DNA from: Butyribacter intestini
Lineage (GTDB): Bacteria; Bacillota; Clostridia; Lachnospirales; Lachnospiraceae
DNA length: 64,000 bases
Direction: 5' to 3'
NCBI GenBank assembly: GCA_001414325.1
Contig: LLKB01000005.1
Span: 357,060-421,059, forward strand
The notes beneath the pieces were generated by a model that was not told the origin of the DNA, did no database searches, and was given only the letters and a program-made list of their open reading frames with translations. Of the stretch, positions 1-64,000 are shown piece after piece. Position numbers and translations under genes: made by a program. The number at the start of each line of letters is the position of its first letter. Within the stretch, counting starts at the first letter, position 1.

Positions 1-1129
1 TTTTGGTACAACCGATGGCTTTTAATATACCGATTTCTTTTGTTCTTTCTTTTACCGATACGAACAATACATTCATGATACCTATACCGCCTACGATAAA
101 TACTGTAGCCGCCATTGCAATGAGGAGTGTTGTCAGTGTGTTGTTTGATTCTGACGCAGCATCCATCTTACTTCCGGCATCAGTTATCGTAAATTCTGCA
201 TTTGGATAATTTTCCGCGAGAACCGACTGTATATTTTCCATTACAGTGTCCACTTTATCAACATCTGATGCGATTACTGTTATCGTCGGGTCTGCATCCG
301 TTCCAACGATATATTTTACTCCGGTGCTGTATGGTATAAATATGGAATCATCAGGACTTATTCCTGAAGAAACAGTTCCTACCTCCGATATTACACCGTT
401 TACTACATATGCTCTGTCGTCTATGTAAATAGTGCTGTCATATGCGTCTTTTACACTTCCAAATATCTCTTTTGCAACAGAATAACCGAGTACGCACACT
501 TTCTCTTTGTTTGTCTCGTCTGATGACTCGATAAAACTCCCTGCTGCCATCGTCAGATTACTCATGCCTGCATAATTATTTTTCACTCCTGCTATCGTAT
601 AGCTTTCAGCGTCATCGAGCTCTCCTCCATCTACATCGGATTTTGTAGTATAAGATATCGTTATGTCTGAAATTCCCGGAAGAAATGTTTTTAAATCGTC
701 CATATCGTCTTCAGACAAAGTAATCTTTTCCTGATTTATCTTTGAGCTTTCACTGCTTTTACCGCCCTGCATAAATCCACCAAAGCCACCCGGCATCGGT
801 GGCATTCCCTGACCGCCGCCAAAACCACCCTGTCCCCTATTTCCCGACTCAGAGTTTCCATTTGATGATTTCCCTGACGAGCCTGATTTTGATGAACTCT
901 TAGAATTTGACGATGAACTGTCTGACGACTGCTCATATGAAATATCTATAGCACCTGCGTTCAAATTTTTGAACTGATCCGCCACATCCATCTGACCGCC
1001 CCTGCCTATTGCTATAACCATGACTATCGTTGCCGCTCCCACTACTATACCTATAGAAGTAAGCACCACCTTAAATTTATTCTGAATAAGATTTATCCAG
1101 ACAAGTCTTAATATCTCGCTTAGTTTCAT
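1..1129 (-). CDS. ABC transporter permease, MacB/FtsX type (3' end outside window)
   Basis: Reading inward from the ATG at 1129, the frame stays open to the window edge (about 376 residues), so the C-terminal membrane segments are missing. Visible parts: a short N-terminal amphipathic stretch, a first membrane segment (about residues 20-40, including SIGIVVGAATIVMVIAIG), a long extracytoplasmic MacB-like domain, and the start of the FtsX core near residue 340 (VFIVGGIGIMNVLFVSVKER). FtsX-type permeases of the MacB class couple ATP hydrolysis to movement of an adaptor rather than carrying substrate across the bilayer themselves. The extracytoplasmic domain carries an unusual Ser-rich then Gly/Met/Pro-rich insert (about residues 60-125). 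Its ATG overlaps the TGA of the upstream adaptor gene (ATGA), so the two are probably translationally coupled. The cognate ATPase is not in the window and may follow downstream. Confidence 0.88.
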   Translation of the reverse strand, partial: MKLSEILRLVWINLIQNKFKVVLTSIGIVVGAATIVMVIAIGRGGQMDVADQFKNLNAGAIDISYEQSSDSSSSNSKSSSKSGSSGKSSNGNSESGNRGQGGFGGGQGMPPMPGGFGGFMQGGKSSESSKINQEKITLSEDDMDDLKTFLPGISDITISYTTKSDVDGGELDDAESYTIAGVKNNYAGMSNLTMAAGSFIESSDETNKEKVCVLGYSVAKEIFGSVKDAYDSTIYIDDRAYVVNGVISEVGTVSSGISPDDSIFIPYSTGVKYIVGTDADPTITVIASDVDKVDTVMENIQSVLAENYPNAEFTITDAGSKMDAASESNNTLTTLLIAMAATVFIVGGIGIMNVLFVSVKERTKEIGILKAIGCTK

Positions 1130-2964
1130 TCGCTCACCCGGCTTTCTATAAGAACTGTATCACCTTCGCTTAATCCGCTTTCGATCTGAACATTATGTCC
1201 GTCTGAAAATCCTGTTTTTACCTGTGTCTTTGTCGTACTTGCGTCACTGTTTTTCTTTGTTACATATGACTTTGTTCCCTCTGTCTCAACAGCCTTATTT
1301 GAAATATAAAGAACATCCTTTACCTCTTTTGTAACAAATGTAACATCAGCACTCATTCCTGCATAAATACTTGAAACATCACCTGTCATTGTGACTACGA
1401 CCGGATAACTCACCGTACTTGTTCCCGATGAAGTGGTTGATATTGATGTGACTTTTCCGTGGAATGTCTTACCTTCATATGCAGAAAGACTTATATTTAC
1501 TGTATCTCCGACTTCTATCTCCGAAATATCGTCCTGTGCGACAGACACTGAAGTTGTGACCGCATCCGAATTCATATATGTAGCTATGTCGGTATCAGTG
1601 CTTAATGTCTCTCCGTCCTCATATCCGACAGATGTTACCGTGCCTGAACATTCAGCTTTTATCACCCCTGTTCCTGCATACTTTTCAAAAATTTTTAATG
1701 CTTTCTGTGCATCCTTTAATGTCTCCTGTGCGTCTTTTACATCATCGTCAATTCCATCCATCGCAACATTATAAAGAGTCTTTGCATTTGAATATTGAAG
1801 CATTGCCGCATCATATGTCTTTTTTGCACTTACTTTTCCTGTTTTCCTGGCTTTTTTAGCAGATTTAAGCTGTGATTTCAGGTTTTTGAGGTTTGATTTA
1901 TATTCCGATAACTGCTGCTGATATGAGGCTAACTGCTGCTGCATTATCGTTACAGTGTTTGAACTGCTCTGACTGCCCGTTGAGCCTGCAGTTGTACCTG
2001 TTCCTGAAGTTCCTCCGTTTTTATCATCTCCCATACCTGTACCGTTCATGTTTCCTGTATTATTTCCGGCATTACTGCCTGTATTCTGATTTATCGATGT
2101 ACTTTTATATACGGTTGTACTCCCGCCTGCTTTTTTAATCTTTTTCTTTAGATTTTTAATCTTTGAAGGAAGTGTCTTAATACCTGAAACTGCCGTATTA
2201 TAGTTATTCTGTGCTGTCACAACCGCACCGTCAAGGCTTTGCAATGTAGCTTTATATGTTGTCTTTGCACTCTTGCCTGCCGCAATCCTTTCTTTATATT
2301 CATACTCCGCCGTAAGTTTATCAGAGTCTCTGTCTACTTTTGCTTCTTTTAATGTAAGTTTTGCCGAACTTACCGCCGCCTTATAAAGTTTTCTCACATT
2401 TGAAACACTCTTTGTCGTGAGTTTTAAAATTGTGTCACCTTTTTTTACATTCTGACCCGATGTGATACACACTTTTTTTATAACAAGGTCTGAGTCCGAT
2501 ACGCTCTCATTTCCTGATGATGAAGATGTTGTCTTTGTTGTGGAAGAACTGCTGTCTGAACCCGACTGTCCGCCTGCCATTCCCATTGCACCCCCCATGT
2601 TCTGCATCCCCTGTGCATCACTTTTATTTGAACTGTCCGAAGATGAAGAACCTGAACTGCTTGTTCCTGATGAAGATGATGAGCTGCTTGTTCCCGCCGA
2701 AGATGTGTCAAGCTCATATGACTGTGTGATAGAACCAATCTCCATTGTTCCACTCTCAGTTATCCCCACTGTGAGGTTTCCTTTTTTCGCCGTGTTCTCT
2801 TTAGTTACTGTCGCTGTCTTTGTATCGTCTTTTTTATTATTCACATTAAAAACCACAATAACAGTTATGCACCCAATAAGGATTATGGAAATTATAGCTT
2901 TCTTTATCTTTTTCTTATGCGACTTAGATTTTACCGCTGCCTGTTTTTTTTCTTTATCTGCCAT
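1126..2964 (-). CDS. HlyD/RND-type membrane-fusion adaptor with Ser-rich inserts
   Basis: Predicted membrane-anchored adaptor (612 residues) of a MacB-like export system. A Lys-rich cytoplasmic start is followed by one membrane segment (about 20-40, IISIILIGCITVIVVFNV), half of a lipoyl-like domain, and a Ser/Gly/Met-rich insert of about 70 residues. The second lipoyl half follows (VCITSGQNVKKGDTILKL), then a long coiled-coil hairpin interrupted by an Asn/Gly/Thr-rich stretch, the return lipoyl strand (IKAECSGTVTSVGYEDGETL) and a beta-barrel domain ending the protein. The order is classic for HlyD/MacA adaptors; the two low-complexity inserts are not. It begins 2 bp after the stop of another adaptor gene and its TGA overlaps the permease start. 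Substrate cannot be inferred. Confidence 0.85.
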   Translation of the reverse strand: MADKEKKQAAVKSKSHKKKIKKAIISIILIGCITVIVVFNVNNKKDDTKTATVTKENTAKKGNLTVGITESGTMEIGSITQSYELDTSSAGTSSSSSSSGTSSSGSSSSDSSNKSDAQGMQNMGGAMGMAGGQSGSDSSSSTTKTTSSSSGNESVSDSDLVIKKVCITSGQNVKKGDTILKLTTKSVSNVRKLYKAAVSSAKLTLKEAKVDRDSDKLTAEYEYKERIAAGKSAKTTYKATLQSLDGAVVTAQNNYNTAVSGIKTLPSKIKNLKKKIKKAGGSTTVYKSTSINQNTGSNAGNNTGNMNGTGMGDDKNGGTSGTGTTAGSTGSQSSSNTVTIMQQQLASYQQQLSEYKSNLKNLKSQLKSAKKARKTGKVSAKKTYDAAMLQYSNAKTLYNVAMDGIDDDVKDAQETLKDAQKALKIFEKYAGTGVIKAECSGTVTSVGYEDGETLSTDTDIATYMNSDAVTTSVSVAQDDISEIEVGDTVNISLSAYEGKTFHGKVTSISTTSSGTSTVSYPVVVTMTGDVSSIYAGMSADVTFVTKEVKDVLYISNKAVETEGTKSYVTKKNSDASTTKTQVKTGFSDGHNVQIESGLSEGDTVLIESRVSE

Positions 2965-2966
2965 TT

Positions 2967-4583
2967 TTATTTTCCTTTCTGTTCATTTTCTTCATTATTC
3001 TGATTAAAGATAACCTGCGTTGCAGCACCGCTTGATAACATTTTCTGCGAATTATCAATGGAAACAGTTACCGTATATGTTACTTTTGATACACTCTCCG
3101 ATGATGAAGATGTTTCAATAGCTGCAACTTTTCCCGTTACTGTCTGCGGCATATTCTGAACACTTACCGAAGCCTCATCGCCTACTGAAATTTTTCCTAT
3201 ATCCGTCTGGTCAACAGTCACATCAATACTGAGTGTATTTTCATTACTGTAACCTGCTATCGCTGTCATACTGTTTAACATATCTCCGCTTTCATATGAC
3301 ATTTCAGATAAAGTTCCCGACATCTGTGCCACAACATTATTTCCTGATATAAGTTTGTTAAATGCTGCTACTCTTGCTTTCGCATTTGTATAATTGTCTT
3401 TTGCTTTCTGTAATGTATCTTTTGCCGATTTTATAGCCGCATTATAGACTGTGTCTGCATTTTTATAGGCTTTCACACTCTCGTCATATGTCTTTTTGGC
3501 ACTTACTTTTCCTGTTGTCTCCTCTGATAAAGCCTGATTGTATGTTGAACTGTAATTGTTCAGGTTAAGTTTTGCATTTTTATAGTCAGTTCCATATGAC
3601 GAAATATTATTTTTAAGTGTGCTTATGCTCTTTGACAACTGAGTTTTTTTCGTATTGTATTGCTCGTATGTCTTTTCTGTTGATGTTGATGATTTCAAAG
3701 CCTTGCTATATGCCGTATTCTTTGACTCCATATCTTTTTTTGCCGATGCAAGATTTTGCTCAATATTTGTTGTCAACTGTGAAATATCACTTTTATTTTC
3801 ACGACTGAAATCTCCAATATATCTCGATACTGTACTTAGTTCATCATATTTTTGTTTTGCCTGTTCATATGATTTTTGCTTTGTGGCAAGAACTTTTGCT
3901 TTGTTCTCCACCTGTTTTTTTGCCTTTTTGAATTTTTTATTTACACTGCTCAACTGTTTCTGTTTTGCAGCAAGAGTCTTTTTTGAATTTTTAATCTTCC
4001 CAGGATATGTACTTATTATCTTTTTACTTTTATCAAGCTGTCTCTTTGCTTCTTTTACCGTTCCCGTATATTCCGATAAACTATCTTTATAATCGATAAG
4101 TGCTGATGAATACGCTGACAATCTATCCTGATAATCACTTTTTGCATCATAAACCGCTTCTTCATAATCAAGTTTTGCCGATGCATATTTCTTTTTATAA
4201 GTTTTTACCGCTTTATAAAGAATTTTTCTTGTATCTGAAACACTGTCTTTGGTAAGTTTTATAAGTGCATCTCCTTTTTTTACCTCATCACCTGAGCTTT
4301 TCAAAACACTTTCCACTTCCAATGCTCCTGTTTTACTTGTACCCTTAAGATTTAGATTGTATAACTGATAGTCCGTTCCTCCCGATGTCATTCCCTCTGC
4401 CTGCAATATATTACTATTCTGCGTCTTTGCCGAAGCAATGTTTTTATTATATGAATTATTTGTCTGTTCCGATTGTTCAGATGAATTATTTTTTAAAATC
4501 CGATTTCCACCATATACTCCCACACCTGCTATAACAAGCACTACTGCCATCGTCAATGCAATCTTTCTTTTTCGGTGCATCAT
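2967..4583 (-). CDS. HlyD-type membrane-fusion adaptor (first of two in tandem)
   Basis: Second adaptor-like protein, 538 residues from the chosen start. I prefer the ATG at 4583 to the in-frame codon 31 triplets upstream because AGGAG (4589-4593) lies 5 nt before it and the product then starts MMHRKRK followed directly by a membrane segment (TMAVVLVIAGVGVYGG). Then come half a lipoyl domain (SSGDEVKKGDALIKL), a very long Lys/Ser/Tyr-rich coiled-coil hairpin (roughly residues 110-400), the returning strand (VVAQMSGTLSEMSYESGDML) and a beta-barrel region. The hairpin is longer than in typical MacA proteins. It is the first gene of the operon and runs into the next adaptor after 2 bp. Tandem adaptors might form mixed rings or serve different partners; this is inference. 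Confidence 0.83.
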   Translation of the reverse strand: MMHRKRKIALTMAVVLVIAGVGVYGGNRILKNNSSEQSEQTNNSYNKNIASAKTQNSNILQAEGMTSGGTDYQLYNLNLKGTSKTGALEVESVLKSSGDEVKKGDALIKLTKDSVSDTRKILYKAVKTYKKKYASAKLDYEEAVYDAKSDYQDRLSAYSSALIDYKDSLSEYTGTVKEAKRQLDKSKKIISTYPGKIKNSKKTLAAKQKQLSSVNKKFKKAKKQVENKAKVLATKQKSYEQAKQKYDELSTVSRYIGDFSRENKSDISQLTTNIEQNLASAKKDMESKNTAYSKALKSSTSTEKTYEQYNTKKTQLSKSISTLKNNISSYGTDYKNAKLNLNNYSSTYNQALSEETTGKVSAKKTYDESVKAYKNADTVYNAAIKSAKDTLQKAKDNYTNAKARVAAFNKLISGNNVVAQMSGTLSEMSYESGDMLNSMTAIAGYSNENTLSIDVTVDQTDIGKISVGDEASVSVQNMPQTVTGKVAAIETSSSSESVSKVTYTVTVSIDNSQKMLSSGAATQVIFNQNNEENEQKGK

Positions 4584-4766
4584 TTTTTCTCCTGTCTGCT
4601 TACGCTGATTTTTCTTTATTGTTCCAGCATATTCTTGCCAAAGATATTCACAATACGCTTTATATTTTATAATCAAAATATTACAGTAAATTTGTGAAAA
4701 TCAAGTGGAAAAGTTGTGTGCAAAATGTGAAACGGAATATTTTTAAATATCTGTCATAAGATGATG

Positions 4767-4790
4767 TAAGAGGAGAATTTCCCCTCTTTT
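4767..4790 (+). terminator. Terminator-like hairpin in the divergent gap before the SpoIIM-like gene
   Basis: AAGAGG and CCTCTT arms around a short loop, followed by TTTT on the plus strand. It sits between the adaptor operon start and the SpoIIM-like gene. It could end a short upstream transcript or attenuate the SpoIIM-like gene. Short stem, so confidence is low. Confidence 0.3.
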
Positions 4791-4871
4791 AAGAAAGTCC
4801 GCTCGCCTTTAACACGATAAAAGTGCAGCAAAACATTAACATAATAAATCTGAAAGGCAGGTTATCGCTAA

Positions 4872-5468
4872 ATGAATAAAACTTCCACAACCAATATACG
4901 AAAAAGGACAATGCCACGCATATGTAAAACTGTTATCATATTCTTTTTTATAGGTATGCTTATCGGTACTCTTGTCGGAAAGCTTTTTAATCCAATCATC
5001 CTGCCTGTGTTAAAAACAATTTACAGCGAAACCATAAGTGCCCTGCCATCAATGGACATACCGTCAGACCAGATAGTCCTCTCATCCTTTAGCAGAAACA
5101 TCAAATTTGTAATGCTGCTTTTTATTTTCTCAATGACAGACCTCTGGCGTTATTACTGCCTTGTTTTTTCGGTTTATACAGGCTTTTCAAACGGACTCCT
5201 GCTTTATTTTAATCTTTCACTTTACGATTTTGCCGGAATAGCAAACTATACCTGCTGCATTATGCCGCAATATCTTGTCTTTGTCCCTGCATTTTTGTTT
5301 ATAATAATGAAGCTTCACAGAATAAACTGCTTAGATGAAACAAAACAAAAAGGGAAACTGTTATTAAAACAATTTCCCTTATTTCTGCTCAGTATTTTAC
5401 TTATACTTATCGGAAGTCTCGCCGAGGGCTGCATAAATCCACTGCTTTTGATGCATCTTGCAAACTGA
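4872..5468 (+). CDS. SpoIIM-like (stage II sporulation protein M family) membrane protein
   Basis: 198-residue protein with about five hydrophobic segments. The pattern resembles the SpoIIM family: one N-terminal membrane helix with Gly (IGMLIGTLVG), an extracytoplasmic loop, then NIKFVMLLFIFSMTDL, a segment with G..NGLLL, an MPQYLVFVPAFLF stretch (the family's ILPQN.....P motif) and a last helix IGSLAEGCINPLLL. In Bacillus, SpoIIM joins SpoIID and SpoIIP in septal peptidoglycan remodelling during engulfment; other family members are general membrane proteins, so a sporulation role is inference. It stands alone on the plus strand, divergent from the adaptor operon. AAAGGCAGG lies rather far upstream of the ATG. 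Identity is by pattern only. Confidence 0.55.
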   Translation: MNKTSTTNIRKRTMPRICKTVIIFFFIGMLIGTLVGKLFNPIILPVLKTIYSETISALPSMDIPSDQIVLSSFSRNIKFVMLLFIFSMTDLWRYYCLVFSVYTGFSNGLLLYFNLSLYDFAGIANYTCCIMPQYLVFVPAFLFIIMKLHRINCLDETKQKGKLLLKQFPLFLLSILLILIGSLAEGCINPLLLMHLAN

Positions 5469-5524
5469 TTATACATACTGTCAATGCAGGCAACAGACTT
5501 CTAATCTTTAAAAATTCAAATAAA

Positions 5525-6100
5525 CTAAATCCGTTTTAATTGCTGCTTAAGCTCCTCAACAGAACCGTCATTTTTTATGACTCTGTCACTTCTGCTTATA
5601 TAAAACTCATCAGGTTTCTGGCTTCTCATCACCGCATCGCACTTTCCGTCAGAATAGCCCCTGCTTTCCTTAAGCCTTGCTATCCTTATTTCTCTCGGAA
5701 CATACACATACCATACCTCATCACAGTATTTATCGCACTCCGTCTCGAACAATATGGCACTCTCAAGAATTATACTGCCGCCTTTTTCCTTTCTCTGTTC
5801 AATATAGTTCTCAATATATTCCTTTACTTTAGGATGCACGATATTATTCAAATCCTGTATCGCACTTTTGTCATTAAACACTATATCCGCAAGTTTCTTT
5901 CTGTCAATCTCCCCCGTGTCAGAAAGAATATCCTTACCAAATCTTTCCACCACGGCTTCAAAGGCACTACCACCCTTATCCGTGACAATATGACCAATAT
6001 CATCCGTCAATATAAGCTCAGCACCCGTTTCTTCCTTTAAAAACTGTGCCACAAGTGACTTACCACTACCGACACCACCTGTCAAACCAATAACTTTCAT
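5525..6100 (-). CDS. coaE: Dephospho-CoA kinase
   Basis: Phosphorylates the 3' hydroxyl of dephospho-CoA, the last step of CoA synthesis. The 191-residue length is normal. The P-loop GGVGSGKS is at residues 8-15. The family's lid and CoA-binding features are visible: D-D-I-G-H near 33, RKKLADIVF, NNIVHPKV, and the ILESAILFE segment. Start ATG has GAGAGGATTGAG just upstream. It lies downstream of polA, separated by the structured repeat at 6127-6347; polA-coaE adjacency is common in Firmicutes. The other CoA gene, coaD, is at 30.2 kb. Confidence 0.95.
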   Translation of the reverse strand: MKVIGLTGGVGSGKSLVAQFLKEETGAELILTDDIGHIVTDKGGSAFEAVVERFGKDILSDTGEIDRKKLADIVFNDKSAIQDLNNIVHPKVKEYIENYIEQRKEKGGSIILESAILFETECDKYCDEVWYVYVPREIRIARLKESRGYSDGKCDAVMRSQKPDEFYISRSDRVIKNDGSVEELKQQLKRI

Positions 6101-6126
6101 CTCAATCCTCTCAATATCATAATAAC

Positions 6127-6347
6127 CACACTAAGCCTTTGCAAAACTTACATAAACTGTAATTAGATTGTGCAACTATAACAAAATAATGTTAGCTGAC
6201 ATTTTGTCACCGTCAGCACTTAAGAGTGGTCTTTTCACTCTTTATGTGCTGCTACGAGTGACATCATAGCGAAAGCGTGCCAGCGGTATTATTTGTTATA
6301 GTTGCACAATCAACACAACCTGCAGCAGTTTTGCAAATGTTAGTGTG
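6127..6347. repeat. Structured inverted-repeat element, type I, copy A
   Basis: About 221 bp between polA and coaE. Outer ends are inverted (CACACTAA...TTTGCAAAACT on one side, its near-complement on the other). A perfect 19-bp inverted repeat follows: ATTGTGCAACTATAACAAA at 6167-6185 with its complement at 6292-6310. Inside are nested helices: GCTGACA/TGCCAGC, TGTCAC/GTGACA, AGCAC/GTGCT and a hairpin AAGAGTG(6222-6228)/CACTCTT(6236-6242). A small GC-GAAA-GC loop is also present. A second copy with the same layout is at 14084-14296. No open frame of note runs through it. The polA stop codon (6340-6342) lies inside the right end. It resembles a MITE or a structured RNA; which is unresolved. 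Confidence 0.85.
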
Positions 6348-9231
6348 CCTCAAACCAATCATCCCCCTGCTCCACTTCCGCAATAAGAGGAACTTTAAGT
6401 TCAGCCGCCGACTGCATATTTGAAATAAGTATCTCTTTCACCTTTTCAATCTCATCAACACTTGTCTCTACCAGCAGTTCATCGTGCACCTGAAGAACTA
6501 TCCTTGATTTAAGTTTTTCTTCTTTTAATTTTCTTGCAACTTTTATCATCGCTATCTTTATTATGTCTGCCGCTGTTCCCTGTATAGGCGAGTTCATTGC
6601 AATTCTCTCACCAAATGAACGCTGCATAAAGTTTGATGATTTTATTTCAGGCACTGGTCTTCGCCTGCCAAATTTTGTGTAAGAATATCCTGTTTCTTTT
6701 GCTTCTTCTACTTTCTCGTCAAGAAATGCCTTTATCGCCGGATATGTGGCAAAGTATTTCTTTATTATCTCGTCCGCTTCTTTTCTCGTTGTGCCAAGAT
6801 CCTGTGAGAGACCGAATGCACTTATCCCGTAAACTATTCCGAAGTTTACTGCCTTTGCATTTCTTCGCTGAAGATCGGTGACCTCGTCAAACGGTGTGTG
6901 GAATACTTTTGATGCGGTACTTCTGTGTATATCATCACCGTTCTTATATGCCTGTATAAGATGTTCATCCTCCGACATATCAGCTAAAACTCTCAATTCT
7001 ATCTGTGAGTAATCTGCATCAAGGAATACAAATCCGTCTTTTGCCTTAAATACTTTCCTGAATTCACGCCCCATCTCCATTCTGATAGGAATATTCTGGA
7101 GATTTGGCTCTGTCGAACTTATTCTTCCCGTTGCTGTTATCATCTGGTTAAATTTGCCGTGAATTCTCTTATCGTTCTCGATAAATACAGCAAGTCCCTC
7201 TGCATATGTTGACTTTAATTTTGTAAACTGCCTGTAATCAAGTATCTTTGATATAATAGGGTCTTCTTTCTTTAGTTTTTCAAGAATATCCGCTGATGTT
7301 GAGTAGCCTGTCTTTGTCTTTTTTGCAAATGGCAGTTTCATTTTTTCAAACAATATCACACCAAGCTGTTTAGGTGAATTTATGTTAAACTCCTCACCTG
7401 CAAGGTCATATATATCACTTTCAAGTTCAATTATCTTTCTGTCAAGTTTTTTTGCAAGCTGTTCAAGAACGGCTATGTCTGCCTTGACTCCGACTCTCTC
7501 CATCTGATATAAGAAATATGCCGTCGGCATCTCCACTTCACGGTAAAGTTTTATCATGCCTGTTTTTTCGAGTGTGCTTTCAAGATTTTTATATCCAGCC
7601 ACAGCCACATACGAAAGTTCTCCCGTATATTCCAAAAGATTGTTTATTACAACATTCTTTTCCTCGTCCGCACTCTCCCTAAGATAATCGTCATCTATCT
7701 CCGATACGATTTCTGAAAGTCTGCTTTTTCCAAATCTCTCACTATATGACGGTATCGTCATATCAAGATAATCCCTTGCTATATCGTCAGCACCGTAACT
7801 GTCTTTAAGCGGATTTATAAGATATGCAGCTATACTTACATCTGATATTTTATTAAACAGCCTGTCTAAATCCGAATCATCAAACGCCATCTGTAAAGGT
7901 GCTTCCCTATCCTCTGAAAGATTTTCTGCAACTGCCGTAAGATGCAGTTCGTTCTTCCAGTCTATCAATGCGATATGAGGTATTTTCTTTTGAATTTTTT
8001 TATAAGTTTCTATCAGAAAATCTCCGTCTGTCTCATCATTTTTTAATATGCTTACGGTTTCATACTCACCATTTTTTTCGTAGCTTAAACTAAGTCCCAA
8101 AAACAAATATTCATTTGTGCTGTCACTCTCATCTTCAAGAGAAACTGCTGATATATCATCAAATACAAATGCCATCTGTCCGCCGCTTTTTTTCTTATTT
8201 TTCTTTTTCGTAACACCTGAATTTGACCACTCATCGCCAAAAAATGATACTCCAACAACCTCAGGTGCATCCTTTATAAGCTCGTCAGCAAATCTCTTTA
8301 CCTCTATTTTTTTCTTCAAATATTTAAAATTCTTTGGTCTTTCAACCGCTTTATTCATTGCCTCAGAATCGAATTTTTTTACAAGTGATTTTAGTTCTAG
8401 TTTCTTTATCCACTCAAATGCCTCAGATGTAAATATATTTTCAAGTTTTGCATCTTTGATACTGTAATCAAGTTCGCAGTCTGTCTTTATCGTCGCAAGT
8501 TTTTTGCTTAAGAAAGCCATATCCTTTCCTGCTCTCAAAAGCTCCCTCGCCCTCTTTGGCTCTACTTCCTCGATATGCTCATAAGCCTCCTCGACACTCG
8601 GAAATGCCTTAAGTATCTTTACTGCCGTTTTTTCACCGACACCTGCAACTCCCGGTATATTGTCAGCCGTATCTCCCATAAGACCTTTCATATCTATTAT
8701 CTGAACCGGCGTGACACCGTATTTTTCTATTACATCCTCTGTATGATATTCTTCAACCTCAGAACCGCCTTTTTTTGTCTTTGGAATACTTATCTTGATA
8801 TTTTTTGTAGCAAGCTGCAAAAGATCTCTGTCTCCTGATACAAGAGTAACTTCTTTTCCTTCTGCTTCTGCCATCTTTGCGATAGTTCCGAGTATATCAT
8901 CCGCTTCAAATCCCTGTCTTTTTACAATAGTGATACCCATCGCTTCAAGCACATCCTGTATAACAGGCACCTGCTGTCTTAACTCCTCAGGCATAGGTTT
9001 CCTCGTGCCTTTGTACTCCTTAAACATCTCATGTCTGAATGTAGGCTTTTTCACATCAAAAGCAACCGTCAGATATTCTGGTTTTTCCGTATCAAGTATC
9101 TTAAACATGATATTTAAAAATCCATAAACCGCATTTGTATGCATCCCTTCTGAATTTGTCAGATCAGGCACTCCATAAAATGCCCTGTTTAATATACTAT
9201 GCCCATCTATTAAAACTATTTTTTCACTCAT
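6340..9231 (-). CDS. polA: DNA polymerase I
   Basis: 963 residues: N-terminal 5'-3' exonuclease (starts VLIDGHSILNRAF; acidic motif GFEADDILGT), a central degenerate 3'-5' exonuclease-like domain, and a family A polymerase. Polymerase motifs are clear: motif A DADYSQIELR near residue 737, motif B RRNAKAVNFGIVYG near 795, motif C VHDELL near 914. The central domain lacks the DxE metal-binding triplet expected in a proofreading domain (the matching stretch reads VVGVSFFGDEW), so proofreading is probably absent, as known for many Firmicutes Pol I. The role is Okazaki fragment maturation and repair synthesis. The last codon and stop lie at the edge of the type I repeat. Upstream is the small zinc-finger protein gene and sbcC. 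Confidence 0.97.
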   Translation of the reverse strand: MSEKIVLIDGHSILNRAFYGVPDLTNSEGMHTNAVYGFLNIMFKILDTEKPEYLTVAFDVKKPTFRHEMFKEYKGTRKPMPEELRQQVPVIQDVLEAMGITIVKRQGFEADDILGTIAKMAEAEGKEVTLVSGDRDLLQLATKNIKISIPKTKKGGSEVEEYHTEDVIEKYGVTPVQIIDMKGLMGDTADNIPGVAGVGEKTAVKILKAFPSVEEAYEHIEEVEPKRARELLRAGKDMAFLSKKLATIKTDCELDYSIKDAKLENIFTSEAFEWIKKLELKSLVKKFDSEAMNKAVERPKNFKYLKKKIEVKRFADELIKDAPEVVGVSFFGDEWSNSGVTKKKNKKKSGGQMAFVFDDISAVSLEDESDSTNEYLFLGLSLSYEKNGEYETVSILKNDETDGDFLIETYKKIQKKIPHIALIDWKNELHLTAVAENLSEDREAPLQMAFDDSDLDRLFNKISDVSIAAYLINPLKDSYGADDIARDYLDMTIPSYSERFGKSRLSEIVSEIDDDYLRESADEEKNVVINNLLEYTGELSYVAVAGYKNLESTLEKTGMIKLYREVEMPTAYFLYQMERVGVKADIAVLEQLAKKLDRKIIELESDIYDLAGEEFNINSPKQLGVILFEKMKLPFAKKTKTGYSTSADILEKLKKEDPIISKILDYRQFTKLKSTYAEGLAVFIENDKRIHGKFNQMITATGRISSTEPNLQNIPIRMEMGREFRKVFKAKDGFVFLDADYSQIELRVLADMSEDEHLIQAYKNGDDIHRSTASKVFHTPFDEVTDLQRRNAKAVNFGIVYGISAFGLSQDLGTTRKEADEIIKKYFATYPAIKAFLDEKVEEAKETGYSYTKFGRRRPVPEIKSSNFMQRSFGERIAMNSPIQGTAADIIKIAMIKVARKLKEEKLKSRIVLQVHDELLVETSVDEIEKVKEILISNMQSAAELKVPLIAEVEQGDDWFEAH

Positions 9232-9334
9232 CTGTTAAATTTCCCTTTCGATTTTTGGTAACTGTCCACACATATATGACTGCCTATCTTTGCTGTAAAA
9301 ATTCATATTTATAATATATACCAAAGTGTCATTA

Positions 9335-9643
9335 TCAGTAAATAAGAATAACACTTATACATACAAATATAAAAAGAAGAACCTTTTCAAACAATACAAA
9401 CCGGTATCTTAAAATATAAGATTTTGCATCATCTATCCTATCCTGTGAATCTATCTGCGTTTTGCCCCTGAGATTATCGCTGTCAAGAAGTTTCATTCCC
9501 ATTATCAATGTATAATATACATCATATTCTTCACGGCACTCCTCACAGTTCTCAATATGACTTATAAACTGTTCCATTTCTTTTATGTCCATGTTATCAT
9601 TTATAAAATCAATGATACCGGACTGCACCTGTTTACAGTCCAT
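9335..9643 (-). CDS. Small zinc-finger (anti-sigma-like) membrane protein
   Basis: About 102 residues from the ATG at 9643, which lies 10 nt after the sbcC stop. The N-terminal part has the pattern of the ZAS/zf-HC2 fold of anti-sigma factors: Cys3, then H29-x3-C33-x2-C36 (HIENCEEC). A hydrophobic C-terminal segment (VLLFIFVCISVILIY) anchors it, giving a cytoplasmic zinc domain and a membrane tail. Known relatives bind ECF sigma factors, but no sigma gene is adjacent; neighbours are sbcC and polA. The ribosome site is weak (AAGAAG immediately before ATG). The anti-sigma label is a fold-level guess. Confidence 0.6.
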   Translation of the reverse strand: MDCKQVQSGIIDFINDNMDIKEMEQFISHIENCEECREEYDVYYTLIMGMKLLDSDNLRGKTQIDSQDRIDDAKSYILRYRFVLFEKVLLFIFVCISVILIY

Positions 9644-9653
9644 CTTCTTTTTT

Positions 9654-12600
9654 CTATCTATCCTGAACCCATGTAATGTGACTTCCATCGTTATCCTTTC
9701 TTACAATTATCTTTGATGGTATCTGCTCTTTAAGTTCTGATACATGCGAGATTACTCCGACCAGCCTGCTGCTGCCTGCAAGGTCTAAAAGTATCTTTAC
9801 TGCTTTGTCCCTCACATCATCACTCAGCGAGCCAAATCCCTCATCAATAAACATTGTATCAATCTGCGTTTTGCCTGAATTATTCTGCACAATATCTGAC
9901 ATTCCGAGTGCCATTGCAAGCGAAGCCATAAATGTCTCACCTCCCGACAAAGAGTGGGCATCTCTTACCTTTCCGGTAACCGGACTGTAAACATCAAGTT
10001 CAAGTCCTGTCTCACCTGCCGTAGTAAGCGAAATATCTCTGCACTTTAATAAAAGTCCGTTTGATGTCATAACCGCAAGTCTTTTGTTTGCGTAAGAAAT
10101 TACCATATTAAAATATTGTCTGAGCACAAAAGTCTGGAAATGAATTTTTTTACTGTTCGCCACATTATTAAGAGAAGATATTATTTTATATTTTTCATTG
10201 AGTTTTCCTCTCTGTTCCATAAGTTTTGAAACTTTATCTCTCACTGAATTGTTCGTACCAAGCTTTGAGACCGTAATCTCATTTTCATTTGCAAGCCTTT
10301 CTGCTTCGATTTCCATTTCTGCTTTTTGCTGTAACATAACATCTGTGTCAATCTCTTTTTCGCCGTCAAGCATATCATCAAGGACACTGATAAGCGAACT
10401 GACTTTGCTCACTTCTTCTTTGTATTCCTGTATCTGTCTGTCGAATATCTCAATACTTTCTATATGAACAAGACTTTCATTGTATGCTTCTTCGTTTTCA
10501 AATTCTTTTTCTTTAAGCACTTTAATAAAATCGTCATACTCAGTTTCAAGATTTTTCCTGTCTGTTTCGAGCTGATTTTTGTTCTCTTTTATCGTACCAT
10601 TAAGATTACTTTTTGTTCTGTCGGATTTTAAAATATTTTCATCAAGTTCCCTTTTTCTTTTCTCCAGAACTTCTATTTTATTTCTGATATTTTCAAGTTC
10701 TTTTAAGGCGGTATCCGAACTTTCATAGGAGAGTTCTTTTTTTAACATCTCCATTTCTGCACTTAAACTTCCAACGCTCACAGACTGTTTATTCAACATT
10801 TCTGCGTTATCAGATATATTTTCTTCCATTTCCTTAAGCTTTGCTTCTGTTTCTTTTTCAGCTTTCTCACGCTTTAGCTTTTCTTCTTTTTTGCTATATA
10901 AATCTTCTATCGTCTGCTCGTTTTCTGTCAAAGACTTTTTAATTTCTTTTATTTTTGTTTTTACATTCTCCTCCAGCTTGTCAGTTTTATTTTCACCGAA
11001 ACTTGTATATTCCTTGTCTTTTATATTTTCCTGTTGTCTTATATTCTCATGCTCTTTTATATCAGTATCAGTTTTATCTTTTATACTAGCATTGTAGCCC
11101 TTTTTATCTTTTAAAGAAGTATCCGCTTTATCTCCTAAATAATAACAAATCTCATAATACCTCTTTACCTCGGCAAAAGCCACATCTTTTTTTCGCTTAT
11201 TATCTTCAAATATTTTCTGTGAATTATTTTTTTCTTTTTCACATTCATTTTCTTTTGACTTTGCTCCGTCAAGTTCTTCTTTCGTGACCGTATCTTTTGT
11301 CATTGCCGCAGGTTGTGTATGATTAGTCGAACCACAGACCGGACAAGGCATACCGTCTTTTAGTCCCGCCGCAAGTATTGCAGCCTGAGCCGCCACATAT
11401 CTGTCACTTGTGTTCTCATATGTTTTTCTGGCTTCTTTCCATGCCAGATATTTATCCGCATATTCTTTTTCTGCACTATCCAGTCTGCTGTTTTCTTTTT
11501 TATATGAAGCTATCGCTTTTTTTAATGCTTCAAATTCTTTAAGATTTCTCTTTTCATTCTCATCTGCCGATATATATTTTTGCAATTCCAGTTCAATATC
11601 TTTAAGCTGCAAAAGTATTTTTTTATTTTCTTCACTTTTTATGAGAGCTGCTTTTTTTTCATCATTTAATAAATCTGATTTTTCTTTTAATTCTTTTAAC
11701 TTTTTTTCTTCTAAAATATATAACTTATTTTTTTCATCATATACTTTGTATTTTTCCATCTCATTTTCAAGCCTGTTTTTTTCTTTTAACAGCTTTTCAT
11801 TGTCAGTTAAATAACTCTTTTCAAAACTTTCCTTTTCTGATAAAAGTTTTTTATGGCTCTGCTCTAACAAAACAAACTTTGACTTATTCTGTTCTAACTG
11901 TTTCTCTCTTAATTCTATTGTATTTTTTGTTTTAATATAAACTGACTGCACCTGCCTTACTTCGCCTGCCGCCTTTGCCTTTTTTAATATCACAGCTTTA
12001 TTATCATATGTTTCTTTTTGCTCCATCAGAGACTCATACCGCAAAACTGCTTCTTTTCTCTGTCCAAACTTACTGTTTATCTTATCTGCATCCGATATTC
12101 TCTTTACAAGCTTTACAATGTCAGCATTTTTTTTATCAATTATCTTTTTTTCTTCATTTTTCTTTATCTCAAGTTCTTTTATCTCTTGTTCAAGCACATC
12201 AAGCAGAAGCCCCGGTTCTGTATCTCTCTTTTCAAAGGCTTCTCTCCACGCATCAGTATTCCCGTTTTCCTCACTTACATAAGCTGTATTAAAATTTTCC
12301 TCCAGCAAAAGATTGTTATCTTTTATCTGTGCATATATCTTTTTAAATCTGTCGTTTATTACTCTCTCAATCTTCTCATATATATCCATAGAAAAAATAC
12401 TTTTAAATATCTCTTTTCTGTTCTTTGTATTTTCCATGATAAGCTCACGAAACTGTCCCTGTGCAATCATCACTATCTTTCCAAACTGCTTATAGTCAAG
12501 TCCAACTATGCTCTGGATTTTTTCATCTGTCTCCTTATTCTTTCCATTAAAGACTTCTCCATCAGGCAGAGTAAGGACAACATCAGATGTAACACCGCTT

Positions 12601-12908
12601 TTTCTAAAATTGGTCGTTCTTTTTACGACATAGACACCTTTATTTTCCCCATGTGTATATTCAAATGTAAACTCCACAAATGTTTTCTGCTTGTCCTTAG
12701 CATACTCACTTCTCATCATTTTTGTTTCTCTGTCACCACCGCCCATCTTATTGTAAAGAGCATACATTATTCCATCAAAAATAGTAGTCTTACCTGAACC
12801 CGTATCACCCGATACAAGAAAAAGACCTCCCTTTATTTTTGAAAAATCAATAATCTCCTCTCCTCCGTAAGAGCCAAATGCTGACATAACAAGTTTTAAT
12901 GGTTTCAT
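9654..12908 (-). CDS. sbcC: Exonuclease subunit SbcC (Rad50-like ATPase)
   Basis: 1,084 residues. Forms with SbcD the nuclease that opens hairpins and trims blocked DNA ends. An N-terminal ABC half has Walker A GDTGSGKTT at about 34-42. Long Lys/Glu-rich coiled coils surround a zinc hook CPVCG near residue 523. The C-terminal half has signature LSGGE (about 988) and Walker B TMFIDEGFGSL (about 1018-1028). The ATG follows the sbcD stop with no gap (TAAATG), implying coupling. Length is normal for Firmicutes SbcC. Given the long inverted repeats in the window, SbcCD is the known enzyme type acting on such hairpins; that link is general knowledge, not evidence here. Confidence 0.95.
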   Translation of the reverse strand: MKPLKLVMSAFGSYGGEEIIDFSKIKGGLFLVSGDTGSGKTTIFDGIMYALYNKMGGGDRETKMMRSEYAKDKQKTFVEFTFEYTHGENKGVYVVKRTTNFRKSGVTSDVVLTLPDGEVFNGKNKETDEKIQSIVGLDYKQFGKIVMIAQGQFRELIMENTKNRKEIFKSIFSMDIYEKIERVINDRFKKIYAQIKDNNLLLEENFNTAYVSEENGNTDAWREAFEKRDTEPGLLLDVLEQEIKELEIKKNEEKKIIDKKNADIVKLVKRISDADKINSKFGQRKEAVLRYESLMEQKETYDNKAVILKKAKAAGEVRQVQSVYIKTKNTIELREKQLEQNKSKFVLLEQSHKKLLSEKESFEKSYLTDNEKLLKEKNRLENEMEKYKVYDEKNKLYILEEKKLKELKEKSDLLNDEKKAALIKSEENKKILLQLKDIELELQKYISADENEKRNLKEFEALKKAIASYKKENSRLDSAEKEYADKYLAWKEARKTYENTSDRYVAAQAAILAAGLKDGMPCPVCGSTNHTQPAAMTKDTVTKEELDGAKSKENECEKEKNNSQKIFEDNKRKKDVAFAEVKRYYEICYYLGDKADTSLKDKKGYNASIKDKTDTDIKEHENIRQQENIKDKEYTSFGENKTDKLEENVKTKIKEIKKSLTENEQTIEDLYSKKEEKLKREKAEKETEAKLKEMEENISDNAEMLNKQSVSVGSLSAEMEMLKKELSYESSDTALKELENIRNKIEVLEKRKRELDENILKSDRTKSNLNGTIKENKNQLETDRKNLETEYDDFIKVLKEKEFENEEAYNESLVHIESIEIFDRQIQEYKEEVSKVSSLISVLDDMLDGEKEIDTDVMLQQKAEMEIEAERLANENEITVSKLGTNNSVRDKVSKLMEQRGKLNEKYKIISSLNNVANSKKIHFQTFVLRQYFNMVISYANKRLAVMTSNGLLLKCRDISLTTAGETGLELDVYSPVTGKVRDAHSLSGGETFMASLAMALGMSDIVQNNSGKTQIDTMFIDEGFGSLSDDVRDKAVKILLDLAGSSRLVGVISHVSELKEQIPSKIIVRKDNDGSHITWVQDR

Positions 12909-14057
12909 TTACTCTTCCCCCACTTCACTAAGTATTTCCCTGAATAGTTCACTCTCTGCATCATTCATTTTCCTGTCCGTAAGCTGTTCAAAAAAAGTAT
13001 CAAACGCATCATATGGTGACATTTCTTTTAATTCACCTACATCCTCAAGCATTATCTTTCTTGTCTCAGAATTATCAACGACCACTTCTAATATGTAGTC
13101 AAAATACGCACCCAGTTTTTTCTTTACATCAGGAATTATTTCTTCATCCCTCAAAGTAATGCTCACATAATCATTTTTAAGTTCTTCATCAGCCGAAGCT
13201 ATTATATCATCAAAATATCCCGTAAGTTTCTTTACATCTCTTATCTGTGTCAGCGGAAGTTTTGTTATCTCAATCTCTTTATTTTTTTCTTCCATATCCA
13301 CCATTACAATGTTCTTATTATGATTTCTCTCACTCACCGAAAATTTAATCGGTGTTCCACTGTATCTGTTTTTCTCACTGCCCACAAACTGTCCGCCGTG
13401 AATATGTCCGAGTGCTGCATACTCAAAATCATCAAATGCCGATACATCGACAGCATCAAGTCCGCCCACTATAGCCGGAGTCTGCTCCGACTCACAAAGT
13501 TCAGGCTCTTTGTGACCTGACACAAAAAACTGATGTGCAAGAATAATATTCCTCTCATTTTTATCTATGTCTGTATTTTCAACAAGCTTTTTTATTATTG
13601 CGTCTTCCCCTGCTGCCGCCTCCTCAGGCATTGAATTTTTAAACAGTGCAGGCTTCAAAAACGGCAGCATATAGATATTTACATTTCCATATTCATCCGC
13701 AAATGTAACTTTTTCTATCTTTTCATTTTCCCCGGTCTGAGGAACCGTTGATATATATATATCATGCTTTTTAAGAAAATCTTTTCCAAAACTCAGCCTT
13801 TTTGCATTATCATGATTTCCTGAAATAATAAAAACCTTTCTTCCGGAAAGTTTATTTAAAAGTTCATCAAGCAGCGTCATTGCATCTGCTGATGGCACTG
13901 ACCTGTCGTAAACATCACCTGCAATAAGAACCGCATCGGGATTGTATTTATCGCAGTAATCTCCAAGCTGCTCTATAAAATTTCTGTGTTCCTCCGTAAG
14001 GTCATAACCATACAGAAGTTTACCAAAATGTAAATCCGAAATATGAAAAAATCTCAT
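12909..14057 (-). CDS. sbcD: Exonuclease subunit SbcD (Mre11-like nuclease)
   Basis: Calcineurin-like metallophosphoesterase partner of SbcC, about 382 residues. Start chosen at ATG 14057 (MRFFHISDLHFGK) because AGGAG at 14062-14066 sits 4 nt before it and homologues begin this way; a GTG seven codons upstream is less likely. Metal-binding motifs appear in the family order: DLHFGK (D8, H10), AGDVYDR, SGNHDN, an AHQFF histidine and GHIHGGQ. The direct repeat flanking the type I element (copy B) ends about 16 nt upstream of its ribosome site, so expression signals must lie in or beyond that element. Confidence 0.95.
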   Translation of the reverse strand: MRFFHISDLHFGKLLYGYDLTEEHRNFIEQLGDYCDKYNPDAVLIAGDVYDRSVPSADAMTLLDELLNKLSGRKVFIISGNHDNAKRLSFGKDFLKKHDIYISTVPQTGENEKIEKVTFADEYGNVNIYMLPFLKPALFKNSMPEEAAAGEDAIIKKLVENTDIDKNERNIILAHQFFVSGHKEPELCESEQTPAIVGGLDAVDVSAFDDFEYAALGHIHGGQFVGSEKNRYSGTPIKFSVSERNHNKNIVMVDMEEKNKEIEITKLPLTQIRDVKKLTGYFDDIIASADEELKNDYVSITLRDEEIIPDVKKKLGAYFDYILEVVVDNSETRKIMLEDVGELKEMSPYDAFDTFFEQLTDRKMNDAESELFREILSEVGEE

Positions 14058-14083
14058 TTTACTCCTCATTTCTATCACATATC

Positions 14084-14296
14084 TTAGGCGTTTGCGAAAC
14101 TATCATAAAACTTGATTAAATTGTGCAGATATAACAAATAGTGTTAGTCGGCATTTTTGTGTCGTCAGCACTTAATCAGCGGTTTTTGCTGATTTATGTA
14201 CTGCTACGAACGACAACATAGCGAGAGCGTGCCGACGATATTATTTGTTATATCTGTGCAATTAACATAACATATAATTAGTTTCACAAATGCCTA
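14084..14296. repeat. Structured inverted-repeat element, type I, copy B, with 11-bp flanking direct repeats
   Basis: About 213 bp between the AAA-ATPase gene and sbcD. Ends are inverted (TTAGGCGTTTGCGAAACTA at left; TAGTTTCACAAATGCCTA at right). A 22-bp inner inverted repeat lies at 14119-14140 and 14242-14263. The central hairpin is AATCAGC (14174-14180) with GCTGATT (14188-14194). The layout and conserved loops match copy A at 6127-6347, while several paired positions are changed on both sides. The sequence TATCACATATC occurs immediately outside both ends (14073-14083 and 14297-14307), as expected for a target-site duplication. The second copy of that direct repeat runs into the AAA-ATPase stop codon. 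Confidence 0.87.
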
Positions 14297-14306
14297 TATC
14301 ACATAT

Positions 14307-15896
14307 CTATTCATTATCTGTCCCCTGCACTTCTTCTATCACACAGGTATGATGCTTTTTGTCTTTTCCCTCCGCATCATAGCTTATCCCTACAAGAAGT
14401 ATTTTGTCGCTATAGCCTGACAATGCACCGTGGTATCTGTTTTCTTTTATCTGTTTAATTGCCGTGTCTGCCGATTTATTATATTTTAATTCTACTACCA
14501 TTGCCGGTCTGACCCCCGCATTTGCTCTAGGAATAAACACAAAATCTGCAAATCCTTTTCCGGCAGGCATTTCACGGACAATATTATAATATCCCGGTGC
14601 TGTAAAATATGCCATTGTAAGAACACAGCTAAGCGAATTTTCATCATTGTACTTTAATACTGATGTGTAAGCATCATGAGCAAGCTCTATAAGTTCGGCA
14701 ACTCTTTCTGCATTTCCATCTATAGTTTCAAAAAGCAGTTCATCGCAAGTTGAAATCGCTTTTGCAATCTCTTTCCACCCACCTGTTTGCAATGCAAGTT
14801 CAAATGCAGTTGCCACTTCATAGTTTGGCACATATGCACTCTTTCTGTCCGCATCATATCCAAGATAACCCAAATGTATCAATGCCGTTAAAGCATCATC
14901 CTTTGATGCAATAGTTGAAAAATCATTTTGAAATGTATTTGGATTTACCATGACTTTTCCACCTGCAAGCATCTTCATAATATCATCCTTTAGTCCTGCA
15001 TAATTCATCGTTATAAATGTATTTATTGATGCAAATGAAGATGTATTTCTCCAGTATGAATCAAAATCATTTCTCTCTATTGCCATAGAAACAGAGTTTG
15101 GATTATACATATGAATACCGTCAATCAAATATCCGTTGTACCATGCTTTCATACTGTCAAAATCCATATCAAACCGCTTGCATAATTCTTTAACCTCATC
15201 TTCCGTAAAACCATAATATTTTGTAATCGGACTTGATTTTAACATTGTATATTCACTGAAATTATTTAAAGCTGACTCATCTTTAATCTTTTTTATCGGT
15301 AAAATTCCCGTAATATATGCCAATGCGAGAAAAGATTTTGACTCCTCCGATTTAAACAGCGAGTGTAAAAACTGTAAATACTCGTGTACCAACTCTTTGT
15401 CATCGCTGTTTCTGATAACGCAATCCCACTCATCAATTATTATCACAAACTGAATTTCTGTTATCTCATAAATCTCCTGTATCAGCAAATATAAATCTTC
15501 ATTATAATCTAATGTATCGCCATATTCTTTCTTAAAATCCTTACATATTCTCTTTTTAATTGTGTCCGCCAAATCTTCTTTATGAAAATCCCAGACTGAT
15601 GAAATATCTAAATGGATAACATTATATTTGTTCATGTATTTCCTATAGTATGCACTATCCGCAATTGCTGTGTCATCAAAAAGATTTGACGAATCACAGC
15701 CAAGACTATAATACGCATCTATCATTCCAGCCGCATGAGATTTGCCGAACCGTCTTGCATGACTTACAGCAACGCATCTGCCACTCGTCCCCAGCAGACC
15801 GTTAAGATATTCCAAAAGTCCTGTTTTATCCACATATATCCTGCTGTTTTTGTCACCTGTAAAGCTCCCATTCTTTGGATTAAAATATACACCCAT
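14307..15896 (-). CDS. AAA-ATPase-like / PD-(D/E)XK nuclease-like protein
   Basis: 529 residues of the PF09820 (AAA-ATPase_like) plus PF08011 (PDDEXK_9) type, abundant and often multicopy in gut Clostridia and Bacteroidetes. Near the start are a YVDKTGL element, a P-loop-like HARRFGKS (about 46-53) and an acidic Walker B-like FVIIIDEWDCV (about 152). The C-terminal nuclease-like part shows GFADFVFIP followed by MVVELKYNKS, matching the D...ExK pattern. Function is not established; these proteins are often linked to mobile DNA. The ribosome site AGGTG is 8 nt before ATG. It is upstream of copy B of the type I element. Confidence 0.85.
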   Translation of the reverse strand: MGVYFNPKNGSFTGDKNSRIYVDKTGLLEYLNGLLGTSGRCVAVSHARRFGKSHAAGMIDAYYSLGCDSSNLFDDTAIADSAYYRKYMNKYNVIHLDISSVWDFHKEDLADTIKKRICKDFKKEYGDTLDYNEDLYLLIQEIYEITEIQFVIIIDEWDCVIRNSDDKELVHEYLQFLHSLFKSEESKSFLALAYITGILPIKKIKDESALNNFSEYTMLKSSPITKYYGFTEDEVKELCKRFDMDFDSMKAWYNGYLIDGIHMYNPNSVSMAIERNDFDSYWRNTSSFASINTFITMNYAGLKDDIMKMLAGGKVMVNPNTFQNDFSTIASKDDALTALIHLGYLGYDADRKSAYVPNYEVATAFELALQTGGWKEIAKAISTCDELLFETIDGNAERVAELIELAHDAYTSVLKYNDENSLSCVLTMAYFTAPGYYNIVREMPAGKGFADFVFIPRANAGVRPAMVVELKYNKSADTAIKQIKENRYHGALSGYSDKILLVGISYDAEGKDKKHHTCVIEEVQGTDNE

Positions 15897-16103
15897 TATA
15901 TATCACCTCATAATTTCCGTTATGTTATTTTATATGATATTTAATCAAAAGATATTTTTTCCAAAAAATAATGTTATGGATTTTTATCTGCTTTTGACTA
16001 TTACATCATATATGAAAACAGTTTGCTGTCTGCCTTTAACCCTTGCATCTTTTATTCCAAGTATAACACATATCACAAAACCTTAAAAGAACAAAGTCGG
16101 TTA

Positions 16104-16144
16104 AAAAAGACCCTGCACAGCATTTCCACCATGCAAGGTCTTTT
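16104..16144 (-). terminator. Rho-independent terminator of the metY-cysK transcript
   Basis: On the minus strand AAGACCTTGCA pairs with TGCAGGGTCTT (one U-G pair), followed by TTTTTT. It lies about 30 nt beyond the cysK stop. A-rich DNA on the other side could make it work for both strands. Confidence 0.85.
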
Positions 16145-16175
16145 ATATATATTTTGATTTTACTTCCAGCTCAGT

Positions 16176-17108
16176 TTAATCTGTAAATAATGATGTTGAA
16201 TAATATCTGTCACCACTGTCCGGTAATAATACTACAATATTCTTTCCTTTGTTTTCTGCTCTTTTAGCATACTCGATTGCTGCTGCAATTGCTGCTCCTG
16301 ATGAGATACCTACGAGGATACCTTCCTCTTTTGCAATCGTCTTGCTATATTTAAATGCATCATCATCCTTTATAGGCAAAACTTCGTTATAGACTTCTGT
16401 GCTAAGTGTCTTTGGAACAAATCCTGCACCTATTCCCTGAATCTTATGTGCTCCTGCATGTCCCTGTGAAAGTACAGGTGATGCTTCAGGCTCAACTGCT
16501 ATAACTTCAATTTCAGAATTTTTAGCTTTTAGATACTGACCTACTCCGGTAAGAGTTCCACCTGTTCCCACACCTGCTACAAATGCATCTACTTTTCCAT
16601 CCGTGTCATTCCAGATTTCAGGACCTGTTGTCTTTTTGTGTGCAGCAGGGTTTGCAGGGTTCTCAAACTGTCCCGGTATAAAGCTGTTTTCTATCTCTTT
16701 TGCAAGTTCCTCCGCCTTTGCAATAGCACCTTTCATTCCCTTTGTTCCGTCTGTAAGTACAAGTTCAGCACCATATGCCTTTATAATATTTCTACGCTCG
16801 ATACTCATTGTCTCCGGAAGTACAATGATGATTCTGTATCCCTTTGCTGCTGCGATTGCTGCAAGTCCGATACCCGTATTTCCCGATGTCGGCTCAATGA
16901 TAGTTGAACCCTCTTTTAAAAGACCTTTTTCCTCTGCGTCTTCTATCATCTCTTTTGCTATTCTGTCCTTAACGCTTCCTGACGGATTAAAATACTCAAG
17001 TTTTGCAAGAATTTTTGCTTCAAGATTAAATGCCTTTTCAATATGTGTGAGTTCTACAAGCGGTGTGTTTCCGATAAGTCCAAGTGCACCTTTATATATA
17101 TTTGCCAT
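16176..17108 (-). CDS. cysK: Cysteine synthase A (O-acetylserine sulfhydrylase)
   Basis: PLP enzyme making cysteine from O-acetylserine and sulfide; 310 residues. Start is the ATG at 17108 ([20 protein letters not shown]), which has AGGAGG 9 nt upstream; an in-frame codon further up lacks this. PLP Lys lies in [10 protein letters not shown] (about residue 43). The substrate loop [11 protein letters not shown], the phosphate-binding [10 protein letters not shown] and the late SGAAIAAA motif are all present. It is the second gene of an operon after the metY-type gene (93-bp gap) and ends before a strong terminator. Regulation is probably by sulfur or cysteine supply, through the leader upstream of metY. 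Confidence 0.95.
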
Positions 17109-17201
17109 AATAATAATCCTCCTGTTTATGTTATATCTATATTCTAACACTTAATGAATCGTCTGAATATAACTTTTATTTTACTTTACAATGTTTTTTA
17201 T

Positions 17202-18509
17202 TTACTGAACTGCCTTAAATGCTTCATCAAGATCTTCGATAATATCGTCAATGTTCTCTGTTCCGATTGAAAGTCTTATAGTATTTGGCTTGATACCCTG
17301 GTCTGCAAGTTCCTCTTCGTTAAGCTCTGCATGGGTTGTTGATGCAGGGTGGATAACAAGTGATTTAACATCTGCTACATTTGCAAGGAGTGAGAAAAGT
17401 TCAAGGTTATCGATAAATTCTTTTGCTTTGTCTGCATCTCCCTTAATCTCAAATGTAAAGATAGAGCCACCGCCATTAGGAAAATATTTTTTATAAAGAC
17501 GCTGCTGCTCAGGGTCTTTGGATACTGACGGATGATGAATAGCCTCTACAAGTGGCTGTTTCTTAAGGTAATCTATTACTTTAAGTGCATTCTCTATGTG
17601 TCTCTCCACACGAAGTGACAATGTCTCAAGCCCCTGAAGGAATATCCATGAATGTATAGGCGAGATAGTAGCTCCTGTATCACGAAGAAGGATAGCTCTG
17701 ATTCTTGTAACAAAAGCTGCCGGACCTGCTGCATCAGCAAAACTTATTCCATGATAACTTGGGTTTGGCTCTGTAAGCTGTGGAAATTTACCTGATGCTT
17801 TCCAGTCAAACTTTCCTCCGTCAATAATAACACCACCGATAGTCGTTCCGTGACCACCGATAAACTTAGTAGCTGAATGAACTACAATGTCTGCTCCATA
17901 CTCGATAGGACGAAGAAGGTACGGTGTTGCAAATGTGCTGTCGATAACAAGTGGAATCTTGTGTGCATGTGCTATCTTGGCAATTGCTTCTATATCTGTG
18001 ACTTCTGAATTTGGATTTCCAAGAGCCTCTATGTAAAGAGCTTTTGTATTGTCCTTTATAGCAGCTTCAAAAGCTGATGGATCAAGCGGATCAACGAATG
18101 TTGTCTCAATATTGTAATCTACAAGTGTATGTGCAAGAAGGTTGTATGTTCCTCCGTAGATATTCTTTGCTGCAACAATATGGTCTCCTGCAAGTGCAAG
18201 GTTCTGAATAGTGTATGTAACTGCTGCCGCACCCGAACCAACTGCAAGTGCTGCAACACCACCTTCAAGTGCTGCTATTCTTTTCTCGAAAACATCCTCT
18301 GTAGGATTTGTAAGTCTTCCATAAATATTACCTGCATCCTTAAGACCAAATCTGTCAGCGGCATGCTGTGAATTGTGGAATACATAAGATGATGTCTGGT
18401 AAATAGGAACTGCTCTTGCATCTGTAACTGCATCTGCTGTTTCCTGACCAACATGTAACTGTAATGTTTCAAATTTAAAATTTCTATCTGCTCTTGATTT
18501 CTTACTCAT
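17202..18509 (-). CDS. metY: O-acetylhomoserine sulfhydrylase (Cys/Met metabolism PLP enzyme)
   Basis: 435-residue member of the Cys/Met metabolism PLP family; it most likely converts O-acetylhomoserine and sulfide to homocysteine. The motif set fits MetY: LHVGQE near the N terminus, [19 protein letters not shown], the PLP lysine in [16 protein letters not shown] (about residue 212) and [14 protein letters not shown] near the end. The insertions are longer than in MetB/MetC-type lyases, supporting MetY. Start is the second ATG at 18509 (MSKKSR), with GGAGG 8 nt ahead. It is preceded by a roughly 300-nt transcribed leader containing a Cys-ending small peptide and followed by cysK. Cystathionine gamma-synthase is the main alternative. 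Confidence 0.9.
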
Positions 18510-18586
18510 ATATCTGTCCTCCATATATCAATTCTATTCTTTGTTTGTGCCTGTATTCTTTATTTCCAATCAATAAGTATCTTTCA

Positions 18587-18643
18587 CTCTCAGCTTTTGA
18601 CTATCAGCTTGACTTTCAGCAAAAAAATATCTTTGCTCTCAGC
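18587..18643 (-). repeat. Four short GCTGANAG repeats in the metY leader
   Basis: On the minus strand GCTGAGAG, GCTGAAAG, GCTGATAG and GCTGAGAG occur within 57 bp (plus-strand positions 18587-18594, 18601-18608, 18613-18620, 18636-18643). The outer two belong to a longer direct repeat of about 20 bp. They lie between the leader-peptide stop and the metY ribosome site. Their role is unknown. Confidence 0.7.
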
Positions 18644-18688
18644 TTTTAGTTCTTTCATCACTTTCGCTCGGTCTTTTTTTAATATATA

Positions 18689-18778
18689 TCAGCGGCAACA
18701 GTAATCATGCCACCATTTAAAGCTGCACATTCGACTGTCTTTCATTGTGTAGTCAACTAAAAATCGTCTGTTTATCAT
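18689..18778 (-). CDS. Cys-ending leader peptide upstream of metY-cysK (29 codons)
   Basis: A short open frame ATG(18778) to TGA(18689) encodes 29 residues, beginning MINRRFLVDY and ending W-W-H-D-Y-C-C-R-stop, with one more Cys at position 18. GGAGGGAGTTAA stands directly before the ATG, a much stronger ribosome site than most genes here have. It lies within the transcript predicted from the promoter at 18814-18841 and about 180 nt ahead of metY. Consecutive scarce codons for the pathway's end product, at the end of a small peptide before a biosynthetic operon, are the hallmark of translation-sensing attenuation. The codons TGT TGC lie in one arm of a short stem (GTGGCA/TGCCGC). No clear U-run terminator follows, so the switching mechanism is not visible. 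Cysteine sensing is inference. Confidence 0.72.
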   Translation of the reverse strand: MINRRFLVDYTMKDSRMCSFKWWHDYCCR

Positions 18779-18813
18779 TTAACTCCCTCCATACTCTACT
18801 TGTCATATATTTC

Positions 18814-18841
18814 ATATTACCTTGGTATGATTTGCTGACAA
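18814..18841 (-). promoter_or_regulatory. Promoter of the leader-metY-cysK operon with a dyad in the spacer
   Basis: -35 TTGTCA (18836-18841), 16-bp spacer, -10 TAATAT (18814-18819). The arms TACC and GGTA (18818-18821 and 18824-18827) form a small dyad overlapping the -10 edge and spacer, a position suitable for a repressor. An Rrf2/CymR-type regulator would fit the pathway, but no such gene is in the window. Confidence 0.65.
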
Positions 18842-18902
18842 AAATTATAATACTCTCTTATTCCTACTTTGTCAATAGGAAATATATATTTTTTTTACTA
18901 AT

Positions 18903-19088
18903 GTGTAACAGTTCAGCCATAAAAAGATAATTGGCAATACAATGAGCTTGTTCATTGTATTGTTAAGTACCTTTTTATGGTAGAATAGCCTTTCATTTCT
19001 GAAATGAGTAAACATAAGCTGCAAAGCAGCGACTGACAGCTCGCTGGCAGGTTTATGAATGTAAGAAATGCAAGGCTTAACTGTTACA
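18903..19088. repeat. Inverted-repeat element, type II, copy 1 (MITE-like)
   Basis: Ends are GTGTAACAGTTCAGCC (18903-18918) and GGCTTAACTGTTACA (19074-19088), inverted with one mismatch. CTAAT lies directly outside both ends (18898-18902 and 19089-19093), like a 5-bp target duplication. Inside are a perfect 10-bp stem CCATAAAAAG/CTTTTTATGG enclosing a second stem (CAATACAATGA/TCATTGTATTG), and a second block with small hairpins (GCTGCAAAGCAGC; CTGACAG/CTGGCAG). The mnmA stop codon falls in the right-hand CTAAT. It separates mnmA from the metY promoter and may also act as a terminator. The rest of the stretch from the leader peptide to here holds only the promoter. Confidence 0.8.
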
Positions 19089-20168
19089 CTAATATCTAGT
19101 TATCCATCCGCCGGCAGCTATCACATCCCCATCATAAAATACAATAGCCTGTCCCGGTGTGACTGCCCTCTGCTTCTCATCAAACACACATTTTAATCTT
19201 CCGTCTTTCTCTGGGTAAACAATACATGGCGAACCCTGGTGTGCATATCGTATCTTTCCGATAAACCTCGTCGGCTCTGTTATGTTCTCAACCGACATAT
19301 AGTTTATGTTTTCGACATATACCGTATCTGAAAATACACTCTTTCCGTCACCTAAAACTATCTCTCTCGTGTCAGGACATATTTTATTTATATAATAAGG
19401 CTGTGTAGATGGAAGTCCAAGTCCTTTTCTCTGCCCTATGGTATAGTGTTCTATTCCCTTGTGGACTCCGAGAACATTTCCGTTTTCATCCACAAAATTT
19501 CCGGGAACTGTCTTTTTTCCTGTCTCTCTCTCAATAAAACCTGCATAATCATGGTCAGGTACAAAGCATATATCCTGACTGTCACTCTTGTGTGCGACTT
19601 CAAGACCTATTTTTTCTGCAATCTCTCTTATCTGGTCTTTATTATATTCACCAACCGGCATAAGCGTTCTTCTAAGCTGCTCCTGACTGAGATTAAAAAG
19701 CACATATGTCTGGTCTTTCTTCTTTGTCGCAGACATTTTGATGGTATATCTGCCATTGTCAAGTTTCACTATTCTTGCATAGTGGCCTGTAGCAATATAA
19801 TCAGCACCTATCTCCATCGAACGCTGTAAAAGTGACTGCCATTTAACATACTTGTTGCAGGCTATACAAGGATTAGGCGTATGTCCCTTTTTATATTCAT
19901 CGACAAAATAATCTATAACATATTTCTGGAAATCATCCCTGAAATTCATTACATAATAAGGTATGTCAAGCTGTGCAGCCACACGCCTTGCATCCTCCAC
20001 TGCTGACATTCCGCAGCAGCCTCCCTCATGCTCAACTGTACAGGCATCTTCCTGCTGCCATATCTGCATCGTAACTCCGATAACATCATATCCCTGTTCT
20101 TTCAATAAATAAGCCGCAACCGATGAGTCAACACCGCCCGACATTCCAACAACAACTTTCTTCTTCAT
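19089..20168 (-). CDS. mnmA: tRNA-specific 2-thiouridylase MnmA
   Basis: Adds sulfur to uridine 34 of tRNAs for Lys, Glu and Gln. 359 residues from ATG 20168 (MKKKVVVGMSGGVDSS); homologues begin here, so the nine extra codons upstream are not used. The PP-loop SGGVDSS is at about 10-16. The catalytic Cys pair lies in NPCIACNKYVKW (about 102) and SQDICFVPDHDY (about 200). A KKDQTYVLFNLSQEQL stretch and a C-terminal beta-barrel (GQAIVFYDGDVIAAGGWI) complete the family pattern. It follows nifS and nifU, which supply persulfide and scaffold functions. Its stop codon lies in the flank of a type II repeat. Confidence 0.96.
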   Translation of the reverse strand: MKKKVVVGMSGGVDSSVAAYLLKEQGYDVIGVTMQIWQQEDACTVEHEGGCCGMSAVEDARRVAAQLDIPYYVMNFRDDFQKYVIDYFVDEYKKGHTPNPCIACNKYVKWQSLLQRSMEIGADYIATGHYARIVKLDNGRYTIKMSATKKKDQTYVLFNLSQEQLRRTLMPVGEYNKDQIREIAEKIGLEVAHKSDSQDICFVPDHDYAGFIERETGKKTVPGNFVDENGNVLGVHKGIEHYTIGQRKGLGLPSTQPYYINKICPDTREIVLGDGKSVFSDTVYVENINYMSVENITEPTRFIGKIRYAHQGSPCIVYPEKDGRLKCVFDEKQRAVTPGQAIVFYDGDVIAAGGWITRY

Positions 20169-20266
20169 ATATCCAAAACCTTTCTTAAAACTCATTCAGT
20201 CAGACAGATATTCACAATCCACTCTGCTCATTTCACAATTTCCACAAAACAATAATAGCCGTACCA

Positions 20267-20306
20267 TAAAAGATAAATGTACCTTTTTATCATACACTAT
20301 CTTTTA
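20267..20306. other. Hairpin between nifU and mnmA
   Basis: TAAAAGATA (20267-20275) pairs perfectly with TATCTTTTA (20298-20306), with inner TGTA/TACA. The arms are A/T-rich with no separate U-run, so it may be a weak bidirectional terminator, a processing site or a pause that lowers mnmA expression relative to nifSU. Confidence 0.4.
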
Positions 20307-20338
20307 CAATACGACCACTACTTTTAGTCAGCAACTCT

Positions 20339-20782
20339 CTAGTATTCTTCCTCAGGAGCTTCCTCTTTTTCACTTATATCATTTACAGGCTTTTCAAGTC
20401 CTTCAATCTTAATACCATTCTTCTCTGCATAATCCCAGAGTGCTGCATGTATAGCTTCCTCTGCAAGAAGTGAACAATGAACCTTAACAGGTGGAAGTCC
20501 GTCGAGTGCTTCCATAACAGCTTTATTTGTAACCTGTAAAGCCTCCTGAACTGTCTTTCCTTTTACAAGCTCAGTTGCCATACTGCTTGTTGCAACTGCC
20601 GCACCACATCCAAATGTCTTAAACTTTACATCTTGTATAATTCCATTATCATCAATATCAAGGTACATTCTCATAATGTCACCGCATTTTGCGTTACCAA
20701 CTGTACCTACACCGCTTGCGTCTTCTATCTCTCCGACATTTCTTGGATTGTTGAAATGATCCATAACTTTTTCACTGTACAT
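20339..20782 (-). CDS. nifU: Iron-sulfur cluster scaffold NifU/IscU-like protein
   Basis: 147-residue scaffold receiving sulfur from the cysteine desulfurase. The three cluster-ligand Cys are visible: VGNAKCGDIM (about 33), FGCGAAVATSSM (about 59) and VKVHCSLLAEEA (about 103). The N terminus MYSEKVMDHFNNPRNVGEI is typical. It lacks the Fdx and Nfu-like extra domains of full NifU, so it is the short IscU-like form, with a Glu-rich tail. GGAGG lies 6 nt before ATG. It sits between nifS (26 bp upstream) and mnmA, a common Clostridia arrangement. Confidence 0.94.
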   Translation of the reverse strand: MYSEKVMDHFNNPRNVGEIEDASGVGTVGNAKCGDIMRMYLDIDDNGIIQDVKFKTFGCGAAVATSSMATELVKGKTVQEALQVTNKAVMEALDGLPPVKVHCSLLAEEAIHAALWDYAEKNGIKIEGLEKPVNDISEKEEAPEEEY

Positions 20783-20808
20783 AGTAAGCCTCCATTCTGT
20801 GTTTTTAT

Positions 20809-21990
20809 CTATTTATTATTCTTTACAAAATCCTCATAAAGAGGCGACATACTTCTAAGTCTCTCGATAATTCCCTTAAGTTTGTCTACCGTAAAGTCAA
20901 CTTCTTCCATTGTGTTTTTCTCTGATAAAGTAAGTCTCAATGAACCATGTGCTATTTCGTGCGGAAGTCCGATGGCAAGTAAAACATGTGAAGGATCAAG
21001 TGAACCTGATGTACATGCTGAACCGCTCGAACCACAGACACCGTTCTGGTCAAGTAAAATGAGCATCGACTCGCCCTCGATAAACCTAAAGCATACATTT
21101 ACATTGTTTGGAAGTCTTTTAACTTTATCACCATTTAATTTAGCATAAGGGATTTCTTCCATAACTCTGCTTATAAGATGGTCTCTGAGCTTTGTCTCAT
21201 ATTCCATTCTCTCTTTCATATTGTCTCTTGCAAGCTCAACAGCTTTTCCTATTCCGACAATACCCGGAACATTGTGAGTACCTGCTCTTCTCTGTCTCTC
21301 CTGTGCTCCGCCGTGAACAAATGAACCGATTTTTACACCTTTTCTGATATACATGATACCGATTCCCTTAGGTCCGTTTATTTTGTGACCGCTTGCACTG
21401 AGCATATCTATATTCATCTCATCAACATTCATAGGAATATGACCGAATGCCTGAACCGCATCAGTATGGAACAATACACCATGATCTTTAGCAATCTTTC
21501 CTATCTCAGCTATAGGCTCTATCGTACCAATCTCATTATTTGCTGTCATGATTGAAACAAGTATCGTGTCAGGTCTTATCGCTTTTTCAACATCAGCAGG
21601 ATTTACAAAGCCGTTCTCATCTACATCAAGATAAGTAACTTCAAATCCTTTTTTCTCAAGATATTCACAAGTGTGCAAAATAGCATGATGCTCTATCTTT
21701 GAAGTGATAATATGCTTGCCTTTGTTTGCGTAAGCATCGGCAGTTGCCTTTAATGCCCAGTTATCAGATTCACTTCCACCGCCGGTAAAATAAATCTCTT
21801 CCGTTCTTGCACCAAGAAAGTCTGCAATAGTCTTTCTTGCATCCTCAACAGCTTTCTTACTGTTTCCTGCAAAACTATATATACTTGATGGATTTCCATA
21901 AAACTCAGTAAAATATGGTTTCATAGCATCAAACACTTCAGGATATACCTGCGTGGTAGCCGCATTGTCCATATAAATACATTTACTCAT
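20809..21990 (-). CDS. nifS: Cysteine desulfurase (NifS/IscS class)
   Basis: 393-residue PLP enzyme that removes sulfur from cysteine for Fe-S clusters and tRNA thiolation. Typical motifs: MDNAATTQVYPEV at the start, FTGGGSESDNWAL, HHAILHTCEYLEKKG, FHTDAVQAFGHIP, the PLP lysine in SGHKINGPKG (about 204) and the catalytic Cys loop GSSGSACTSGSLDPSHVL (Cys about 327). The 12-residue-type active loop indicates the IscS/NifS group rather than SufS. A consensus promoter is at 22058-22085. It is the first gene of nifS-nifU-mnmA. NifS competes for cysteine with protein synthesis, and the adjacent metY-cysK operon replenishes it. Confidence 0.95.
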   Translation of the reverse strand: MSKCIYMDNAATTQVYPEVFDAMKPYFTEFYGNPSSIYSFAGNSKKAVEDARKTIADFLGARTEEIYFTGGGSESDNWALKATADAYANKGKHIITSKIEHHAILHTCEYLEKKGFEVTYLDVDENGFVNPADVEKAIRPDTILVSIMTANNEIGTIEPIAEIGKIAKDHGVLFHTDAVQAFGHIPMNVDEMNIDMLSASGHKINGPKGIGIMYIRKGVKIGSFVHGGAQERQRRAGTHNVPGIVGIGKAVELARDNMKERMEYETKLRDHLISRVMEEIPYAKLNGDKVKRLPNNVNVCFRFIEGESMLILLDQNGVCGSSGSACTSGSLDPSHVLLAIGLPHEIAHGSLRLTLSEKNTMEEVDFTVDKLKGIIERLRSMSPLYEDFVKNNK

Positions 21991-22057
21991 ATTTGTCCAC
22001 TCCTTTGTCTATATAATAAATTTTATTTTCTAACGAAAACTCTTATCAACAAGGATT

Positions 22058-22085
22058 ATTATAACATTGCTTTTTTCAATGTCAA
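22058..22085 (-). promoter_or_regulatory. Promoter of nifS-nifU(-mnmA)
   Basis: -35 TTGACA (22080-22085), 16-bp spacer, -10 TATAAT (22058-22063). Both hexamers are perfect. The start codon of nifS is about 67 nt downstream of the -10. Confidence 0.8.
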
Positions 22086-22221
22086 CATGATAATTACCGT
22101 ATATATGCAATCTTATTGAAAACATTTATCAATAAACCTTTTTGACAGATTGAGTAGAAAAAAAACTTGAACATCAAAGTATAAACTCCAATGTACAAGT
22201 TTTAAACTCTCAATATGTAAA

Positions 22222-22304
22222 TGCACCAGGAGGGATTTGAACCCTCACGAAGTCACCCCCGACGGATTTTGAGTCCGTTGCGTCTGCCGTTCCGCCACTA
22301 GTGC
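22222..22304 (-). tRNA. tRNA-Leu (anticodon CAA)
   Basis: 83 nt with a complete cloverleaf: acceptor GCACTAG/CTGGTGC (one U-G pair), D-arm region with GGCGGAACGGCAGACGC, anticodon stem CGGA/TCCG with loop CTCAAAA giving anticodon CAA, a long class II variable arm (GGGGGTGACTTCGTGA region), and T-arm GAGGG-TTCAAAT-CCCTC. Discriminator A; CCA is not encoded. The long variable arm and anticodon identify leucine, reading UUG. Confidence 0.96.
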
Positions 22305-22329
22305 ATATTGTGCTGTCACAACATTTGCT

Positions 22330-22358
22330 ATCATATCATTAAACATCCGAAATGTCAA
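22330..22358 (-). promoter_or_regulatory. Promoter of the tRNA-Leu gene
   Basis: -35 TTGACA (22353-22358), 17-bp spacer, -10 TATGAT (22330-22335), with the tRNA 5' end about 26 nt downstream of the -10. Confidence 0.8.
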
Positions 22359-22398
22359 CAATATTTTTTCTTTTTTCAACTCATCCCCGAATGATTTT

Positions 22399-22454
22399 AT
22401 TGAAAAGAAACTGCCACATAGTCACAATCAAAAATGCGGCAGATTATTTTCAAT
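22399..22454 (-). terminator. Terminator-like long hairpin downstream of the cheY-like gene
   Basis: A 17-bp inverted repeat with two mismatches (ATTGAAAA...CTGCC at 22399-22415 and its complement at 22438-22454) lies just past the cheY-like stop. The U-rich part is inside the arm rather than after it, so efficiency is uncertain. Confidence 0.5.
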
Positions 22455-22481
22455 AGGAATATTAATAATTATGTAGATATA

Positions 22482-22844
22482 TTAACCAATAACTTTCTTA
22501 ACAGCCTCTAAAACTCTATCTGCCTGGAATGGCTTAACAATAAAGTCTTTAGCTCCATTCTGAATAGCTTCAATAACCATTGCCTGCTGTCCCATTGCTG
22601 AACACATGATAACATTTGCTCCGGCATCAGCTTCTTTAATCTTCTTTAAAGCCTGAATACCATCCATCTCCGGCATAGTAATATCAAGTGTAACTAAATC
22701 AGGCTTTAACTCTGTATATTTCTGGATAGCGACAACACCATTTTCAGCCTCACCGACTACATTGTAACCACCTTTTGTTAAAATATCCTTTACCATCATG
22801 CGCATAAATGCGGCATCGTCAACAACTAAAATATTATTTCCCAT
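22482..22844 (-). CDS. cheY: CheY-like single-domain response regulator
   Basis: 120 residues from ATG 22844 (MGNNILVVDD); GGAG is 7 nt upstream, so the ATG codons a few triplets earlier are not used. A full receiver domain: acidic pocket D9-D10, phospho-acceptor D54 in LDITMPEMDG, the Thr/Ser switch in MCSAMGQ and the conserved Lys in VKPFQ. There is no output domain. Sequence features (DDAAFMRMMVKDIL, AMGQQAMVIEAI) match CheY of motile Firmicutes, which controls flagellar motor switching. No chemotaxis or flagellar gene is nearby, so a role in another phosphorelay is possible. Transcribed alone from a perfect promoter. Confidence 0.9.
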   Translation of the reverse strand: MGNNILVVDDAAFMRMMVKDILTKGGYNVVGEAENGVVAIQKYTELKPDLVTLDITMPEMDGIQALKKIKEADAGANVIMCSAMGQQAMVIEAIQNGAKDFIVKPFQADRVLEAVKKVIG

Positions 22845-22949
22845 GGTCATTCTCCCTTGCATAAATTAATAACAGATCTTATTTTATAACATAATCTGCC
22901 CAAAACTAACTTTTCTTTTGTCAGTCCTATAGACTACAATCTTGATAAG

Positions 22950-22978
22950 ATTATATATCTTTTAATTCTTTGTGTCAA
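22950..22978 (-). promoter_or_regulatory. Promoter of the cheY-like gene
   Basis: -35 TTGACA (22973-22978), 17-bp spacer, -10 TATAAT (22950-22955): fully consensus. It implies a 5' leader of about 100 nt before the ATG. Confidence 0.82.
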
Positions 22979-23007
22979 GTAAAATGGATTATCTAAAAGC
23001 ATTTACT

Positions 23008-23460
23008 TTAAAAATACTTATGACTTCCCCATAAATTACTTCTTTTAAGATCAAGATATTCGCTATATGCTTTTTCCAGTATCTGCTTTTCATTTGAAAA
23101 TTTGAGCATATGATATGCTTCATGATACTTATAATATCCTGAGTCTACAAAATATTCCTCCTTCTGAGGTTTACTGTGATAACTGTCTGCCATCATAAGA
23201 TACCAGTGTACATCTTTTACTACTGTGTCATTTGGTGTGTTAAAGGTATATTGGCTCTTGCCAACATATTTGATAATACTGGCAGCCACATTCGTTTCTT
23301 CTTTCACTTCCCTTAAAGCAGTTTCCTTATATTCCTCGCCTGCTTCGACTGTCCCCTTTGGAAGAACCCAGCCATCATAACGATGTTTATAATTCTTGTA
23401 GAGCAATAAGATTTTTCCTCTAAAAATCACCACGCCGCCACAGCTCGTTGCTTCGATCAT
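23008..23460 (-). CDS. Nudix hydrolase
   Basis: 150 residues. The Nudix box is intact: G-TVEAG-E-x7-REVKEETNV, matching Gx5Ex7REUxEExGU, within a normal-length domain. The N-terminal SCGGVVIFRGKILLLYKN is typical of diadenosine polyphosphate or nucleotide-sanitising Nudix proteins, including the MutT/Ap4A group. Exact substrate cannot be told from the sequence. AAGGAGG stands 7 nt before ATG. Monocistronic, with its own promoter. Confidence 0.9.
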   Translation of the reverse strand: MIEATSCGGVVIFRGKILLLYKNYKHRYDGWVLPKGTVEAGEEYKETALREVKEETNVAASIIKYVGKSQYTFNTPNDTVVKDVHWYLMMADSYHSKPQKEEYFVDSGYYKYHEAYHMLKFSNEKQILEKAYSEYLDLKRSNLWGSHKYF

Positions 23461-23498
23461 TGCAATTCCTCCTTGGTGTGCGTGTACATATTGTGTAT

Positions 23499-23527
23499 AT
23501 TATACCCTTTTTAACATACTTTTGCAA
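23499..23527 (-). promoter_or_regulatory. Promoter of the Nudix gene
   Basis: -35 TTGCAA (23522-23527), 17-bp spacer, -10 TATAAT (23499-23504), about 40 nt before the ATG. Confidence 0.75.
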
Positions 23528-23555
23528 CAAATTTTCAAAATCCCGCAATTTATAA

Positions 23556-25133
23556 CTAATTCCCCAGATACTCACTAAACATCGCTTTTGCTATTGGCAC
23601 TGCATACCTGTTTCCTGTTCCTGCTGCCTCGACCACTATACTCACCGCTATCTTAGGCTTATCTGCCGGTGCAAATCCCACAAACCATGCATGCGAGTTT
23701 CCCTTTGAATTAAATTCAGCAGATCCTGTCTTTCCGGCAGCCTTATAAGAAAATCCGTTAAGTGCCGTTCCTGTTCCCTCACTGACAACGGCTTTCATCA
23801 GTTTCTTTACCGTTCCTGCTGTTTTTTTGTCTATTATATTTCCTATTTTTTTAGGTGAATAGCTTTTAACCGTCTTTCCGGCATCATTTTCCGTATGATC
23901 GACTATATACGGTGTCATCATTTTTCCATCATTTGCTATCGTACTGCTTATAAGTACATTCTCAAGAGGTGTTATTCCCGTCTTTCCCTGACCTATAGAT
24001 GTCTGCATTACCTCATATTTATCTGACTTTCTGTTAAGTACAAAACTGCTTTTCTTATAATCAAAGTTTACTGAAAGACTCTTGTTAAAATTAAATTTTT
24101 CGCATAATTCCCTGAATTTATCCACATTAAGTTTTAAGCCTATATCTGCGAATGAACAGTTACATGATTTTGCAAATGCCCGTCTTAAATCTACTTCCCC
24201 GTGTCTTTCCCCGGCATAACACCTTATCCTGTTACCATAAAATGAATCTGAGCCTTTACACACATATCTGTATTTTTTATAGATGTCCTGATTTTCAAGA
24301 ATATATTCAGTTGCAGTCATTATCTTAAATGTAGAGCCCGGAGGATATAACCCTTGAGTTGCCCTGTTTAGTAATGCCGACTCCGTACTGTTCCCGGATA
24401 TTAGTTTACTCCAGTCCTTAGAAACATTGTTTGGGTCATAGTCGGGTTTTGAAACCATAGCAAGAATCTTTCCTGTTGACGGTTCCATCGCAACGACTGC
24501 TCCCTTATAACTTCCAAGTGCATTATACGCCGTTTTCTGAAGTTTGTAGTCAAGTGTGGTTATAACATTATCCCCAGGCTTTTTTTCTCCCTTGAAATCT
24601 GAAAAAAGCTGTTCGGCTGGATTTGCATGGGAAGTAAGCAGCGGATAACACTGACTTAATTCCACTCCCGTCATACTGTTTGTAATTCTTCCGACGGCAT
24701 GGCAGAACATATTTTTATATGGATAATATCTTGTATCATTTCCATGTTTGTCTGTTATCGTCTTTGCAAGTACCTTTCCGTCAGCAGATACTATATCGCC
24801 ACGCTTTACTTTTTTGGCAAGTACCTCCTGCCTTTTATTATATGAATTATTTATTATATCCGCACTGTCACGCACCATAAATCTTGTAATATACAAAACC
24901 ATTGCAAGAAATAGTGCAACAAAGCAATAGGTTACTACCAATATCTGACGGTTTCCCATTTTTCTTTCTCTGTTTTGAACATCCTGTTGACGCATATCGG
25001 AGTCATGTCCGCTCCCCCCTGCCCCCCTGATGCTTCGTCCTATTCTTACGCTTCTGCCGGCTCTCTTTAAATCCGTGTTCCGATTTTTCCCTGAATTTTT
25101 TTCTCTACTCCTGTCATTATGACTCCGCCTCAT
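23556..25133 (-). CDS. Penicillin-binding protein, class B-like transpeptidase (PbpA/FtsI group)
   Basis: Peptidoglycan transpeptidase of about 525 residues. An unusually Arg/Gly/Ser-rich cytoplasmic tail (about residues 1-60) precedes one membrane segment (QILVVTYCFVALFLAMVLY), a dimerisation-type region (RGDIVSADGKVLAKT) and a penicillin-binding domain. Active-site motifs: SxxK in PPGSTFKIMTA (about 266), SxN in KSCNCSF (about 323), KTG in AGKTGSAEF (about 468). Three ATG codons follow GGGGGG; the third (25133) has the best spacing. Its start overlaps the FtsW/RodA-type gene by 17 bp, fitting the known pairing of a SEDS glycosyltransferase with a cognate class B enzyme. Whether it serves division, elongation or sporulation is not decided by sequence. 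Confidence 0.9.
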   Translation of the reverse strand: MRRSHNDRSREKNSGKNRNTDLKRAGRSVRIGRSIRGAGGSGHDSDMRQQDVQNRERKMGNRQILVVTYCFVALFLAMVLYITRFMVRDSADIINNSYNKRQEVLAKKVKRGDIVSADGKVLAKTITDKHGNDTRYYPYKNMFCHAVGRITNSMTGVELSQCYPLLTSHANPAEQLFSDFKGEKKPGDNVITTLDYKLQKTAYNALGSYKGAVVAMEPSTGKILAMVSKPDYDPNNVSKDWSKLISGNSTESALLNRATQGLYPPGSTFKIMTATEYILENQDIYKKYRYVCKGSDSFYGNRIRCYAGERHGEVDLRRAFAKSCNCSFADIGLKLNVDKFRELCEKFNFNKSLSVNFDYKKSSFVLNRKSDKYEVMQTSIGQGKTGITPLENVLISSTIANDGKMMTPYIVDHTENDAGKTVKSYSPKKIGNIIDKKTAGTVKKLMKAVVSEGTGTALNGFSYKAAGKTGSAEFNSKGNSHAWFVGFAPADKPKIAVSIVVEAAGTGNRYAVPIAKAMFSEYLGN

Positions 25134-26508
25134 CATCATCCCCCCTTTTATTGTTTATAACATATAATCCCTGTATTATAGCAAACAGTATCAGTGTACT
25201 TGTGACTGAACTTCCTCCGTAACTTACAAGCGGCAGGGTAACTCCGGTAGATGGAATAAACTTTGTAACTCCGCCTATTGTAAGAAATACCTGAAACATA
25301 TATTCAACACTTAAGCCGAGTGCAGTAAGCTTATAAAATCTATTTTCTATCTTCAAAGAAATATTTATAAACATTATAAAGCAGCTTATCTCCACAAGTA
25401 TAATGCATATACCAAAAAAAACTCCCATCTCCTCGCATATAGCAGAAAAGATAAAATCTGTTTTTGAAACGGGTATCTTTTCCGGTGTCCCCTCGCAAAA
25501 TCCCATTCCAAACCATCCGCCGGTACCTATCGCAAATAATGACTGTGTTACCTGGTAACCTTTATTTGCAACATCGCTCCAGGGGTCTTTCCATGCTGAA
25601 ACTCTTACCCTTACATGGTAAAACAGCTTGTACGCAAGAACTGCTCCTGCTGCCAATGCCCCTGTTCCAAGAACAAGATAACTCTCTTTTCTTGTCGATA
25701 CATATAATATAACAAGATAAGTTATATAAAATATGAGTGCACCGCCTAAATCTTTTTCTGCTATGAGTATAAGCACATGAATTGCCGCTGGTATAGAGAC
25801 TTTTACTACATCTGCAAAATTTCTCACTCTCGACAAAAAAGCTGCCGCAAAAAATACAAATATTATTTTCACAAATTCTGACGGCTGAAGTGCAAAACTT
25901 CCGATTATTATCCAGTTTCTTGCCCCATATTTTTCCTTTCCTATCACAAACACAAGTGACAGCATTGCTATACCTATCAGGGCATATACAACTCCAAATT
26001 TGTCGAAATAAGGAAATTTTTCTATAATAAATGGTATAAACAAAGCCACAACCCCTATAGCCGCAACAAATATCATCTGTCTGATTATGTCCACCGTGCT
26101 GAGTCTTTCTATCATTATGAAACCGATAGTCAGAAGCATCATCATATTATTTAAAACAAGCTTTGACATTCCCTTATACACAAAAGGATAAGCCTTGCAC
26201 ATAAATACCAGCATTAAAAACTGGCACACATAAAATATCAATATATTTTTGTCAAGACTGTTTAAGAACAATACAAATGTTGCTATAAAATGTATTGCAA
26301 ACATCATTTTCTGCTGCCTTGCATAAACTCTTTGTTCTCTCTCTTTATTTCTCCCGATAAAAACCGTAAAACAATGCCATGTATATATTGCAAACAATAT
26401 AATTATTATATATTTTGATGTTTCAACAAGTATAGAATGAAGTACACCGATAATGTTCATGTCACCAAACAGATTTATCAGCTTTTCTGCTGCCTGTTGT
26501 TTATTCAT
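25117..26508 (-). CDS. SEDS peptidoglycan polymerase (FtsW/RodA/SpoVE family)
   Basis: 463 residues with 10 or more membrane segments. Family signatures: GARNWIIIGSFALQPSEFVKI, the loop with AEKDLGGALIFYITY, YQVTQSLFAIGTGGWFGMGF and the final loop FIPSTGVTLPLVSYGGSS. SEDS proteins polymerise lipid II and act with a class B penicillin-binding protein, here encoded by the overlapping downstream gene. The N terminus is longer than in most RodA proteins. GGGGG precedes the ATG by 5 nt. U32 peptidase is 13 bp upstream. Confidence 0.92.
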   Translation of the reverse strand: MNKQQAAEKLINLFGDMNIIGVLHSILVETSKYIIIILFAIYTWHCFTVFIGRNKEREQRVYARQQKMMFAIHFIATFVLFLNSLDKNILIFYVCQFLMLVFMCKAYPFVYKGMSKLVLNNMMMLLTIGFIMIERLSTVDIIRQMIFVAAIGVVALFIPFIIEKFPYFDKFGVVYALIGIAMLSLVFVIGKEKYGARNWIIIGSFALQPSEFVKIIFVFFAAAFLSRVRNFADVVKVSIPAAIHVLILIAEKDLGGALIFYITYLVILYVSTRKESYLVLGTGALAAGAVLAYKLFYHVRVRVSAWKDPWSDVANKGYQVTQSLFAIGTGGWFGMGFCEGTPEKIPVSKTDFIFSAICEEMGVFFGICIILVEISCFIMFINISLKIENRFYKLTALGLSVEYMFQVFLTIGGVTKFIPSTGVTLPLVSYGGSSVTSTLILFAIIQGLYVINNKRGDDDEAES

Positions 26509-26521
26509 TAAATCCCCCCAG

Positions 26522-28984
26522 TTATTCTACGCCATTTGTAATATGACCTTCATCATATATGCCGTTGTATTTTCCTGAAAGCACAGTCTTTACCTCTTCT
26601 ATGCTTTCAAATGTAAAATCATATCTGAACTTTGATATGCCTTTATCTTTAAGCTTGTCTTCATATTCTTTAAGATACAATGGTGTCTTTTGATATATTA
26701 TATTATAACAATATTTACAATAATTTATTGCCATAAACTCTCTCGATTTTCTGTCTGTAAGAATAATTTTTTCATTTATTCCTTTTTTCTCTGAAAAAGC
26801 ACATTTTTTTGTGTTATATCTGACACACTGTGCAGATACCATAAGAGGAATATGTGTATATAATATAAACTCACATCCGGCTTTTTTGGCAATGCCGTCC
26901 ATCTCATACTCCGTCAGTTCAAACGGCATCGTAAATTTAGTTATGCCGTTTTCTTTCCAAAAATCATATGCACTTTTGTTCATGACATACATCTGTGCAT
27001 CACACACAATTTTTTCAGAAGAAATCATACATTTTTCCGTCAGAAATGTGTATTCCTCAAAGTTTTTGATTACAAATCCATCACATTTTTCAAGATATGA
27101 ACTATCTTTCCCTGTTAAGACTGCACTTTCCCTTTCCCAGACATTCTTTCTGAATATCTGCGGCATCACTATAAATGCTTTCTTTTTGTTTTTGTGTATC
27201 TCATCTATGGCATGATTTATCTCATTATCGTCTAAAATCTCCATGCGAAGATAAATCTTTGTGATATTTTTATCTTTAAAATCTAAAACGGCTGACAACT
27301 GTTCCATGTTCATGACAGATACAATATACTCCGTCGTTTTGCCCAGCTCTTTTTCAGACTCTCCAGTTAAATATTCTTTAACTTTCTCTCCCTCATCACA
27401 TGGCATGACACTTCTCCTATGTTTTTCTAAAATCTTTTTTTTAAGACCGTCAAGTGCCTCACGACGCATCTTTTTCAACATTCCTACCGGGATAAAAAGA
27501 CCATCATCCATTGTCACATCAAGTGTTGAAAACTCAAATTCCGTATTGCCTGTCTGCATGATACTCTTTTTTACACTCTTTTCATCTGCCGGATTTTTAA
27601 GTGCATTCTGACACACATCACCGCTCACGGAATACACTATATCTTTAAGTATCACCTGCAATACGGCATTTTCACCTGTATGTGCTTCAAATTTTCCTGT
27701 TATTATGACCTTTTTTTCTTTATCTATATATTTTTCTCTTATATCGTCAAGAAGAACTGCTTTTTTTGTTCTGTAAACTTCATCACCGGCAAAAATACGG
27801 CTGCCTTTTTTAAATCTCGCTTCAACCTGCATACCTGCTTTTAAATGAGTTCCTACCGTATATTCATACTCCTGTCTCATATTTTTATCGCAGAACTCCA
27901 CAACATCCTGCGGATATATATCTTTATCAAGTTTGTATCTGAGCGAACCTTTCCCCACGGAAATGACCTTTCCCACTAATACTCCGCCATGTTTTGGTCT
28001 TTTTGCCGATAACATCACCCCGCTGTCATATTTTTTCTTTTCAAACGGAACACCGCTTCTTCCTTCAAGATACCCCTGGGTAAATCCACCTCTATTATAA
28101 ATCTCTTTGAGATGGCAAATGTCATTTTCAAATTCAGCTCTATTTGTTTTAATGTAATCTCTATATCCGTCTTTCCCAAGTTCAACATAAAGGTCTGTAT
28201 ATTTTCTGAACATTGCCGTAACAAATGCAGTATATTCCGGTCGTTTCATCCTGCCCTCTATTTTAAAGGAGTCAATACCGCACTCTATCATTTCTGCTAT
28301 ATAAGGAAGATTTGAAAGCTCCATCGGACTTAACACATACTCACCAATGCCACACTTTTTGCCGTCAACAAGATACTGCTGTCTGCAAGGCTGGGCACAT
28401 CTTCCCCTGTTTCCGCTTCTGCCGCCTAACATACTGCTAAAAAGACACTGACCTGAATAGCAGTAACAAAGTGCTCCGTGAACAAACACTTCCATTTCAA
28501 GAGATGTGTCTTTTCTCATCTGAACAAGTTCTTCCATAGAAAGTTCCCTCGCAGGAACCATCCTCGTAACACCATATTTTTTTAACAGTTTGTCCGAGAC
28601 TCCCATCGTAAGTGTCATCTGTGTACTTGCATGGATTTCAATATCAGGAAACCATTCATGTATATTTTTTAAAACTCCTATATCCTGTACTATCACGGCA
28701 TCAAGCCCTGCTTCATAATATGGTTTCAAAAACGGATAGAGTTCATCCATTTCCCTGTCCTTTAACAATGTATTGACCGTCATATATATCTTAACTCCGT
28801 GTAAGTGACAATATTCTATGGCACTTAACATTTCATCTTTTTCGGGGTTGTCGGCATATGCCCTCGCACCAAATCTGCTGCCACCGATATATATAGCATC
28901 ACACCCGGCTGCTACTGCCGCCTTAAGGCTCTCCATAGAACCTGCCGGTGCAAGTATCTCCGGAACTTTTATCTTATCTTTCAA
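26522..28984 (-). CDS. U32 family peptidase / RlhA-like protein
   Basis: About 820 residues with an N-terminal TIM-barrel U32 domain (PEILAPAGSMESLKAAVAAG, MTVNTLLK, VQDIGVLK, ASTQMTL, FVHGALCYCYSGQCLFSS, GNRGRCAQPCRQQY). The Cys residues in the last two segments match those that bind an iron-sulfur cluster in this family. A long C-terminal region corresponds to the DUF3656-like extension. Known members hydroxylate RNA (E. coli RlhA, 23S rRNA) or act in quinone hydroxylation; the peptidase name is historical. Start: GGAGG is 8 nt before TTG at 28984; an ATG five codons upstream (28999) is the alternative but lacks a near ribosome site. First gene before ftsW-like and pbp. Confidence 0.87.
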   Translation of the reverse strand: MKDKIKVPEILAPAGSMESLKAAVAAGCDAIYIGGSRFGARAYADNPEKDEMLSAIEYCHLHGVKIYMTVNTLLKDREMDELYPFLKPYYEAGLDAVIVQDIGVLKNIHEWFPDIEIHASTQMTLTMGVSDKLLKKYGVTRMVPARELSMEELVQMRKDTSLEMEVFVHGALCYCYSGQCLFSSMLGGRSGNRGRCAQPCRQQYLVDGKKCGIGEYVLSPMELSNLPYIAEMIECGIDSFKIEGRMKRPEYTAFVTAMFRKYTDLYVELGKDGYRDYIKTNRAEFENDICHLKEIYNRGGFTQGYLEGRSGVPFEKKKYDSGVMLSAKRPKHGGVLVGKVISVGKGSLRYKLDKDIYPQDVVEFCDKNMRQEYEYTVGTHLKAGMQVEARFKKGSRIFAGDEVYRTKKAVLLDDIREKYIDKEKKVIITGKFEAHTGENAVLQVILKDIVYSVSGDVCQNALKNPADEKSVKKSIMQTGNTEFEFSTLDVTMDDGLFIPVGMLKKMRREALDGLKKKILEKHRRSVMPCDEGEKVKEYLTGESEKELGKTTEYIVSVMNMEQLSAVLDFKDKNITKIYLRMEILDDNEINHAIDEIHKNKKKAFIVMPQIFRKNVWERESAVLTGKDSSYLEKCDGFVIKNFEEYTFLTEKCMISSEKIVCDAQMYVMNKSAYDFWKENGITKFTMPFELTEYEMDGIAKKAGCEFILYTHIPLMVSAQCVRYNTKKCAFSEKKGINEKIILTDRKSREFMAINYCKYCYNIIYQKTPLYLKEYEDKLKDKGISKFRYDFTFESIEEVKTVLSGKYNGIYDEGHITNGVE

Positions 28985-29031
28985 ATCCACATCCTCCATA
29001 AATATCTTATATACCTTTTATTTTGTGTAAA

Positions 29032-29061
29032 GCAATGGGGACTGAATACAGTCCCCATTAT
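29032..29061 (-). terminator. Terminator after zapA
   Basis: Perfect 11-bp stem AATGGGGACTG/CAGTCCCCATT with a 4-nt loop. Only three U follow on the minus strand, so read-through to the U32 gene is possible. Confidence 0.65.
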
Positions 29062-29064
29062 TTA

Positions 29065-29475
29065 TTATCTGTGTTTATTTCTTCCTAACTCCGTTTCAAG
29101 CCTAATAACCTGATCCTTAGCTGCCTGTCTTTCTTCTGCCAGTTTTTTAATCTGCTCATTCGCTTTGTCAAGCTCCGACTGCATTGTGAGCATTTCATGT
29201 TTTATATCAAATATTTCTTTTTCCATTTCTTCATTTTCTTTTTTTATATCATTTGAATCCTTTAATGCTTTATAATATTCATCTGACAGATTTATCGCAA
29301 GAAGAATATTTTTCATCTCAGTATCAAGTCGTAAATATCCATCCTGTTCTTTGAACTCAGCGATCTTATCATTAATATGATTTGCAATTTTCTGAAGATA
29401 CTCACTGCTTTCATAACCACTGAGTGTATATTGTTTTCCATTTATTATAACTTCAACATCATTTTTCGTATTCAT
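29065..29475 (-). CDS. zapA: Cell division protein ZapA
   Basis: 136 residues. The N-terminal ZapA globular domain (DVEVIINGKQYTLSG, KIANHINDKIAEF, LAINLSDEYYKAL) is followed by a long coiled coil rich in Glu, Lys and Gln. ZapA binds FtsZ and bundles filaments at the Z ring. The coiled coil is longer than in B. subtilis ZapA. It lies near other envelope and division genes (SEDS protein, PBP, the coiled-coil gene upstream). Confidence 0.88.
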   Translation of the reverse strand: MNTKNDVEVIINGKQYTLSGYESSEYLQKIANHINDKIAEFKEQDGYLRLDTEMKNILLAINLSDEYYKALKDSNDIKKENEEMEKEIFDIKHEMLTMQSELDKANEQIKKLAEERQAAKDQVIRLETELGRNKHR

Positions 29476-29586
29476 CTGCCACTCTTTCTCCTTTAACCGT
29501 AAGTTACCCTAAAACAGTAATACCATTTGTCCATGTATGTGTATCAGTCATATATCTGCATGGTAGTATGTATGCTGTATGCTATC

Positions 29587-30219
29587 TTATTCTTCTTCGT
29601 TTGAAGAACCTGACTGTCTTTCTGCCGTTTCGCCGCCCTGCTCACTCTCATGTACATCTGACTGATTCTGATCTACTACAAGCTCCGCCTTATTAGTTCT
29701 TACTGTTTCAAGATATTCTTTAAGAGACTTCTCAAGTACTTTTGAATTGTTTATAGTATTTGTGTATGCAGCCTGTATAGTTTTTTCTGCCATCGTAAGA
29801 AGATCTGATGTATAATAAATAGCTCCACTTCCTATTTCCTCTGCCTGCTTTCTCGCATCATTGAGGATTTCCTGTGCTCTTTGATTGGCTTCGTTTACCG
29901 TTTTTTCTGCCTGCTGGTATGCCTGCTGCATGATGTTATGTTCCTCTACAAGTGCCTTGTATTGCTCTTTTGCATCTGCAAGCATTGCCTGTGCCTTTGT
30001 ATTTGCATCATCTAAAATAGCATCTCTCTGATTTAATATTTTTCTATATCTTTTTATCTCTGCCGGAATATCTCTGCGAAGATCGTCAAGCAGGTCATAA
30101 AGTTCATCTTTTGGAACTATAACCCTTGTAGCTGATAATCTCTGCATCTTACAACTTTCAACAAATGAATAAATATCCTCTATTTTCTGTTCAATCCTGC
30201 TCTCTCTGCTTTCCTGCAT
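29587..30219 (-). CDS. Coiled-coil protein, DivIVA/ATP-synthase-b-like
   Basis: 210 residues; no enzyme motif. An N-terminal segment (RIEQKIEDIYSFVESC, VIVPKDELYDLLDDL) leads into a near-continuous Ala/Gln/Glu-rich coiled coil (about 60-175) and a charged, probably disordered tail (Glu/Ser/Gln). Proteins of this look are conserved next to coaD in Clostridia and are often annotated as ATPase or DivIVA-like. No membrane segment is visible. It starts 22 bp after coaD, so it is in the rsmD-coaD operon. A role in cell shape or division is only suggested by the zapA neighbour. Confidence 0.75.
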   Translation of the reverse strand: MQESRESRIEQKIEDIYSFVESCKMQRLSATRVIVPKDELYDLLDDLRRDIPAEIKRYRKILNQRDAILDDANTKAQAMLADAKEQYKALVEEHNIMQQAYQQAEKTVNEANQRAQEILNDARKQAEEIGSGAIYYTSDLLTMAEKTIQAAYTNTINNSKVLEKSLKEYLETVRTNKAELVVDQNQSDVHESEQGGETAERQSGSSNEEE

Positions 30220-30241
30220 TTTAATTCCCCCGTCTTTTATC

Positions 30242-30706
30242 TTAATTTAGGTATTTAAGTGCTTCTTCTGGTACAAACCCACTTATGTCGGCATTATATC
30301 TCATCAGTTCCTTTACTGCACTTGAACTGACATATGAATATTCCGGCGATGTCGCAAGAAATATCGTATCTGCACTCTCATTTAATTTATAATTTGCCTG
30401 TGCAAGTGGAAGTTCATACTCAAAATCATTGGATGTTCTCAGACCTCTCACTATCACATCCGCATCACATCGGTCAACAAAATCCACTAAAAGCCCGTCA
30501 AAAGCTTCAACTTCAACATTTTTTAAATCTTTTGTTACCTCTTTTAAAAGTCTCACTCTCTCCTCAACGGTAAGCAGCGGCTTTTTTGAACTGTTTATAA
30601 GAACTCCAAGTATCAGCCTGTCAAACATCTTTGAAGCTCTCTTTATCAAATCTAAATGTCCTGATGTTACCGGGTCAAAACTCCCCGGAAATACTGCTGT
30701 TTTCAT
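30242..30706 (-). CDS. coaD: Phosphopantetheine adenylyltransferase
   Basis: 154 residues. Transfers AMP to 4'-phosphopantetheine in CoA synthesis. Nucleotidyltransferase signature TAVFPGSFDPVTSGHLDLI at the start (T/HxGH type), VRGLRTSNDFEYEL in the middle, and YSYVSSSAVKEL (the ISSTxxR-like motif) near the end. Start is ATG 30706, preceded by GAGGGAAGAT; an earlier in-frame ATG would add nine residues not seen in the family. Lies 54 bp after rsmD. Confidence 0.95.
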   Translation of the reverse strand: MKTAVFPGSFDPVTSGHLDLIKRASKMFDRLILGVLINSSKKPLLTVEERVRLLKEVTKDLKNVEVEAFDGLLVDFVDRCDADVIVRGLRTSNDFEYELPLAQANYKLNESADTIFLATSPEYSYVSSSAVKELMRYNADISGFVPEEALKYLN

Positions 30707-30760
30707 ATCTTCCCTCTGTTTTTCAAACTGCATTCCGCTTTTTTATGCGAACAGCAGATT

Positions 30761-31315
30761 TTACTTTGCTCTAATGAATATATGACGATTTGTCTTATAT
30801 TCTTTAACTCTTTCAACCTTACATGGCATATCATACATATATGATATATCAGTCTCAAGCGATGTCTCAATAATTATAAGAGTATTTTCATACACAAGTC
30901 CTGAGTCAAGCAAAATATTAAGAATCTTTGCTTCCGTATCGTGATTATACGGTGGATCCATAAATATAATATCAAATGTTCTCCCCTCGACATCTAATTT
31001 TTTCAATGCTGATACTGCTTCCATCTTTAAAACTCTTGCCGAATCTTCAAAGTGAGTTCTCTTAATATTTTCTTTTATACATCTTACGGCAGCCGCATCA
31101 TTGTCTATCATAACCGCTTCTTTAGCACCACGGCTTAATGCTTCTATCGAAATACCACCGCTCCCGCTGAATATATCAAGAAAACGCACATCATAAAGCT
31201 CCTGCTGAAGCATATTAAACAATGTCTCTTTTATCCTGTCAGAAGTCGGTCTTGTATTTTTGCCTTCCGGTGTCACCAGATTAGTTCTTCTTGCTTTTCC
31301 TGCAATCACTCTCAT
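30761..31315 (-). CDS. rsmD: 16S rRNA (guanine(966)-N2)-methyltransferase RsmD
   Basis: 184 residues. N-terminal MRVIAGKARRTNLVTPEG and RPTSDRIKETLFNML are diagnostic of RsmD; the SAM-binding motif is FLDIFSGSGGISIEAL and the catalytic N-methylase motif is FMDPPYN. ATG 31315 is chosen because GGAG is 8 nt upstream. rsmD-coaD is one of the most conserved bacterial gene pairs. Confidence 0.95.
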   Translation of the reverse strand: MRVIAGKARRTNLVTPEGKNTRPTSDRIKETLFNMLQQELYDVRFLDIFSGSGGISIEALSRGAKEAVMIDNDAAAVRCIKENIKRTHFEDSARVLKMEAVSALKKLDVEGRTFDIIFMDPPYNHDTEAKILNILLDSGLVYENTLIIIETSLETDISYMYDMPCKVERVKEYKTNRHIFIRAK

Positions 31316-31359
31316 TATTATCTCTCCATGCAATTATTATTATTTTAACACACTCTTTG

Positions 31360-33252
31360 CTAACGGTCAAACACATCATCTTCCTTTATCGTCATAAGAT
31401 CATCTCTTGTCGGATTTTCAAGTTTTACAAGACGGTTTGCCTGATTTACCACAAATTTTTCAAACATATTTCTCATTCCACGTGCATTTCCAAAATCTTT
31501 CCACTGCTCTTTCCTCTTTTTTCTGAGAAGTTCAAGAACTTTTTGTTTTGCTGCATCATCTATCTTAAGTCCTGCTTTTTCCGCCATGACAGCAAGTATG
31601 CTTACAAGTTCCTCTTTCGTATAATCCGGAAAATTGATAAATTTGTTAAATCTTGATATAAGACCCGTATTGCTCTTAAGGAAATTTTCCATTTCATCGG
31701 TATATCCAGCAACGATTATGACAAGATCATCTCTGTTGTCCTCCATCAGCTTTACAAGTGCATCAACAGCTTCCGTTCCAAAATCATTTGGCATATCCGG
31801 ATTTACAAGTGAATATGCCTCATCTATAAACAAAATACCGCCCATTGCTTCCTTGACAACATCATGTACTTTCATTGCAGTCTGACCTACATAACCTGCC
31901 ACCAGACCTGATCTGTCAGTTTCTATCATTTTCCCGTCTGACAATATTCCAAGTTCCTTGTATATCTTTCCGACAAGCCTTGCAACGGTTGTCTTTCCTG
32001 TTCCCGGTCCACCGGTAAATACCATATGATATGACATATCCATAACGGGCATATTCATTTCTTCTCTGAGTTTTCTTATCTTGATAAGATTGACAAGTGA
32101 CCTTATTTCTTCTTTTACTTCACTTAAGCCGACCATGTCATTAAGCTCATCAACTAAAGCCTTAATGCGTTTTTCCTGTTCTTCTTTCTGGATACGCTCT
32201 CTTTCAAGGATACGCTGCTTGACTTTCATAAATTCTTCTCTGGCAAGCCGCTGTTCCTCCTGCTGCTTCATTATCTTTAGCTTTTCGGCTTCAATATCAG
32301 TAAGAATATCACCGTTATTTGTTAGTATTCCCCTCTTTGCATTATCACTCTCCGGCTCATTCGTCATGATTTCATTTTTAGAACCATTGCTTTTTTTAAC
32401 ATTTTTCTTCAGCTCATTCAATGAAAGCTTTTTTATGTCTGTCTTTTTTTTATTTTCTTTCTGCGGCTCTGCTTCATCTTCTTTTTTTACTACGCTGCTG
32501 TCTTTCTTTTTATTTTTCTCCTCCTGAGCCTTTTTTTTCTCAATTTCTCTCTTTCCTGCAGCCTCCCTTTTCTTTTCAGCTTCTTTTTTTCTCTGTGCCT
32601 GTCTCTTTTTTTCGGCTTCTTTTCTCTTTCTTTCCTTTTCTTCTATCTCAGTCTGTTTTTTCCTGACCCACTCTACATCGCACCTTATAACTCCGGAGGT
32701 AAGCTTTCTCACAATATATTCAGAATGAATACTCCTGTCCCTGTTTACTATAAAATTGCTTATCTTGTCATAATATTTCTGGATAAACTCATTTATTTCA
32801 TGGTCTTTGCCATCATTCATATATGCCATACACAAAAGAATGTTCAGAAATGAATCAAGAAAATACTCTGTCATTATCTCCTTACGCTCTTTATCATAAA
32901 GTCCACAAAGCTGCAGCAATACCGGAGGAAGTTCATAATACTGTCTGCTTTCGGTAATTGTCTTTTGCTCTATATTTCCATTTTCGGGTATGCCAAGCGG
33001 ATTGGTCTTAGTGACCAACCTTATAAATTCTCTTTGCTGTCCTTCTACTGTATCTGTGCATTTAACCACAAAATTGATGAGCACTGACTGCACATACAGG
33101 TCAAGCACCTGCATACTCGTCTTTTTCATCACCTGTCTTGCCTGGTCCCAAAAACCATTTACCTCGAGTATCTCACAATACGATACGAGCTTTTCATAAT
33201 TATTTTTACCAAGTTCAAACAGTTTCTCCGGTGTGTACTGTTCTTTGGTCAT
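31360..33252 (-). CDS. AAA ATPase, SpoVK/CbxX-like, with charged coiled-coil region
   Basis: 630 residues from ATG 33252. An N-terminal helical region of about 200 residues is followed by a strongly charged Lys/Glu segment (about 205-300), then a CbxX/CfqX-type AAA module: LVDELNDMVGLSEVKEEI, Walker A GGPGTGKTT (about 414), Walker B GILFIDEAYSL (about 474) and sensor region GYTDEMENFL with an Arg finger-like SRF. SpoVK and rubisco activase CbbX belong to this family; the substrate here is unknown. GGAGG lies 11 nt before the ATG, and an in-frame TTG one codon earlier is equally possible. Between recG (56 bp) and rsmD (44 bp). Confidence 0.85.
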   Translation of the reverse strand: MTKEQYTPEKLFELGKNNYEKLVSYCEILEVNGFWDQARQVMKKTSMQVLDLYVQSVLINFVVKCTDTVEGQQREFIRLVTKTNPLGIPENGNIEQKTITESRQYYELPPVLLQLCGLYDKERKEIMTEYFLDSFLNILLCMAYMNDGKDHEINEFIQKYYDKISNFIVNRDRSIHSEYIVRKLTSGVIRCDVEWVRKKQTEIEEKERKRKEAEKKRQAQRKKEAEKKREAAGKREIEKKKAQEEKNKKKDSSVVKKEDEAEPQKENKKKTDIKKLSLNELKKNVKKSNGSKNEIMTNEPESDNAKRGILTNNGDILTDIEAEKLKIMKQQEEQRLAREEFMKVKQRILERERIQKEEQEKRIKALVDELNDMVGLSEVKEEIRSLVNLIKIRKLREEMNMPVMDMSYHMVFTGGPGTGKTTVARLVGKIYKELGILSDGKMIETDRSGLVAGYVGQTAMKVHDVVKEAMGGILFIDEAYSLVNPDMPNDFGTEAVDALVKLMEDNRDDLVIIVAGYTDEMENFLKSNTGLISRFNKFINFPDYTKEELVSILAVMAEKAGLKIDDAAKQKVLELLRKKRKEQWKDFGNARGMRNMFEKFVVNQANRLVKLENPTRDDLMTIKEDDVFDR

Positions 33253-33308
33253 CAATTCACATTCCTCCAAAACTAAAATCAATGAACTGTCAAAATTATC
33301 TTTATTGC

Positions 33309-35309
33309 CTATATTACTATCTTTTTGCCATAATTGCAATCTTTTAACGATATTTCACATTCCTTTGCTGCTTCATTTGCCATTTTCATTATTTCGGCAT
33401 CCTGATATATATCTGCAAGTGCAAAGTCAAGTTCTCCACTCTGCCTTATGCCGAAGAAATCCCCCGGTCCTCTGAGTTTAAGGTCCTGCTTTGCCACAAA
33501 AAAGCCGTCATTAGAGTCCTCTAATACCCTAAGTCTTTTCATTGTCTCCTTTGACGGATTTCCAGCCATAAATATACAATATGACTGGCTGTCTCCTCGT
33601 CCGACACGGCCTCTTAACTGATGAAGCTGTGCAAGTCCAAACCTCTCTGCATTTTCAATCATCATAACGGTAGCATTAGGCACATTTATTCCAACTTCTA
33701 TTACGGTAGTCGAAACGAGTATATCTATCTCATGTGCCGCAAACTGTTCCATTATCTCATTTTTAAGTGACGCTTTCATTTTTCCGTGAAGTGCTTTTAT
33801 CCTTATCGATGGTGCAAGCGTTGTCTCCAGCATATTGGTATAATCAGTTACATTTTCAGCCTCCATGTTCTCGCTTTCCTCGACCATAGGACATATTATA
33901 TACACCTGATGTCCAGCTGCTATCTCTTTCTCCATAAACCTGTAAGCCTGAGGTCTGTAATTTGTTCCGACAACACAGTTTTTTATTGGAAGTCTTCCTT
34001 TCGGCATCACATTTATAACTGATACATCAAGGTCACCATATAAGATTATCGCAAGTGTCCTCGGAATAGGGGTCGCACTCATAACGAGCATATGAGGTTC
34101 CCTGCCTTTTGATGACAATGCCTCCCTCTGTCTCACACCAAATCGGTGCTGCTCATCAGTCACCACAAGTGCAAGGTCTTTAAATGACACTTTCTCCTGT
34201 ATAAGTGCGTGTGTGCCTACTACTATATCAATCTCACCATCTTCTATTTTTTTATACTCTTTTTTCTTCTGAGCTGCTGTCATTGAGCCTATCAACATTC
34301 CTATTCTTATGCCAAACTCCCCAAGCACCTCGCAAAAAGACTGATAATGCTGTTTTGCGAGCACCTCCGTCGGAACCATTATCGCTCCCTGATACCCATT
34401 TTTCACTACAAGTGCAAGTGCGATAACTGCAACAATCGTCTTTCCGGAACCTACATCACCCTGTATAAGTCTGTTCATAACATAACCCGATTCCATATCA
34501 TTTATAATGTCTGATACCGCTGCATCCTGTCCCTCGGTAAGAGTATATGAAAGTACGGCTTTTATTTCTTCAATAATATACATATCAGAAATTTCAAATA
34601 TCGATTTTTCTTTGTTTCTCTCTTTTTTTAACCGGTTCATCATCGTAAAGAATGAAAAAAATTCATCAAACACAAGCCTTTTTCTTGCTTTTATGCACTC
34701 CTCCTTATCTTTTGGAAAATGAATACTCTGTATTGCCTTTTTCCACATGATAAGGTCATATTTTTTTCTTATTGCTGCCGGAAGTATATCTTTTTCAAAA
34801 TCCGTGTTATCAAAACAGTTTTTTACGGCTTTTAATATTGTATTGTTTGTCATTCCAGCCGTGAGTGAATATATTGGAAACAGCTTATTTATGCTGTTTG
34901 CATATTCTTTCATGCTTATTATCTTTGGCTGCTGAAGCCTTAATATACCGTTTTTATTTACCGCTGTGCCCCTCAATATGTATTTTGTCCCCATATGAAG
35001 TGTTTTCATAAGAAACGGCATATTAAACCACACTACTCTCAAGAGTCCTGTGGAGTCCTTTATATCGCACTCTATTATTTTCAGATTGCCATGTCTTGAT
35101 GCTCTGGGTTTTGACACTATACTTCCCTCGACTATCACTGTCCGCCCCTCTGCCACACCCGATATTGGCTCAATCTGTCTGAATATCTCATATTCTCTCG
35201 GATAATAGCAAAGAAGCTCTCCAACCGTAGATATTCCAAGTTTGTTGAAAAGCTTCTCACTTTTTTCTCCGATTCCCTTAATATTTATGATGCTGTCATT
35301 AAGTTCCAT
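33309..35309 (-). CDS. recG: ATP-dependent DNA helicase RecG
   Basis: 666 residues. N-terminal wedge/OB domain (INIKGIGEKSEKLFNKLGI, GTAVNKNGILRLQQPKI), then superfamily 2 helicase motifs: RLIQGDVGSGKT (motif I, about 290), TDEQHRFGVRQR (motif II, DEQH, about 385), MSATPIPRTL (motif III), STTVIEVGINVPNATVMMIE and QLHQLRGRVGRGD (motifs V-VI). RecG reverses stalled forks and processes Holliday junctions. AGGAG is 7 nt before ATG 35309; ten further in-frame codons upstream are not needed. The type II repeat copy 2 lies between it and the fakA-like gene. Confidence 0.97.
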   Translation of the reverse strand: MELNDSIINIKGIGEKSEKLFNKLGISTVGELLCYYPREYEIFRQIEPISGVAEGRTVIVEGSIVSKPRASRHGNLKIIECDIKDSTGLLRVVWFNMPFLMKTLHMGTKYILRGTAVNKNGILRLQQPKIISMKEYANSINKLFPIYSLTAGMTNNTILKAVKNCFDNTDFEKDILPAAIRKKYDLIMWKKAIQSIHFPKDKEECIKARKRLVFDEFFSFFTMMNRLKKERNKEKSIFEISDMYIIEEIKAVLSYTLTEGQDAAVSDIINDMESGYVMNRLIQGDVGSGKTIVAVIALALVVKNGYQGAIMVPTEVLAKQHYQSFCEVLGEFGIRIGMLIGSMTAAQKKKEYKKIEDGEIDIVVGTHALIQEKVSFKDLALVVTDEQHRFGVRQREALSSKGREPHMLVMSATPIPRTLAIILYGDLDVSVINVMPKGRLPIKNCVVGTNYRPQAYRFMEKEIAAGHQVYIICPMVEESENMEAENVTDYTNMLETTLAPSIRIKALHGKMKASLKNEIMEQFAAHEIDILVSTTVIEVGINVPNATVMMIENAERFGLAQLHQLRGRVGRGDSQSYCIFMAGNPSKETMKRLRVLEDSNDGFFVAKQDLKLRGPGDFFGIRQSGELDFALADIYQDAEIMKMANEAAKECEISLKDCNYGKKIVI

Positions 35310-35356
35310 CGAATTTCTCCTGTATTTGTATTGTTTCATGATACCTGCTCTATGAT

Positions 35357-35471
35357 ATGTAACATTTTAGCCTTTTAATAAATAAAAGACTCTCCCGCCC
35401 TCAAAAATAATCTGCAATCCAATGAGCAAGCTCATGTATTACAGATTATTTTGCGGACTAAACTGTTACAT
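35357..35471. repeat. Inverted-repeat element, type II, copy 2 (MITE-like)
   Basis: Ends ATGTAACATTTTAGCC (35357-35372) and GGACTAAACTGTTACAT (35455-35471) are inverted with few mismatches and match the ends of the element at 18903-19088. The centre has a long hairpin (AATAATCTG ... CAGATTATT enclosing ATGAGC-AA-GCTCAT) sharing the CAATGAGC core with copy 1, but the second structured block of copy 1 is missing. No convincing flanking direct repeat. It lies between the fakA-like stop and recG start. Confidence 0.75.
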
Positions 35472-35500
35472 ATTACCATCACAGCGCATATCCGACTGCT

Positions 35501-37162
35501 CTACTCGACTGATACAAAGTATGAATATACAGGCTGTCCGCCATACTGTACTTCAAACTCTATGTCTTCGTACTCAGCTTCAAGGCTGTTTGCAAGTTTT
35601 TCAGCTTCTTCTTCACTCACATCTGCACCATAATAAATGCTTACAAGCTCTGCATCATCATCTATCATTTCGGCGATAAGTGCTTTTGTGGCATCATCGA
35701 CATTTTTTTCCACGGCAACTATGGTCTTGTCAGTAAGTCCCATAAAGTCACCCTGCTTTATATCCTTGCCGTCCATATTTGTATCTCTTACCGCATATGT
35801 CACCTGGCCTGACTTTATATTAAGCATTTCGGTTGACATATTTTTCTCGTTTTCCCCGACACTCTTATTTCCGACAAAGTTTATCATTGCTGAAATTCCC
35901 TGTGGAATGTTCTTAGACGGAATGACTATTAAATTCTTGTCCTCCGTAAGCTGTTTTGCCTGTTCTGCCGCAAGGATTATATTACCATTGTTTGGAAGTA
36001 CGAATATATTTTTTGCATTTACCTTGTCAACAGCTTCTAATATATCCTCGGTGCTTGGGTTCATTGTCTGACCGCCCTCGATGATATAGTCAACACCTAA
36101 GTCCTTAAATATGTCTGACAGTCCGTCACCTGCTGAAACAGCTATAAATCCTACTTCTTTTGCAGGCTCGCTGCTTTTTTCTTCCTGAGCCCGTGCCGCT
36201 TTTTCTGCATCTTTTATAACTTTTTCGTGATGTTCCTCACGCATATTATCTATCTTCATGCTTGTGAGCGAGCCGTAAGTAAGTGCTTTCTGAATGGCAA
36301 GTCCCGGATCATTTGTGTGAACATGGACTTTTACTATATCATCATCTGCCACAACAACAACGCAGTCACCTATCTTCTGAAGATACTCTTTTAACTGGTG
36401 TTCTACAACATCCTTTTCTCTCTCAAGCATGATTATAAACTCAGTACAATATCCAAATTTAATATCTTCCTCTGTTGCAGTGGTACTGGCTTTGACAACT
36501 CTTGATGTTCCGGAAACTTTTACGGTAAAGTCTGAGACTTTTCCCTTAAGAGCATCTATCGCACCTCTTAAAAATGTCATAAGTCCTTCTCCGCCTGAAT
36601 CGACAACGCCTGCCTGTTTAAGAACCGGAAGCATATCAGGAGTCTTTAATAATGTCTCTTCCATGCAGGCAACAACTGCATCACAAAACTCAATTATATC
36701 TTCCGTGTCGGAATTTATGAGCATGTCCTGTGCTTTTTCGGCACCCGCCTTTGCAACTGTAAGGATAGTTCCCTCCTTAGGCTTCATAACTGCTTTGTAA
36801 GCTGTCTCAGCCGCGTGCTGTACTGCATTTCCGATAATATTTACATCAAGTGTATCATTTCCTTTTATTTCTTTTACGAAACCTCTGAATATCTGAGACA
36901 TAATAACACCGGAGTTACCTCTTGCACCTCTTAATGAACCGCTCGATATTGCTTTTCCAAGCTCATCCATACCCGGCTTTTCAAGACTTGTGACCTCTTT
37001 AGCCGCAGACATTATCGTCATCGTCATATTTGTTCCCGTATCTCCATCAGGTACCGGAAATACATTAAGTTCATTTATATACTCTTTCTTTGCTTCTAAT
37101 GCTTTTGCACCAGACAAAAACATTTTCTGTATCATCACTGCATCTATTGATTTTAAAGCCAC
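35501..37162 (-). CDS. fakA: DAK2-domain fatty acid kinase-like protein (FakA/YloV)
   Basis: 553 residues. An N-terminal DhaL/DAK2 kinase domain with the metal-binding NVFPVPDGDTGTNM (about 34-47) and SLRGARGNSGVIMSQIFRGF (ATP-site helix), and TVAKAGAEKAQDM, followed by a middle domain and a C-terminal DegV-like part (VEGVDYIIEGG-type strand VDYIIEGGQTMNPST, FVLPNNGNIILAA). In Firmicutes FakA phosphorylates fatty acids presented by FakB (DegV) proteins. Start is GTG 37162, with GGAGG 8 nt ahead. It directly follows the Asp23 gene (23 bp), the standard yloU-yloV pair. Confidence 0.9.
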   Translation of the reverse strand: MALKSIDAVMIQKMFLSGAKALEAKKEYINELNVFPVPDGDTGTNMTMTIMSAAKEVTSLEKPGMDELGKAISSGSLRGARGNSGVIMSQIFRGFVKEIKGNDTLDVNIIGNAVQHAAETAYKAVMKPKEGTILTVAKAGAEKAQDMLINSDTEDIIEFCDAVVACMEETLLKTPDMLPVLKQAGVVDSGGEGLMTFLRGAIDALKGKVSDFTVKVSGTSRVVKASTTATEEDIKFGYCTEFIIMLEREKDVVEHQLKEYLQKIGDCVVVVADDDIVKVHVHTNDPGLAIQKALTYGSLTSMKIDNMREEHHEKVIKDAEKAARAQEEKSSEPAKEVGFIAVSAGDGLSDIFKDLGVDYIIEGGQTMNPSTEDILEAVDKVNAKNIFVLPNNGNIILAAEQAKQLTEDKNLIVIPSKNIPQGISAMINFVGNKSVGENEKNMSTEMLNIKSGQVTYAVRDTNMDGKDIKQGDFMGLTDKTIVAVEKNVDDATKALIAEMIDDDAELVSIYYGADVSEEEAEKLANSLEAEYEDIEFEVQYGGQPVYSYFVSVE

Positions 37163-37185
37163 TTTCTGTTCCTCCTTGTACCTGC

Positions 37186-37548
37186 TTAATCCTCATCAAT
37201 AATACGAACACCTTCAACAATGACATTTATGGATTCAACATCCATACCGGTAAATTCTTCTATCTTGTATTTTACATTTTCAATAACATTCTGTGAAACC
37301 GCACGGATGCTTACTCCGTATGCCACGATAATGTGAAGTTCTATCTTTATCTTATTGTCAACTATTGATATATTTACTCCTCTGCCAGCACTTTCCCTTT
37401 TGAGAAGCTTTGTAACTCCGTCTTTGACATTTACAGATGCCATTCCGACAATACCGATGCACTCAGTTGTCGCAGCTCCTGCATATTTGGCAAGGACATC
37501 CTTATCTATGATAATTTCTCCCATATCCGTACTCATTTTACCTCTCAT
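37186..37548 (-). CDS. Asp23/Gls24 family envelope stress protein (YloU)
   Basis: 120-residue Asp23 domain: GEIIIDKDVLAKYAGAATTE, VGMASVNVKDG, VNISIVDNKIKIELHIIVAYG, VSQNVIENVKYKIEEFTG, VESINVIVEGV. No signal or membrane segment; family members associate with the membrane through partners. The third codon of the longest frame (ATG 37548) has AGGAGG 7 nt upstream and is taken as the start. Paired with the fakA-like gene, as in B. subtilis yloU-yloV. Confidence 0.9.
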   Translation of the reverse strand: MRGKMSTDMGEIIIDKDVLAKYAGAATTECIGIVGMASVNVKDGVTKLLKRESAGRGVNISIVDNKIKIELHIIVAYGVSIRAVSQNVIENVKYKIEEFTGMDVESINVIVEGVRIIDED

Positions 37549-37619
37549 ATACATTCCTCCTAGTCTTATATTTTATCAGCAGTCGTGTACTACATTTAAT
37601 CTCGACATCATATAGTAAT

Positions 37620-37648
37620 ACTATACAATAATAGGAATTTATTTGCAA
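37620..37648 (-). promoter_or_regulatory. Promoter of the Asp23-fakA operon
   Basis: -35 TTGCAA (37643-37648), 17-bp spacer, -10 TATAGT (37620-37625). A plus-strand promoter for the small gene at 37653 (TCGACA, 16 bp, TACAAT) overlaps it, so the two may compete. Confidence 0.65.
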
Positions 37649-37652
37649 CCAT

Positions 37653-37790
37653 ATGAAAAGAATGATAGGTTTTATATTTTTTTGGATTGCCATCGGTATG
37701 ACAATAATGTTTTTTGTCACAAATGGGATACTCGCAATAATAATCATTATACTTTTGCTTATCCTCGGATATAATTTATTCTTCTGTTAA
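37653..37790 (+). CDS. Tiny two-helix membrane protein (45 aa)
   Basis: An ATG-to-TAA frame on the plus strand encodes 45 residues that are almost entirely hydrophobic: MKRMIGFIFFWIAIGM, a turn at VTNGILA, a second helix of Ile/Leu, and GYNLFFC at the end. The positive start, two helices and GYNLF-Cys tail look like a conserved small protein seen in Lachnospiraceae, but I cannot verify that here. No strong ribosome site: AGGAA is about 15 nt upstream, and the transcript would start only about 20 nt before the ATG. Divergent from the Asp23 gene. Function unknown. Confidence 0.6.
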   Translation: MKRMIGFIFFWIAIGMTIMFFVTNGILAIIIIILLLILGYNLFFC

Positions 37791-37863
37791 AAAATGTAAA
37801 TTAAAATTTTTATATGAACATTAATTTGTCCATTTTAAAAATTTGTCCATAGTTTAAATAGTC

Positions 37864-37895
37864 AAAAAGAAAAGGGACCGGTTTATCCGATCCCC
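37864..37895 (-). terminator. Terminator of rpmB
   Basis: GGGATCGG pairs with CCGGTCCC (one U-G pair) around a 5-nt loop, followed on the minus strand by TTTTCTTTTT. It is about 20 nt beyond the rpmB stop. Confidence 0.9.
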
Positions 37896-37914
37896 ATTTA
37901 TATCCGAGATGCAC

Positions 37915-38100
37915 TTACGCACGCTCAACAGCTCCAGAACGTAAACATCCTGTACATACCGGCATCTTCTTTGTGCCGCCATTAACTTTAACTCTGACTG
38001 ACTTAATGTTTGGCTTCCACATTTTATTACTTCTTCTGTGTGAATGGCTCACCTTAATACCGAAATGAACACCCTTTCCACAAACTGCACATTTTGCCAT
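37915..38100 (-). CDS. rpmB: 50S ribosomal protein L28 (zinc-binding form)
   Basis: 61 residues: MAKCAVCGKGVHFGIKVSHS at the start, RRSNKMWKPNIKSVRVKVNG, then VCTGCLRSGAVERA. The two CxxC pairs mark the C+ (zinc-containing) paralogue type. Start is ATG 38100 with AAGGAGG 8 nt upstream. Monocistronic between a good promoter and terminator. Confidence 0.97.
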   Translation of the reverse strand: MAKCAVCGKGVHFGIKVSHSHRRSNKMWKPNIKSVRVKVNGGTKKMPVCTGCLRSGAVERA

Positions 38101-38180
38101 CGTAAGCACCTCCTTATTTTAATCTATTGAATCCTGATTCATACTTACTTCTAATCAGTATTTATTAGCACAACACGACC

Positions 38181-38209
38181 ATTCTAACAAACTTTATCAC
38201 AAAATGCAA
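38181..38209 (-). promoter_or_regulatory. Promoter of rpmB
   Basis: -35 TTGCAT (38204-38209), 17-bp spacer, -10 TAGAAT (38181-38186), giving a leader of about 75 nt. Confidence 0.7.
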
Positions 38210-38224
38210 GCACTTTTTTATTTT

Positions 38225-38689
38225 TTATTCCTCTTCGACATAATCCGTTACCACATCTTCTATATCCTGTGCCTGTTTTTCTTCGCCCGAAGCAGCCTTA
38301 TCTGCCTTATTTTTCTTAGTTTTGCCTTTTTTTGACGGTGCATATTTATCTATTACTCCCGGTATCATATCGAGAATTTTTGTCATTCCATCCTGATTTT
38401 TGACATTTACAAGTTTTGTCTCTCCGTCTTTTATGACAAGAATGGCACTTGGCTGTATCTTTCCACCCATACCGCCGCCAGCGTTGTTCTTCCCGTCTGT
38501 TTTTCCCTTGTCAGCCGAATGTCCTGAAAATGCTCCTGCACCTGCACCGAATGTCACATCGACAAGTGGAAGAATGATAGTCCCATCATCAAATTTCACT
38601 GCATCTCCGACAACCGTTTTTGTTGTCAGAAAACCTTCAAGTCCCTTAAACAATGCCTGTACTGTTGAATTAAATCCGTTATCTGCCAT
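38225..38689 (-). CDS. ytfJ: GerW/YtfJ family spore protein
   Basis: 154 residues. The family core is clear: ALFKGLEGFLTTKTVVGDAV, DGTIILPLVDVTFGAGAGAF, a Gly-rich GGGMGGKIQPSAILVI and a Lys/Glu-rich tail. In Bacillus YtfJ (GerW) is a spore protein needed for normal germination; Clostridia keep it beside the DUF2953 gene (ytfI). Its ATG overlaps the upstream stop (TAATG), and GGAGG is inside the DUF2953 gene end, so the two are coupled. Confidence 0.9.
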   Translation of the reverse strand: MADNGFNSTVQALFKGLEGFLTTKTVVGDAVKFDDGTIILPLVDVTFGAGAGAFSGHSADKGKTDGKNNAGGGMGGKIQPSAILVIKDGETKLVNVKNQDGMTKILDMIPGVIDKYAPSKKGKTKKNKADKAASGEEKQAQDIEDVVTDYVEEE

Positions 38690-39732
38690 TATAATACCTC
38701 CCTTATACTCTTATAACTTTTCTTAAACTCTTTTAGTTCTTCACAAAAATAAACTTTTATCAATATCTTAAGCAGGACAAATACTGTTACTCTGCCTTTT
38801 ATTTCTATATCACTTTCAAATACCCGTTTTTCAAAATCAGGTGTGACACACGGCATTATTCCTGCCGCACCGCAGAATGCTGCTATAACTCCGAGCACCT
38901 GTCCCGTCACCGCCGGGTCATCAAAACCTATAGTCATATCAATTCTTAAAAGCTTTGGTTTTATATGTCTCCATAAATGTAACACATTATCCCTCACAAC
39001 GCAAACAAAATCAAGACACTCCCTGCCAAAGACAAACTCCTTTACAAGAACGGCTTTTTCCTTACCGCTCCTTACGGCTGCAAATATTTTTTTTACGGCA
39101 TCTGATACTTTCTTAAATGTATTTGCGATTTTTTTAGGAATCTGCATCAAACCTTTTAACTTTGATACGATATTTTTCCACAAACATTTTTTTTGCTTAT
39201 CTTTATTTTTCTGCTTATTGTTCTTTTTATTTTGTTTAATGTCTTTTTTTAAGTCAACTTTCTGCACATCTTCCAGCTTTTCCTCTCCTGCATCTGCTCT
39301 GTCCGCATCATTTTTTATTAAAAAATCTTTACCGCCCTTTACAACACTATCTTTGCTTTCATTTTTTGCGGTAGTCTTATTACTCTTTCGAGTAGTCTTT
39401 TTATTTTTATGTTTTGCCCCCGCTTTTTGTTTACCTTTCCGCTCCTGTTTCTCTTTTATTTTTCCCGGCAGTATCTTTATCCCTGCTATCCTTAGTATAT
39501 ACGGTGTTTTACCATCCCTATACCAAAATCTCAATGAGATGAAATGAATAAGCCACGAAGCCTCACCCTCTGCTCTTATATCATTCCCATGATAACTGCC
39601 GCTAAAATCATATCTGACCGGAACGAATAGGACAAGCCCTGTGACAAGTAAAACAAGCAATAAAAGAAAGAGCAATATTTTTAATATCGTCAGTAATATT
39701 TTTCCTATTATCGCCAATATCGTAAAAAACAT
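38689..39732 (-). CDS. DUF2953 membrane protein (YtfI-like)
   Basis: 347 residues. An N-terminal hydrophobic helix (ILKILLFLLLLVLLVTGLVLF) is followed by VPVRYDFSG and a beta-rich stretch (ASWLIHFISLRFWYRDG), a strongly Lys-rich linker of about 100 residues, and a C-terminal part with GFDDPAVTGQVLGVIAAF that defines DUF2953. The partner ytfJ suggests a role in sporulation or germination; the biochemical role is not known. The Lys-rich linker is unusually long. Confidence 0.82.
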   Translation of the reverse strand: MFFTILAIIGKILLTILKILLFLLLLVLLVTGLVLFVPVRYDFSGSYHGNDIRAEGEASWLIHFISLRFWYRDGKTPYILRIAGIKILPGKIKEKQERKGKQKAGAKHKNKKTTRKSNKTTAKNESKDSVVKGGKDFLIKNDADRADAGEEKLEDVQKVDLKKDIKQNKKNNKQKNKDKQKKCLWKNIVSKLKGLMQIPKKIANTFKKVSDAVKKIFAAVRSGKEKAVLVKEFVFGRECLDFVCVVRDNVLHLWRHIKPKLLRIDMTIGFDDPAVTGQVLGVIAAFCGAAGIMPCVTPDFEKRVFESDIEIKGRVTVFVLLKILIKVYFCEELKEFKKSYKSIREVL

Positions 39733-39746
39733 TGCTCTTTCCCCCT

Positions 39747-40094
39747 TTATCTAAAATATTCGGATACTGTTTTTGAATTAAACTCCCCTTTTTCACTTAT
39801 TATGTCAGATACTATTCTTTCAACCAATCCTACCGCCCCGTTATAATCGGCTGCAAGACCTACTATTTCTATCCCAATTTCAGCCTGGTATTTGAACCAG
39901 AATTCCCTTGATGAATATATGTCAAGTGCATTTTCATTATTTGCCGGAAGTGATATACAAAAACATTCAGGTATAAGTTTTCCTCTTTCTATCCGTCGTC
40001 TGTACTTTATCGGCTCTCTGTGCACTTTTTCATCCATATATATCTTTTTGTTCCATATCACTGAAGAATTTTTGTTTTTCTGTCTTTTTATCAT
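39747..40094 (-). CDS. Conserved-looking hypothetical protein (115 aa)
   Basis: I do not recognise a family. The protein is soluble, with a basic N-terminal third (IKYRRRIERGKLIPE) and a compact mixed part (CFCISLPANNENALDIYSS, IEIVGLAADYNGAVGLVERI). AAGGA is 9 nt before ATG. It lies 14 bp before the DUF2953 gene and 26 bp after the 479-residue unknown gene, so all four genes to ytfJ appear to be one operon. A role linked to ytfI-ytfJ is a guess from position. Confidence 0.6.
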   Translation of the reverse strand: MIKRQKNKNSSVIWNKKIYMDEKVHREPIKYRRRIERGKLIPECFCISLPANNENALDIYSSREFWFKYQAEIGIEIVGLAADYNGAVGLVERIVSDIISEKGEFNSKTVSEYFR

Positions 40095-40120
40095 AGCTAA
40101 AATCCTTCCCGGGCAATAAA

Positions 40121-41560
40121 TTAGAACATCATTTCCATAATAAGCTGTTTTGACGCATATTTCTCCGCCTCATCGTCACACTGTTCAAGCGACATTGTGA
40201 CATACTCTGCTACCTCCTGCGGACTATTAAAAAATACCGGGAGCTTGTCTATCGTATTTGCCATAATTGCACGCCTTACCATACGGCTGCTTTTCTTTAA
40301 GTGCTCCTTTATCTCGACCGTAAGTTCATCTGATATTTTCAAAACATCATCTGCCGTCACTTTACTGTCATCTGCAGCTCCGTTTATCTCGGCAAAAATA
40401 CTGTTTGAGCCAAGCTGTGACATCTGTTTTAAATAGTTAAATTCATCGGTCAGTGAAAGCTCCTTAATAACATCTTTCTGGGCGTCCATAGTCTCCTCAA
40501 GTATCGCACCTGCCATGTTCATTCCCTCAAAAAGCTGTTCCTGTATTCCCTCTATCTGTGGGAAGAACTCTCCAAGCCAGTAAAGTTTTGCCTCCTCATC
40601 AGATAAATCTTCTTTAGACAGATTCCAGACATCACTCTGTTTTTCCATAAACAATGAATTTATCCCCCTTATAACAACCTGCTGTGGAGTGTTTTTCTCT
40701 ATTTTTTCAACATATTTTGACGATACAGTAATGATATAAAGCTCATTTATTATCTGTCCAAGCTGCATATACAAATCTGAAATATCGTTGAGTTTTACAG
40801 CATTGTTTGTTATCTTTTCGGCATAAATATCATACATTTCTTTTGTGATATTTTCGTAATCAAGCTTTGAGAGTTCATCAAGCACCGGAACAAACTCCGT
40901 AAAATACTTATCCATATCACCATTTTTGTAGAGCATAGCATTTGTTCTGAACATATATATGAAACTTTCAAGCGAACTCATATCGCTTCCGTCATATACA
41001 GATATTGCATTTCTTATTATATCTATATATCTCGACCTCGTCATACGCATCGGAAGCTGCCCTATTATCTCATGTATGCTGTCATTTATAGCAACATTGT
41101 CTTTTGAGCCAAAAATAAACTTTACAACATCCTGTGCAAATTCAGTATCATCGGGAAGTTTCTTCATCTCCTCAAATCTGTATTGAATCCTGTTCAATAT
41201 GTACTCATACACAACAAAGCAATCAACATATGCAGTGAGCACCTGCATTTTGTCCATAACAATCTGTCTTAGTTTTAAAAGCCTTTCTGAAAGTCCTGAC
41301 CTTTTTTCATCCGTTATGCCACTTTCATATATTTCATATATTATCTCATTGACTGCATCTGTTGTATCTTTTGCAGACTCTATATACGGATTTATCCCCT
41401 CCGTTATCATCTCATAATACATATAGTAATGCATCATAAGTTTTAAACCTGCATCCTCATTGTTCATATGCATACATTTATCCACATAGTCAGGAAGCAT
41501 ATTTCTAACATCTTTATTTTCATCCAATGCTTTTACGCACTGTTTTATCGACTTACTCAT
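40121..41560 (-). CDS. Hypothetical helical protein (479 aa)
   Basis: Start is ATG 41560 (MSKSIKQCVKALDENKDV), with GGAG 6 nt upstream. The product is predicted to be almost all alpha-helical and soluble, rich in Met, Tyr, Asp and Glu, with no membrane segment, signal peptide or recognisable catalytic motif (examples: YYMYYEMITEGINPYIESA, LYMQLGQIINELYIITVSS). It is the first gene of the block leading to ytfJ. Family unknown to me; the helical repeat look could fit a scaffold or regulatory protein. Confidence 0.6.
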   Translation of the reverse strand: MSKSIKQCVKALDENKDVRNMLPDYVDKCMHMNNEDAGLKLMMHYYMYYEMITEGINPYIESAKDTTDAVNEIIYEIYESGITDEKRSGLSERLLKLRQIVMDKMQVLTAYVDCFVVYEYILNRIQYRFEEMKKLPDDTEFAQDVVKFIFGSKDNVAINDSIHEIIGQLPMRMTRSRYIDIIRNAISVYDGSDMSSLESFIYMFRTNAMLYKNGDMDKYFTEFVPVLDELSKLDYENITKEMYDIYAEKITNNAVKLNDISDLYMQLGQIINELYIITVSSKYVEKIEKNTPQQVVIRGINSLFMEKQSDVWNLSKEDLSDEEAKLYWLGEFFPQIEGIQEQLFEGMNMAGAILEETMDAQKDVIKELSLTDEFNYLKQMSQLGSNSIFAEINGAADDSKVTADDVLKISDELTVEIKEHLKKSSRMVRRAIMANTIDKLPVFFNSPQEVAEYVTMSLEQCDDEAEKYASKQLIMEMMF

Positions 41561-41679
41561 TCTAATCTCCATTTCCGTAACAATACTCATTTCTAAGTGG
41601 CACCGCAAATCTGAAATCTGCGGTTGCCGTAAAAACTGTGTCTGTGCATCTCAACTTTATGCAGACAACTTATGGTTCT

Positions 41680-44600
41680 TTACCATGTCTGAACAAGAAC
41701 CCATGTACTGAACCACTTAAGGAATTTATTTGCATAATCCACCGTTATCGGATAACCCGACAATACCGGATAGAACAGTGCAAAAAGTCCTATCGCCACC
41801 GCCACATATACATACACGAATTTCTTCATCTTAGGCTTGTACCGGACTATATTATAAAAACTGTAACCGAGCATTACCGTGATAAACGGAACACTTGGAA
41901 AATAATGATATATAAATACAGTTCTTGTGACTAAGAGCCACGGTGCATACTGTGACATATATCCCAGTGTAAGAAATGCCGCCTTTTTATCCCTGTCTTT
42001 ATATATAAGATAGAGCATATAAATAAACGCAGGTATTCCTGCCCACCATACAAGTGGATTTCCAAATGCACTTATCCCCTCTCTAAGATCGTTTGCTGTC
42101 ACTCCCGAATAATACCACATCGGTCTATACATAATAGGCCACTGATACCATCTTGATGAATACGGATGTGAATCCTTTAAGGCACTGTGATAATTAAACA
42201 TCGTTTTCTGAGCCTCGATAACCTTTGTTATAAGTCCCCTGTCCGTTCCGTCACTGAATGGTATATACGATAACACATATATTATAACAGGAATCACTAC
42301 AAAGAATATACAGCAGAACCCTATCGTTTTCATAAACAATTTATAAAAATTGTCGGCTATATATTTATGTTCTATTCCGTCTGAACTGCCCTTTATATTC
42401 TTGTTTGCATACTGATATTCCCTGAATCTCTTGAACATCTGCACAAAGAATATCACACAAAGCCCTGCTGACGAATAAATTCCCGTCCATTTACTTGCCC
42501 AGCCAAGTCCCATTGCTATACCGCAAAGACCAAGCGGTATAAATGTCTTTTTAAGCGGTGTATCGTAGAAGCTTAATTTCGTGTAGCAATACATAAAATA
42601 ATATGACAACATTATAAACAATGTTACGAACACATCTATTGTTGCGATTCGTGTCTGGACGAAGTGCATAAAGTCAAACGCAAATAACAATGTCGTTACT
42701 ATACATATCCATGTCTCATTAAAAAACTTCTTTGCAAAGTTGTAGATTACCGGAAGCATGAGCACACCAAACAGTGTTCCCATAAATCTCCAGCCGAACG
42801 GACACATACCAAATATAAGTACACCAACAGCCATTATGACCTTGCCGAGTGGCGGATGTGTATTCTCATAACAATACAGATGATGTATCATCTCGTATGC
42901 CGTTCTCGCATGATAGATCTCGTCGAAATATGTTCCGTTAAGATTTGTCGCTCTGCCCTCAAATAAATCCTGTTCATCAAACAGCGCGGCATACTGACCT
43001 GAATTTACAGGTGTAAGTTTATTTCCATCAGCATCCGTGAGTACAAGCTCCATAATACTGTCCTCACCGTTGTTTGCCGACGGACTTATCCTGAAATATC
43101 TCGCCGTTACATTTATATCCTTTTCATTCCACTTAAATACTGAACCTGCATCCCACTCTGAGCCCTCACCGCACAGTGTTGTCCATGCTCCGTTCGGGTC
43201 ACTTGTATATTCGATATAGTATGTAGGATTATTCTGGTATCCAAGAAAATCCCATAGTTTTGCGACAGTCACATCCTGTCCCATATCGAGAGTCACCGTG
43301 CCCTCTTTTACAACTGAATACGGTGTCTGCGGTGCGTTCATCTCACCGAGCCTTGCAAATGCTATGACTGCATAGACAAGAGTTATCACTCCCAGTGCGA
43401 TAAAATCTCTTTTTGTCATTTTTGCAAGTATTCCCGATTTTTTGATAGGACTCTGTTTTACTTTGTCTGTCTTTTTCTCTTCTCTTTCTTTTTCAAGCTG
43501 TTCTGATACAGCCTTAATCTCCTGTCCCTCATTAGCAGGTGCAAAATATGTCTTTGCAGTCACATAGACCATATACGCAACTGTAAGAAGCAGACCTATC
43601 GAGATTGCAATAGGTATCGGTGCTTTAGGGTCAAAGTTATTAACATCATATATAAACAATACATATGCCGCATTGTAAAATACCACTGCACATATAAGCG
43701 AATAAAGTATATAAATCTCTTTTCTGAGCCTTACCGCAAAAGCTGCGATAAACATTACCATGGCAGGGAAAAGATACCTCTCGTGCATACGGACCGCAAA
43801 TGCGAACACAACCGTTACGACAAATCCACCGATATAATAATATTTTCCTGAATTTTTTTTGCATCTGTAACTTATGATAAGTGCAACTATGACCGTAAGT
43901 ATTATGGCTATAGTTCCCCATGTCTTATACTGGATACCAAGCAGCTTGTCATACTGGCTTGACCAGTTAAGTCCCAGCATATTCCAAAAATTGTATGCAT
44001 TTATAGAAGCATATTCGTAAGAACCAAGCGTTCCCGTGTACTGCTTAAGTGCCTCTGAAAATCCGAACGGTATCATAAGTACACCTATCATCAGTATCGC
44101 TGCTACTCCAAGACCAAGATTTTTGAAAAACTTTTTCCAGTTAAAATCTTCAAGAAATACCTGGTCTATGATACCGCATATAAGAACCGGAGTGAAAAAC
44201 AATGACTGCGGTTTTATAAGTATTCCTATCGCAAATACAAAATATGACAGTATAAGTTTTTTCTCACTAATAAGATAACACATAAGAAGCATAAACACGG
44301 TAAATACAGAATCAGTCTGTCCCCATACCGCACTGTCGAGAATAATCATAGGACACAAAAGATACAGTGCAGATACAAGAGCTGCACCTGTCTCTCTCAT
44401 TCGTTTGCAAGCTATCTTATATATAAGCCAGCCCGTTACCATATCTGCGATTATGGCAGGCATTTTTGTGAGAACAATGCTTGCCGTGCTATCCCATGCC
44501 CATGAAAACAATGCCCTTATTGCTCCAACAACATAAAGTATATACATATATCCAGGTGGATAATCATGGAATGAATCCGACAAATAAAATTTCTTTAATC

Positions 44601-44895
44601 CGTCTGTAAACACACTCTGTGACCAGAGCAGGAAACAGTTCATATCAGTCTCATTTCCCTTATATATTGCCGCTGCTATAAGTCTTATGAGCAATGCAAC
44701 TGCAAACAGAAATATAAATATCATAAATCCTGTTTTTGCATCAGCCGCACCATATGACACAGCAGACTCCTTTTTACCTGAGCCATTTTTCCCGCCATAT
44801 GCGGCTTCCTTTCCTCTGATAAAGCTGCATACCGGCTTGTAGCATAAAAGCATTGCAATCAGTCCGGCTATCGCAACAAAATTAATAGCTGCCAT
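41680..44895 (-). CDS. Fused double GT-C glycosyltransferase with discoidin-like middle domain (PMT family)
   Basis: 1,071 residues. The N-terminal half (about 1-470) is a polytopic GT-C-type transferase (acidic loop near ETDMNCFLLWSQSVF, then HDYPPGYMYILYVVG). A soluble middle region (about 510-640; VTLDMGQDVTVAKLWDFLG, YFRISPSANNGEDSIMELVL) looks like an F5/8-type carbohydrate-binding domain. The C-terminal half is a dolichyl-phosphate-mannose-protein mannosyltransferase (PMT) with FDEIYHARTAYEMI and ENTHPPLGKVIMA. It would use lipid-linked sugars on the outer face of the membrane. Follows the rhomboid-like gene by 12 bp; AAGGAG precedes ATG. Protein O-glycosylation is inferred. Confidence 0.85.
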   Translation of the reverse strand: MAAINFVAIAGLIAMLLCYKPVCSFIRGKEAAYGGKNGSGKKESAVSYGAADAKTGFMIFIFLFAVALLIRLIAAAIYKGNETDMNCFLLWSQSVFTDGLKKFYLSDSFHDYPPGYMYILYVVGAIRALFSWAWDSTASIVLTKMPAIIADMVTGWLIYKIACKRMRETGAALVSALYLLCPMIILDSAVWGQTDSVFTVFMLLMCYLISEKKLILSYFVFAIGILIKPQSLFFTPVLICGIIDQVFLEDFNWKKFFKNLGLGVAAILMIGVLMIPFGFSEALKQYTGTLGSYEYASINAYNFWNMLGLNWSSQYDKLLGIQYKTWGTIAIILTVIVALIISYRCKKNSGKYYYIGGFVVTVVFAFAVRMHERYLFPAMVMFIAAFAVRLRKEIYILYSLICAVVFYNAAYVLFIYDVNNFDPKAPIPIAISIGLLLTVAYMVYVTAKTYFAPANEGQEIKAVSEQLEKEREEKKTDKVKQSPIKKSGILAKMTKRDFIALGVITLVYAVIAFARLGEMNAPQTPYSVVKEGTVTLDMGQDVTVAKLWDFLGYQNNPTYYIEYTSDPNGAWTTLCGEGSEWDAGSVFKWNEKDINVTARYFRISPSANNGEDSIMELVLTDADGNKLTPVNSGQYAALFDEQDLFEGRATNLNGTYFDEIYHARTAYEMIHHLYCYENTHPPLGKVIMAVGVLIFGMCPFGWRFMGTLFGVLMLPVIYNFAKKFFNETWICIVTTLLFAFDFMHFVQTRIATIDVFVTLFIMLSYYFMYCYTKLSFYDTPLKKTFIPLGLCGIAMGLGWASKWTGIYSSAGLCVIFFVQMFKRFREYQYANKNIKGSSDGIEHKYIADNFYKLFMKTIGFCCIFFVVIPVIIYVLSYIPFSDGTDRGLITKVIEAQKTMFNYHSALKDSHPYSSRWYQWPIMYRPMWYYSGVTANDLREGISAFGNPLVWWAGIPAFIYMLYLIYKDRDKKAAFLTLGYMSQYAPWLLVTRTVFIYHYFPSVPFITVMLGYSFYNIVRYKPKMKKFVYVYVAVAIGLFALFYPVLSGYPITVDYANKFLKWFSTWVLVQTW

Positions 44896-44907
44896 TTTTT
44901 CTTCTCC

Positions 44908-45813
44908 TTACATAAATTTTTTTACATGCTGATGTGTAAATAAATGATCTGAACAATATTCATAATTGCCGTCACATTTTGAGCAAAATCTGAAATCAAG
45001 ATTTTCATCATCAAGCTCTGTTCTTCCACAAACTGCACAGCGATGTCTTGGTCCTGCTTTCGGTGCACTCGCTTTTTTCTTGAAACTTCTTCGTCTGTGT
45101 ATATCCTTAGGCGAAACTCTCCTATAATTTCTTGTGCTAAAAAAGAATATGAGAAAGTTTGCCATAGCGACTATTATCGCAATCCCCATTGAGATGTAAG
45201 CACCGCCTCCTGTGCTTTGTCCTGCCCTGAAATATATGATTCCATAATAAAAACTCTGGACTACCTGATAGAGCATATATGCTGCGTCAAGAAGTGCAAG
45301 CCACTTTACCTTTATCGGTATGACAAAGTACAGCAAAAACTGCATATCCGGATTTAATGCCGCAAAAGCAAAAAACATCGACCAGTAGATATACTGAAAT
45401 CCCGAATAATAAATCGCACTGTGCAGCGGTGATATATACAATATAAGTGCAGCTATTATATTAAACAGATAGCCGCTTAAGAAATACATATTAAATCTGA
45501 ATGTTCCCCATGCCTGCTCTAAAGATCGTCCAAACAAAAAGAACAACTGAACCTGTATCACAAAAAACAAAATACTGAGTAACATTCCCATTCCACTTGA
45601 AAAACCGTAAGGCTCAATAAGGAATGTAAACAATCTCCATATCTGCCCTCTAAACACTGCTGACATATCAAGACAGAGATAATTATAATATATCCGGGGA
45701 TTTATCATGCCTATGACTGCTCCCGCACAATACAGCACTATAACATATCTGATAAGATCAGGTATCGCATATCTCCCAAACTTTCTTTCAAGTTTATTAA
45801 GAAAATTGTTCAT
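44908..45813 (-). CDS. Rhomboid-like membrane protein with C-terminal zinc finger, catalytic residues not seen
   Basis: 301 residues with about six membrane segments. The loop FRGQIWRLFTFLI matches the rhomboid/Derlin-type GQxWRLxTF signature. The rhomboid active-site GxS and distal His are not evident (segments read SGYLFNIIAALILYI and ...GGGAYISMGIAI), so it is probably a non-protease relative. A basic linker leads to a zinc-finger tail with Cys pairs (CAVCGRTE, FCSKCDGNYEYCSDH, then HQH). The ATG at 45813 is used; AAAGGA is 12 nt upstream. First gene of the operon with the double glycosyltransferase, suggesting a folding or targeting partner. Confidence 0.7.
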   Translation of the reverse strand: MNNFLNKLERKFGRYAIPDLIRYVIVLYCAGAVIGMINPRIYYNYLCLDMSAVFRGQIWRLFTFLIEPYGFSSGMGMLLSILFFVIQVQLFFLFGRSLEQAWGTFRFNMYFLSGYLFNIIAALILYISPLHSAIYYSGFQYIYWSMFFAFAALNPDMQFLLYFVIPIKVKWLALLDAAYMLYQVVQSFYYGIIYFRAGQSTGGGAYISMGIAIIVAMANFLIFFFSTRNYRRVSPKDIHRRRSFKKKASAPKAGPRHRCAVCGRTELDDENLDFRFCSKCDGNYEYCSDHLFTHQHVKKFM

Positions 45814-45902
45814 AAAATCAAAATATCCTTTCAAAATGTATATTCAGATGCCTATTGCAAAAAACATAAACTTTGCAATATATTAGTAAACATCATGCTT
45901 TG

Positions 45903-45931
45903 ATTATAGTTATCGTTTATGCCTTTGTCAA
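45903..45931 (-). promoter_or_regulatory. Promoter of the rhomboid-like/glycosyltransferase operon
   Basis: -35 TTGACA (45926-45931), 17-bp spacer, -10 TATAAT (45903-45908): perfect hexamers, about 90 nt before the ATG. Confidence 0.8.
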
Positions 45932-45948
45932 ACTATTCTTTCTATCAA

Positions 45949-46016
45949 TAAAGCAGAGGAAACAACCTATATTGCCATTCACATCTTCGTTGTAAACAAC
46001 AAAATCCCCTGCTTTA
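45949..46016 (-). terminator. Possible terminator of the LysM gene
   Basis: TAAAGCAGAGGA (45949-45960) and TCCCCTGCTTTA (46005-46016) form a 12-bp stem with one mismatch around a long loop. It lies between the LysM stop and the next promoter. No U-run follows the stem. Confidence 0.45.
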
Positions 46017-46048
46017 TAAATATATTTATTATTTTTGATTTTTATTCA

Positions 46049-46864
46049 TTATTTTTCTTTCACAAAATACACAAGTCCCGGCAGGATATAGATGCCTTTT
46101 AAACCATTCTTATTTAAAAATTCATTCAGGTCACAATCAGATTTATTAAACACATCAAACAGCGTATCTCCCGGCTGTGCAACATATTTAACCCATTTAT
46201 CATCATCTGAAGCCTTATTTTCGGACATTCCAGCAGACCTTGCATCCGTCCTTGTTCCCAAAACCTTATCCGGAAGATCCATACTCTCTGACATATCCAT
46301 ACTCTCTGACATATCCATGCTCTCTGACATATCCATATTATCTGACATTCCCATATTTCGTCTGTTTTCTGACATTTCACCTGACATTTCTGTGCTCTGT
46401 CTTGTTCCTGTCATATCATCTAACATTCCCATATTTCGTCCTGTCCTTGTCATATTGTCTGACATTCCTGTGCTCTGTCTTGTTCCTGTCATATTGTCTG
46501 ACATTCCTGTGCTCTGTCTTGTTCCTGCCATATTGTCTGGCATTTCTTTGTTTCGTCTCGTTTCTATCATACCATCTGATACATTAAGATTTCCTGTTAT
46601 GTTATTTTCCACTCCCATACCGTTATTCATACTGCTGTCATTGTCCTCTGACATACCTCTGTTTCCACTGCTGCACGGCTTTTTGCAGCATTTTTTCTTC
46701 ATCGGTATGCATATTGTATCCCCCACATTAAGTCTGTAAACATCTGCATAAGGGTTCGCATGGAGTATCATTGCAAGCGGCACATCATATTTTCTGCTTA
46801 TTCCATATAATGTATCCCCCTGCTTTATGGTGTATGTCATCCCATCACAAGTATCATAATTCAT
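46049..46864 (-). CDS. Two-LysM protein with Met/Ser/Asp-rich tandem repeats
   Basis: 271 residues. An N-terminal LysM (YTIKQGDTLYGISRKYDVPL...NVGDTICIPM, about 11-54) and a C-terminal LysM-like module (YVAQPGDTLFDVFNKSDCDL, about 222-268) bind peptidoglycan-type glycans in this family. Between them are tandem repeats: a 13-residue unit like GTRQSTGMSDNMT, then a 6-residue unit MDMSES three times. There is a Cys-rich KKKCCKKPCSS stretch after the first LysM. No signal peptide, as in LysM spore-coat proteins such as SafA, so a spore-coat role is possible. Repeat number could vary between strains. AGAGG is 6 nt before ATG. Confidence 0.8.
   Translation of the reverse strand: MNYDTCDGMTYTIKQGDTLYGISRKYDVPLAMILHANPYADVYRLNVGDTICIPMKKKCCKKPCSSGNRGMSEDNDSSMNNGMGVENNITGNLNVSDGMIETRRNKEMPDNMAGTRQSTGMSDNMTGTRQSTGMSDNMTRTGRNMGMLDDMTGTRQSTEMSGEMSENRRNMGMSDNMDMSESMDMSESMDMSESMDLPDKVLGTRTDARSAGMSENKASDDDKWVKYVAQPGDTLFDVFNKSDCDLNEFLNKNGLKGIYILPGLVYFVKEK
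46262..46560 (-). repeat. Tandem repeats inside the LysM gene (39-bp and 18-bp units)
   Basis: Degenerate 39-bp units (13 residues, M-S-D-N-M-x-G-T-R-Q-S-T-G) occupy most of the segment; an 18-bp unit (M-D-M-S-E-S) is repeated three times nearly identically at 46275-46330. Both keep the reading frame. Confidence 0.85.
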
Positions 46865-47033
46865 AGAAAACCTCTGCGATATAATAAATATAATAAATAT
46901 GCGTCATAAAACGACCGGCTTCTTCATATTTAATACAAATATCATATTTCATATTTCAAACTTTCTTTATATTATATTCATAAGGATTTAATTTTGACAC
47001 AAAAAATTTAAGACGGCTGTCAGACACTGCCAC

Positions 47034-47062
47034 TTGAAATAAGAAATAGTTTGTCATATAAT
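47034..47062 (+). promoter_or_regulatory. Promoter of the activase operon
   Basis: -35 TTGAAA (47034-47039), 17-bp spacer, -10 TATAAT (47057-47062), about 46 nt before the ATG. AGAGG is 6 nt before the start codon. Confidence 0.8.
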
Positions 47063-47108
47063 AGCAGAATATGGCGACTTTTGGCTATGATATAGAAAGA
47101 GGTACACG

Positions 47109-50100
47109 ATGAAATTAGATTTTAACACACTTGGTATTGATATTGGTTCAACTACTGTTAAGATTGCTATATTGAACAAAGACGGCGAGATAATCTTTTC
47201 AGATTATCAGAGACATTATGCCAACATTCAGGAAACTTTGGCTAAAATCATAGATGAAGCATATGAGGAGTTTGGAGATATACCTGTCTCACCTATGATA
47301 ACCGGTTCAGGCGGACTTACTCTGTCTAAGCATATGGAAATTCCTTTTGTACAGGAAGTAGTAGCCGTCGCTACATCTTTAAAAGACTATGCACCAAGAA
47401 CTGATGTTGCAATAGAGCTTGGTGGCGAGGATGCAAAGATAATCTATTTTACCGGCGGTATCGACCAACGTATGAACGGCATATGTGCAGGCGGTACAGG
47501 TTCATTTATCGACCAAATGGCTACTCTTTTAAAGACTGATGCCGCAGGTCTTAATGAATACGCTAAAAATTATAAGGCTATATATCCTATCGCCGCAAGA
47601 TGCGGTGTATTTGCAAAAACAGATATTCAGCCTCTTATAAATGAAGGTGCAACTAAGGAAGACCTTTCCGCATCCATCTTTCAGGCGGTCGTAAACCAGA
47701 CTATAAGCGGACTTGCCTGTGGTAAACCTATAAAAGGAAATGTTGCTTTCCTTGGTGGTCCACTTCATTTCCTTACTGAGCTTAAACAGGCATTTATAAG
47801 AACGCTCGGACTTGAGGGAGATGCCATAATCGCACCTGAGCACTCACATCTTTTCGCCGCATCCGGTGCTGCAATGAATGCCCATGCAGATGTGCAGTCC
47901 TCTCTCGGAGAGTTAAAAGAAAAACTTTCACATAAAATAGAACTTGAATTTGAAGTAACAAGAATGGAGCCTTTGTTTGCTTCTGAAAAAGAATACGAAG
48001 ATTTCACTGAAAGACATAACAAACACAATGTGAGGAAAGGTGATTTTGCATCATATAAAGGTGACCTTTTCTTAGGTATAGATGCCGGTTCGACTACAAC
48101 AAAAGTCGCAGTTATCGGCGACGATGGTTCATTATTATACTCATTTTATAGCAGCAACAACGGAAGTCCGTTAAAGACTGCATTAAAAGCAATGAAAGAT
48201 ATATACTCAAAAATGCCTGAGGGTGCAAGAATAGTACGCTCATGCTCAACCGGTTATGGTGAGGCACTTCTTAAATCAGCACTTCTTCTTGACGAGGGCG
48301 AAGTAGAAACTGTCGCACATTATACTGCTGCCGCATTCTTTGACCCTAATGTAGACTGTATTCTTGATATAGGCGGTCAGGATATGAAATGTATCAAGAT
48401 AAAAAATAACTCGGTCGACAAAGTCCAGTTAAATGAAGCCTGCTCATCGGGTTGTGGCTCATTTATCGAAACTTTTGCAAAATCACTCAACTATGAGGTA
48501 GCTGACTTTGCAAAGATAGCTTTATTTGCCGAAAATCCTATTGACCTCGGTTCAAGATGCACGGTATTTATGAACTCAAAAGTCAAGCAGGCACAGAAAG
48601 AGGGAGCAAGTGTTGCCGACATTTCAGCCGGACTTGCATACTCCGTTATCAAAAATGCACTGCTTAAAGTTATCAAACTTACAGACCCTAAAGACCTCGG
48701 AAAACAGGTAGTCGTTCAGGGCGGTACTTTCTACAATGATGCCGTACTCAGAAGTTTTGAGCGTATATCAGGCTGTGAAGCGATAAGACCTGACATAGCA
48801 GGTATCATGGGTGCTTTCGGTGCAGCACTTATCGCAAAAGACAGATATACGGGACAGAAAAGCACAATGCTTTCATTTAAGGAAATAAATGAGCTTCGTT
48901 TTAAAACATCAATGACGAGATGTCAGGGATGTATAAACCATTGTCTGCTCACGGTAAATGAATTTACGGGTGACCGCAAGTTTATTTCAGGAAACCGCTG
49001 TGAGAAAGGACTCGGACTTGAAAAGAACAAAGAACAGATTCCAAATCTTTTTGAATATAAAAATGAGCGTGTATTCAGACATTACAAACCACTTAAAAAG
49101 GCTGATGCCCCTAGAGGAGTTGTCGGAATCCCACGCGTATTAAATATGTACGAAAATTATCCATTCTGGTTCACATTCTTCACAAAACTCGGTTACAGTG
49201 TAAAACTTTCTCCTGTATCAAGCAGAAAGATTTATGAACTCGGTATCGAGTCGATTCCAAGTGAGTCGGAATGTTATCCTGCAAAACTCGCACACGGTCA
49301 TGTTACATGGCTTATAAGACAGGGACTTGAATACATATTCTACCCTTGTATTCCTTATGAGCGTGTCGAAGTGCCTGACGCAGGAAACCACTACAACTGC
49401 CCTATCGTCACATCCTACGGTGAAAATATAAAAAACAATATTGAGGAATTGCGTGATGATAAGATAAAATACCAGAATCCGTTTATCTCTCTTGAGAGTG
49501 AGGAAATACTTACAAAGCGTCTTGTGGATTTCTTCCGTAAAGAAAACGGTATCCCTGCCGCTGAGATAAAAGCAGCAGCACACGAGGGCTGGCTTGAAAT
49601 GCAGGCTGTTCGTGAAGATATGACCAAAAAGGGAAAAGAGGTACTTCAATATCTCAAAGAAACAGGCAGACACGGCATCGTGCTCGCAGGCCGCCCATAC
49701 CACAGCGACCCTGAGATAAACCATGGTATTCCTGACCTTATCACATCATACGGTGTTGCAGTTCTCACAGAGGACAGCATTTCAGAACTTTCCGAGGTTG
49801 ACCGTCCTACTATCGTAATGGATCAGTGGATGTATCATTCAAGACTGTATAAGGCAGCTTCATTTGTTGCCAAAAATGACAATCTTGACCTTATACAGTT
49901 AAACTCATTTGGCTGCGGTCTTGATGCCGTTACAACAGACCAGGTGAACGACATTCTCACAAAACAAAATAAGATATACACTGTATTAAAGATAGATGAA
50001 GTAAACAACTTAGGTGCGGCAAGAATCCGTATCCGTTCACTCCTCGCCGCCGTAAAAGACAGGGAACGCAAAAAAATCGAGGCTAAGCGTGTTGACACTG

Positions 50101-51359
50101 CACACCACAGAGTTATATTCACGGAACAGATGAGAAAAGACTACACGATACTCGTACCTGATATGTCTCCTATCCACTTTGAGATACTCGAATCTGCACT
50201 TGCTTCCTGCGGTTACAATGTAGAGGTATTAAAGGCAGACAGCAAATGTATAGATTACGGTCTTAAATATGTAAACAATGATGCGTGCTATCCGTCACTT
50301 ATCGTTGTAGGACAGTTTATGCAGGCACTTTTGTCAGGAAAATACGACCTTCACAAAGTTGCCCTTATCATCACGCAGACAGGTGGCGGCTGCCGTGCAA
50401 CAAACTATATAGGATTTATCAGACGTGCACTCGAAAAAGCTGGAATGGGTTATATCCCTGTCATCTCAATGAGTGCCGGAATTGAGAAAAATCCAGGCTT
50501 AAAGGTAAATCTCGAAATGGCAAACAAGGCACTCCAGGCACTTATATACGGTGATGTGTTCATGCGTGTGCTCTACAAGACAAGACCTTACGAAAAAGTA
50601 AAAGGCTCTGCAAATGCACTCCATGAAAAATGGAAAAAGATTGCTATCGAGTCAGTTAAAAAGGCAAATAAGAAGCAATTTAAGAAAAACATCCAGAATA
50701 TCGTTAAGGAATTTGATGAACTTGAACTTGTTGACATAAAGAAGCCAAAAGTAGGTATTGTAGGTGAGATACTTGTTAAATTCATGCCGCTTGCAAACAA
50801 CTTTATAGTTGAGCTTCTCGAAGAAGAAGGTGCAGAAGCCGTATGCCCGGATCTTATCGACTTCTTTATGTATAGCTTATACAACGCAAACTTTAAGGCT
50901 GAATACCTCGGCAAGAAAAAATCAAGTGCGAAGATAAACAATTTCCTTATATGGTTTATCGAAAGATACCGTAAATGTGCAAATGACGCACTTGCCGCAA
51001 GCAAACGCTTCCACCCTACCGTTCCGATTCAGAAACTTGCAGAATACGCTTCACCTATCGTATCATGTGGTAATCAGACAGGTGAGGGATGGTTCCTTAC
51101 GGGTGAGATGATAGAACTTATAAAATCAGGCGTTCCAAACATAGTCTGCACACAGCCGTTTGGCTGTCTGCCTAACCATGTCGTAGGTAAAGGTGTAATA
51201 AAGGAACTCCGTCACCAGTACCCTGACTCAAACATTGTAGCAGTTGACTACGATCCGGGAGCAAGCGAGGTAAACCAGCTTAACAGAATTAAACTTATGC
51301 TCTCAACTGCCGGAAAAAACCTGATTGCAGAATCAAAAGATAATGAAGAAACAGCTTAA
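47109..51359 (+). CDS. Acyl-CoA dehydratase activase-like protein (BcrAD/BadFG ATPases + DUF2229)
   Basis: 1,416 residues. Two actin-fold ATPase modules of the HgdC/BadF type: [19 protein letters not shown] (about 7-25) with [15 protein letters not shown], and [20 protein letters not shown] (about 320) with [17 protein letters not shown]. Then a Cys motif [11 protein letters not shown] (about 605-615), a DUF2229 domain ([33 protein letters not shown]) and an HgdB-like C-terminal region ([48 protein letters not shown]). Known activators use ATP and a 4Fe-4S cluster to inject an electron into 2-hydroxyacyl-CoA dehydratase; these giant versions are widespread in Clostridia with unknown substrate. 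No dehydratase subunit genes are adjacent. Confidence 0.92.
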
Positions 51360-51374
51360 AAACGGAGTTTTCTA

Positions 51375-52691
51375 ATGAATATACTGATTTGCAGATGGGA
51401 TATTTTCGTATATCCCGATATACTGGATACTATGAAAAATGAGGGACATCTTTGTGATGTCCTTGATTTTTCTGCAATAAAAATGAGTGATGAAGATATT
51501 GCATCTTTTTCCAAAGTGCTTGAAGATAAATTATGTGAAAAAACATCAGAAAAAGAAACAAAATATGATGCTGTTTTTTCAGTAAATTTTTTTTCATATA
51601 TAGCTGAGGTCTGCCACAGACAAAACATCCGTTATATATGTTACAATGTAGACTCTCCTCTTTTAAATATGCAGCATCCGTCAGTAAATTACAAAACCAA
51701 CTGTATATATACATTTGACAGCAGTGAAGAAAAACATTTTAACAATAAGGGAACAGATACCGTTCATTACCTGCCACTATGCACTAATACAAAGCGTGTG
51801 CAGGCACTTATTGAAAGCAGTCACCATATATCAGATTTAACAGACAATTACTTTATAAAACCAAAAATGTCTGAGTCGACTGCATACGAAAATGTTACTA
51901 TAAAAAACACAAATTTAAAACAAACAGAAAATTATACAGTTACAAAGTCTGAATACACAAAAAGCTATAAATATAAGTACGATATTTCATTCGTGGGAAA
52001 TCTCTACGATAAAAACCGCTATGACGAAATGGAGCATATACTCCCCGACTACCTCTGCGGCTACATGGATGCCGCTATCGAAGCACAATTAAATGTAAGT
52101 GGAGGTAATCTCTTAAAAAATATGCTCACACCTGAAATCATTGATATGCTCTTGAAATATACAGATATAAAAACGAGCACACAATCCCATGCGGATTTAA
52201 AATTCCACTTTGCAACAAGTGTACTCTCACACAAAGCAGCCGCTAAAATGCGTACAATGACACTTAACAGGCTTGCCATGAAATATCCTAAGAATGTCCA
52301 TCTTTTCACAACAAGCGACACCTCTGCCCTCTTTCCCACGCTCATAACACATAAAGCCGTGGATTATCTTTTAAAAGCACCGCTTGTTTTTGCAAGTTCT
52401 AAAATAAATATAAACATGACAGCACCAAATATCGAAACCGGAATACCTTTAAGAGTATTTGATATACTCGGAGCGGGCGGCTTTCTCATTACTGACTGGA
52501 GAGAGGATTTAAAAGACTGTTTCACGATTGGAAAAGACCTTGAAGTTTACGACGGCATAGATGACCTTCTCGAAAAAACGGACTATTATCTGAAACATGA
52601 AGATAAACGGACAGCGATTGCAATGCATGGTCTTAAAACGGTGCAAAGCAGGCATGATTATAGTGTGAGGATTAGGGAGATTCTGGGGTAA
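51375..52691 (+). CDS. CgeB-like glycosyltransferase (DUF3880 domain)
   Basis: 438 residues. The N-terminal half resembles DUF3880 (WDIFVYPDILDTMKNEGH, VFSVNFFSYIAEVCHRQNI, RYICYNVDSPLLNM) and the C-terminal half a GT4-like domain (DISFVGNLYDKNRYDEM, KININMTAPNIETGIPLRVF, DILGAGGFLITDWREDL, EVYDGIDDLLEKTDYYL). Bacillus CgeB is a spore-surface glycosyltransferase; in anaerobes similar proteins glycosylate surface or flagellar structures. It starts 15 bp after the activase gene, probably the same transcript, though a functional link is not evident. Confidence 0.82.
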   Translation: MNILICRWDIFVYPDILDTMKNEGHLCDVLDFSAIKMSDEDIASFSKVLEDKLCEKTSEKETKYDAVFSVNFFSYIAEVCHRQNIRYICYNVDSPLLNMQHPSVNYKTNCIYTFDSSEEKHFNNKGTDTVHYLPLCTNTKRVQALIESSHHISDLTDNYFIKPKMSESTAYENVTIKNTNLKQTENYTVTKSEYTKSYKYKYDISFVGNLYDKNRYDEMEHILPDYLCGYMDAAIEAQLNVSGGNLLKNMLTPEIIDMLLKYTDIKTSTQSHADLKFHFATSVLSHKAAAKMRTMTLNRLAMKYPKNVHLFTTSDTSALFPTLITHKAVDYLLKAPLVFASSKININMTAPNIETGIPLRVFDILGAGGFLITDWREDLKDCFTIGKDLEVYDGIDDLLEKTDYYLKHEDKRTAIAMHGLKTVQSRHDYSVRIREILG

Positions 52692-52844
52692 GAAATACCA
52701 TCAGGAATGCGTAAATTTATATTTACACATCTATTGATTTCACAACACACTTTTTGTATAATTCATTTAAATAATATATTTTTTGACATTTATTAGTTTA
52801 AGTGTTGCCACCATAAATAGTTATAGAAAGGACAGGTGAAATCT

Positions 52845-55076
52845 ATGAAAAAACATCTATCAAAGTTACTTTCATTTTTCTTGTGCATGAGCTTTTTTGT
52901 GACAATTTCAAATAAAGCAAATGCAGCAGAAGAAATCATCCCGGTCAACATCTCAGTACAATATGGTCAGACGGAAGCCAGGACAATCCTTGACATGATA
53001 AATGAGATGAGAACGAGTGATGATGATGCCTGGTGTTGGGATGAAACCAATACCAAAAAAGAAGTATATTGGGGAGATGCTCTTACTTATGATTATGATT
53101 TGGAGAAACTTGCAATGAAGCGTGCAGCGGAACTTGTAATACGGTACGATCATGACAGACCAAATGGTGAATACTTTTCCAGCATTTATAAAGAAGAAAA
53201 TGTCACTGATTGGCAATCTCCAGGAGAGAATATTGCAATAGGCTATCACTCAGCACAAGCAGTAAATACAGCATGGCGTGAAGATGGTGAAGATTATAAC
53301 GGACAAGGACACCGCAGAAATATGTTAAGTTCTAAGTTTAACTGCGTTGGAATTGGCCATGTAAAATACGATGGCTGTGACTACTGGGTGGAAGAATTTG
53401 CATACAGACCTTCTGTCAATACAACTAAAACATCAGCAATTGACAACGAGCAGATTACGGCTATTTCATTAATTAAGAGCAAGATTAAAAATATTGAACT
53501 ATGTTTTGATAAAGATTCATATATTCTTAAAACCGGGGAAACAATAACACCAAATATAAAAACTATGATTAATTATCTGGGAGGTAAAGCATTTGCGGCA
53601 GATATACCGGACATTTCTGTCACTGATTCTTCGATTGCCACTTATAGTGATGGGAAAATTTCAGGAGTCAAAGAGGGTACAACAACATTAACGGCATCGT
53701 TGTACGGATTGACAATAACAGATATGCCAACAATAACTGTACATGAATGTGATAATCATTGGAATGATGGTGAAATCACAACAGAACCGACCTGTATAAA
53801 AGAAGGCGTAAAAACTTTTACCTGTACCATCTGTGGCGATACTAAAACCGAAACGATAAGCAAGGCAGCAGACAAGCATCTTCACAACGAAATCCGTGAT
53901 AAAAAGGACGCTACCTGTAAGGATGAAGGCTATACCGGCGATACTTATTGCACCGATTGCGGTAAGAAAATCTCATCAGGTCAGACGATTGCCAAAACCG
54001 ACAATCACAACTGGAATACAGGTGAGATTACAACAAGCCCGACCTGTAAAGATACGGGTGTAAAAACTTTTACCTGCACTATCTGTGGCAATACTAAAAC
54101 TGAAACAGTCAAAAAAACAACAAAACATCTGCATACCGAAATCCGTGATAAAAAGGACGCTACCTGTAAAGATGAGGGTTATACCGGTGATACTTATTGT
54201 ACCGATTGCGGAAAGAAAATTTCATCAGGTCAGGCGGTTGCCAAAACAAACAATCACAGCTATGATGATGGAAAAATCACAACAGCACCGACCTGCACAA
54301 AGAAAGGCACAAAAACTTTTACCTGCACTGTCTGTGGCAATACTAAAACCGAAACAGTCAAGGCAACAGGACATCAGCATACTGAAATCCGCAACAAAAA
54401 GGATGCTACCTGTAAGGAAAAAGGTTATACCGGTGATACTTATTGTACCGATTGCGGAAAGAAAATTTCTTCCGGTAAATCGATTGCTAAAACTGAAACT
54501 CATAGCTACGATGACGGAAAGATTACAACAAAACCTACCTGCACAAAGAGAGGTACAAAGACATATACCTGCACCATATGTGGCAATACTAAAACTGAAA
54601 CAGTCAAGGCAACAGGACACAGCTTTGGAGAATACAAGGTTGTAAAAAAACCAACAGCCACAAAAGACGGACTGAAATCCAGAACTTGCACTGTATGTGG
54701 AAAAGTAGAGTCTGTGAGAATAGCAAAGACAACCTCTGATAAACAGAATACAAATACTTCAGATAAACAGAATACAAATACTTCAGATAAAAATTCAAAT
54801 CAAAACACAAATACACAGACAAGCCAAAAGACAAAGACCACGAAAAAGATAAAACTAAACCGCACTAAACTGACTTTGAAAAAGGGTAAAACTTTTAGAT
54901 TGAAAGTTACTCTAACACCGATAAACAGTCGGGATAAGATTATTTACAAAACTTCAAATAAAAAGATTGTCACTGTCAGCAAAACCGGAAAAATCAAAGC
55001 CAAAAGAAAAGGAAAAGTCAACATTACGGTAATTTCAGGTAAAAAGAAAATCGTGTGCAAAGTAACAGTAAAATAA
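52845..55076 (+). CDS. Large secreted CAP (SCP/PR-1) protein with CxxC repeats
   Basis: 743 residues from ATG 52845 (AGGTG 6 nt upstream), with signal peptide KLLSFFLCMSFFVTISNKANA. Domains: a CAP domain (about 40-195; LNEMRTS-type helix, YDHDRPNGEYFSS, GENIAIGYHSAQAV, GHRRNMLSSKFNCVGIGH), a Big_2-like beta domain (about 235-295; GVKEGTTTLTAS), four related modules of about 80 residues with CxxC pairs (TCTICGNTKTETV and YCTDCGKKISSG) at about 300-625, a Ser/Thr/Asn-rich linker, and a C-terminal Lys-rich Big-like domain (KLTLKKGKTFRLKV). CAP domains in bacteria are poorly understood. The Cys repeats may bind metal or form disulfides. No LPxTG anchor. Confidence 0.85.
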   Translation: MKKHLSKLLSFFLCMSFFVTISNKANAAEEIIPVNISVQYGQTEARTILDMINEMRTSDDDAWCWDETNTKKEVYWGDALTYDYDLEKLAMKRAAELVIRYDHDRPNGEYFSSIYKEENVTDWQSPGENIAIGYHSAQAVNTAWREDGEDYNGQGHRRNMLSSKFNCVGIGHVKYDGCDYWVEEFAYRPSVNTTKTSAIDNEQITAISLIKSKIKNIELCFDKDSYILKTGETITPNIKTMINYLGGKAFAADIPDISVTDSSIATYSDGKISGVKEGTTTLTASLYGLTITDMPTITVHECDNHWNDGEITTEPTCIKEGVKTFTCTICGDTKTETISKAADKHLHNEIRDKKDATCKDEGYTGDTYCTDCGKKISSGQTIAKTDNHNWNTGEITTSPTCKDTGVKTFTCTICGNTKTETVKKTTKHLHTEIRDKKDATCKDEGYTGDTYCTDCGKKISSGQAVAKTNNHSYDDGKITTAPTCTKKGTKTFTCTVCGNTKTETVKATGHQHTEIRNKKDATCKEKGYTGDTYCTDCGKKISSGKSIAKTETHSYDDGKITTKPTCTKRGTKTYTCTICGNTKTETVKATGHSFGEYKVVKKPTATKDGLKSRTCTVCGKVESVRIAKTTSDKQNTNTSDKQNTNTSDKNSNQNTNTQTSQKTKTTKKIKLNRTKLTLKKGKTFRLKVTLTPINSRDKIIYKTSNKKIVTVSKTGKIKAKRKGKVNITVISGKKKIVCKVTVK
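53740..54725 (+). repeat. Tandem repeats inside the CAP gene (about 240-bp units)
   Basis: Four successive units (the last diverged in its second half) encode alternating T-C-T-I-C-G and Y-C-T-D-C-G segments. The nucleotide identity of the middle units is high, which favours recombination and copy-number change. Confidence 0.85.
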
Positions 55077-55110
55077 AAGACAAATGAATACATGTATCAA
55101 TGGCATTTTA

Positions 55111-55155
55111 ACACCCCTGCTTCTCATGATTGAGCGGCAGGGGTGATTTTTGTTT
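55111..55155 (+). terminator. Terminator of the CAP-protein gene
   Basis: CACCCCTGC and GCAGGGGTG arms, loop of about 16 nt, then ATTTTTGTTT. About 35 nt past the stop codon. Confidence 0.9.
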
Positions 55156-55308
55156 AATACTTTTAAGAATTGTATTATTGTTTAAATTTATTTGCAGATA
55201 TAGGAAAAATATTTTCTTCCCTGCTCTTGTTCAGCACCAATTTACGCAACTGCCAAAAATGCCTTATGTGCCATTTTCTTAACAACTCCATTTTCTTCAG
55301 AAAAAATC

Positions 55309-56640
55309 TCATTTTATCAAAAAAGGCATTAAATAAAATGGTTTAAACATTAAATTATCTTCCATACCCACATCTTTCTGCGATATTAAATATGCCTTAT
55401 TAACATTTTGAGAAAATTTCCTGCAAAACTCCTTTATCGACTCATGTTTTCCTGAACCCGATGACTTGATTTCAAATGCATTTAATTTACTTCCCTCAGA
55501 AGTCAGAAAGTCCACCTCATAATAATGTGTACTGCCATTTTTTTCCCAAGTATGATAATACAATTCCCTTCCCGATGCAGCAATCATCTGAGCTATAAGA
55601 TTCTCATAGAGATACCCCAGATTTGCAGGTAATTTATCTGAAAGCATTTTTGCATATATATCATTTTCCGTTACCGGGCGGTCAATAAACATCAAAGTGA
55701 CAAACAATCCGGTATCAGAAAGATATAATTTGTAACTGTCAAAATCTTTTGTATCAGTCAGACTTACTCTGGGGTCTGTTGAGTTATAACATGGTAAAAC
55801 TGTTTTTGAATCTATCAATTCGTACAATAATTCTTCCGTTTTTATATTATTTTTCTTTCCGATTGCCGTCGTAATCCGATATTTTTTTACATCTTTTGAA
55901 AGTTGTGCGGGGATAGAATGATACATTGCCGATATTCTCCCTGATGTATCAATTTTTTTAAAATCTTCCTCATACAGAGAAATTATCTGTCTTTTAACCA
56001 TATCAATTTTTGAAAAATTTTCCCCATTTATATATGCTTCTACTGCCTGCGGCATACCGCCCACTGCCATATATATTCTCAAATCTCTCATTAATTTACG
56101 GTTAGTTGCCTGTCCGATAGCCGTACCACAGTCAAAAATCTGTTGCAAAAGTTCATAACTGCAGCCCGCAGCATTACAAAATTCTTCATAATCCATAGGA
56201 TAAACCTGTATCTTCATTTCCTCAGATGGAATTAAAATATCTTTTACATTTTTCCTGATTGAAATCAAAGAACCTGTTTCCAAATAACTGTATCTTCCAT
56301 CAGATACAAGATGTTTTATCGCCTGCCTTGCCTTTGGAAAAAGCTGTACTTCATCAAAAATAATAAGAGAATCATGCTCATACAATGTTATTCCTGTTTC
56401 AGCCTGCAGTCTCAAAAAAAATATATTTAAATTTCCTATATCCTCAAAACAGTCTAATATATTATCTGTCACCTTTGAAAAATCTATCAATATATATGAT
56501 TTATATTCATTTTTTGCAAAATTTTCGGCAATCGTCGATTTGCCGACTCGCCTTGCTCCCTCCAATAATACGGCATATTTATCTGAATAAAGTTTCTTCC
56601 ACTCTAATAGTTTATTGTATGCTTTTCTTTTAAAATACAT
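55309..56640 (-). CDS. DUF4143-type AAA ATPase
   Basis: 443 residues. N-terminal AAA module with P-loop LLEGARRVGKSTIAENFA (about 27-44) and Walker B LIIFDEVQLFPKA (about 98). The C-terminal DUF4143 has FKIDTSGRISAMY-like winged part, LYLSDTGLFVTLM, LGYLYENLIAQMI and a nuclease-like YEVDFLTSEGSKLNAFEIKSS (D...ExK). Such proteins are common and multicopy in anaerobes; function unknown, often thought related to mobile DNA or toxin-antitoxin-like systems. ATG 56640 has GGAGG 5 nt upstream. A type III inverted repeat directly abuts this ribosome site. Confidence 0.85.
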   Translation of the reverse strand: MYFKRKAYNKLLEWKKLYSDKYAVLLEGARRVGKSTIAENFAKNEYKSYILIDFSKVTDNILDCFEDIGNLNIFFLRLQAETGITLYEHDSLIIFDEVQLFPKARQAIKHLVSDGRYSYLETGSLISIRKNVKDILIPSEEMKIQVYPMDYEEFCNAAGCSYELLQQIFDCGTAIGQATNRKLMRDLRIYMAVGGMPQAVEAYINGENFSKIDMVKRQIISLYEEDFKKIDTSGRISAMYHSIPAQLSKDVKKYRITTAIGKKNNIKTEELLYELIDSKTVLPCYNSTDPRVSLTDTKDFDSYKLYLSDTGLFVTLMFIDRPVTENDIYAKMLSDKLPANLGYLYENLIAQMIAASGRELYYHTWEKNGSTHYYEVDFLTSEGSKLNAFEIKSSGSGKHESIKEFCRKFSQNVNKAYLISQKDVGMEDNLMFKPFYLMPFLIK

Positions 56641-56650
56641 ATCCGCCTCC

Positions 56651-56736
56651 ATAATATAAGTGTGTCAGTAAGTCTAAAATATTTATTTGCACGAGCACAA
56701 TCGCATTTTGGACTTTTGACACTTACATCATATTAT
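56651..56736. repeat. Inverted-repeat element, type III (86 bp)
   Basis: Left end ATAATATAAGTGTGTCAG with AAGTCTAAAAT, right end ATTTTGGACTTTTGACAC with TTACATCATATTAT; they are inverted with small gaps. The inner part is short (GCACGAGC). Terminal sequences differ from the type I and II elements. It lies immediately upstream of the ribosome site of the DUF4143 ATPase gene and could carry its promoter or be a MITE remnant. Confidence 0.65.
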
Positions 56737-56739
56737 ATG

Positions 56740-56922
56740 TTATATACTTTTCTTCAAGATATTATACATCATATTTGTGACTTTCTTCAATATTATTTTC
56801 ATCATATTTGTAACTTTATTCAAAATTATATTTGCTGTTTTTGTAACTTTCTTCAAAGTTATATTCGCTGTTTTTGTGACTTTCTTCAAAGTTGTATTTG
56901 CTGTTTTTGTGACTTTCTTCAA
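56740..56922 (-). CDS. Possible small protein of 11-residue repeats (60 aa)
   Basis: A frame starting with TTG at 56922 encodes five 11-residue repeats with consensus K-K-V-T-K-T-A-N-I-T-L, then a short end. Eleven-residue repeats with this spacing of Val, Ala and Leu form an amphipathic helix able to lie on membranes, as in synuclein-like and LEA-like peptides. The ribosome site is weak (AAGAGA), and because the 33-bp DNA repeat is a multiple of three, all frames stay open, so coding cannot be assumed. Codon changes between units keep the Lys/Val/Thr pattern, mildly favouring this frame. Function unknown. Confidence 0.3.
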   Translation of the reverse strand: MKKVTKTANTTLKKVTKTANITLKKVTKTANIILNKVTNMMKIILKKVTNMMYNILKKSI

Positions 56923-56925
56923 TAT
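56755..56925. repeat. 33-bp tandem repeat array
   Basis: About five copies of a 33-bp unit, plus-strand consensus TTTTTGTGACTTTCTTCAAA followed by GTTATATTTGCTG; the units nearest 56930 are most alike and those toward 56755 diverge. The whole stretch between the DUF4143 gene and the deacylase remnant (about 320 bp) holds only this array and the type III element. Confidence 0.85.
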
Positions 56926-56973
56926 TTTTCTCTTTTATTCAAAAAACATTCAACTTTTAGTTCTCATCTGAAC

Positions 56974-57183
56974 TTACAGTTCGGACAATTCCACTTCGTT
57001 TCCATGCTCTTTTATTAATCTTATTAAATCATCTGCCTGCAAATAAATCGTAGCTGTATTATCATTTGGATGCACAGCTATCTTTTTACCTTCAAATTCT
57101 TTATCTAAATAAACATCTATCCTCTTTCTACCTGTATAAAACAATATTGGGAGCAAAGTTATTCTGCCCCCAACTAAAATCAC
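56974..57183 (-). pseudogene. C-terminal remnant of a YbaK/PrdX-type aminoacyl-tRNA deacylase
   Basis: 69 residues at most, against about 160 for the family. The last 45 residues (YLDKEFEGKKIAVHPNDNTA, then TIYLQADDLIRLIKEHGNEV) resemble the end of PrdX/ProX-type deacylases, which remove misacylated amino acids from tRNA(Pro). The N-terminal half is absent, only 63 bp separate it from the next gene, and the usual substrate-pocket residues are missing. The apparent GTG start has no ribosome site. Most likely a decayed gene; a very short independent protein is the alternative. Confidence 0.6.
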
Positions 57184-57246
57184 TAATCAGCATATTTCCA
57201 CGCACTTCTTATATTTTCTAACTTATATTTCTTAAAACAAGATACC

Positions 57247-58572
57247 TTACGACCCAAAATAATTACTGTCAAAGCCTGTTTTTTCAGGTTCTTTCTGTGC
57301 GTTTTTATTTACATCCGCATTGTTACTTTCCTGCCCTGCCACATTGTTATTATTTATGTCGCCATTGGCAATATTTACATTCTGCGTACCGGATGCTTTC
57401 TGATAAGAATCCCCCGTCCCTGTAAATGCCCCGTCACCGTTGCCGCCACTGTTTTCTCCATCTGCGTTACCGCTGAATATATCTTTTACATCCCTGTTTT
57501 TATCATATCCGTTTGGATTTCCAAATATATCGTCACCGGACATTCCCATCTGGCTCTCCATCTCTTTCCTAAGTTCTTCAAATTCAATCTCATTCTGGCT
57601 CGGCTGCTCGCTCTTTTCTATAAGTTTTCCTTTGCTGTCAAGGTGTTTGCCTACGATAAATATTGCAATGATAAGCACTATCGTTATCGCAAAACCGCCC
57701 TCCATTCCAAAACTTCCACCGTTTATAACAGATGCACCGCCCTCTGCTGATGTCGATGTAAAGATAGAACTTGTAATCTTATTTCCGCTGACGCTTATTC
57801 CGTAAAGATTGCCCTGAACAAAATTCCATACACTGTGGAATGCTCCAACTATCCATATGTTTTCACAATCTACAAATAATAGTGCCGCAAACAATCCATA
57901 TAAGAAAAGATTAAACATTGCTAGACCGTCAACACCACTGTTCATGCCGTGAAGCATTGCAAAGAAAAAAGCACTAAATATAGCAGCGTTTATCACATGG
58001 TATCTCCTTGTCAATGACACGAATAAATAGCCTCTGCAAAGAACTTCCTCTGCCATTCCCTGAATCATATAACCTATAAAATAACCTATGATATAAATTA
58101 CCGGGATATTTTGTGCTATGCCATCAAAAGTAATGCTTCTTGTGAAGATACAGATAAAGTATGCCACCGAAAATACAACAAGTGACAAAATCATTCCTTT
58201 AAAATAGCTTAAAATTGCACCTTTTTTCTTAAAACCGAGTGTGTTTAATTTTCTCTTTTCAACAAACCTGCAATACAGACATACTACTACTATTATCAAC
58301 AATTCTGAAATAAGTGTTACTATAGTCATCCACTCAGGCATATTTGATACAAGCTGCATCATCTTGTTTATATCAGGCTGACCTGATGTTATCATATCTA
58401 TATACTCATTATTTCCAAGCATATTTGCCATCATTGCAGGTACCTGAATAATACCGCCTGCCATAGAGCCGACAATAAATAATGCTATCGCAATACAGAT
58501 TTCTGCAAATATTCCATGCCCTCTTTTTACTGCTGCCGCCTGCATAAATTTAGGTTTTCTGATTTCTTTCAT
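57247..58572 (-). CDS. CPBP (CAAX/Abi) family intramembrane metalloprotease
   Basis: 441 residues with about eight membrane segments. The three family motifs are present: EEVLCRGYLFVSL (EExxxR, about 173), FFAMLHGMNSG (FxxxH, about 208) and AFHSVWNFVQGN (HxxxN/B, about 243). The C-terminal 120 residues are hydrophilic and Asn/Gly/Asp-rich, unusual for the family and probably disordered. Members cleave membrane peptides, process bacteriocins or confer self-immunity; no bacteriocin gene is seen nearby. The ribosome site is far from the ATG (GAGG about 17 nt), so the start is uncertain. Confidence 0.88.
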   Translation of the reverse strand: MKEIRKPKFMQAAAVKRGHGIFAEICIAIALFIVGSMAGGIIQVPAMMANMLGNNEYIDMITSGQPDINKMMQLVSNMPEWMTIVTLISELLIIVVVCLYCRFVEKRKLNTLGFKKKGAILSYFKGMILSLVVFSVAYFICIFTRSITFDGIAQNIPVIYIIGYFIGYMIQGMAEEVLCRGYLFVSLTRRYHVINAAIFSAFFFAMLHGMNSGVDGLAMFNLFLYGLFAALLFVDCENIWIVGAFHSVWNFVQGNLYGISVSGNKITSSIFTSTSAEGGASVINGGSFGMEGGFAITIVLIIAIFIVGKHLDSKGKLIEKSEQPSQNEIEFEELRKEMESQMGMSGDDIFGNPNGYDKNRDVKDIFSGNADGENSGGNGDGAFTGTGDSYQKASGTQNVNIANGDINNNNVAGQESNNADVNKNAQKEPEKTGFDSNYFGS

Positions 58573-58603
58573 AATGTTAAAACTTTTGTTCCTCTCTTTA
58601 AAT

Positions 58604-59332
58604 TTACTTTTTTACTTTAACCTTCTTAACCGTTGACCACTTACCATACAAACGCTTTCCTTTTTTCAGCGTATAACCTCTTACTTTTATATAATAAGTT
58701 TTTTTCTTTTTTAGCCCTGACAAAGTGTAAGAACATTTCATTGTTGCTTTTGTCTTTGGTTTTCTAAAGCTTTTATAAATAGAATATTTAACCTGATAGA
58801 CAAGTGCTTTACTCTGTTTTTTCCATGTAAGCTTTATCTTCTTTTTTGATACATTTTTTGCCTTTGTTATCTTAACTTTTCCCGGTGCAACAATTTTTTT
58901 ATCAACAACAGTTATGCTTTTTTTAGTAGTTACGACCGTAGGCTTTGTGGTTGGTGCATTTGTCGCCGTCGTATCTGCTCCCGGTGTTGTCCTCGGTGTA
59001 AGCGTCGAAGCCGGATTTGTCGGCACCGGATTTGTTGTAGCAGGTATATATGTAACAGACGGTGAAGTTGACGGCACAGTCGTTTTGTCAGAATCAGCTG
59101 GTTCTTCCGTTGAAATAACTGTTGCTGTCGGATCTGGTGTAAATGTTGCTGATGGCGTAGCTGTAACTGTCTCCCCAGATGACACGCTTGAACCTGATGT
59201 CGCCATTATTTTATAGCTTCCGGTGCTTTCTGCCGCTTTTACACTCCAATCAGGTGCATACTGGGACAAAAGACCTAATATAATACAAAATGTCATAAAC
59301 AATGCTGTTATTTTTTTATCCTTTTTTTTCAT
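58604..59332 (-). CDS. Secreted protein: Thr/Pro-rich linker plus fibronectin type III domain
   Basis: 242 residues from ATG 59332 (GGAGG 5 nt upstream; earlier codons overlap the trkH end). Signal peptide (ITALFMTFCIILGLLSQYA), then a Thr/Ser/Pro-rich spacer of about 90 residues (ATPSATFTPDPTATVIS), then a Lys-rich FN3-like domain (APGKVKITKAKNVSKKKIKL, YQVKYSIYKSF, YYIKVRGYTLKKGKRLYGKW). Such linkers plus FN3 domains are common in cell-surface proteins of Lachnospiraceae. No wall anchor or enzyme domain. Function unknown; the Lys richness may promote wall or polysaccharide binding. Confidence 0.78.
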   Translation of the reverse strand: MKKKDKKITALFMTFCIILGLLSQYAPDWSVKAAESTGSYKIMATSGSSVSSGETVTATPSATFTPDPTATVISTEEPADSDKTTVPSTSPSVTYIPATTNPVPTNPASTLTPRTTPGADTTATNAPTTKPTVVTTKKSITVVDKKIVAPGKVKITKAKNVSKKKIKLTWKKQSKALVYQVKYSIYKSFRKPKTKATMKCSYTLSGLKKKKTYYIKVRGYTLKKGKRLYGKWSTVKKVKVKK

Positions 59333-59358
59333 AACTGCCTCCGTAAATTCTTTTTTAG

Positions 59359-60834
59359 TTAGTCCCTCACGCATTTTGCATGATGCTTTATCTTAAACAT
59401 TTCCTTCCATATGGCAGGATGGAAAAGTATAAGGAGCGGGAATAATTCAAGTCTTCCTGCAAGCATATCAAATATAAGTACCAGCTTTGACAATACATCA
59501 AAATGACCGAAATTGCAAGTCGGTCCCACAAGGGCAAGACCCGGACCTATATTATTCATTGTCGCCGCTACCGCCGTAAAGTTTGTTATAAGGTCTTTAT
59601 CTTCAAATGACAATACAAATACCGATGCTGCAAATAATATAAAAAATGTTATAAAAAATACATTTACTGAGCGAACGACCTCGTGCTCTACCGGTTTTTT
59701 GTCAATCTGAATTTTCTTGATACATTTAGGATGTATATACGACTCTAAATCTTTTATAATTGTTTTTATGAGTATTATAAATCTCGATACTTTAATTCCT
59801 CCGCCTGTGCTTCCGGCACACGCACCGCAAAACATCAGAAATACGAGAACAGTTTTACAGGTCTGCGACCACTTGTTGAAATCAATGCTTGAAAATCCGG
59901 TTGTTGTGATAATTGAGGCAACCTGGAATGATGCCTGCGTAAGTGCCTCAAAAAAGGACTTTGTTGTATCTATGATATGACAGCATATAATTCCTACTGC
60001 CGCTATTATGATAAGAAAATAATATCTTACTTCCTCCATCTTAAATGCTTTTTTAAACTGTTTATATAAAATATAATAATATGCATTGAAATTTACGCCA
60101 AATAATATCATAAATATTGTAAGCACCCACTGTATATATGTCGAATAACTTGCTGCACTGTCATTTTTGATACCAAATCCACCTGTTCCTGCTGTTCCAA
60201 ATGCCGTCGCAAGTGAGTCAAATAAAGGCATCTTTCCTATACATAAGAATATTATCTGAACAACCGTAAGTGTAATATAGATTATATACAATATCTGTGC
60301 GGTATGTTTTACTTTAGGCACGAGTTTGCCAACAGATGGACCCGGACTTTCAGCTCTCATAAGATTTATTCTTGAGCCGCCTCCAAGTGGTATTATTGCA
60401 AGCAGAAATACAAGTACACCCATTCCCCCGAGCCAGTGTGTAAAACTTCGCCACATAAGCGTGCAATGAGAAAGTGCCTCAACATCGCTTAATATGCTCG
60501 CTCCCGTTGTCGTAAAACCTGATACAGTCTCAAAAAGTGCATCTATAAGAGATGGTATCTCGCCTGTCAATATAAACGGAATACATCCAAAAAAACTCAT
60601 AAATATCCAGCTCAGTGCCGTAGCCACGCAGCCCTCTTTAAGATAAAATACAGAACTGTTTGCCTTTTTGTGAGTCATAAGCATACCGAGTAAAAAAGTG
60701 ACAATGCCAACACCTAGATAGACAAACCCTTCTTTTTCCATGTAACAAAGTGCAACAATGCACGGAAGCAGCATAAATGCTGCTTCCACCTTTAAAACAC
60801 TGCCTAAAATATATCTTATAATCGACCTGTTCAT
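59359..60834 (-). CDS. trkH: Potassium uptake protein TrkH (Trk/Ktr membrane subunit)
   Basis: 491 residues, about ten membrane segments with four P-loop repeats whose selectivity glycine sits in TVSGFTTTGASI, FGTAGTGGFGIK, ITTTGFSSIDF and AATMNNIGPGLA. Translocates K+ (with Na+ or H+) under control of the TrkA RCK protein encoded 87 bp upstream. GGGGAG precedes ATG by 8 nt. A secreted FN3 protein follows. Confidence 0.95.
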   Translation of the reverse strand: MNRSIIRYILGSVLKVEAAFMLLPCIVALCYMEKEGFVYLGVGIVTFLLGMLMTHKKANSSVFYLKEGCVATALSWIFMSFFGCIPFILTGEIPSLIDALFETVSGFTTTGASILSDVEALSHCTLMWRSFTHWLGGMGVLVFLLAIIPLGGGSRINLMRAESPGPSVGKLVPKVKHTAQILYIIYITLTVVQIIFLCIGKMPLFDSLATAFGTAGTGGFGIKNDSAASYSTYIQWVLTIFMILFGVNFNAYYYILYKQFKKAFKMEEVRYYFLIIIAAVGIICCHIIDTTKSFFEALTQASFQVASIITTTGFSSIDFNKWSQTCKTVLVFLMFCGACAGSTGGGIKVSRFIILIKTIIKDLESYIHPKCIKKIQIDKKPVEHEVVRSVNVFFITFFILFAASVFVLSFEDKDLITNFTAVAATMNNIGPGLALVGPTCNFGHFDVLSKLVLIFDMLAGRLELFPLLILFHPAIWKEMFKIKHHAKCVRD

Positions 60835-60921
60835 TTTTTAATCTCCCCGAATTAAAAAATCTTAATTCTTATAAATATTTATACTTTTCAAAATCTGAAA
60901 AAACTTAACATACACCAAAAA

Positions 60922-62307
60922 TCACTCTAAAATATCAAGAATAGTATTAAATCCGGTCTGCGTTGTGATTATCATAACGGTGTCATTTACCTGTATAAAG
61001 TCTTGCCCTGTCGGTATGATTATCCTGCCGTTTCTGTTTATAAATGAAATAAGCACTCCTTTTTTTATATTTAGATCCATAATTGCTTTATTTGTCACCG
61101 CTGAGGCTTCTTCCACTGAAAATTCTATAGCTTCTACTCTTGAATCACAAAGCTGGTAAAGTGTCTGGATATGATTGCTCTTTGAAGCATTTTTCGCCCT
61201 TACATAAGCTATTATCGCCTCTGATGTAATATATTGCGGATACATTATGCTTCCGAGGTCAAGATTGTTTATAACACTTTTAAAATTTGTTCTCGTTATC
61301 TTAGTGATAACTTTTGCATTTGAAACCTGCTTTGCATGAAGCGTGAGCATTATGTTCTCTTCATCTATTCCGGTAAGAGGTATAAATGATTCAACATTTT
61401 CTATACCCTCCTCAAAGAGCACTTCCTCGTCTGAACCGTCAGCGTTTATTATGACCGCTTTTGGCAGAAGGATACTTAGTTCCTCGCATCTTGCCTTGTT
61501 TTGCTCAATTATCTGCACTGAGATTCCCATACCAAGAAGCTGGTTTGCAAGATAATATGCAGCCTTTCCACCGCCTACTATCATCGTATTTTTAACCTGT
61601 TTAGTTTTTAATCCGAATTTCTGCATAAAACTCTTTACGGTCTTTCTGTGAGCCACAAATGACAAAATATCACCTTTCTGCATCACAAAATCTCCCCATG
61701 GGATATAAACTTCACCGGCTCTTTCTATCATACAGATAAGTACATTTGCAATACCTCTTTTTCCAAACTCCTGTATTGAAATGCCATCGAGCATACTTCC
61801 CTCTGTTATTTTCAATTTGATAAGTTCAGCCTGTCCGTGTGCAAATGAGTTTACCTCAAGTGCTGTCGGCAGACAAAGAATCCTTGTCGCTTCTATGGCG
61901 GCTTCAAGCTCCGGATTTATTATCATCGTAAGTCCTAACTTTTCCCTTAAATAGCTTGCCTCCGTACTATAATCAGGTGTTCTTACCCTTGCTACCGTAT
62001 CACACTGGCTTACATGTTTTGCGACTGTGCAGCACAAAAGGTTAAGCTCATCAGAATCCGTGACTGCAATGAGCATATCAGCCGCTTCAATTCCTGCCTC
62101 CATCTGTACACTGTAACTTGCTCCATTTCCCGCAAGTCCCATAATATCGTACTGATTTGCTATCTCCATGACCTTTTCACGGCTTCTGTCTATAATGGTA
62201 ATATCATGTCCCTCTTTGCTAAGTTGTCTTACAAGTGCATTTCCAACCTTTCCACATCCTACGATTATGATGCTGAGTCCTGATTTTACCGGTTTCTTAA
62301 ATTTCAT
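60922..62307 (-). CDS. trkA: Potassium uptake regulatory protein TrkA (two RCK modules)
   Basis: 461 residues: two tandem NAD-binding RCK_N domains, each followed by RCK_C. The first Rossmann motif IIIVGCGKVGNALV (about 13-26) is classic; the second, MIVGGGKAAYYLANQL, is less typical. RCK_C parts include GMSLDGISIQEF-like and IKKGVLISFINRNGR. TrkA gates TrkH; NAD(H), ATP or c-di-AMP can be effectors in relatives. AAGGAG lies 11 nt before ATG. First gene of trkA-trkH. Confidence 0.95.
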   Translation of the reverse strand: MKFKKPVKSGLSIIIVGCGKVGNALVRQLSKEGHDITIIDRSREKVMEIANQYDIMGLAGNGASYSVQMEAGIEAADMLIAVTDSDELNLLCCTVAKHVSQCDTVARVRTPDYSTEASYLREKLGLTMIINPELEAAIEATRILCLPTALEVNSFAHGQAELIKLKITEGSMLDGISIQEFGKRGIANVLICMIERAGEVYIPWGDFVMQKGDILSFVAHRKTVKSFMQKFGLKTKQVKNTMIVGGGKAAYYLANQLLGMGISVQIIEQNKARCEELSILLPKAVIINADGSDEEVLFEEGIENVESFIPLTGIDEENIMLTLHAKQVSNAKVITKITRTNFKSVINNLDLGSIMYPQYITSEAIIAYVRAKNASKSNHIQTLYQLCDSRVEAIEFSVEEASAVTNKAIMDLNIKKGVLISFINRNGRIIIPTGQDFIQVNDTVMIITTQTGFNTILDILE

Positions 62308-62395
62308 TATCTTCTTAACTCCTTTTTTAAGATAAACTTTTCAGTCGAATATCCGCAATCCGTTCTGCAATTTGCTCATAACATATGATAGACTT

Positions 62396-62424
62396 ATCCT
62401 AGTACATAATATGCGTTTTGTCAA
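62396..62424 (-). promoter_or_regulatory. Promoter of trkA-trkH
   Basis: -35 TTGACA (62419-62424), 17-bp spacer, -10 TAGGAT (62396-62401), about 90 nt before trkA. No known K+ or c-di-AMP riboswitch fold is visible in this leader. Confidence 0.65.
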
Positions 62425-62428
62425 AGCC

Positions 62429-62473
62429 AAAAATAAGTTTTATGAATATTTCTGTCAATATCCATAAAACTTA
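62429..62473 (-). terminator. Terminator of the RND-tetR transcript
   Basis: Perfect 11-bp stem TAAGTTTTATG/CATAAAACTTA with a further ATATT/AATAT inner stem, then TTTTT on the minus strand. It starts just past the tetR stop. Confidence 0.92.
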
Positions 62474-62479
62474 CCCTTT

Positions 62480-63109
62480 TTAATGCTTTTTATATTTCTT
62501 TTCTAATGTATCTATCTCTCCATATACTGTTTCCCTTACCTTTTCACTATCACACTCGATTCCGTTTTTTCCCATAATGAAAATCTTGAAAAAAAGTCCG
62601 AGACTTATCGATGCAAATATGTTTATAAGTGAGAGTATCTCATCATCACTTTCCACATTCAGACTGTTTTTATCTATATACTTAAACATTATTCCTTTGG
62701 GCGTTTTTGCTTCTTCTAACTTTCCTTTCATCCTTTCACTCACTATCATGTCAAACACCCACGGCTGTGAAAACATTCTTTTCATGCCATTCATTTTTTC
62801 GCTAAATCCTGCCGAGATTATACAGTCCATTGCCATTCTCATAAATGCAAATATATCACCGTTGCAGTCTTTTATGAAATTTTCAACAAAATCAAATGCT
62901 TCATTTTTATGCGTATCAACAATATATAGAAATATATCTTTTTTATCCTCAAAATACTGATAAAAACTTCCTCTTGGTATCGCCGCCTCTTTTATTATTC
63001 GGTTTATGGATGCCGCCTCGAATGAATTTTCAAGAAACTCACGCTCGGCAGCAGCCATTATCCTTTCTCTTTTTTCATCAGGCAGCCTGTAAAATGTTTC
63101 CTTTGGCAT
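62480..63109 (-). CDS. TetR-family transcriptional regulator
   Basis: 209 residues. N-terminal helix-turn-helix: RIMAAAEREFLENSFEAAS, INRIIKEAAIPRGSFYQYF (recognition helix about 45-55) and EDKKDIFLYIVDTH. The C-terminal ligand domain is variable, and not diagnostic. Starts 2 bp after the RND exporter stop, with its ribosome site inside that gene, so the two are cotranscribed and the regulator probably controls the exporter operon; this is inference from position. A terminator follows directly. Confidence 0.92.
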   Translation of the reverse strand: MPKETFYRLPDEKRERIMAAAEREFLENSFEAASINRIIKEAAIPRGSFYQYFEDKKDIFLYIVDTHKNEAFDFVENFIKDCNGDIFAFMRMAMDCIISAGFSEKMNGMKRMFSQPWVFDMIVSERMKGKLEEAKTPKGIMFKYIDKNSLNVESDDEILSLINIFASISLGLFFKIFIMGKNGIECDSEKVRETVYGEIDTLEKKYKKH

Positions 63110-63111
63110 CT

Positions 63112-64000
63112 TTACTCTCCATCTGTCAGATAATCCTGTGCTTCATCAGGTATATCATCCATATCATCACTTCCTGTATCTATATCCTTTGGCTGTTTAC
63201 GATATAGAATATCATACATTATAGGCACTATGTAAAGTGTCATAAATGTTGAATAGATAAGACCAAAGCATACGACTATCGCCATACCCTGCTGCATTGC
63301 ATTTCCTGCATCCTGTGAGAATACCATAACACTCATTGACAGAATTGTCGTAAGTGCCGTCATAAGAATAGGACGCATACGAGTCTTACCTGTTCCTACA
63401 AGTGCCGCACGCTTCTCAACACCGCCAATCCTGAGTTTGTTTGCATAATCAACAAACACGATACCATTGTTTACGACTGTTCCCATAAGTATCATAAATC
63501 CCATCATAGACATTGCCGAGATTGACTGTCCGAATGCGAGAAGTCCTAACATACCACCCGTAAATGCAAGCGGTATCGTAAAGATAATGATAAATGGCGA
63601 GAGTAAACTCTGAAACTGTGCCACCATTACAAGGTATATGAGCAGAAGTCCGAGTGCAAGTGCCTGAACAAGCTGTGCCATCATATCATTTACCTGTGTT
63701 GACGAACCGCCTATCTCAGCAGTATATCCATCCGGCATCTTATACTTATCTATCTTTTTCTGAAGTTCTCTTGAGAGAAGTGCCGCATTCTCATTTTCGT
63801 CTACATCAGCCGAAACAGTTATCATCTGGGACTGATTTTCTCTTGAAAGAGTCTGTGCGGCCTTTCCCTCATCTTTCTTTGCAAATTTTGTAAGTTTGTA
63901 AGTTTTTTTCTTGTCATTACCGTTTGAGTCCTTTGTTGTCGCCGTAACTTCGGCTTTCATAAGATTTTCGTATGTAAGTTCATCTGTCTTATTTACAAGT
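63112..64000 (-). CDS. RND-type efflux transporter, C-terminal part (5' end outside window)
   Basis: The frame is open to the window edge (296 residues visible). The visible part has a porter-domain piece (ADVDENENAALLSRELQKKI), then the second half of the AcrB-like membrane domain: ALALGLLLIYLVMVAQFQSL, FTIPLAFTGGMLGLLAFG, MGFMILMGTVVNNGIVFVDY, RMRPILMTALTTILSMS, and a final helix before an acidic tail. The GxVVNNxIxxxDY and RxRPIxMT motifs are typical HAE1-type RND signatures. In Gram-positive anaerobes such pumps work without an outer membrane; substrate unknown. Overlaps in regulation with the tetR gene 2 bp downstream. Confidence 0.93.
   Translation of the reverse strand, partial: LVNKTDELTYENLMKAEVTATTKDSNGNDKKKTYKLTKFAKKDEGKAAQTLSRENQSQMITVSADVDENENAALLSRELQKKIDKYKMPDGYTAEIGGSSTQVNDMMAQLVQALALGLLLIYLVMVAQFQSLLSPFIIIFTIPLAFTGGMLGLLAFGQSISAMSMMGFMILMGTVVNNGIVFVDYANKLRIGGVEKRAALVGTGKTRMRPILMTALTTILSMSVMVFSQDAGNAMQQGMAIVVCFGLIYSTFMTLYIVPIMYDILYRKQPKDIDTGSDDMDDIPDEAQDYLTDGE

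Follow-up and report, generated by a model that had tools for sequence, protein, structure and literature searches.

Which part of the 29-codon reading frame in front of metY and cysK in Butyribacter intestini is conserved, and what could it report to the genes below it? The frame lies on the minus strand of the window, the whole stretch of 64,000 nucleotides that was analysed, and the first-pass annotation had described it as a leader of metY-cysK with a strong ribosome site and Cys codons 18, 27 and 28 of 29. Its translation, the ribosome site GGAGGGAG and the matches of the two downstream proteins to TIGR01326 and TIGR01139 bear this description out. The features of the locus are the following.

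16176..17150, minus strand: cysK, cysteine synthase A (TIGR01139, PF00291)
17202..18509, minus strand: metY, O-acetylhomoserine/O-acetylserine sulfhydrylase (TIGR01326, PF01053)
18689..18778, minus strand: leader frame MINRRFLVDYTMKDSRMCSFKWWHDYCCR, 29 codons, ATG start, TGA stop (translation and the frames of relatives)
18695..18700, minus strand: tandem Cys codons 27-28 in the variable tail of the leader (translation)
18725..18733, minus strand: core CGA-ATG-TGC, Arg16-Met17-Cys18 of the leader, with CGA at 18733-18731 (conserved in relatives)
18783..18790, minus strand: ribosome site GGAGGGAG of the leader frame (read from the sequence)
18847..18875, minus strand: sigma-A-type promoter TTGACA-17-TATTAT (11 of 12 consensus matches)
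18861..18881, minus strand: inverted repeat TTCCTATTGACAAAGTAGGAA (TTCCTA-N9-TAGGAA) across the -35 box (sequence comparison)

Read 5' to 3' on the minus strand, the order is inverted repeat, promoter, about 60 nt of leader, ribosome site, the 29-codon frame, 179 nt devoid of strong structure, metY and cysK. The MetY protein scores 617.1 bits against TIGR01326 (cut-off 495.1), and the CysK protein 456.2 against TIGR01139 (cut-off 350.95). For metY, the start at 18509 is preferable to that at 18524, with GGAGG 8 nt ahead of 18509. Comparative sequence analysis indicates that the leader frame is a real, conserved feature: it stands above chance because frames with the same core precede metY in other species. 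The lone copy of CGAATGTGY in the window is not in itself unusual, since 0.85 copies are expected by chance.

The peptide as a whole is a poor guide to these relatives. Searching with its 29 residues in 41 genomes, its own included, gave matches in nine, none of them a metY leader except its own; the search was unproductive because the tail is too poorly conserved. The pattern K-D-[DS/N/G]-R-M-C occurs at nine places in eight of 392 genomes of the order, and by context the only true one is the window leader. Therefore reading frames had to be compared locus by locus: metY orthologues were drawn from the genus, the family and the class, upstream DNA was fetched for part of them, and the short frames were read. 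Two species of the genus link the leaders, their frames MERLNVFNYYNLKDDRMCFKNFICKKMVMCQDKCC and MKKYFNKKDDRMCCCCTEDIMD having in common with that of the window the unit Arg-Met-Cys (RMC). In 127 of the 128 family loci (one was unparsable), RMC is found in short frames at 17 loci, versus 0, 1, 1, 3 and 8 for the other five orders of the same residues. A codon-blind criterion (an SD-like site before the start codon, a length of 8-50 codons, RMC located at residue 8-26, frame start within 420 nt) was applied to 212 metY upstream regions of Clostridia, 126 from the family and 86 from the class, which contain 321 short frames led by a ribosome site. Twenty-nine regions hold a passing frame, among them the window (L012), and in the 321 frames the residue before 'MC' is R in 30 of 56 cases, the next commonest being V in 5. 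By taxonomic labels, RMC leaders before metY span 13 families in the sample. No frame passes in 183 of the 212 regions, some of which may carry a leader beyond the criterion; the RMC leader thus seems dispensable and comes and goes. L101, L157 and L379 (no usable upstream region or metY start) and the duplicates L299 and L300 were left out before counting.

A Cys leader before metY in Lachnospiraceae and other Clostridia, as anticipated by the first-pass annotation, is therefore recovered among these 29 regions, with the first Cys kept. The ending CCR, which the annotation had proposed to look for in relatives, is not the conserved part: in a hand-picked set of 31 leaders the tail varies widely in length and sequence, and tandem Cys occurs somewhere in 15, the window included. 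In five of the 31 (L113, L331, L346, L347, L367) the Cys codon is single, which is weak for a starvation sensor. On these comparisons, the conserved site of the leader is codons 16-18 (CGA-AUG-UGC, Arg-Met-Cys), not the tandem Cys codons near the stop.

Within this site, the Arg codon is CGA in 28 of the 29 codon-blind frames, the exception being CGT in L327. Thirteen family leaders picked by peptide, not DNA, have CGA in all 13, and the hand-picked leaders have it in 30 of 31, whereas the other Arg codons of these same frames are CGA in 7 of 63. As a background, CGA makes up 131 of 2762 Arg codons (4.7%) in frames of at least 300 codons at 77 metY loci, some of which may be spurious, and 17 of 577 in the window. 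Among 13 RMC short frames that fail the criterion, four have CGA and nine have other Arg codons; three of those with CGA (L081, L348, L351) look like true leaders whose ribosome site was missed. The first Cys codon of the core is TGC in 16 leaders and TGT in 15. Arg is thus held as a codon and Cys as a residue. Because related species are not independent, fewer independent events underlie the codon counts than the figures imply, yet 13 families are spanned. Fixation of CGA before a Cys codon suggests that cysteine supply is gauged by ribosomes that pause at this site, and it raises the question of why one synonymous codon is kept nearly without exception before a sensing codon whose wobble base is free.

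Three other readings of the core can be weighed against this codon pattern. The first is that CGAAUGUGY is a 9-base RNA or DNA signal bound by a protein or another RNA, the frame being incidental. Eight of its nine bases are indeed nearly invariant, selection for RMC itself fixing all except bases 1 and 3 of the Arg codon and the last base. However, that last base, the Cys wobble position, is free (C 16, T 15), the core is found in frame within ribosome-site-led frames, often with more Cys codons following in frame, and the codons upstream vary synonymously. We consider such a signal very unlikely. The second reading is an arrest caused by the nascent peptide in the exit tunnel, above all by N-[FY]-R-x-G-R-M; a small sulfur compound might act as the ligand, and Cys would belong to the arrest sequence. 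Of the 31 leaders, 13 retain N-[FY]-R-x-G-R-M-C while its codons change synonymously, as would be expected of an arrest peptide, but the motif is absent both in the leader of the window and in 10 of the 13 family leaders, only about 1-4 residues (depending on the start chosen) stand ahead of RMC in the Actinomyces frames described below, and arrest by the peptide leaves the fixed Arg codon unexplained. Nascent-chain arrest is therefore an unlikely explanation. The third reading is a functional Cys-rich microprotein, for example a metal-binding one, in an operon with metY. Cys-rich tails do occur in some leaders (L013, L126, L503); against this, the tails differ widely from leader to leader, the five one-Cys leaders lack a second Cys, five peptides tested gave zero Pfam or NCBIfam matches, and a microprotein would not predict a fixed Arg codon. 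It can hardly be what the frame is for.

How CGA is decoded may matter for the preferred reading, that of a codon-based sensor of cysteine supply. Among 51 tRNAs found in the genome of the window, Arg anticodons are ACG, TCT, CCG and CCT, and TCG is lacking; since it comes from the scoring of 150 out of 233 candidates and contains a single tRNA-Ser, this list may be incomplete and a tRNA-Arg with TCG could exist. By the wobble rules, the ACG tRNA would decode CGA via inosine when there is no TCG anticodon, and the Arg anticodons found point to this reading here. CGA is slowly read in a Salmonella his leader assay (PMC4046918), and s2C32 stops tRNA-Arg(ICG) from reading CGA in E. coli (PMC5372741). 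A link to tRNA thiolation is conceivable but not general, because some leader genomes yielded no TtcA-like gene. Out of 29 leader-bearing Clostridia, 24 encode at least two PF01171 proteins and five encode one, presumably TilS (G834, G780, G933, G797 and G772, the last 76% complete), and thiolation sensing was rejected as a general mechanism on account of these five. Three Actinomyces gave zero PF01171 matches and are uninformative on thiolation.

The next question is how a ribosome on the leader could act on metY. The simplest precedent is a classical transcription attenuator, in which stalling at Cys codons switches between an antiterminator and an intrinsic terminator before metY, and the leader frame does hold Cys codons. 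In the window, a first scan found no terminator-like site between the leader frame and metY, as the annotation had stated, and a looser scan found only a weak stem, TGGTGGCA/TGCCGCTG, inside the frame; this is probably the short stem in which the annotation had placed the Cys codons. Folding of 18510-18830 is no more stable than that of shuffled sequences (z 0.36). Across the 31 leaders, terminator-like hairpins with loops of at most 12 were found in two (L317 and the weak stem of the window) where 0.10 is expected from mononucleotide shuffles, and L327 has a further one by eye, which could favour attenuation. With loops of at most 8, by contrast, there is one (L356) where 0.7 is expected, and at least 28 of the 31 have none. 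In addition, the distance from leader end to script-chosen metY start is at most 60 nt in 15 of the 31 (at most 17 nt in L355), spacing having been measured for the 31 leaders and four named ones, a set that excludes L200, L203 and L257. The consensus fold of the core stretch of the 31 leaders is empty, with a mean z of -0.65. Few terminators, short spacing and no common fold together indicate that an RNA-hairpin switch is not the general output, and a classical attenuator is accordingly improbable. The leaders do not have one output architecture in common, which counts somewhat against the preferred reading too. A long hairpin lies between leader and metY in Hespellia stercorisuis (L203).

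Rho, RNA decay and translation had been named by the annotation as alternatives to a terminator. Rho is encoded in the genome, but from the leader stop into early metY the sequence is C-poor (mean C 0.11, G 0.17). Typical Rho sites are not poorer in C than in G, and Rho is for this reason not favoured as the output. Of that proposal this leaves two outputs: regulated translation at the metY site, or a stalled ribosome that protects the mRNA 5' end. Stabilisation of mRNA by stalled ribosomes is discussed for the erm genes in PMC9178857; there too the ribosome stalls on a 5' leader, the signal being a macrolide, whereas for RMC leaders stalling is inferred and the signal is presumed to be amino acid starvation.

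Taken together, the leader is in our view likely to be a cis-acting gene through which the metY-cysK mRNA reads the supply of cysteinyl-tRNA, with an output via translation or mRNA stability and a position below an Rrf2-type operator. That the frame is translated, that ribosomes stall on it, that cysteine is the signal, and the sign and route of the effect are what we infer beyond the anatomy of the locus. Transcription would start at the sigma-A promoter under the operator, and ribosomes would load at the strong leader site and reach CGA-AUG-UGY. If Cys-tRNA is short, a ribosome would wait once UGY has entered its A site. Its P site would then hold AUG, and its E site CGA, a rare codon that an inosine tRNA probably decodes; additional Cys codons, where present, would prolong the wait. 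Such a ribosome, stalled near the 5' end, would raise metY expression. The most likely route is either protection of the mRNA or a change in initiation at the metY site, an intrinsic terminator not being the rule. CGA may impose a pause before the sensing codon, or may render the reading of AUG sensitive so that Met is sensed too. A bolder version is conceivable, though we think it less likely than not: CGA-AUG-UGY could be a decoding element common to Bacillota and Actinomycetota, in which inosine-read CGA places a distorted I-A pair in the P site during AUG decoding and in the E site during the wait for Cys-tRNA. This step would be hypersensitive to both Met-tRNA and Cys-tRNA, and the three codons alone would report sulfur amino acid supply with no conserved peptide, terminator or RNA fold.

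From sequence comparison, the inverted repeat across the -35 box is probably the operator of an Rrf2-type repressor, which we take to be CymR/IscR-like. It is present once in the window (at most 3 mismatches), and similar sequences overlie the -35 box of metY in relatives. A promoter-like site ends 30-146 nt upstream of the leader start in 26 of the 31 leaders, where shuffles give an expectation of 0.37; the leader would thus be one of the earliest parts of the mRNA to be translated. A scan of 398 genomes of the phylum gave six with a match, four of them before metY: L513 from the family and L516, L517 and L518 from outside the class. The latter three share the order Rrf2-like gene, leader, metY, with the gene matching Pfam Rrf2 in L516 and look-alike genes in L517 and L518. 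In Hespellia stercorisuis, an Rrf2-like gene, named by sequence, lies between metY and cysK.

The core is not restricted to metY or to Clostridia. In other Clostridia it also stands before genes for transporters and before sulfur genes, and in Actinomyces before ABC genes. Four of the six Actinomyces genomes have two such frames, upstream of the genes for an amino-acid-type ABC ATPase and for a BPD_transp_1 permease. A pattern of RMCCC followed by TRR, with all Arg codons allowed, matched in 19 of 397 family genomes, and two of the places are leader-like, both before NlpA-type lipoproteins. One has CGA (L284); the other (L291, genome G533) has AGG in MMCMCSCCCRPGNEYWHAGNSERYSRMCCC, an extremely Cys- and Met-rich peptide (MMCMCSCCC...RMCCC), and this probable leader would be a real exception to the CGA rule. 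The pattern MGN-ATG-TGY-TGY-TGY has 33 matches in sixteen genomes, each of which was brought in by a place found with a CGA-requiring pattern. Beyond these entry places there are five more leader-like frames, all with CGA (L386, L399, L404, L414, L415), and the eight non-CGA matches that were made into loci are not leader-like, L390 being a possible case.

A scan of the collection with a CGA-requiring pattern gave at least 119 stretches. At least nine of the stretches listed were accepted before metY (L164, L181, L190, L200, L203, L208, L224, L245, L257), of which L181 is the same place as L126 and L245 the same as L103; in other contexts, those accepted among the stretches listed are L272, before a family-3 solute-binding protein, and six in Actinomyces. 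Apart from three in Bacteroidota that are taken up below, the other listed stretches were judged to be chance, many lying out of frame in ABC-F-like genes. A second leader is found in one of 24 leader-bearing genomes (L503, G041; MRKTGIYNAIRMCMMCCCSFMQMC...), before a Cys/Met PLP enzyme. Because their pattern required CGA, the collection, second-leader and phylum scans are silent on the codon. The three stretches in Bacteroidota, from the collection scan with its CGA-requiring pattern, are short frames ending RMCCC or RMCCCCMC. The gene that follows, named by eye, resembles a TonB-dependent receptor in L182 and L194 and a homoserine acetyltransferase in L230; these frames may be further members of the group or chance.

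The RMC leader would act in the manner of amino-acid leader peptides. Its closest likeness is to the polycysteine uORFs of mycobacteria and other Actinobacteria, described in PMC1262725 and PMC4633059 (see also Canestrari et al. 2020, cited in PMC13236596) as short Cys-codon frames before sulfur genes with no clear terminator. Where those uORFs have a run of Cys codons near the stop, the window leader has CC at codons 27-28, and CC stands somewhere in the 15 leaders counted above. The mycobacterial uORFs are described as leaderless, whereas RMC leaders have a strong ribosome site; in RMC leaders the Cys run is optional and CGA-AUG-UGY is fixed. The uORFC-8-2 motif before cysS in Rhodobacterales likewise has a uORF with two tandem Cys codons, together with two stems and an intrinsic terminator according to PMC8632094, and neither of these is conserved in RMC leaders. 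Attenuators of the his/trp type share with the window leader the codons for the amino acid of the pathway (Cys18, Cys27 and Cys28 before metY-cysK) but depend on an intrinsic terminator and an antiterminator, for which the window has no candidate between frame and metY and the 31 leaders have one or two. The cysteine T-box of clostridia, in the account given in PMC2940859, also exerts cis control by Cys-tRNA supply over the same pathway in the same class, but is a structured RNA that reads tRNA without translation. At the Rfam cut-off, the only match in the window is a tRNA, the window leader has none, and 0 of 20 leader-bearing loci match any family; 20 leaderless metY loci were scanned as well. 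The RMC leader was rejected as a T-box on these grounds. A T-box leader occurs at L061 (1178-1395, minus strand), a locus without an RMC leader, where it lies downstream of metY on the same strand, so before the next gene.

No description of the RMC leader in Clostridia was found in the open-licence full text of PubMed Central, subscription papers being outside this scope. The data point to a form of leader-peptide control that is undescribed for the sulfur amino acid genes of Clostridia and that is seen in at least 13 of the sampled families; the CGA-AUG-UGY core offers a search key for annotating such leaders. Upstream of the metY promoter in the window, the neighbouring gene, presumably mnmA-like from its sequence, ends at 19089. 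Between it and the promoter lies a 28-base near-palindrome, CAATACAATGAACAAGCTCATTGTATTG, at 18935-18962, flanked by longer complementary stretches (CCATAAAAAG...CTTTTTATGG) and present in one copy within the window when up to 3 mismatches are allowed; it may serve to terminate the upstream gene or may be a small mobile repeat.
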